A stretch of 24,537 nt of DNA from IMG/VR virus record IMGVR_UViG_3300030329_006009, positions 1 through 24,537 of that record; one strand, given 5' to 3'. The notes under the pieces were generated by a model. It did not search any database. It worked only from the letters and a program-made list of their open reading frames with translations, and was not told the DNA's origin. Both the position numbers and the translations under genes were made by a program. Positions 1 through 24,537 of the stretch are shown one piece after another. Source of the stretch: a virus. Each line of letters begins with the position of its first letter. The first letter of the stretch is position 1.

Positions 1-21
1 CTCAGGGGTGTTCAGGCCTGC

Positions 22-54
22 GCGCACCCAAAGCGCACTCAATGCGCACCCTAT
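22..54. repeat. Three 11-bp iteron-like direct repeats
   Basis: The units GCGCACCCAAA, GCGCACTCAAT and GCGCACCCTAT follow one another without a gap, each 11 bp long. The first six bases are invariant and the last five vary at a few positions. The 11-bp period places each copy on about the same face of the helix, as expected for a repeated protein-binding site. Confidence 0.55.
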
Positions 55-71
55 TGGATCTGAAAAAGTTT

Positions 72-93
72 TCGCTGGACGCTCGCTGGACGC
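72..93. repeat. Perfect 11-bp tandem repeat (two copies)
   Basis: TCGCTGGACGC occurs twice head to tail (72-82 and 83-93) without mismatch. The unit differs from the 22-54 repeats but has the same 11-bp length. It starts three bases after a GAAAAAGT motif. Confidence 0.55.
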
Positions 94-177
94 CTTGAGA
101 GCCTCGATTATCTGGTCCTCGGCTCCTGTCGTCCCGGGGGCCTACCCTCGGGGCCTTCGGGCGCGTAGACTGGAACC

Positions 178-423
178 ATGCCCCACCACCTGCTGGACTA
201 CCGTGTGACGACGGAGCACGACGGTCCCCGCGGCCTTGTCGCCTCGGGCTGGCTGATCGTGGAGGCGGACACCCCCGACCGGGCGCGGACGATGGTGGTT
301 GCTTGGCTGTGCAGGATGCACCCTCGAGGGCAGGGCAACTGGCCGTTCGTGACTCCGGTGGAGGAGATCAGGACTGGCGAACCTGCGGAGCTGTCGTCCT
401 TTGCGGCGTCACGCGGAGGTTGA
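178..423 (+). CDS. Hypothetical protein (81 aa), first gene of rightward cluster
   Basis: I do not recognise this 81-residue protein. It is acidic to neutral, with a regular pattern of hydrophobic residues. It contains a segment reading W-L-I-V-E-A, a D-R-A-R helix start, and a W-P-F-V-T-P-V-E-E-I stretch that looks like an ordered small phage protein rather than chance translation. No membrane segment, signal or metal-binding Cys pattern is visible. The ATG follows only a weak GGAA ribosome-binding element. The stop codon lies inside the 418-438 palindrome. Thirty bases separate it from the next gene in the same direction, so the two could share a transcript, with the palindrome controlling the second. 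Function unknown. Confidence 0.6.
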   Translation: MPHHLLDYRVTTEHDGPRGLVASGWLIVEADTPDRARTMVVAWLCRMHPRGQGNWPFVTPVEEIRTGEPAELSSFAASRGG

Positions 424-451
424 CATCAGATGTCAACCCTATAGGGTGACA
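418..451. promoter_or_regulatory. Nested palindromes: operator or promoter candidate
   Basis: GGTTGACATC and GATGTCAACC form a perfect inverted repeat of 10-bp arms around one A (418-438). It runs directly into a second perfect palindrome, ACCCTATAGGGT (436-447). Together they fill almost the whole gap between the stop at 421-423 and the ATG at 454. TTGACA (420-425) matches a -35 box, with TATAGG only 14 bases downstream, so the spacing is poor for sigma70. AGGGTGA also serves as the ribosome-binding site of the next gene. A dimeric-repressor operator over a start region is the simplest reading. Confidence 0.5.
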
Positions 452-453
452 CC

Positions 454-1251
454 ATGATCTACCTTCCAGACGGATCTCCCGCCTCGCCGGTTCAGCCGGT
501 GAAGATGGAGGGGATAGTCTGTGGCATCCAGTGGCGAAGTGAGGACGGCCAGCGTGAGGGCTTTGACAAAGTCATTGCCCCCAACCCCGGCGCCGCGGTG
601 GCGATCCTGACCAGGGCTCGAGGGCAGGGTCTGGGGCTCGCGCTGGACCTGCCCGGGCACGGCACCACGCTGTTCCCGCCCGACATGTGCGTGGAATGGG
701 TCGTCGAGTGCCAGTACCCGGACGTTGACGGATTCCGCACGGTACTCATGGCCACGGTCTCGGACGAGCACACCGCGAAGATGATGAGGAGCCTCAATGG
801 CGGCGGTGACCTGCCCTACGAGGTCATCGACAACTGGCCGGCGATCACCATCCCGCGGCTGTTCAAGGTCGCCTGGAGCGGCACGTCGCACCCTATCGTG
901 CGGAATATCCTGGTCTGCTCACTGACCGTGGGGCGGGCGCAGGGGTTCGTCGCAAGGATGTTCGGGAAGATCAACCAGCCGATGTTCGTGACGGTGCACG
1001 GCCTGGGCCCTGACGGGGACAACAGCTTCGCCAGTGACGCCATGGTGTCAGCGGAGACGGCCGAGATGTTCCCTGAGACCGTCAGGCACATCAAGTTCCG
1101 GACGGTGGAGGCCGGGGAAGAGGGCGAGGACCAGGACGCCCTGGTCGGTGGCGAGGACCTCGAGGACGCCATCACGGACCTCGGCGCCCTGGCCGGTCCA
1201 CTGTGGGCACACCGGGTGGTGCGGACGGTGCCGAAGGGAGCCAAGGCCTGA
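454..1251 (+). CDS. Hypothetical protein (265 aa) of the rightward cluster
   Basis: I do not recognise this 265-residue protein. The ATG sits 8 bases after AGGG (444-447). The first ~190 residues look like a compact alpha/beta domain with alternating hydrophobic stretches and no membrane segment. Residues ~200-230 form an acidic linker rich in E and D, followed by a short C-terminal segment ending in basic residues. The acidic tail could bind DNA-binding partners or mimic DNA, but nothing specific supports that. The stop codon overlaps the next start (TGATG at 1249-1253), so the two genes are translationally coupled. Position among small zinc-finger and winged-helix genes suggests an early host-takeover or regulatory role. 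That is inference from context only. Confidence 0.7.
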   Translation: MIYLPDGSPASPVQPVKMEGIVCGIQWRSEDGQREGFDKVIAPNPGAAVAILTRARGQGLGLALDLPGHGTTLFPPDMCVEWVVECQYPDVDGFRTVLMATVSDEHTAKMMRSLNGGGDLPYEVIDNWPAITIPRLFKVAWSGTSHPIVRNILVCSLTVGRAQGFVARMFGKINQPMFVTVHGLGPDGDNSFASDAMVSAETAEMFPETVRHIKFRTVEAGEEGEDQDALVGGEDLEDAITDLGALAGPLWAHRVVRTVPKGAKA

Positions 1252-1580
1252 TGGAAGCTGCCGAGTGGTCGGAACAGGACGTCAGGGACCGGACGGAGTT
1301 GGCGAGGCGTGATGCCCGGATGGCCGAGCAGGTCGCCTTGGGTCTGGCCACGGACTTTGAGAAGAAGAGGCGTTTGGCCTCCCAGCTCTGCAAGATCTGC
1401 CACTACACCATGCAGGCCCTGATGGGTGGGTCGCTGTTCACCGTGGAGGTGGCGAAGGAACGTGAGATCTGCCGCCACTGTGGCGCGGACATCGAACTGC
1501 GGCTGCCCCGGCCGCCACACCTCAGAGGAAGGACCCTCCCATGCTCGACCATCGAACCATCGTCCCCGCCCTCACCGTGA
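1251..1580 (+). CDS. Small zinc-ribbon protein (109 aa)
   Basis: The preferred start is the ATG at 1251, fused to the upstream stop as TGATG, rather than the longer in-frame extension to 1203. Residues ~1-45 are highly charged and helical, rich in E, R, D and A. They are followed by a C-K-I-C pair and, about 29 residues later, a C-R-H-C pair, which together make a standard four-Cys zinc-ribbon layout. The ~20-residue Pro/Ser-rich tail overlaps the start of the next gene by 40 bases in another frame. Zinc ribbons of this kind bind nucleic acid or RNA polymerase subunits, and in phages they occur in host-transcription modifiers. The exact role is not determinable here. The fold call is fairly safe, the function is not. 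Confidence 0.7.
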   Translation: MEAAEWSEQDVRDRTELARRDARMAEQVALGLATDFEKKRRLASQLCKICHYTMQALMGGSLFTVEVAKEREICRHCGADIELRLPRPPHLRGRTLPCSTIEPSSPPSP

Positions 1581-1828
1581 TCGCCTGCATCGCCCTGGCC
1601 ATTGCCGTGGTGGTGTTCGGATCTGGCTGCACCCCCGGCTCCACAGCCTCGGAGGCCTACCGGCGAATGAAGGGCCCGGCCGAGATCCAGATCGTCACTC
1701 CCTGGGGCACCAACATCGTGAAGGTCGAGGAGGGTGGCGAGATCCACTCCGGGCCCGACCACCCCGACTTCTACACCGACGAGACCGAGGAAGAGGTGGC
1801 CGATGTGCCGGTCGAGGCAGTGGAATAG
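1541..1828 (+). CDS. Putative lipoprotein or single-pass membrane protein (95 aa)
   Basis: A strong ribosome-binding site, AGAGGAAGGA (1524-1533), lies 7 bases before the ATG. Residues 8-29 are a continuous hydrophobic segment ending at Cys30 in the order G-S-G-C. That is a near-lipobox: the -3 residue is Gly rather than the usual Leu or Val, so signal peptidase II processing is plausible but not certain. Otherwise the segment would be an N-terminal anchor. The remaining ~65 residues would be outside the cytoplasm, with a strongly acidic end. Its place among early-type small genes is compatible with a superinfection-exclusion or envelope-modifying protein, as other phages carry. That is inference. 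It overlaps both neighbours. Confidence 0.65.
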   Translation: MLDHRTIVPALTVIACIALAIAVVVFGSGCTPGSTASEAYRRMKGPAEIQIVTPWGTNIVKVEEGGEIHSGPDHPDFYTDETEEEVADVPVEAVE

Positions 1829-2063
1829 GGTCGGTTGGGACGAAACATGCGACGCCTGTCGGGAGGCGTCGCATCACTGCGTCATGCTGCCTGGAGCTGA
1901 GGGCCAAGATGGTCCGCTGTACTTCTGCGCAGCCTGCCTGCGCGCCGGTCTAGAGTTGGCTGAGCGCCCAGCCCCTGGCTCACCCCATGCCGCCGCGGTT
2001 GCCGAGTCCCGGCGCCAGACTGAGCTGTCATTCAAGACCCGTGGCGAGAAGAACCAGTCATGA
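1803..2063 (+). CDS. Small Cys-pair zinc-finger protein (86 aa)
   Basis: The start chosen is the ATG at 1803, preceded by GAGGAAGAGG at a good distance. It lies inside the end of the previous gene. The protein has C-D-A-C at about residues 16-19 and C-A-A-C at about residues 41-44, with another Cys and two His between. This is a treble-clef or zinc-ribbon style metal site. The second half is a helical segment (L-R-A-G-L-E-L-A-E-R) and a charged tail. The stop overlaps the next start as ATGA (2060-2063). Function unknown. A second zinc-finger gene so close to the one at 1251 suggests that binding of nucleic acid or protein partners is a theme of this operon. Confidence 0.65.
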   Translation: MCRSRQWNRVGWDETCDACREASHHCVMLPGAEGQDGPLYFCAACLRAGLELAERPAPGSPHAAAVAESRRQTELSFKTRGEKNQS

Positions 2064-2371
2064 CCCCCACCAACTACCAAACCACCTTCTCCCACCCCAA
2101 CCCCACCGGCTACCAAACCCCCTTCTCCGACCCAAGCAGTGTCGCCTCTCGTGTCCATGCGCTGCTGATGCTCGCAGAGGAACCCCTCCATACTGCTGCC
2201 ATTGCGTCCCAGCTCGGTGGTGCGCGCCGTTCAAAGCTCTACTACGCTGTTGCGCAGGCCCTGTCGCGCTACCGCGGTCGTGCCTTCATCCGTGTAGATG
2301 ACGGTTGGATCATCCGTCCCCCTGCCCCTGCGCCCCCTTCCCGACCATGCCCGAGGGTTCGGACAGGCTAG
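2060..2371 (+). CDS. Winged helix-turn-helix-like protein with short N-terminal repeats (103 aa)
   Basis: The ATG overlaps the upstream stop (ATGA). Residues ~5-24 contain a duplicated Y-Q-T-x-F-S-x-P unit, visible in the DNA as a near-identical repeat. Residues ~27-87 read as a winged-helix domain: helix S-R-V-H-A-L-L-M-L-A, then P-L-H-T-A-A-I-A-S-Q-L, a recognition-like helix K-L-Y-Y-A-V-A-Q-A-L, and a beta wing F-I-R-V-D-D-G-W-I-I. The layout resembles HARE-type and related DNA-binding winged helices. The C-terminus is Pro/Arg-rich and disordered. It is probably a transcriptional regulator or DNA-binding protein of the rightward operon, possibly acting at the palindromes at 418-447. That last link is speculation. 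Confidence 0.65.
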   Translation: MTPTNYQTTFSHPNPTGYQTPFSDPSSVASRVHALLMLAEEPLHTAAIASQLGGARRSKLYYAVAQALSRYRGRAFIRVDDGWIIRPPAPAPPSRPCPRVRTG

Positions 2372-2372
2372 A

Positions 2373-2398
2373 GCGGCCCCCTGCAAACAGGGAGCCGC
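2373..2398 (+). terminator. Strong hairpin after the rightward operon, possible terminator
   Basis: GCGGC and GCCGC flank CCCTG-CAAA-CAGGG, with one mismatch between the two stem blocks. The stem begins one base after the stop codon of the last rightward gene, which suits an operon end. No U-run follows, so it would need a factor or would act as an RNA-stabilising 3' hairpin. Confidence 0.45.
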
Positions 2399-2779
2399 CC
2401 AACGACCATGCCCTCGGGAACAGGACTAGGTGAGGCGTCCGACACGTTACACCCATTCGACGGCTGCCGTGGTCCGTCACCCACCCGTGTCGGTAGGAGG
2501 CCACACGCTCAGTGGCGTGCCGACCCATAGCGGGATCCGCAGGTCAACTATGGGCTCGCCGGCCGTTGGCTCGCAGGCCCCCATCCGAGGGCGGCGGCAT
2601 AAGGCCGGAGTGCTGTTCGGCTCCGCGCCGGCGACCCACGGGGGTCCATCTCCGGGCGGTTTCGGACACGACCTTCGTTGGCGCCTTCCAGGGGTGAGCC
2701 TGGCGTAGGTGGACTGCCTGCTGCGAAGGTCTCTCAGCCGGGGCCACGCGAGGGCCCCTCCGACTTCCATGGCCCCCCG
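2399..2779. other. Convergent non-coding region with several hairpins
   Basis: I find no convincing gene here on either strand. Frames that stay open are Pro/Arg-rich and look like GC-rich chance translation. Inverted repeats are unusually dense: 2439-2446 with 2486-2493 (8 bp), 2504-2508 with 2515-2519, 2524-2530 with 2548-2554 (7 bp, enclosing GCGG-GAT-CCGC), 2633-2637 with 2642-2646, and 2688-2692 with 2699-2703. The region lies between convergent gene sets, so it may simply contain terminators. A structured non-coding RNA is also possible, but it matches no RNA family I recognise. Confidence 0.35.
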
Positions 2780-3067
2780 TCAGGTGCGGCGACGTTGGCT
2801 CTTGGCAATGCTGCCACGGCCGTCGCGGGCGTTACCGCCCGTCCCTGCGGGTTGGAGTGGTCGGCTATGTGGAATGGCCTGGAGGTCTTCTGGGACGCCC
2901 AGACCGAGTTCGTAGAGGATCGTGTTCCAGTGGGCCTGGTCCTCGGACTTGAGGTCGGCAGGGCGGCCACGGGACTTCTTGTAGGCGGCCCGCGCCTTGC
3001 GCTGTGCCAGCCGCTTCTGGTAGCCCCTGGTCTTGCGACCCATTCTGCCGGTGGAGGTGTGGCTCAT
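2780..3067 (-). CDS. Small basic hypothetical protein (95 aa)
   Basis: The start ATG (3067) follows GAGGGG at about 9 bases. Residues 1-35 are very basic (K/R-rich, with G-R-K-T-R-G-Y-Q-K-R-L) and could bind nucleic acid. Residues ~36-60 form an acidic then amphipathic segment with W-N-T-I-L-Y-E-L-G-L-G-V-P-E-D-L, which looks like a real folded motif of small phage proteins. The C-terminal third is low complexity. It is a lone leftward gene between two structured non-coding stretches and downstream of two terminator-like hairpins on the same strand, so it probably needs its own promoter or read-through. Function unknown. Confidence 0.5.
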   Translation of the reverse strand: MSHTSTGRMGRKTRGYQKRLAQRKARAAYKKSRGRPADLKSEDQAHWNTILYELGLGVPEDLQAIPHSRPLQPAGTGGNARDGRGSIAKSQRRRT

Positions 3068-3164
3068 GATTCAAGGCCCCTCACACCCAGCAACGAGCCG
3101 GATGTACGCCTGCGAGATTGGCTCGCTCGCGTAATCGCAGCATCGCGCGCAAAACGCGCAAAAA

Positions 3165-3195
3165 CCCCGCCAACGGCTTCCGCCGAAGAACGGGG
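3165..3195 (-). terminator. Possible second intrinsic terminator on the minus strand
   Basis: On the minus strand CCCCG pairs with CGGGG, with a smaller inner stem, followed at once by TTTTTG. The outer stem is only 5 bp with a long loop, so it is weaker than the 3316-3361 hairpin. It would act as a backup stop for leftward transcripts. Confidence 0.35.
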
Positions 3196-3315
3196 CTGGA
3201 GCATGCAACCCCCGGCCAGGGACGCCTCCCTGACCGAGGTCGGACGGAAACCCTGCCCGCGGCTTGTGGGCCGGGACAGGGCGGAGGAGAAAGAGGATGC
3301 GTGAGTATCGCATGA

Positions 3316-3361
3316 AAAAGGCCCCCGCACATGGTCCGCCAAGACGATACGGGGGCCTTTT
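3316..3361 (-). terminator. Strong bidirectional intrinsic terminator of the late operon
   Basis: AAAAGGCCCCCG (3316-3327) and CGGGGGCCTTTT (3350-3361) form a perfect 12-bp stem with a 22-base loop. The leftward transcript ends CGGGGGCCTTTTTC and the rightward one CGGGGGCCTTTTG, so the element can work in both directions. It lies about 110 bases past the last lysis-region gene, where a late-operon terminator is expected. Its loop carries one arm of a second 12-bp inverted repeat (see 3330-3391). Confidence 0.8.
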
Positions 3362-3391
3362 GTTCTGACTGAGGTTGGCTGGCGGACCATG
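3330..3391 (-). promoter_or_regulatory. Inverted repeat interlocked with the terminator: attenuator or pseudoknot candidate
   Basis: CATGGTCCGCCA (3330-3341) lies in the loop of the 3316-3361 terminator. Its exact reverse complement, TGGCGGACCATG, lies just outside at 3380-3391. The 12-bp pairing is perfect. In a leftward transcript the outer arm is made first, then the terminator stem with the complementary loop. The RNA can therefore form an alternative structure or a pseudoknot that affects termination. Confidence 0.55.
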
Positions 3392-3396
3392 AGGGC

Positions 3397-3424
3397 ACTG
3401 TACGTCCCCTTGGCTATATGTCAA
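3397..3424 (-). promoter_or_regulatory. Sigma70-like promoter candidate, leftward
   Basis: On the minus strand, TTGACA (3424-3419), a perfect -35 box, is followed after 16 bases by TACAGT (3402-3397), which matches four of six -10 positions. The predicted start falls near 3391, at the first arm of the interlocked repeat. Transcription would reach the terminator after only ~75 bases. The -35 box touches a 13-bp palindrome (3424-3436) and shares ATGTCAACC with the 418-451 element. Confidence 0.35.
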
Positions 3425-3472
3425 CCCCTCAGGGGTACATCGGAGCAGAAAAAGTTGAAAAAGTCTGGCCGG

Positions 3473-3559
3473 TCATCTCTTCGGTGACCGCACGATTGAA
3501 CTGCAGCCCAGGATGCCGATGAGGACGAGCTGCAGGGTCAGGAGGGGCAGTCGGGTCAT
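3473..3559 (-). CDS. 28-aa lipoprotein, possible outer-membrane spanin subunit
   Basis: This very short frame starts at ATG 3559, 17 bases past the stop of the hydrolase gene. It encodes M-T-R, a hydrophobic stretch L-P-L-L-T-L-Q-L-V-L-I-G, and then the lipobox I-L-G-C at residues 16-19. After the Cys only nine residues remain (S-S-I-V-R-S-P-K-R). That is a complete lipoprotein signal with almost no mature chain. Small outer-membrane lipoproteins are the usual o-spanins of Gram-negative phages, but nine mature residues would be extremely short for one. Possible roles are a lysis helper or a minimal o-spanin. A GAGG lies ~11 bases upstream of the start, so translation signals are modest. Confidence 0.5.
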   Translation of the reverse strand: MTRLPLLTLQLVLIGILGCSSIVRSPKR

Positions 3560-3576
3560 GGCAGGGGGTGCCTCGG

Positions 3577-4191
3577 TCACTGGGCCGCCTCAACCTGCTG
3601 GGCCTCTTTCCTTGCGAGGGCTTCGTCAATGTACCTCGCCGCGGCCTCTTGGAACTCTGGCAGCTCGTCCATGGCGCTGTGGCCGCGATTGAAGTGGCCG
3701 CCGTACTCGAGTTCGAGACCGGAGTGTTGTGCGACCCCCTGCCCGTGAGGTGCCTTGGCCGTCTGTGTGGCATACCAGAGGCGGGTGACGTTCCGCGGAG
3801 GTTTGACCCTCCGCCACTTCCCCGACCACCGTGTGACGTTCAGTGCGTTCAAAGGCCACCCCAGACCGTACCGATTCCTCGACACCGGGTCCGACAGAAC
3901 TTGCCACACCATGATGGTCATTCCGGCCCGCATACTCAGGTGATGCGAAAGCTGCTGGCACCCCCACCCCGCACCGTAGGAGTAGCCTATCGTCACCACC
4001 AAACCGGACCCCATCTCCTCTTCCAACCAGTGCGCTAGGCTGCCCCAGTCAGCGTTCCATCTCTGCGGATTGGTCACCGTGGCGTCTTCGGTGCACTTTA
4101 GCCGTGCCTGCCGCCAGATCGTGCGCATCCCGTTCTGATGGTGAGCTTTCTGCAGGTGGCCCATGATGGGAACAATTGCGGTGGTGATCAT
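3577..4191 (-). CDS. Alpha/beta-hydrolase-fold serine esterase-like protein (204 aa)
   Basis: Residues 69-73 read G-Y-S-Y-G, the nucleophile elbow of alpha/beta-hydrolases. It is preceded by the hydrophobic strand L-V-V-T-I and followed by a helix. Asp101 (in V-L-S-D-P-V) and His171 (in R-G-H-S-A-M-D) sit in the right order to complete a Ser-Asp-His triad. At 204 residues it is a compact, cutinase-sized member. No signal peptide is seen. It lies in the lysis region, between two small lipoprotein genes and downstream of terminase, where an endolysin or accessory lysis enzyme is expected. Esters of envelope lipid or capsule polymer are plausible substrates. Mycobacteriophage LysB is another esterase lysis enzyme, but homology to it is not claimed. 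The fold is fairly sure, the substrate unknown. The ATG at 4164 is an alternative start. Confidence 0.7.
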   Translation of the reverse strand: MITTAIVPIMGHLQKAHHQNGMRTIWRQARLKCTEDATVTNPQRWNADWGSLAHWLEEEMGSGLVVTIGYSYGAGWGCQQLSHHLSMRAGMTIMVWQVLSDPVSRNRYGLGWPLNALNVTRWSGKWRRVKPPRNVTRLWYATQTAKAPHGQGVAQHSGLELEYGGHFNRGHSAMDELPEFQEAAARYIDEALARKEAQQVEAAQ

Positions 4192-4225
4192 GACTCTGGC
4201 CCCTTGTGCACATATGCGCGGAATT

Positions 4226-4393
4226 CTAACGATCGCGACGGTCGCGGTCAGCCTGGGCGACCCCGTCCACGGCAGCGATCAGGTCGTCTGCAACCGCCGT
4301 CGAGATGTCCCGGTACGCCCTCAGCCCTGCACGGACGGTCCCGCATCCTGACAGCGCGGCGAGTACGACACACAACAAAATCACCCTGATCAT
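4226..4393 (-). CDS. Small lipoprotein (55 aa), candidate o-spanin
   Basis: The ATG at 4393 follows AGGAG at 7 bases, one of the best ribosome-binding sites in the window. The product begins M-I-R, then the hydrophobic run V-I-L-L-C-V-V-L-A-A and the lipobox L-S-G-C at residues 14-17. The mature part is 39 residues, largely amphipathic helix (L-R-A-Y-R-D-I-S-T-A-V-A-D-D-L-I), ending in a charged D-R-D-R-R-D-R tail. Size, signal and location match outer-membrane spanin subunits of Gram-negative phages, which pair with an inner-membrane coiled-coil spanin. The 5000-5428 gene product would be the natural partner. The hydrolase gene begins 34 bases past its stop. The lipoprotein call is firm, the spanin role is inference. 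Confidence 0.7.
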   Translation of the reverse strand: MIRVILLCVVLAALSGCGTVRAGLRAYRDISTAVADDLIAAVDGVAQADRDRRDR

Positions 4394-4647
4394 GAGAGGC
4401 TCCTTTTATAGTCTGCGTTAGAAAAAGTCGGCCCAGTGTCCATTTGATGCTGCATCTCTTGAACATCCCGATCAGGCGGGCTTCCGTGCCCTCGTCCGTG
4501 GTCCTGATTGGGTGGCTAAACAGCCCTGAAAGGTGCCCCCGCACCGGCCACTATCCGAGTTAGGGGCCCGGGTAGAGATGGGTTTGCCGGCGCGGGGGCC
4601 TGTTTGATTGTAGCGGATCCGCCGATCGCCTCCTCCACCGGCAGCGC
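4394..4647. other. Intergenic control region between the HNH gene and the lipoprotein gene
   Basis: The 254 bases between divergent genes hold the lipoprotein ribosome-binding site, a GAAAAAGT motif (4421-4428), a long inverted repeat (4535-4599), and on the minus strand a TACAAT -10-like hexamer (4612-4607) without a recognisable -35. No protein-coding frame here is convincing. Promoters for both flanking genes are expected but cannot be assigned. Confidence 0.4.
4535..4599. repeat. 14-bp inverted repeat with 37-base loop
   Basis: GCCCCCGCACCGGC (4535-4548) and GCCGGCGCGGGGGC (4586-4599) are complementary at 13 of 14 positions. The loop itself contains GGGGCCCGGG. No clean U-run follows in either direction, so it may be a 5'-leader hairpin, an insulator or a protein site rather than a terminator. 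Confidence 0.55.
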
Positions 4648-5052
4648 ATGGCTGCAGCAAATGATTTAGATCTGACATTCTTGGGCCCCTATGCCATGAT
4701 GTTATGCATGGGCAGGGGGTATGTCAACCTCTTGAGGAGCAATCGCTGGCGGGCGTTCGCCGACGGCATCAAGAAGGAGCGTGGGTACCGGTGTGACTAC
4801 TGCGGCGCGGTCGACAGGCGAGTGCAGGCGCACCATGGGTTCTACCGGCACGGCTTGAAACCGTGGGAGTACCCGAAGAGGTCGATCTGGCTGGCGTGCC
4901 CTGAGTCGTGTCACCCTAGACTGGATGCTGCGAGGATCGCCGGCGTGGAGATGCTGGGGCGCGTGCACCCGAAGGATCTGGGGGAGGTGATCACCTACAT
5001 CACTCATGTGTCTTCCCGGCGTTCCCAGCCCACTGCTCAATCCAGGCATTGA
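4648..5052 (+). CDS. HNH-type endonuclease-like protein, encoded against the late operon
   Basis: Residues ~30-95 show a zinc-finger HNH (treble-clef) layout: R-W-R-A-F, C-D-Y-C-G, the paired histidines Q-A-H-H at about residues 65-68, and C-P-E-S-C-H further on. The first Cys pair and the later Cys pair would hold the structural zinc, and the HH would form the beta-beta-alpha-metal site. At 134 residues it is within the usual size range of phage HNH proteins. Such genes near terminase often assist DNA packaging, and free-standing ones act as homing endonucleases. The true start may be an inner ATG (4708), because the first ~20 residues are not conserved-looking and have no ribosome-binding site. 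Its end overlaps the leftward 5000-5428 gene by 53 bases tail to tail. Confidence 0.65.
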   Translation: MAAANDLDLTFLGPYAMMLCMGRGYVNLLRSNRWRAFADGIKKERGYRCDYCGAVDRRVQAHHGFYRHGLKPWEYPKRSIWLACPESCHPRLDAARIAGVEMLGRVHPKDLGEVITYITHVSSRRSQPTAQSRH

Positions 5053-5428
5053 TCGACGCCATCTCGAGCTTGATTGATTCGATCTCTTCTCCTTGTCGCC
5101 TAGTGATCTTGGCCGCTTCGGGAAGGATCCTCTTCGACTCCATAATCTGCATGCGAGAACGCAGGTCTGCGATGTCCCCGCTGACCATCTTATGGAAGGA
5201 CTTGTTCAGCTCGGCCATGGCCTCGCCGTTGGCCTTGATCTGGTTGGCGTTGTAGGCCACCTTGGTGTGTATGCCGCCCAGCATGTAGATGGCGGTGGGG
5301 CCCGCAGTGATTCCAAAAATGACAATGCTCCAGAAGATCCTCCGCAGCGACTTCAGGCCTTCGCTGTTCTGTTCGGCGATGTACTCAGCGACTTCTTGGG
5401 GCTCATTTGCAGTCATCGTGAACACCAT
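5000..5428 (-). CDS. One-TM coiled-coil protein (142 aa), candidate inner-membrane spanin
   Basis: Residues 31-50 form a single membrane segment (I-F-W-S-I-V-I-F-G-I...). The positive K-S-L-R-R just before it predicts N-in, C-out topology. Residues ~55-135 have a heptad-like hydrophobic pattern typical of a coiled coil, with many E, K and M residues. N-in anchor plus periplasmic coiled coil is the design of Rz-type i-spanins, and T7 carries its spanin gene (18.5) beside gene 19, as here. A holin-like or other membrane accessory role cannot be excluded, since the N-terminal 30-residue acidic extension is long for a spanin. Start alternatives are the ATG at 5428 or 5416. It lies 86 bases past the terminase stop. 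Confidence 0.5.
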   Translation of the reverse strand: MVFTMTANEPQEVAEYIAEQNSEGLKSLRRIFWSIVIFGITAGPTAIYMLGGIHTKVAYNANQIKANGEAMAELNKSFHKMVSGDIADLRSRMQIMESKRILPEAAKITRRQGEEIESIKLEMASINAWIEQWAGNAGKTHE

Positions 5429-5492
5429 TTCATATCCAAAACAAGTTGGTCGGTGTCATGGTCTATGTCCGAACCCAACCCTCCGAACCTCT

Positions 5493-5525
5493 GGCACAGG
5501 CCGGGTGGCTTTTGCTACCTGTGCC
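5493..5525 (-). other. Stem-loop across the end of the large terminase gene
   Basis: GGCACAGG (5493-5500) and CCTGTGCC (5518-5525) form a perfect 8-bp stem with a 17-base loop spanning the terL stop codon. No U-run follows. It could be an RNA-processing or stability hairpin between terL and the downstream membrane-protein gene. Confidence 0.35.
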
Positions 5526-7347
5526 TGATCACTGTAGTCGATCGTCCTACCGTGGTCATCATCTCATACGCCGCTTCGGCCTCCTCGAGGAACGTCTGCA
5601 CTTCGTCCTTGAACTTCTCCTGCGGTGTCTCCTCGGGGATCACGCCCATCTCGTCGGCGAAGTAGCTGACGGCGCCGGCCAGCGCGTCGATCCGGTCGTC
5701 GTGGTCCAGGCAGTTCTTCTCGCGGGTGATCCTGGTGAACTGCAGGATGAAGTCGTCGTCGCCGGCTACCTCCCTCGAAGTCACCAGCCGGTGGCTGGAC
5801 AGGGGCGGCTCGAGCACATCGCAGATCCGCTCCTCCTTTCGCAGCAGCTTCGTGACGTGCTGGGTGATGACCTTGCACATCCACCGACCTTGGTGCCGGT
5901 CCTTGAGGTGCTTACGCTGGTCATCCACCGCCTCGGGGCCGCTGATCTGGCCACTGGGCCGGGTGGACCGACCCTGACTGACGATCCTCTGCATGCGGGC
6001 CTCGAGGAGAGGTGCGACTGCCCCGTAGCCTCCCTCGTCCTCTACCACCGCGGTAGTGGCTCCCCACATCTTCGCGATAGCGCACAGCCGGTCCAGGGTC
6101 TTGGTGCTGTACCCGCCGTCCAGGCCGCCCACTGCTTTGATCCACAGGAACCCGTTGAGCAGTGAGACGACAGCGTACCCGGTCTTGTCCTTGCCGCGTC
6201 CCGACGGGTCGATCCACATCACCGTGTCCTGGTACTGCACCCAGTCTTCGCTGATCATCGCCGGCGCCCGGAAGCAGTCGTCGCCGAAACCGTCGCAGAC
6301 CAGGTCGTCGATGGTGGTGTCGGCCCTCTTCATCCCCGTGCTGCGCAGCCCCCACATCACGCGGAGGGGTGCGGTGTCCCGATCGATCGCATCCATCACG
6401 ATCAGGTCTTCGCAGCGTAGGGGCGCTTCGTCGATCCCCTCGTTGTGGATCAGCAGCATCTGCTGCATGTCGAAGTCGTACTCGCCCTCTGCCTTCAGTT
6501 CCTTGATCCGCGCGTCGTCGTGCCGGTGCGGGAAGACCTTGTCGCCGGGCTTGGCCGTCCCCTCGCGCATCGCCTGCATGACCGACGGCGCCGGGTTGAT
6601 CATCCGGATCCGGCCCTGGTCGTCGACCATCTGGTCGGGGTGCGGGATCAGGATCGGCCAGGTGCGGAAGACGTACTGTCGCTTCGCCAGCTTCAGGTAG
6701 AGGCTGTCGGGGTGGTGGTACGTTCCGAGGAAGATGATCTCGCGGAGGCCGAAGGAGCAGACGTGCGTGAACTCCTTCACGCGACTGGCCACCTTCAGCC
6801 GCTCCATGGGCGTGCGGGCGTTGACCTCGGTCTCGCAGTCGTCGGCCAGGATCAGGTTCGCACGGCTGCCCTCGAGCTGGCCGTTGATGCCCATGATCGT
6901 GAACGACGGTGACCGATGGCGAGGCACGCACCCGCCCACGTCGAAGTGCTTCGTGGTGTCCCGGTGCTTGATGCTCTTGTTGGGTTTGAGGTGCTTGAGG
7001 AAGGGGACGGTTTCGAACCAACCGCGGATGAGCTGCAGGGACTCGGCCGCCGCGGCGTCGGTCTTCGACACCAGCTTGATCTTCAGTTCGGGGTCGCAGT
7101 AGAACCGCCAGGCGATGTAGGCCAGGGCGAGGTACGTCTTGCCGATACCTCGAGGCGCCAGCACCCCGCGGCGGTTGCCGGTGTCCTGGCCGGCCATGAA
7201 CTTGAGGATCTCGATCTCCGGCGGCCCGATGGGCGCGACCTTGTCTGACTCGATCCACTGCCACAGCAGCAGAACGAACTTGACGACGTCGCGCTTCAGC
7301 TCCTTCTTGCTGACCCGGCGTTCAGCTCGCGAGACCGAGGTGACCAT
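5515..7347 (-). CDS. terL: Terminase large subunit, T7 gp19-like (610 aa)
   Basis: This is the ATP-driven DNA packaging motor and head-full or concatemer nuclease that docks on the portal. The ATPase domain has a Walker A-like A-P-R-G-I-G-K-T (residues 64-71) and Walker B L-I-L-A-D-D-C-E (165-172). The motif order and the R-G-I-G-K form match T7-type large terminases. The C-terminal RNase H-fold nuclease shows its acidic residues in order: D380 in I-D-P-S-G-R-G-K, E436 to E438 in V-V-E-D-E-G-G-Y-G, and D548 to D554 in D-H-D-D-R-I-D-A-L. Length is close to the ~586 residues of T7 gp19. The gene start overlaps the small-subunit gene by 26 bases. All catalytic positions look intact, so it should be functional. 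Confidence 0.95.
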   Translation of the reverse strand: MVTSVSRAERRVSKKELKRDVVKFVLLLWQWIESDKVAPIGPPEIEILKFMAGQDTGNRRGVLAPRGIGKTYLALAYIAWRFYCDPELKIKLVSKTDAAAAESLQLIRGWFETVPFLKHLKPNKSIKHRDTTKHFDVGGCVPRHRSPSFTIMGINGQLEGSRANLILADDCETEVNARTPMERLKVASRVKEFTHVCSFGLREIIFLGTYHHPDSLYLKLAKRQYVFRTWPILIPHPDQMVDDQGRIRMINPAPSVMQAMREGTAKPGDKVFPHRHDDARIKELKAEGEYDFDMQQMLLIHNEGIDEAPLRCEDLIVMDAIDRDTAPLRVMWGLRSTGMKRADTTIDDLVCDGFGDDCFRAPAMISEDWVQYQDTVMWIDPSGRGKDKTGYAVVSLLNGFLWIKAVGGLDGGYSTKTLDRLCAIAKMWGATTAVVEDEGGYGAVAPLLEARMQRIVSQGRSTRPSGQISGPEAVDDQRKHLKDRHQGRWMCKVITQHVTKLLRKEERICDVLEPPLSSHRLVTSREVAGDDDFILQFTRITREKNCLDHDDRIDALAGAVSYFADEMGVIPEETPQEKFKDEVQTFLEEAEAAYEMMTTVGRSTTVIRHR

Positions 7348-7588
7348 TTTCCGTGTCGACTCCTTCGTTCATGGTGAGGGAGTCATCTTCGTCCTCACGG
7401 TCGTGGTCACGGCCCGCCTCTTCAGGCTTGCCGTACCTGTTCGTCAGCGCAGTGACCATCGCAGCAGAAAGGGGCGGCTTCAGCGGCTCGCCGTCTTCGC
7501 CCATCTCGCCGGCCTTCACCTTGCGCAAGTGCTCGGCCATGATGGCGTCAACGTCGCTCATCAGTTTGGAGGGGCTTGTCTCACTCAT
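7322..7588 (-). CDS. terS: Terminase small subunit, T7 gp18-like (88 aa)
   Basis: The gene lies immediately before terL and has 88 codons, against 89 residues in T7 gp18. Residues ~8-25 (L-M-S-D-V-D-A-I-M-A-E-H-L) and ~38-55 (L-S-A-A-M-V-T-A-L-T-N-R-Y-G-K) form two predicted helices like those of gp18, which recognises concatemer ends and regulates the large subunit. The C-terminal third is acidic and probably flexible. No strong sequence motif exists in this family, so the call rests on size, helical pattern and position. The ATG overlaps the gp16-like stop by 8 bases, and the 3' end overlaps terL by 26 bases, so the three genes are translationally coupled. Confidence 0.75.
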   Translation of the reverse strand: MSETSPSKLMSDVDAIMAEHLRKVKAGEMGEDGEPLKPPLSAAMVTALTNRYGKPEEAGRDHDREDEDDSLTMNEGVDTENGHLGLAS

Positions 7589-10500
7589 CGGACACCGTGT
7601 TCCCCAGGACCTCGAGCAGCCCGTAGATGGGCTGGGCCCTGTTCAATGGTAGGAGGCTGGTGGCGTTCCGCCACTGTGCCGGCGTGGGGATCAGGTCACC
7701 TTCCTTCGTGAGGCTGCTGAAGCTGTGGCGGAAGATCTTGAGCAGCCTGTCGCCGCTGTCGAACGAGCTGTTGCCGATCAGGCTCTCCATGTTGTGGATG
7801 CTGCTGTTGGCCAGGCCAGATGTCCGGAAGTTGAAGATCGACTCGTCGGCGCCGGCAAACCACATCATGCTGTCGGCGATGTCGGGCATCAGGTGCGTCC
7901 AGCCTGCTCGCTGGAAGGCCACCGACGCCACCCGGCTGGGCGACAGGGCGTCCTCGAGGAACTCGGCCGGGTCTTCAGCGCTGGCCGCGGAGACGTGGCT
8001 CCAGGCCATGTGGCCCAGCGCCGCAAACGTCATCGAGAAGGATAGCTCCATGCCCGCCCGCCACGCCGATTCCCGGTCGCCCCGCTTGCCGTCCATGATC
8101 ATCGCCACGCGGCCGAGGAACTGCTTTTCGTAGGCCACCAGCGTGAACGCGCGGAACTGGGAGATGATCCGGCCGATGTCGGTGGTCATCCACTTGGTCA
8201 TGTTGCCGATGTCGTTCTCCTGCACGACCCGGTTGCTCCACAGGGTGACGGCATCGAGCAGCATGCGGGCCGCATCGATGTCCTCCGGTGCCGACCATTC
8301 GTCCATGTTCAACGCGGTGATCTTCTTGCCGAACATGCCCTCCTGCTTCGAGGCGTGCCGATCGATCGCCGCGGCGATCTGCTTGCCCTGCGCCTCGGTC
8401 AGTCCCAACTGCGCCAGCCGTGACTTGCCGATCTTGCCGCGGTTCCACGCGATGTCGGCGAACTTCTGGATGGCCAGGGCGGCCACCATCCGCTGCTGTG
8501 CGACGTGGATGGGCGCCATCAGGGACAGGGCGCCTTGGGCGCGGGCGACCTTGCGGAAGGCCTCGTTCACCCGGGCGCCTTCCTTGTAGACGTCGGTGAG
8601 CATGGCCTCTTCGATGTCGGTGCGCGGCACGACGTTGCTGTTCTTCCACGCCACGCCTTGCACGAAGATCGTTTCGATCTCCTGCAGGAGCTGGTTGCTC
8701 ATCTTCCCGTCTTTGGCCCTCGACCAGATCTGCGCGAAGGCGGGCATCTGCCGGGCAATGGCGCCGATGCCGGCCGAACCCAGCAGTGCACCGAACTCGG
8801 GCACCTGCGCGATGCCGAACTGTCCGCCCACGCGGAGGTAGTTGTACAGACGCAGGTTGGCCATGAAGTTCGACCAGTCGTTGTCGGGCCAGATGGGCTT
8901 GCCCTGCACGCTGTTCATGAGGATCGAGATCTTCTTCATGTCCCGGTTGATCGCGGTCTCTTTCATTCCCGCATCAACCATCTGCCGGCGCAGGTAGGTC
9001 TCCAGATCGATCGGCTGCGTGAACTGCACCGCACGGCCACCGCCGTGGTGGTGGCTCACCGCGCGGCCCATCTCCTGCAGGACCTCGCTCATCGCCATGG
9101 CGCCGGTCATCTGCCTCGAGTAGGTCTGCATCAACGCGCGGGCGTCGTTCTCCAGCAGGTCCTCGATGGACAGGCCGTCGTCCAGTGCCGCCTTCTCGTT
9201 CAGTGCATTGCGGTGGCGCAGCCGACTGGTCAGCGGCCGCTGCTCGTGCGCCGGGGCGACCAGGCGCATGATCTCGTCGACCTCCGCCTTGGTCATCAGC
9301 TTTTCGCCGGTGACCGAGTCGGTGGCCTCGTCCATGGCCACGCGCATGAAGTCCTTCGCCTCGCCGGCAACGATCTGGGCTCGCTCGAAGTCCGTGTACT
9401 TCTTGCTGTTGACCAGGACCGTGACGATGCCCTTGGCCCACTTCTTCGCCACCGTTTCGGTCAGGTCGTCGTGCTGGGTGATCAGTGCCTTTTCGAACAG
9501 CTCGTGCAGGCGGGTGGTGCCGCCTTCGGCCCGGGCGATCTTGTGGATCTGCGACATCCGGTAGATGCGCGGGACGTAGGTGCGGGTGGCCTCGATCAGC
9601 TCCGAACCGCGGACACCGTGGGCCTTGGCCCTCTCGATGACGTCCTCGGTGATGGTGCGCATGGCGTCGACCACGGCGCGGACGTTGGGGTCCTTCGCGT
9701 CGGTGTGATCGCGCATGGCCTTCGTGACAGTCTCGAAGAACTCACGCTGCTTCTGAATGTTGAACGACCGGCGAACGCCCTGCGCCTTGGCCCACCGCCG
9801 CCACGCCGGGTTGGCCACGGACCAGAAGGCGGCCATGTACCGGTGGTGCTCGCGTGAGCCCCAGAGACTGGCAGTGAGGCGCTGCACGCCGCGGATGGGC
9901 ACGGCGTCCTGGGCGAGCACACCCATCAGGCCACGCACCGCCGGCACAACGTGGCTGGCCAACTGCCCCACCATCGAGATACGCGCGGGCCCGAACCGGC
10001 CCTGGCGGGTGAAGTCGGCCATGCCCTCGGCGTCGAAGTCGATCATCTTCTTCGCCGGTCGGGGTACCTCCTTGCGGTTCTTGATCTGCTCGCGTACCCG
10101 TTCGAACTCACGCCGGATGGCCGCGTCTTCGAGCCCTTCTGCCAGGAGCCGGTTGTACAGTTGCTTGGTGGGCTGACCGAGCCGCCGGCCGTTGTTCATC
10201 AACTGCCACGGCGCGAAGATCCGCGGTGCGTCGACACCTGGCAGTTTCAGGGCGAAGGCCCCGGCGTCCTGGCCCACCAGCTCCCCCTTCATCTGGAAGT
10301 AGGGGCTGAACTGGTCGGAGATCATCAGCTCGGTGCCACTGCCCGGCTGGTTGGGCACGCCGATGGTCAGGGGCGGGTCGACGTCGGCGTCCTGGGCCAT
10401 GAGCACCAGGCCCTCGCGCTCGGCGCGGCGCTTGAGGGAGGAGATCTCGCGATGGATCTCGCCCAGCCTGTCGGTGGTGCCCTCCCGGGGGAGTCCTGAG

Positions 10501-12008
10501 TCGTCCAGCAACATCCGCCTCTCGGCCTCCAGCGCGTCGATCTCCATGCGGAGCGACTCCTGGATCCGGCGGAGGTTGTCCTGCAGGCCTGCCACGTTCG
10601 GGCTGATGTCGGCCAGCTCCTCGAGGGCCCGGGCGACGTCGGCGGGTGTCCCGGCCGGCGCCACCACCCGCGGCACGTCCACGCTGCCACCACGCGGCTC
10701 CGTCCTGACGGGGGCGGAGGCTGCCTCGTCCTCGAGGGCCTTGAGCCGCTCGGCCAGCTCGTCTGCGAGGTCGAGGTCGCCCCGTGCCTGAGCCAGGCCC
10801 ATTTCGCGGACGAGGGTGTCGATCTCGTCCGCGACGTCCTCCAGCGTCCGCGTGGGATCCACGGCGTCCATTTCAGACGCTGCGGCCTCCTCCTGCCTCG
10901 CCTGTAGTTCTTCAGCTCGTTCCGGGCCCATTCCTACCTCGGGCTCCGCGGCCGCTGAGCGGGCGGCTGCGTCCTCTGGCAGGCGGGTCATGTTCCCGAT
11001 GATCGTGTCGCCGTGACCGGCGTCGATGGCCTGGTGGACGTGGACCAGATCCTCCTCGTCCAGCCCGTAGGCCTTGGCCAGGTCGTCGGCGATGGCGTGC
11101 TGGTCAGTGCGGCTGGTGGGGTCCTTGCCCTTCAGGGCCCTGTCGATGGCCTCCTGGTTGATCGTCACCCGTCCACCGCTGGCTTCGGCCGCCCTCTGGG
11201 CTTCGAGCCCTGTGATGGAGTCCTGGAGGTTCTGCGCGGCGTCCTCGGCCTTACCGATATCCCGGGTCACCCACGCAGCGCCTGCGCCACCGAGCAGGAT
11301 GCCGCCCCCGAAAGCGAACAGGATGTCGGTAGCGCCCTTGTCGGGGTTCTCTGCCGCCAGCATGGCCTCGACCACGGCGTTCTCGGTGCCGGCCAGCATG
11401 CCGCCGCGGATGATCGCGTCACGCCGCAGGGTCTTCGCCGCCGACGCAGAGATCTGCGCCACCCTCTTGGCCTTGGCCAGAGCACCGACGCCACCACCGA
11501 TCAGGAACGCACCGGGATCGAAGATGGCCGCGCCCATCCGCGCGGTGAACCCACCCACGCCGGCGCCTTGGAGGGTCTGCTCGGAGTCCACGAGCTGCAG
11601 CATCTGACGCCGCAGAAGCACCAGCTCCTCCATGGAGTCGGCGCCCTCGAGGGCAGTCCAGTATTGGGACGGCACCCCCTCGACGATCTGGTTGAACTGC
11701 TCCTTCGGAAGGTTCCACAGCCCGGGGAATGAACTGTCCGGTGCGATGGACAGGCGGGCGCCGATGCGGGCGACCGTGCCGATCAGGCTCTCGACGTTGA
11801 CCGCGGCGCCGATCACCCCGACGCCGCCCTGGTTGGCCTTCGCCGCGGCGACCGCGCGGTCCAGGCTTTCACGCTGCGTCTCGAAGATCAGCGGCTCGGG
11901 CGTGGTGGGGATGCGGAACGGCGCACCGGCCGGCGCATCGGCACCGACGCCGGTGTTGTCCAGGACCGACTGCGGGATGAGGGTGCTACTCGTCGGAGCC
12001 GAAGACAC
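7581..12008 (-). CDS. Internal virion protein D, T7 gp16-like DNA-ejection protein (1475 aa)
   Basis: This is the longest gene of the window. The start is a GTG (12008) with AGGGG 9 bases upstream, and it overlaps the end of the gp15-like gene by 23 bases. Position (after gp14/15-like genes, before terminase), size (T7 gp16 is 1318 aa) and long helical composition identify it as the large ejectosome protein, which leaves the capsid first and spans the periplasm. Residues ~390-530 are charged and coiled-coil-like. The C-terminal third contains F-R-A-F-T-L-V-A-Y-E-K-Q and then hydrophobic patches, as in other T7-type gp16 proteins. I do not see a clear lytic transglycosylase motif at the N-terminus, where T7 carries one, so cell-wall cleavage may be supplied elsewhere. 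Confidence 0.85.
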   Translation of the reverse strand: MSSAPTSSTLIPQSVLDNTGVGADAPAGAPFRIPTTPEPLIFETQRESLDRAVAAAKANQGGVGVIGAAVNVESLIGTVARIGARLSIAPDSSFPGLWNLPKEQFNQIVEGVPSQYWTALEGADSMEELVLLRRQMLQLVDSEQTLQGAGVGGFTARMGAAIFDPGAFLIGGGVGALAKAKRVAQISASAAKTLRRDAIIRGGMLAGTENAVVEAMLAAENPDKGATDILFAFGGGILLGGAGAAWVTRDIGKAEDAAQNLQDSITGLEAQRAAEASGGRVTINQEAIDRALKGKDPTSRTDQHAIADDLAKAYGLDEEDLVHVHQAIDAGHGDTIIGNMTRLPEDAAARSAAAEPEVGMGPERAEELQARQEEAAASEMDAVDPTRTLEDVADEIDTLVREMGLAQARGDLDLADELAERLKALEDEAASAPVRTEPRGGSVDVPRVVAPAGTPADVARALEELADISPNVAGLQDNLRRIQESLRMEIDALEAERRMLLDDSGLPREGTTDRLGEIHREISSLKRRAEREGLVLMAQDADVDPPLTIGVPNQPGSGTELMISDQFSPYFQMKGELVGQDAGAFALKLPGVDAPRIFAPWQLMNNGRRLGQPTKQLYNRLLAEGLEDAAIRREFERVREQIKNRKEVPRPAKKMIDFDAEGMADFTRQGRFGPARISMVGQLASHVVPAVRGLMGVLAQDAVPIRGVQRLTASLWGSREHHRYMAAFWSVANPAWRRWAKAQGVRRSFNIQKQREFFETVTKAMRDHTDAKDPNVRAVVDAMRTITEDVIERAKAHGVRGSELIEATRTYVPRIYRMSQIHKIARAEGGTTRLHELFEKALITQHDDLTETVAKKWAKGIVTVLVNSKKYTDFERAQIVAGEAKDFMRVAMDEATDSVTGEKLMTKAEVDEIMRLVAPAHEQRPLTSRLRHRNALNEKAALDDGLSIEDLLENDARALMQTYSRQMTGAMAMSEVLQEMGRAVSHHHGGGRAVQFTQPIDLETYLRRQMVDAGMKETAINRDMKKISILMNSVQGKPIWPDNDWSNFMANLRLYNYLRVGGQFGIAQVPEFGALLGSAGIGAIARQMPAFAQIWSRAKDGKMSNQLLQEIETIFVQGVAWKNSNVVPRTDIEEAMLTDVYKEGARVNEAFRKVARAQGALSLMAPIHVAQQRMVAALAIQKFADIAWNRGKIGKSRLAQLGLTEAQGKQIAAAIDRHASKQEGMFGKKITALNMDEWSAPEDIDAARMLLDAVTLWSNRVVQENDIGNMTKWMTTDIGRIISQFRAFTLVAYEKQFLGRVAMIMDGKRGDRESAWRAGMELSFSMTFAALGHMAWSHVSAASAEDPAEFLEDALSPSRVASVAFQRAGWTHLMPDIADSMMWFAGADESIFNFRTSGLANSSIHNMESLIGNSSFDSGDRLLKIFRHSFSSLTKEGDLIPTPAQWRNATSLLPLNRAQPIYGLLEVLGNTVSDE

Positions 12009-14535
12009 GGTTGAAGACCCCTGAGATGAAGCGTTCGGTGGCTTCTGAACGTGCTACGAAGGACTCCCCGACCTCCTGCGCCATCGCGAACAGGAAGAAC
12101 GGGTGGTCTGCTCCGTCGCCCGGTCGCGGTCCCTTGGCCAGTTCCTCGGCGATCAGCGCCTGTCGGTAGTCGGGGAAGGCGCTGGACGCCGGCAGACTCT
12201 TCAGATCTTGGCCACCGAAGTTCGACATCATGTAGTTGCCGATCTCCTGGGCCGCGGCGCTGGTGCCCGCGAAGTGCGGTGCCGTCCACTTCGGATCCGG
12301 CACGTCACGGTCGGGGTACAGATGCAAGGCCTCGGCCTCGGCGGCTTGCCTCTCTTCATCCGTCAGCGGCTTGGCTCTGCTCACACCCGAGAGACTGAAC
12401 TGGCCACGTTCAGCCTTCTTGTGAACGTGCAGTCGGCGCCGCGTCGCCTGGTCGCGGTTGAACTGCCGGTGCCCTTCGCGGTTATCTTCCACCTCGAGCA
12501 TGTCCCGGCGCGCGTTGGCGATCGAGATCATGTCGCTGAGCGTGTAGTTCTGCGCGCCTTCCGGCTTACTGCGTCCGTGCACCCGCACCGACCACAGTCC
12601 GGTGGTGGTGTTGCGCGTGACGTGCAGGTCTTCGATGTTGTTGAAGATCAGCAGGTCGGGGTTCTTGCTGATCAGGTGGTTCACGATCACCTCGCCGGCG
12701 CCGTTGGCCTGCGCCTGGGTGATGCGCCCTGCGCTGCCGCCGAGGTCGACCAGTCGTCCGCCCACGTTGATCTTGTTCAGGAAGAACGTCTCCGCCGTCT
12801 TCTCCAGCGCTTCTTCGCGCGTGGCAAAGTTGAACGTGGCGTGCTTGATCAGTAGGTCATTATGGAACTGCTGAAGGTTCTCAGCGGTGGCCTTCACGCC
12901 CATATTCGTGAAGAACTTCCTGATGTCCTCGTTCGCGCCGTCGGCGCCCAGGCTCTTGACCGTAGCGATGGCGTGGCCCATCTGGCTGGCGTTGACCAGC
13001 GCCTCGGCGAAAGGCATGTTCTGATCTCTCGCCATCTGCACGGCCATGGACACCTTCTCGAGGGCGTCGGGTGACAGGTAGTCCTTCAGGGCCCCGTGCT
13101 GCAGGGCCGGCGCTGCGACGAACTCGGCGATCTGGGCCATGGACAGTTGTCCCTCGGCCGCCTGCGTCGCGGTCTCCGGCGTGAGCAGGTCCTCGGGCAG
13201 GGCAAAGAACTTCTCGAGCCGTCCGAGGTGCCCGCCGACCACGGGGTCCACCAAGCCGTTGCTCCGGGAGACCTCGAGGCGCCGGGACAACTGCTCGTGC
13301 ACGGGAAGGTCCTCGAGGGTCTGCACGAACCTGTTGTAGGTCATCTCCGCCGCCTGGTGCACCCGGGCCTCTCGCGTGCCGCCGGGCAGGGCGTTCTTCA
13401 CCTCGCCGGTGATGGGGTTGACGAACGTCGGATCGATGTCGTAAACGCCCTGGCCGGTGAGCTGTTCCCGGGCAGCGTCGCTCATCACGTCTGATTCGAT
13501 CGCGGTGTCGCGCGCCTCTTGGATCTGTCGCACCTCTTCCTGCTGGATGAAGTGTCTGAGCCGACCGCGCATGACGGAGAGGGTTCTTCCCAGGTCCTTG
13601 TCTTCGATCTCTCCGGCTTCCGCCAGCCCCTTCACGTTCGTAAAGAAGTCTTCGACGGTCTGGCCGCCGCCTTCTTCCATGGCGAGCTGCAGCCGCGTGA
13701 CCGCGCTGTTGAACCGGTCCAACCTCTCGGCGTACTCGCGGTTCTCGGCCTCCCTGAACTTGTCGAGCACCTGTCGGATCTTCAGGCTGCCCGCCGGGGC
13801 GTTTTCGAGGAACAGGTTGAGCTGCTCCTGTGCCGCGGCACGCAGGGCCGGCGTGTTGGCCTGCATCCGGTTGTTGACGGCGTGGTCGCCCAGAATGTTT
13901 GCCAGCTTCTGCTGGATCTCCGGGTCGTCCAGCTTGATCCGCAGGCCCTGCAGCAGCTTGACCTGCGCGTCCCACTCATCTTGGGTGGTGGTGTCGACCA
14001 GACCGTCGGCGGCCGAGGCGATGGTGTTTGCGTCGTCCCGCTGCATGCCCCCCAGTTGGGTAGCGTGGAAGCCTTCGACGATCCGCATCGACGCGGCCCT
14101 GAACCCCTCCTGCCAGGGCCCGCTCCGCCCGTCTTCGACGAGGGTGTCGAGGTATGCGTTGGCCTGCTCGGTGGCCGGCTTGTCCAGGTCGACGGTGATG
14201 ACACCGGTCTTCAGGTCGTTGAGTACCTGGGGCGTCATCTGCCGGGCGGCCAGCTTGCCGTCGTTCCGCTCCAGCGTCTGCTGTTCGTCGAGGGCCTCAT
14301 CGGCCTCCGCCTGCTTCCTCCGCTGTTCCGCCTCGTTCCTCCGCTGGATGACGCCCATCGTGTTGGCCAAGTTCCCGGCTTGGGCCAGGATGTTCAAGGC
14401 CTGGAAGGCGGGGTTGTTGGCGGTGTCCGGCACCACCGCCGGCGCAGTGGGAGTGCCCACGGGCTGCGTGAAGTTGGGATCGGGCAGGCCGGCGGTGGCG
14501 CGGCGATGGGTCGGGATGCGCGGTGCTTGGCTCAT
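11986..14535 (-). CDS. Internal virion protein C, T7 gp15-like (849 aa)
   Basis: This 849-residue soluble protein is almost wholly alpha-helical by composition (A, E, Q, R, L-rich). It begins with a Pro-rich segment and a short coiled coil (residues ~60-95, R-R-N-E-A-E-Q-R-R-K-Q-A-E). T7 gp15 is 747 aa and forms the middle ring of the internal core and later part of the trans-envelope channel. Gene order gp14-like, gp15-like, gp16-like supports the call more than any single motif. The ATG is fused to the upstream stop as ATGA (14535-14532), and the 3' end overlaps the gp16-like gene. I see no truncation or frameshift. Confidence 0.8.
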   Translation of the reverse strand: MSQAPRIPTHRRATAGLPDPNFTQPVGTPTAPAVVPDTANNPAFQALNILAQAGNLANTMGVIQRRNEAEQRRKQAEADEALDEQQTLERNDGKLAARQMTPQVLNDLKTGVITVDLDKPATEQANAYLDTLVEDGRSGPWQEGFRAASMRIVEGFHATQLGGMQRDDANTIASAADGLVDTTTQDEWDAQVKLLQGLRIKLDDPEIQQKLANILGDHAVNNRMQANTPALRAAAQEQLNLFLENAPAGSLKIRQVLDKFREAENREYAERLDRFNSAVTRLQLAMEEGGGQTVEDFFTNVKGLAEAGEIEDKDLGRTLSVMRGRLRHFIQQEEVRQIQEARDTAIESDVMSDAAREQLTGQGVYDIDPTFVNPITGEVKNALPGGTREARVHQAAEMTYNRFVQTLEDLPVHEQLSRRLEVSRSNGLVDPVVGGHLGRLEKFFALPEDLLTPETATQAAEGQLSMAQIAEFVAAPALQHGALKDYLSPDALEKVSMAVQMARDQNMPFAEALVNASQMGHAIATVKSLGADGANEDIRKFFTNMGVKATAENLQQFHNDLLIKHATFNFATREEALEKTAETFFLNKINVGGRLVDLGGSAGRITQAQANGAGEVIVNHLISKNPDLLIFNNIEDLHVTRNTTTGLWSVRVHGRSKPEGAQNYTLSDMISIANARRDMLEVEDNREGHRQFNRDQATRRRLHVHKKAERGQFSLSGVSRAKPLTDEERQAAEAEALHLYPDRDVPDPKWTAPHFAGTSAAAQEIGNYMMSNFGGQDLKSLPASSAFPDYRQALIAEELAKGPRPGDGADHPFFLFAMAQEVGESFVARSEATERFISGVFNRVFGSDE

Positions 14536-15071
14536 GACGTAACCATGGGGCCGAGGGACGTGTGGCTGGGCATGCCGCCACCCCCGGATCCGGTCGGATC
14601 AGCCGTCGGCGGCCCGCCGCCCATGCCCATGGCCGAGCCCATGGACGCGCCTGCCTGGGCTCCGGTCATGGCGCCACTGATCGCGGACATGGCTGGGGCC
14701 TGGGTTTGGGTCTGTAGACTGGCGATTCTGGCCTGCGTGGTGAAGAGCTGGTTGGCGCCCTGTGCGGCGGTGTTCACCGCTTGGATGACGTTGTTCATGA
14801 CGGTGTCGAAGTCAATCTGGGCCAGCAGACCCATCTCAGTGCGCCCGGCCGACTGGGACCGGTTGCGGATGGCGCCCTCGATGCGCTGCTGCCGCCGGTT
14901 GGCGATCTCACGGTTGATCCTCGCCCGGTGTGCGATGTTCCTGCGGGCCTGCTGGAGCCGCTGGATCTCGATGTCCTGGGCGTCGCGGATGGCCTCGTTG
15001 TTCAGCAGGGCGCCGTAGTAGCCGAGCCCTGCACCTATCACGGCTCCGGCGCCCGTCGCAAACGCAGACAT
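14532..15071 (-). CDS. Internal virion protein B, T7 gp14-like (179 aa)
   Basis: At 179 residues it is close to T7 gp14 (196 aa), the ejection protein that forms the outer-membrane part of the DNA channel. The N-terminus (residues 3-24) is a glycine-patterned hydrophobic segment, G-A-G-A-V-I-G-A-G-L-G-Y-Y-G, typical of gp14-type proteins. It is followed by a Q/R-rich helix (residues ~28-75) and an A/Q-rich region. The tail (residues ~127-179) is Gly/Met/Pro-rich and probably disordered. A strong AGGAG lies 7 bases before the ATG. The upstream stop and this start overlap as TAATG, and the downstream junction is ATGA, so the gene is fully coupled to its neighbours. Confidence 0.8.
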   Translation of the reverse strand: MSAFATGAGAVIGAGLGYYGALLNNEAIRDAQDIEIQRLQQARRNIAHRARINREIANRRQQRIEGAIRNRSQSAGRTEMGLLAQIDFDTVMNNVIQAVNTAAQGANQLFTTQARIASLQTQTQAPAMSAISGAMTGAQAGASMGSAMGMGGGPPTADPTGSGGGGMPSHTSLGPMVTS

Positions 15072-15649
15072 TAGGTGTCTCCTGCTCGGGACCAGTCCGC
15101 TTCGAACTCAGCGCTGACGATCGTGCACGGTCCCGGGCCAGGTGCCTCGACCCTGACCGTGACATCGGTGTTCCGCGTGTTGACGTTGATCTTCGATCTG
15201 CCGCTCTCTTCGATTCCCGCCACTCCAGGGCCGTTGAACTCTTTGGAGTAGTTCGTGCGGCTGCTCTGGTTGAACTTGGACTGCAGGGCGTAAAACCTGG
15301 TGTTGTGGTGGCGGACGCTGCAGTTGCGGAGCTGCACTCGCCCACGACTGACGGCCAATCCGCTGTCGTCCCTGATATAGGGGTGAGACAGATCTAGCTG
15401 TGGCGTGGGCATCAGCTTGCCGACGATGCAGCATCCGGCGGTGTAGTTGCCGTTGACGAAGACGAAGGTGCCGGCGTTGGCCGCGCGGAGGAATATACCC
15501 TCGTTAGCCCCGAACTCGGCGTCGGCCAGGACGACCACGTCCACCTCGGTGTCACGGTGCGGCAGGGTCCAGATCGTGATGTCGCCGCTCTGTACCCCCA
15601 GAAGGGGTACATGGCGATCGATCCGTGGGATACGGCTCCAGTAGGGCAT
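15071..15649 (-). CDS. C-terminal piece of split tail tubular protein B, T7 gp12-like (192 aa)
   Basis: The whole protein aligns by eye with the last ~200 residues of T7-type tail tubular protein B. The matching blocks are P-R-I-D-R-H-V, the W-T-L-P segment, the beta-rich middle ending in Y-I-R-D-D-S-G, the G-R-V-Q-L-R-N block (T7 has G-R-L-Q-L-R-R), and the closing N-T-D-V-T-V-R-V and E-F-E-A-D-W-S-R region. In T7 these parts are continuous with the central domain that here is encoded separately at 18044-20212. The start at ATG 15649 overlaps the upstream DUF115-like gene by 98 bases in another frame, and homology begins almost at the start codon. It may associate with the other two pieces to form the nozzle. 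Confidence 0.75.
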   Translation of the reverse strand: MPYWSRIPRIDRHVPLLGVQSGDITIWTLPHRDTEVDVVVLADAEFGANEGIFLRAANAGTFVFVNGNYTAGCCIVGKLMPTPQLDLSHPYIRDDSGLAVSRGRVQLRNCSVRHHNTRFYALQSKFNQSSRTNYSKEFNGPGVAGIEESGRSKINVNTRNTDVTVRVEAPGPGPCTIVSAEFEADWSRAGDT

Positions 15650-16658
15650 CGCGCTCGGCCTCAGCGTGGGCTACTGCTTCAGTGTAGGGCATACGGGCGA
15701 ACGCTGTCAGCCTGGAGGCCGGGTTGCAGTTGAAGATCCGCAGGCCGTGGGCCTCGAGCATGGGCCGGATCTGCTTGAACCGGGCCTGGATGAGCTTGTA
15801 GGAGTGGTTGTTCATCCGGGCGTGCGCCTCGGTGCAGGTCCGCTGCGCCGCGTAGGCGTTCTTGGGGTCCATGTGCAAGTCACAGCCCAGCAGGAAGATC
15901 CGCCGGGCTCCCATCTCGTAGAGCAGCCGCACCGCGATGAACATGACACTGGCCCCCCAGACGATGTGCGGGCTGGTGAAGTAGCGGGCCCAGTCCCAGC
16001 CGCGGCGGTGGTGGTAGGGGATGACGCTGCCGTGGGGGACGAGGTGGTCGCAGGAGGCGGGGACGAACTTGGTTGTGTCCGACTGCCAGAACAGCCCCGG
16101 CAGGCCGTGGCTCATAGGGTTGTCGATACAGAGCCAGTAGTCGGGGTGAAACCGAGCCGCCGTGTTGTTCACCCCCATGGTCTGCAGGTCCACGAGGGGC
16201 ACCAGATCAAGCTCTCCCAAGCTCGGCCCCCCGCAGAGTAGGAAGACGGTGTGGTCGGCCAGTTGCGGTAGGCCGGGGATGTCCAGGGGGACCGTCGTCT
16301 TGCCGGCGCCGCGCTCGCCGCGCCACTTGCCGGCCCGGCAGCCCTCGTCCTTCCACGCGGGGATGGGGCAGCCCTGACAGTCGTTCAGGAGGCAGTTGGA
16401 GTAGAAGGTGTTCAGCGCGCCCTTGAACTGGTTGCACCTCTCACAGGTGGACAGGTTCAGGGCTGCTCGACGTGCAAGGGTTGCCGTGACACGCGGGCGG
16501 GGGCGGGGGACGGCGCGCTCGTCCCGTTCTCCGGGCTGTCGACTACTGCATCCCCGGCAAACTCCGAAGGAGGGGAAGCCGCCGGCGACGCCTTCGGTGC
16601 AGTGCCCGCCGCCTTTGAAGTCGGACGGTCGCCAGAACCGGCAGTCAGGCCTCTCCAT
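15552..16658 (-). CDS. DUF115/MAF-like protein with Cys-rich N-terminus (368 aa)
   Basis: The core (residues ~135-340) matches the DUF115 (MAF/MptE-like) fold common in phages. It has H-T-V-F-L-L-C-G-G-P-S-L, then G-V-N-N-T-A with H-P-D-Y-W-L-C-I-D, and later G-A-S-V-M-F-I-A-V-R-L-L-Y-E-M-G-A-R-R-I-F-L. After these come L-L-G-C-D-L and F-N-C-N-P-A-S-R-L-T-A-F. Relatives are linked to glycosyl or pyrophosphoryl transfer (flagellin glycosylation factors, pterin pyrophosphokinase). The N-terminal ~107 residues carry ten Cys including three C-x2-C pairs, suggesting a metal site. The first ~67 codons overlap the upstream gene. No ATG, GTG or TTG replaces the start at 16658 without losing the Cys region. 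The last 98 bases overlap the gp12 C-piece. The product may modify a virion or envelope component. Confidence 0.7.
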   Translation of the reverse strand: MERPDCRFWRPSDFKGGGHCTEGVAGGFPSFGVCRGCSSRQPGERDERAVPRPRPRVTATLARRAALNLSTCERCNQFKGALNTFYSNCLLNDCQGCPIPAWKDEGCRAGKWRGERGAGKTTVPLDIPGLPQLADHTVFLLCGGPSLGELDLVPLVDLQTMGVNNTAARFHPDYWLCIDNPMSHGLPGLFWQSDTTKFVPASCDHLVPHGSVIPYHHRRGWDWARYFTSPHIVWGASVMFIAVRLLYEMGARRIFLLGCDLHMDPKNAYAAQRTCTEAHARMNNHSYKLIQARFKQIRPMLEAHGLRIFNCNPASRLTAFARMPYTEAVAHAEAERDALLEPYPTDRSPCTPSGGTERRHHDLDPAAP

Positions 16659-17296
16659 AATCGTGGCACCATGATGGGTTCGGGTAGGTGGTTGAAGATC
16701 GACGCGGTCATCGAGGAACTGCCAAAGCACAGATTGCGGAGGAGGCCTTTGACGAAGGTCAGGTTGTCGTGGGTCATGTTGACCTGGTAGTCGTCGCAGT
16801 TGTCGTGCCCGATCTTCTTCCCGTCTTCATCCAACAGCAGCGGGTGCCAGCAGGTCCGCGGGTGGGACAGGTGGAACATGCGGGCGATCTCCAAGTCCCT
16901 GCCACTGATCTCGCCCATGTTCATGTGCGAGCCGGAGTGACCGGCGTCGTGGGCGCGGGCGACGAATCGCACGTTGTGCCCTGACAGCCAGACGACCTTC
17001 CGCACGTTGGCGCTTTCGGTGGCGCTGTAGGAGGCCATGTGCTTGGCCTGCGACCGGAGGCTGGTGCCTCCTATGAAGAAGACCTCGACTTCGGGTCCGG
17101 CCGGGTCTACGGATCTGGCAAGATCGACGTAGGCTTCTTCGTACTCCCCTCGCCTGATCTCGCAGTCGAAGAACACCGCGAACCGTTTGTAGAACTCACT
17201 GCCCGCCTTCTCCATCAGCTCCATCGTCACCATCAGGTTCAGGACGTGGCCGAGGTGAGGTGGGCCGGCGCAGTTCGGCATGAAGACGAAGGTCAT
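16457..17296 (-). CDS. Minimal class-I aminoacyl-tRNA-synthetase-like nucleotidyltransferase (279 aa)
   Basis: Residues ~12-17 read P-P-H-L-G-H, a HIGH-type ATP-binding signature in the right N-terminal position after a beta strand (T-F-V-F-M-P-N). About 145 residues later, L-L-L-D-E-D-G-K-K-I-G-H-D fits the place and flanks of the KMSKS loop of Glx-type synthetases, which read L-L-L-D-E-D-G-K-K-L-S-K. The preceding I-S-G-R-D-L-E-I-A matches their conserved G-x-D-L segment. There is no anticodon-binding domain, so the size resembles stand-alone paralogues such as GluQ-RS. The degenerate KMSKS (I-G-H-D) makes true tRNA charging uncertain. Activation of an amino acid or another acid for transfer to a different acceptor is possible. 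The last ~75 residues are Pro/Ala/Ser-rich and overlap the next gene. The start at 17296 gives an ATGA junction; 17302 is the alternative. Confidence 0.65.
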   Translation of the reverse strand: MTFVFMPNCAGPPHLGHVLNLMVTMELMEKAGSEFYKRFAVFFDCEIRRGEYEEAYVDLARSVDPAGPEVEVFFIGGTSLRSQAKHMASYSATESANVRKVVWLSGHNVRFVARAHDAGHSGSHMNMGEISGRDLEIARMFHLSHPRTCWHPLLLDEDGKKIGHDNCDDYQVNMTHDNLTFVKGLLRNLCFGSSSMTASIFNHLPEPIMVPRLWRGLTAGSGDRPTSKAAGTAPKASPAASPPSEFAGDAVVDSPENGTSAPSPAPARVSRQPLHVEQP

Positions 17297-18033
17297 ATCC
17301 ATTCCGGGTCCACCTGTTCAGAGTAGAGGTTGGGCTGTTCGACGATGGTGTCGATGCCGACCCTGGGCATCTTGGACGGCATGTTGCTGCAGACACCTCC
17401 CTTGAACCACACCTTCAGGCACGACAGGTGGCTGCCCCGCTGGAACCCTCGTGGCCCGCCCAGCCCGCTCCATGTGTTGTCCAGCGGCGCCAGCCAGTCG
17501 GTCAGCGCGTCGGGCGTCACCCCCCACTGCTCCCGCGGGTTCATGTCCATCAGGCAGGTGCGGTGTGACGGCACGCTCTGCCCCAGTGCGTACCGGGCGA
17601 GCTGATGACCGCAGAGCACGAACACCGGCGTCTGGTTCTCGAGGAGCTGGTCACGGATCTCTTGGTCCTGTAGGTCCCGCATCATGTGGATGTGGATCAG
17701 GGGGCAGCAGAAGCGCAGCCGCCAGTCACGACACAGGGCGTGCCATTCCTGGATGTGCCGGCCGGGCGACCATTCACCGTTGGGGTCGGTGCCCAGTGAC
17801 ACGTTGGTGCCGGCGCCGTAGACGTCGAAGACCGCACGCAGTTGATCTTGGTCCTTGAACTGGAACCCCAGGACGAACAGCTTCCCCTCGGTCCAGCATC
17901 GCGTGCGCAGAGGCTCCGCCCACGAAGGCTGGGCGCCTTTGATGCAGTTGACGTACACGCCGTCGTGCAGGTCTTCGATGTCGGGAGGGTCGGGGGTGCG
18001 TTCCGTCAGAGTGACGAAGTTGAGCAGTTTCAT
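17293..18033 (-). CDS. Hypothetical protein (246 aa), first gene of the cassette inside split gp12
   Basis: I do not recognise this protein. AGGGG stands 7 bases before the ATG. It looks like a globular cytoplasmic protein: N-terminal strand K-L-L-N-F-V-T-L, a central D-V-Y-G-A-G-T-N segment with D-P-N-G-E-W-S-P-G-R-H, then C-C-P-L-I-H-I-H-M-M and P-V-F-V-L-C-G-H-Q-L-A-R. It ends with a Trp/Gly-rich region. The alternation of strands and helices, with conserved-looking Gly, His and Cys, suggests an enzyme of Rossmann-like type, but no signature is decisive. It is coupled by an ATGA junction to the synthetase-like gene, implying joint function. The gene begins 10 bases after the stop of the gp12 central piece. 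Confidence 0.65.
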   Translation of the reverse strand: MKLLNFVTLTERTPDPPDIEDLHDGVYVNCIKGAQPSWAEPLRTRCWTEGKLFVLGFQFKDQDQLRAVFDVYGAGTNVSLGTDPNGEWSPGRHIQEWHALCRDWRLRFCCPLIHIHMMRDLQDQEIRDQLLENQTPVFVLCGHQLARYALGQSVPSHRTCLMDMNPREQWGVTPDALTDWLAPLDNTWSGLGGPRGFQRGSHLSCLKVWFKGGVCSNMPSKMPRVGIDTIVEQPNLYSEQVDPEWI

Positions 18034-18043
18034 TGTCGGGCCC

Positions 18044-20212
18044 CTATGAGCACGACAGTATCGGCAGGGCCTGTCCCCCTGTCAAATCGACGTCCCCTAT
18101 GAGGTGCGCGAGGTTGATCTTCTCTAGGATCCTGACCCCCTCCCGGGTGTCGTTGATCAACAGGAACAGTTCGTCACCGATGACGTCTATGTCGTCGATC
18201 AGTTGGGTACTGTCGATGGACAGCGGCCCCCAGGCGATCTGGACTCGGTCGTCGCTCTGGATGAACTGCGTGTAGGCCCAGATGGCGGAGCTGTTCGCGG
18301 GCAGGACGAAGATCATTCCACCATCTGGGTAGACCGCCAGTCCCTTGATGTCCGCCGGAAGTGATTGGAGGATGTGCTTGCTGACGTTGTCCGCGCGGCT
18401 GGAGACACTACTCTCACTGAACCGGTAGCTGAACAGGGCCGACCGATCACCCATGGGCACGGTGAAGAAGGCGTGGTCGTGCATGCGCACGGGGCGCACG
18501 TTCGGGGTGGTGCCGTACTCGGTCGCCGGTGAATACTGTGGTGTCTCGGTGGCACTAATCTGTCCGCTGATCTGGAACTGCCGGCCGGCAAGCGTGAAGA
18601 CCATCAGGCTGTCGCGGTAGGGCACCATGAAGTCGGTAAGCGTGACCTGGCTGGTCGAGAGCACCACGTCCACCGGGTCGGACTCCACCACGTTGTTGGC
18701 ATCGCCGTTGAAGAAGTTGAACAGGTCGCCAGACTGCGAGAAGGACACCGTCTCGCCAGCGGAGACAGCCAAGCGGTTCTGATAGAAGGCAATGTCCGAC
18801 AGCGTCTGTTGCTTCGGCGTTCCGTTGCTATGGACCATGATGCCCGGCGGTGGGTTGGTGGTTGCGTTTCCGCTGAGGCGGTCCTTCCAATCGATCAGGT
18901 CCAGTTCGAAGATCAGCGTCGGGTTGCGCTGCGTGCGCGTCAGCTTCACCGGCATGGTCGTGGCGTCGAGCCGGGCGTTGGTCTCGCTGGGCGCTGACAC
19001 CTTTATCCATCGATCGGCGATGGCCTCTTTATCGCTGGTGGGCGACCCTGTTCCGGCGCTGGCCGTGCCCATGCTGAAGTTGAACACACCGTTGGCGCCG
19101 GTGCTGCGGTCTCCATGTCCACCGGTGTGCGGCGAGTGGATGCCGATGACCGTGGTGTTCGAGCCGCGGAAGGGCGACACGATGGCCGGCCCGCTGACGC
19201 TGTCGTCCCAGTAGACGATGGCCTCCTCGAGTCCGCTGTTGCTGCGAAGGGATGTCTGGAATCGCTCCATCACGTCGTCGATGTCGATGGCCGCGGTGGT
19301 GTTGAAGTTGGCGGTGGCCTCCCCGCTGACTGTGTAGGCGCTGGCGTCCACGTTGCCGACCTGATCGCCGCCGCTGTAGTCGCTTCTGACGTCGCCAGTG
19401 GTGTAGTAGCGCGTGTCGGCGCTGCTGGTTCCCTGCGTGAGCAGGATAGTGTTGTTATCCACCCGGTTGCTGATCGGGTAGTAGCCCTCTGGAAGTCCGT
19501 CGGTGATGTAGATCTCGTCTCCCGACTGGAAGGTGTAGTTGGTGAACGCACCGGCGAGGGTAAGGGCCCTATTGCCGTCGGCGTGCCCCACTGCATCGAA
19601 CGTGGCGTTGCTGATCGACACGCTGGCATTGCGCTTGAACCGAACGCGGAACCCCTGCGGGTTCTTCCCTGAGTCGTCCCATGCGTTGGTGGGTTGCTGC
19701 CACTGGCCGATGACACTGCCCCGGTCCCACCTGGCCCATCCGTTGGACGCGCCGTCCACGACGTATTGGTGGAAGCCGGCGATGTTCGGGCCGTCGTCTA
19801 CGGTGGTCTCGAAGTATTGGTCGGGCATCGGCACCCTCGATGCCATCTTCGTGTAGGTGTCGAAGACGCGGGTGACGGCGTAAGACTCTGTCAGGTCCTC
19901 AAGCGTCGCCTTGGCCAAGGTGTTGAGGATGACGGTGGTGTCTCCCACGGATGCGGCCCTCATCTCGTTGGCCGATGGGTTGCCCGACGCCAAGTAGTTC
20001 GTCGCGTCGGTGGTGGCGTTGATGATCGCTTGGTTGCCGTTCGTGGCGTCGTACACGCGGATGTCGCCGCGGCCCAGGACGACCAGGTACTTCTCGTCGC
20101 CGTCTCGGTGGATAGGGTGTGTGCGAACGTCGTAGGCCTCGGTGGGGTTGTCCGGGGCCTGCGGCATTGCAGCCGCTGTCGGGGCTGCGCAAATTGGGGA
20201 GCCAGCGATCAT
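18044..20212 (-). CDS. Central piece of split tail tubular protein B, T7 gp12-like (722 aa)
   Basis: The protein matches T7-type gp12 from about residue 60 to 560 of T7. Matching blocks are I-H-R-D-G-D-E-K-Y-L-V-V-L with D-I-R-V-Y-D, then I-A-F-Y-Q-N-R-L-A-V-S-A-G-E-T-V (T7 has V-F-F-F-R-N-R-L-G-F-L-S-G-E-N), F-N-F-F-N-G-D, and D-P-V-D-V-V-L-S-T-S. The usual N-terminal G-G-I-S-x-Q-P segment and the C-terminal ~200 residues are absent. They lie in separate genes at 21466-22107 and 15071-15649. Residues ~196-272 hold an inserted module shared with the 22117-23016 protein. The start at 20212 overlaps the upstream stop as ATGA and is preferred to 20230. The product forms the tail nozzle. Confidence 0.85.
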   Translation of the reverse strand: MIAGSPICAAPTAAAMPQAPDNPTEAYDVRTHPIHRDGDEKYLVVLGRGDIRVYDATNGNQAIINATTDATNYLASGNPSANEMRAASVGDTTVILNTLAKATLEDLTESYAVTRVFDTYTKMASRVPMPDQYFETTVDDGPNIAGFHQYVVDGASNGWARWDRGSVIGQWQQPTNAWDDSGKNPQGFRVRFKRNASVSISNATFDAVGHADGNRALTLAGAFTNYTFQSGDEIYITDGLPEGYYPISNRVDNNTILLTQGTSSADTRYYTTGDVRSDYSGGDQVGNVDASAYTVSGEATANFNTTAAIDIDDVMERFQTSLRSNSGLEEAIVYWDDSVSGPAIVSPFRGSNTTVIGIHSPHTGGHGDRSTGANGVFNFSMGTASAGTGSPTSDKEAIADRWIKVSAPSETNARLDATTMPVKLTRTQRNPTLIFELDLIDWKDRLSGNATTNPPPGIMVHSNGTPKQQTLSDIAFYQNRLAVSAGETVSFSQSGDLFNFFNGDANNVVESDPVDVVLSTSQVTLTDFMVPYRDSLMVFTLAGRQFQISGQISATETPQYSPATEYGTTPNVRPVRMHDHAFFTVPMGDRSALFSYRFSESSVSSRADNVSKHILQSLPADIKGLAVYPDGGMIFVLPANSSAIWAYTQFIQSDDRVQIAWGPLSIDSTQLIDDIDVIGDELFLLINDTREGVRILEKINLAHLIGDVDLTGGQALPILSCS

Positions 20213-20823
20213 GTGTTCAGAACAATCCATTCAGACCCGGTGCAGATGATCTTGACGTAGTCGTAGGTCGCCGCTGCCATAGCTAGTGTGGCGGAACCAT
20301 TGATGGTCTCGGATCCATTGCCGTCGAGGGTGACAACAGAGCTGCCGCTGACGATCACAAACTCCAGCTCCACCCCCTCGAGGCCAGACACCGCCGGAAG
20401 CGTGATGGTATAGACACCGCCGGCGGTGAGGAAGTAGGTGGTGCTGACCGACGCTGCGGTGATGGCGCCGTTGGCGGTCTGGGTGTTCTTCCGTGCTAGG
20501 GCGACGTCTCTAGCTGTGAGGACGTTCATCACGGTTTTTATGCCGCTGCTGAAGTTGACCAGCGAGTTACTGTTGCTGCTGGCGATGACGGTTACGCGAG
20601 AGAGGGTGTCCTGCACAGCGTCGGTTATAACGCCTTCGCCGATCTCCCACTCGTTCTTTACCTGGTGGTGGATGAAGTAAGACACCGTCTTGCCGGTGGC
20701 GATGCCAGAGGCGATGAACCCTTGGCGGTGGATCGGGATGGTGTCATCCAGCGTGATAGTGCCCGTGCCGACCGTGGTGCTGGTCTGCTGGACGACCTCG
20801 CCGAAGTGCAGTTCAGTGGACAT
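20209..20823 (-). CDS. Tail-fibre/structural-type protein (204 aa)
   Basis: The N-terminal ~100 residues have the pattern widespread in phage tail and fibre proteins: T-T-V-G-T-G-T-I-T-L-D near the start, a Y-F-I-H-H-Q segment with E-W-E-I-G-E-G, then D-T-L-S-R-V-T-V-I-A-S-S-N-S-N-S-L-V-N-F-S-S-G. The C-terminal ~90 residues are beta-rich (Y-T-I-T-L-P, V-T-L-D-G-N-G-S-E-T-I-N-G) and end G-S-E-W-I-V-L-N, like many phage receptor-binding or fibre-tip domains. It is therefore probably a virion surface protein. It lies between two pieces of gp12, which suits a nozzle-attached role. AGGAG precedes the ATG, and the stop is fused to the central gp12 start as ATGA. Confidence 0.7.
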   Translation of the reverse strand: MSTELHFGEVVQQTSTTVGTGTITLDDTIPIHRQGFIASGIATGKTVSYFIHHQVKNEWEIGEGVITDAVQDTLSRVTVIASSNSNSLVNFSSGIKTVMNVLTARDVALARKNTQTANGAITAASVSTTYFLTAGGVYTITLPAVSGLEGVELEFVIVSGSSVVTLDGNGSETINGSATLAMAAATYDYVKIICTGSEWIVLNT

Positions 20824-20831
20824 GTCTGCTC

Positions 20832-21287
20832 CTAATCGAACATGGAGACCGTGACCGCGGCGTCACCGGTCCCGTCTGCGACGACGCGGCTGGCCTCGAT
20901 CTGCACGATGTCGTTGTAGTCTGTGTTGTCGACCAGTGCGGCGCCGTCGAACTTCGTGGCGGCGCCCACGCCGATGTTGTACCCGTGCAAGAACATCGGG
21001 ACGTTTGCGAGCACTTGGTGCAGGAAGAAGTTGGGCGTGCCGGCGTCGTCCTTCAACTCCACCCAGATGTCCTTCGTGGAGGTGATGATGGCCAAGGTAA
21101 ACGTGTCCTTCCCTCCGTCGCCGGTGGCCCAGAGCACGTCCTTTCCGAAGGCGTCGGGGATGGTGTGAACGGCAATGTGCGGTTCGACGGTGTTCAGGGA
21201 GATGGCCAGTGGGTTGAGCACTTCACCCTGACCGCGGTAGGAGGTGTTGAGGATCTCCCAGAAGTGGTGAAGGTTTAGTGTGCCCAT
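20832..21287 (-). CDS. Hypothetical structural-type protein (151 aa)
   Basis: The start at ATG 21287 forms a TGATG junction with the upstream stop and has GAGGAA just upstream. The longer frame beginning at 21368 is an unsupported extension with a different, Arg/Pro-rich composition. The protein begins with an aromatic segment (L-N-L-H-H-F-W-E-I-L). It continues as a mostly beta pattern rich in G, D, T and V, including F-T-L-A-I-I-T-S-T-K-D-I-W-V-E-L, and closes with an alternating V-V/T-V strand. No catalytic motif is visible. Its place within the tail gene block suggests a minor virion protein. I do not recognise the family. Confidence 0.6.
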   Translation of the reverse strand: MGTLNLHHFWEILNTSYRGQGEVLNPLAISLNTVEPHIAVHTIPDAFGKDVLWATGDGGKDTFTLAIITSTKDIWVELKDDAGTPNFFLHQVLANVPMFLHGYNIGVGAATKFDGAALVDNTDYNDIVQIEASRVVADGTGDAAVTVSMFD

Positions 21288-21466
21288 CAGGTTCCTCGCT
21301 TCCGGATGAAGATGATCGTCTGGTGGTAGGCGCTGTTGGCGAAGTACGACTCGCCGATCGGGCTCCATCCCTCCTTGATCTTCTCCTGGACTTCATCCAC
21401 CAAGCTAGATGCGCTGGCGTTGTCCAGGATGTCGTAGTTCATGATGTCCCGCGGGTCAGTTTCCAT
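21287..21466 (-). CDS. Small DUF1737-like protein (59 aa)
   Basis: The product has the shape of DUF1737-type small proteins: Y-D-I-L at the start of a strand, then a helix (S-S-L-V-D-E-V-Q-E-K-I-K), the characteristic E-G-W-S-P-I-G turn, and a final beta strand Y-H-Q-T-I-I-F-I-R-K. These proteins are widespread in bacteria and phages and have no settled function. The preferred start is the ATG at 21466, joined to the upstream stop as TGATG. A GTG directly before it would add one residue. The stop is joined to the next gene in the same way. It sits between two gp12 pieces and is not obviously a virion protein. Confidence 0.6.
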   Translation of the reverse strand: METDPRDIMNYDILDNASASSLVDEVQEKIKEGWSPIGESYFANSAYHQTIIFIRKRGT

Positions 21467-22107
21467 CACGACGCTCTCACGTTCGACATCGTCAGTATAT
21501 GCCCCCCGGCGGCACCGAAGGCTTCCGGGTCACTGAAACTTGCTCCGCTGTTCGGATTGGCGCCCGTCGCGCTGATTGACATCCCGTACAGGTTCGGTGT
21601 CACCGGGTCGGCGGTGGCCGGCACGAACAGGACCGACACCACCCAGTAGCGCTGCCGGGTGTCCAGTCCGAGGAAAACGTAGGGCGTGAGGGTGCTGATC
21701 ACCGACCCGGTGCCCGACCACTGGCATTTGTTGGTGAGCTGGTTGACCGTGGTGGTCACACCGGTGTGACTGATCGCCTTGCCGTCGGGGTCCGTACCGG
21801 TCAGGTTGTAGATGACGGCGTAGCTCGAGGCGTGATCCGCGGACACGCAGGCGATGGGCGCCGTGCCCAGTGCTCCCACCGGGTCGGCGCTGTTGGGGGT
21901 CGAGCCCAGCGGGGACGCGGCGTCGGGCATGTCCAGCACGCGAGACACCAGTTGCGTCCCCGGTCGAACCGTGGCGCCGATGGCGGCGTCGAACATGAAG
22001 TTGACGCTGGAGGCTACCTGGCTGGCGTGGCGAAGATGCGCGGGCTGATCGCTGATCCCCCCACTCAGGATCGGGAGCTTGATCGATAGCTTTCTTGCCT
22101 TGCCCAT
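21466..22107 (-). CDS. N-terminal piece of split tail tubular protein B, T7 gp12-like (213 aa)
   Basis: Residues ~14-58 match the opening of T7-type tail tubular protein B: L-S-G-G-I-S-D-Q-P-A-H-L-R (T7 has L-K-G-G-I-S-Q-Q-P-D-I-L-R), then Q-V-A-S-S-V-N and G-A-T-V-R-P-G-T. Residues ~80-110 (A-P-I-A-C-V-S-A-D-H-A-S-S-Y-A-V-I-Y) resemble the next gp12 strand, which is also present in the central piece at 18044-20212. This piece may therefore overlap that one slightly as a partial duplicate. The last ~100 residues are beta-rich and not recognised. The gene sits directly after the gp11-like pair, exactly where gp12 starts in T7, which supports the identity. It probably contributes the nozzle's N-terminal arm. 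Confidence 0.7.
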   Translation of the reverse strand: MGKARKLSIKLPILSGGISDQPAHLRHASQVASSVNFMFDAAIGATVRPGTQLVSRVLDMPDAASPLGSTPNSADPVGALGTAPIACVSADHASSYAVIYNLTGTDPDGKAISHTGVTTTVNQLTNKCQWSGTGSVISTLTPYVFLGLDTRQRYWVVSVLFVPATADPVTPNLYGMSISATGANPNSGASFSDPEAFGAAGGHILTMSNVRAS

Positions 22108-22116
22108 GCAGCCACT

Positions 22117-23016
22117 CTACCGCCTTTGATCGCCGCCCTGGTTCGGGATAGCGCCCAGGATGGGGTTTATAGCACCGAACGGCTGCACCTCGTTATGCGT
22201 CTGTATGGGGTTGCGTTGCATCTGCGCCTCGAGGAGCTGGATCTCCTGGAAGAGCATGGCCTCACGCTGCGGGTCGTCGTTCTTCCACCGCTGGAACTCG
22301 AGCCGTCCGTAGGCGGTGAGTCGCTCCTTCAGTGTCGGACTGATCTCCGCGAACAGCGTCTGGGTCAGGCCGTGGCTCCGCGTGACATCGAGCGTGACCA
22401 GGTCGTCGTTTTCCATCCGCTCGGTGAGGCGACCTTGGTCGACCAGGACGTCGGCGCTGCCGAGCTGCAGGTTGCGGTAGGAGTCCCGGCCCGCGGAACG
22501 CACGCGGAGGATGTCCGAGGAAAGGGTAACCTTCAGGTCACCGACCTTCCTCGCGGCGATGCGGGTGTTGTCGGAAACGGCTGGGGCGTGGTTGAGCGTG
22601 ATGCTGTTGGCGTTCGTCCTGCCGGCGACGACGTAGTAGCCCTCCTTGATCAGGGAGTCACCGGTGTCGCTGTAGATGTAGATCTCATCGGCAGCGTTGT
22701 GGGCGTAGTCGGCGAACGCGGCGGTCTTCGTGAGTGTGCGCGTGGAGGCGGTGTAGGTTCCGTCGGTGAAGGCCACCGACACACTGGTGGCACTGGCGGC
22801 ACCGCCGGCGCCGTCGGGCTGGTACTGCTTGCCGAAGTCGGTGTACTCGGGGTACCCGACGATCTGCAGTTTGTGCACGAGGCGCAGCAGGATGGCCCAG
22901 GCGTCCCACGCATCACTTCCGTCGTTGGTGGTGGGTACCGAGCTGACCGGTCCTTCACCGATCGCGCGGAGCATGTCGTTGACGCAGTCAAGTAGGCTCG
23001 GTCCAAGATTGGCCAT
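22117..23016 (-). CDS. Tail tubular protein A, T7 gp11-like, with inserted domain (299 aa)
   Basis: Residues 7-55 match T7 gp11 well: C-V-N-D-M-L-R-A-I-G-E-G-P-V-S-S-V (T7 has A-V-N-D-I-L-A-S-I-G-E-P-P-V-S-T-L), then the helix ending V-G-Y-P-E-Y-T-D-F. The usual family length is ~196 residues. The extra ~80 are an inserted module at about 78-155 with D-E-I-Y-I, K-E-G-Y-Y and N-S-I-T-L, which also occurs in the gp12 central piece. After it come the remaining gp11 parts, including a helical segment (L-K-E-R-L-T-A-Y-G-R-L-E-F) and a Gln-rich tail. The product is the gatekeeper/adaptor ring between portal and nozzle. The gene starts four bases after the preceding stop. Confidence 0.85.
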   Translation of the reverse strand: MANLGPSLLDCVNDMLRAIGEGPVSSVPTTNDGSDAWDAWAILLRLVHKLQIVGYPEYTDFGKQYQPDGAGGAASATSVSVAFTDGTYTASTRTLTKTAAFADYAHNAADEIYIYSDTGDSLIKEGYYVVAGRTNANSITLNHAPAVSDNTRIAARKVGDLKVTLSSDILRVRSAGRDSYRNLQLGSADVLVDQGRLTERMENDDLVTLDVTRSHGLTQTLFAEISPTLKERLTAYGRLEFQRWKNDDPQREAMLFQEIQLLEAQMQRNPIQTHNEVQPFGAINPILGAIPNQGGDQRR

Positions 23017-23019
23017 GAC

Positions 23020-23685
23020 TCAGTTCCAAGAGGCGGTGCGGTGCATCGTGGTGCGCCCACGAATCGCCCGGGCGCCCTGTGTCTCGAGCATGTTGGCCCG
23101 GGGAGTGTTGGTGTTCTCGGCGGTGACCTTCGCCTGCGCCCAGTTCTCCATGATGGCGTTGCGGATGGTGGCGTTGGTCTGTCGGTTCTTCACCTTGCTG
23201 CTTCGGACGTTTGCCCAGTAGCTCTTCGCCGCATCCCAAGTGATGTACTCCTGCATGGCCGGAGTCAGGCTGTCGAAGGACAGGCCGATGATGCGGGTGA
23301 CCCTGATCTTTCCGTCGAACACGCTCTCCCACGGTGAGCCGTCGGTGATCGACACGTCTCGGTGGTACAGCTTGTCGCCTCGCAGTTCGATCGACAGGAT
23401 GCTTTCCGAGGAGTAGGTGCTGGTGGCCCGCACATCCAATATTTTTGTGCCGTTGGGCAGACCGACCAGCAGTTCGGCCATGCCGATCTCTCCGCTGGTG
23501 GCGTGAGGCTCGAGGGTGACCTGGTCCTCTCTGGTGGTGGGCAAGCCCTTCATAGCCAGCCGGCGCTGGGCCTCGTCGAGGTATCTCGAGGCGAGCTGGT
23601 CGCCACTGGCGTCGCCGTTGGACGAACGGGTGGGCGCCTCGCCGGTGGCCTGTCGCAATGTCATGAGAGACTCGATGCGGGTCAT
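23020..23685 (-). CDS. Second gp11-like tail tubular protein A paralogue (221 aa)
   Basis: The ATG at 23685 overlaps the upstream stop as ATGA and is preferred to the frame extension to 23724. Residues 1-50 follow the gp11 plan: a helix with L-R-Q-A-T-G-E-A-P, then A-S-R-Y-L-D-E-A-Q-R-R-L-A-M-K-G-L-P-T-T, corresponding to the N-R-I-L-x-K-x-x-x-x-I-Q-x-x-G-W-x-x-N region. A beta-rich middle (I-L-D-V-R-A-T, L-Y-H-R-D) leads to L-T-P-A-M-Q-E-Y-I-T-W-D-A-A-K-S-Y-W, which fits the T7 segment M-P-E-C-F-R-Y-W-I-V-T-K-A-S-R-Q-F. Length is close to gp11. Two gp11-like proteins in tandem suggest a hetero-ring or a two-layer adaptor. Confidence 0.75.
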   Translation of the reverse strand: MTRIESLMTLRQATGEAPTRSSNGDASGDQLASRYLDEAQRRLAMKGLPTTREDQVTLEPHATSGEIGMAELLVGLPNGTKILDVRATSTYSSESILSIELRGDKLYHRDVSITDGSPWESVFDGKIRVTRIIGLSFDSLTPAMQEYITWDAAKSYWANVRSSKVKNRQTNATIRNAIMENWAQAKVTAENTNTPRANMLETQGARAIRGRTTMHRTASWN

Positions 23686-24530
23686 ATCTCTTGATGGTAC
23701 TCCCTGTGACGTAGCGGGGCCCATATGTCGTTCTGAACGCGGACGAAGTCGTCATCGTCCAAGGCCCTCGACCAGACCAGGACAGGTCCGAGCAGCCCGT
23801 CGCAACCGCGTGAGCCTGTCGCCCCGCGGAACGCGCCGAATCCGTGGACGGAGTTGTTGCCGTTATTGCCGGGCGACGCCGTGGCCGCAGAGCTGCGCTT
23901 CTCGCGAAGGACACCGTTGGTCCAGAACTCAGGCTTGTGGTCGCTGGACCATCGCCCCCCGACCGATCGCCACTTGCCCGACGTCGACCCTGTCGCGTTG
24001 CCGCCAGAGCTGGTGTAGTTTGAGTTCATGCGGAAGAACATGCCGTGCCGATTGCCTTCCGCGGTGTTGTTGTTCCCGTTGAGATTGAACCCGCCATCCC
24101 CGCCGCCATCGACGTCGTGTACCCTCCCGTAGATGGAGTTGTCGTTTCCGGTGACGTCGTTGGGCTTCTGCAGTCCGACCACCGTGCAGAACTTGAAGTT
24201 CAGGACGTACTGCCCGGACTGCACGTCGTCGTAGGCCGCGCCCGGTGCGCCCCACTGCGCGCAGTCCACCAGGGACCCGTCGCCAACTGCTTTGCCGGCG
24301 GACAGATCCAGGCAGGCGCCGTAGGGCTCGTCCCTGACCCAGTTGCCCACGGCCAGGCCATTGATGAAGTAGGCGTGCCTCTTGTGCGGCCCGAAGTCAC
24401 GGATGATCGTGCCGCCGGGGGCCAGCGGTGGGTACCAAGCAAACTCCAAGCCTTTCCAGAGCTGTGGGTACAGCGCCAGCGTCTCGTTCTCAGCAACGAT
24501 GTCACCTTGGCTTATGTTGTCGGACTTCAT
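23682..24530 (-). CDS. LamG/concanavalin-like lectin-fold virion protein (282 aa)
   Basis: Residues ~24-70 read G-L-E-F-A-W-Y-P-P-L, D-F-G-P-H-K-R-H-A-Y-F-I-N-G and L-D-L-S-A-G, the opening pattern of phage and bacterial concanavalin/LamG-like jelly-roll domains (W-x-P-L, S-G-N-x-x-x-x-L, L-x-F-D-G). The end, G-P-V-L-V-W-S-R-A-L-D-D-D-D-F, matches their typical closing strand, followed by A-P-L-R-H-R as in many phage copies. Such domains bind carbohydrates, so an adhesion or capsid-decoration role is likely. Residues ~140-200 are Gly/Asn-rich. It lies next to the gp11-like pair. The upstream gene is outside the window, so the promoter and ribosome-binding site cannot be judged, and only seven bases precede the ATG. 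Confidence 0.7.
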   Translation of the reverse strand: MKSDNISQGDIVAENETLALYPQLWKGLEFAWYPPLAPGGTIIRDFGPHKRHAYFINGLAVGNWVRDEPYGACLDLSAGKAVGDGSLVDCAQWGAPGAAYDDVQSGQYVLNFKFCTVVGLQKPNDVTGNDNSIYGRVHDVDGGGDGGFNLNGNNNTAEGNRHGMFFRMNSNYTSSGGNATGSTSGKWRSVGGRWSSDHKPEFWTNGVLREKRSSAATASPGNNGNNSVHGFGAFRGATGSRGCDGLLGPVLVWSRALDDDDFVRVQNDIWAPLRHREYHQEI

Positions 24531-24537
24531 GGCAATA

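Follow-up and report, generated by a model that had tools for sequence, protein, structure and literature searches.

Our analysis of the window, 24537 bases that make up an entire IMG/VR virus record whose completeness class is unknown, revealed a T7-like late operon on the minus strand. The operon comprises a laminin-G-like gene, followed by two homologues of the adaptor gp11, a first nozzle piece (w1), three small genes and a second nozzle piece (w2), and continues with three genes, a third nozzle piece (w3), a 179-residue protein, an 849-residue protein, a gp16 homologue, a small gene and the large terminase (Table 1). The 179-residue and 849-residue proteins occupy the places of gp14 and gp15, respectively, and are putatively labelled as such by position only. 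Known relatives of the terminase share at best about 35% identity with it, and the phage therefore represents a deep, isolated lineage.

Table 1. Positions of the adaptor, nozzle and inserted genes of the window, in operon order, and of two-gene nozzles in other viral records.
Feature	Record	Position	Strand	Description
Laminin-G/concanavalin-like protein	window	23682-24530	-	below Pfam cut-off
First adaptor (gp11) paralogue	window	23020..23724	-	upstream partner; PF17212 1.3e-9; profile 1-161 of 175
Second adaptor (gp11) paralogue	window	22117..23016	-	PF17212 1.8e-5; profile 4-84; inserted domain also in w2
w1, nozzle piece 1	window	21466..22107	-	213 aa; residues 9-61 = T7 gp12 6-58, N-terminal platform strands
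Insert 1, DUF1737 protein	window	21287..21469	-	60 aa; PF08410 2.5e-5
Insert 1, 178-aa protein	window	20832..21368	-	no PHROGs/Pfam family
Insert 1, 204-aa protein, possibly tail-fibre-like	window	20209..20823	-	tblastn: partial hits to one protein annotated as tail fibre and one as baseplate wedge
w2, nozzle piece 2	window	18044..20230	-	728 aa; = T7 gp12 about 61-598, whole seven-bladed propeller
Insert 2, 246-aa protein	window	17293..18033	-	no relatives found
Insert 2, 281-aa protein	window	16457..17302	-	no relatives found
Insert 2, MptE / alpha-2,3-sialyltransferase-like protein	window	15552..16730	-	phrog_4603 4.1e-10; MptE-like 0.003, below cut-off
w3, nozzle piece 3	window	15071..15649	-	192 aa; = T7 gp12 about 600-793, fibre dock and C-terminal platform
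Two-gene nozzle	L210	5396-5881 + 5881-7698		stop/start overlap
Two-gene nozzle	L201	5390-5878 + 5881-7197		
Two-gene nozzle	L209	2556-3044 + 3047-4692		

The sequence-only reading had proposed that gp12, the nozzle protein at the tail tip through which DNA is ejected, is split into three genes in this region, and profile searches of each piece assigned all three to the nozzle family. The hmmscan matches of w1, w2 and w3 to PF25675 (Phage_nozzle; E-values 1.2e-6, 2.9e-59 and 2.7e-9, with 27.5, 201.5 and 36.3 bits, all above the curated cut-off of 27 bits) and to phrog_457 (1.7e-8, 1.7e-56 and 3.1e-11) are collinear and do not overlap. The limits of the pieces were fixed with a nozzle profile built here from 64 relatives, in which residues 9-61 of w1 match positions 6-58 (1e-10), residues 32-116 and 404-708 of w2 match positions 59-140 (7e-17) and 283-574 (5e-61), and residues 21-185 of w3 match positions 604-777 (2e-18). 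Expressed in T7 numbers, the profile match of w1 ends at 58, that of w2 spans 61-579 (reaching 598 by structure) and that of w3 starts at 610, so the order of T7 ranges proposed earlier holds, with the first piece covering 1-58 rather than 1-80 and the middle piece extending to about 598 rather than 560. The pieces w1 and w2 adjoin at T7 58/61 without overlap, and the profile loses little or nothing at 574-604, between w2 and w3. The full set of nozzle domains is encoded but spread over three proteins, with a diverged insert in place of profile positions of about 140-283, the nozzle tip. Instead of a single chain of about 800 residues, the record carries open reading frames of 213, 728 and 192 aa that lie about 1.2 and 2.4 kb apart, and a six-frame search of its 24.5 kb returned the three pieces alone, with neither a full-length gp12 nor any further nozzle copy.

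Two of the pieces carry additional sequence. The insert of w2 (residues 116-404) is enlarged and diverged and takes the position of the nozzle tip, and w2 as a whole is a diverged nozzle; its reading frame has two possible starts, at 20230 (728 aa) or at 20212. In residues 62-213 of w1 no nozzle similarity was detectable with the profile, 200 shuffles of this tail reaching at most 0.7 bits, and the region forms a new domain without detectable relatives. A similarity of the w1 tail to the first propeller strand, suggested by a MAFFT alignment, was dropped, the profile score of the tail being no higher than that of the shuffles. The motif TNYSKEFN of w3 (window 15230-15260) was also seen in an unrelated phage protein (L005, 2125-2310); this 60-residue match was judged to be due to chance, as L005 lacks a nozzle match and its gene content is unrelated, and L005 was rejected as a relative of w3.

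The predicted structures agree with the profile assignments. The AlphaFold2 model of w3 (pLDDT 83.8) returned phage tail-complex chains at all of the Foldseek ranks 1-15, T7 gp12 among them and most of them nozzles by length and title, and its comparison with T7 gp12 gave a Z of 11.8. Together with the profile matches of both w1 and w3, this identifies the outer pieces as related to gp12. In the model of w2, pLDDT is mostly 75-97 at residues 35-115 and 420-710 and below 50 in the insert; its propeller matches T7 gp12 with a Z of about 28, and the models of w2 and w3 cover complementary ranges of that protein. In the T7 nozzle, the N-terminal 45 residues supply three strands of the platform barrel, after which the chain runs through a seven-bladed propeller, the fibre dock and the remaining part of the platform; the nozzle tip is inserted in propeller blade 3, closure of the propeller relies on its own first strand, which lies in blade 1, and the propeller end is connected to the platform by the fibre dock (PMC6702177). 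Since this layout puts the two cuts at the entry and exit of the propeller, both are inter-domain, and by the T7 domain order w1 and w3 together represent the platform and the fibre dock, and w2 the closed propeller. In three dimensions both cuts fall at one place, the point of chain entry to and exit from the propeller, and their positions are as expected for fission that leaves foldable parts.

Each of the three pieces has its own start and stop and an intact frame, and a positive coding score was obtained for each in its own frame only. The GC3 of the pieces (0.81-0.85) and their codon preferences match those of the neighbouring genes. The starts were earlier described as coupled, which is broadly true: w1 starts 9 nt past the previous gene, and w2 and w3 overlap the preceding genes by 22 nt and 98 nt. 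Strongly conserved columns, defined as those conserved in at least 85% of relatives, are kept at 11 of 13 positions in w1, 6 of 10 in w3 and 44 of 76 in w2, several of the losses in w2 lying within the replaced insert. Decay would strike the outer pieces hardest; as these keep conserved columns no worse than w2, the data speak against decay, as had been argued from the intact frames, and a relic nature of the pieces seems disfavoured.

The first gap encodes a DUF1737 protein, a protein without an assigned family and a 204-aa protein whose partial matches weakly suggest a tail-fibre-like nature. The second gap is made up of three moron-like genes. By eye, PPHLGH and DEDGKKIGH in the 281-aa protein resemble the class I aminoacyl-tRNA synthetase motifs HIGH and KMSKS; no supporting profile or structure-sequence match was found for this idea. 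The MptE/sialyltransferase-like gene runs 98 nt into the start of w3 (15552-15649) in a different frame, as if its own end had been lost at insertion. No homing endonuclease family was found among the inserted genes with PHROGs and Pfam. Among relatives, extra genes lie directly after gp12 in S-SRP02 (an acetyltransferase) and in phiA014S (a kinase), and hence the region around gp12 is a site where cassettes settle.

The three-way split was absent from the relatives listed. Nozzle matches occurred in 22 of 41 viral records picked by terminase similarity and, among the matches listed, lay in a single frame wherever the gene was complete. Out of 80 viral loci picked by gp12 similarity, again among the matches listed, 66 carry the full-length gene in one frame, 10 are cut off by the contig end and 4 are otherwise incomplete by profile, and the nozzle is a single gene in all 7 loci from bacterial genome assemblies; as the sample was chosen by similarity from listed matches, these counts are not a true frequency. 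Searching viral contigs with single proteins (w2, TerL and w3) or with the propeller core uncovered no true relative, a TerL motif pattern gave no hits, and no close relative with the same split was found. An alignment of nine gp12 sequences was too diverse for scanning. Of the 4 loci incomplete by profile, L201 is split, the pieces of L154 overlap in two frames inside one gene, which more likely reflects a sequencing frameshift, and the seemingly truncated nozzles of L176 and L198 are shorter yet complete genes. Long nozzle genes in one frame were seen in the records of L021 (G004) and L067 (G028), which have about 1258 and 1266 codons, including large in-frame inserts.

A nozzle in two genes was found in L201, L209 and L210, where the cut falls within the propeller, at the position of the nozzle tip (profile 147 and 233 on its two sides). 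The 42.5 kb record of L210 contains no full-length nozzle gene. The second nozzle pieces of L201 and L210 are 83% identical, and the two-gene split is thus conserved; the phages jiawei and S2B, related to this group, have the nozzle in one gene. This split, in an unrelated lineage, is independent of the three-gene split. In view of these two-gene nozzles, multi-chain nozzles seem viable. After the truncated nozzle gene of L201, near the contig end, a reading frame resembling transposase OrfA by eye (7237-7650) was noted, which is either an insertion or a mis-join.

Three chains probably make up the nozzle of this phage, as a hexamer of heterotrimers, and we infer that the three pieces are expressed, assemble together and function. 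An ancestral single gp12 gene would have been interrupted twice by gene cassettes, which would have entered at two linkers, the chain entry and exit of the beta-propeller. The piece w1 would supply the N-terminal strands of the platform, and w3 the fibre dock and the remainder of the platform jelly-roll, so that the two would complete one barrel by strand complementation beneath the adaptor ring. The self-contained propeller of w2, with the nozzle tip, would dock on this barrel without a covalent link and would still provide the DNA-holding gates. Against the three-chain nozzle it may be held that it derives from a single incomplete metagenomic record, that the scans yielded no close relative sharing the split and that w2 is diverged.

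Other explanations were weighed against the same data. A complete nozzle gene could lie in genome sequence absent from the record or in a helper, the three pieces being relics or having other roles in the virion; T7-like genomes measure around 40 kb, and a record of only 24.5 kb with an unknown completeness class leaves room for such a gene. We nevertheless consider this very unlikely, as the pieces are found at the usual place of gp12, between the gp11 homologues and the internal virion proteins, with intact frames, a normal codon signal and conserved residues kept in the outer pieces. Still a little less probable is a nozzle that uses the split genes only in part, for example one of w2 and w3 with w1 as a separate tail protein. 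The large new domain of 150 residues in w1, next to only 53 residues of nozzle homology, would fit such a division of roles, but w1 keeps most of its strongly conserved nozzle columns, and w3 does not contain the N-terminal strands that the T7 platform needs (PMC6702177).

An assembly chimera that joined foreign cassettes into gp12 would be conceivable for one metagenomic contig, and an assembly error had been named early as a possible flaw. It would require two independent insertions exactly at domain linkers and on the same strand, and no sign of a chimera was found: the genes share one strand, spacing at the junctions is tight (-22, 9, 10 and -98 nt), codon signal and GC3 are uniform, and no convincing repeat flanks the insertion borders to account for a mis-join. 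A chimera is therefore slightly more improbable than partial use. That the cuts remove hardly any residue could also point to pieces rejoined after transcription or translation into one normal chain, by an intron, a split intein or ribosome bypass. This we regard as the least probable explanation of all, because no Rfam match up to E 1 was found in the window, no intein or other extra family was detected on the pieces with Pfam and PHROGs, and the gaps consist of kilobases of protein-coding genes between pieces with their own starts and stops.

The three-chain nozzle can be compared with several known systems. T7 gp12 (PF25675; structure 6r21) is alike in its domains and their order, in the predicted folds of w2 and w3 and in its genomic position, with gp11 on one side and the internal virion proteins on the other, but is encoded by one gene of 794 codons instead of three genes with others between them, and has neither the extra domain of w1 nor the enlarged insert at the nozzle-tip place of w2. 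The nozzles of L201, L209 and L210 are likewise split into intact, closely coupled genes, with the difference that a single cut lies inside the propeller and no cassette separates the genes. Phage genes in pieces have been described for nrdA of Aeh1, gene 43 of phage 25 and gene 60 of T4, in each of which a continuous coding region is split into separate chains, and reassembly to a working enzyme has been reported for split nrdA and gene 43 (PMC2988022). That these two can function in pieces counts in favour of a three-chain nozzle. In contrast to the symmetric virion part considered here, these systems are enzymes with one cut, at which homing endonucleases or untranslated sequence are found instead of several ordinary genes. 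The SU10 nozzle also has platform halves at both chain ends with the propeller between them, is encoded by a single gene and shows no detectable sequence similarity to the T7 nozzle (PMC9509320). Split phage genes are thus already known; for a split nozzle, including one in three parts, we found no report in the literature searched, in line with the earlier statement that no described three-way split of this protein was known.

The nozzle is the gate that keeps pressurised DNA in the virion, and its opening in T7 is thought to move whole propellers. A natural separation of propeller and platform would show that this gate can do without covalent links between them. For T7, circular permutation or domain insertion has been put forward to account for the two platform halves lying at either end of the chain, and the separation offers a way to test this idea. 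Taken with the two-gene nozzles, the separation suggests that the tail nozzle tolerates fission.

The adaptor is duplicated as well, both tandem gp11 homologues scoring above the Pfam cut-off. Each of 39 related records apparently has one adaptor gene; in one of them two adaptor matches lie at opposite ends of the record, likely a single gene that these ends divide. A domain of about 75 aa, at residues 203-272 in the insert of w2, recurs at residues 80-149 of the second gp11 homologue with 32% identity (1e-6) and is also seen as a DNA repeat (72% over 50 nt, window 19505-19554 and 22675-22724). A nozzle of this family is a hexamer seated beneath a dodecamer of gp11, and the gp11 homologues of the window are encoded right beside the nozzle pieces. 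The gp11 subunits of T7 adopt two alternating conformations under the nozzle (PMC6702177), and one may speculate that the two gp11 copies alternate in the adaptor ring. A tail machine with more chains throughout, combining three-chain nozzle subunits (18 chains), a propeller gate held non-covalently and a ring of two alternating gp11 paralogues matching the T7 conformations, is a tentative picture that we consider rather unlikely in its entirety. Directly upstream of the first gp11 homologue, the laminin-G/concanavalin-like protein may possibly serve as a decoration or adhesin.
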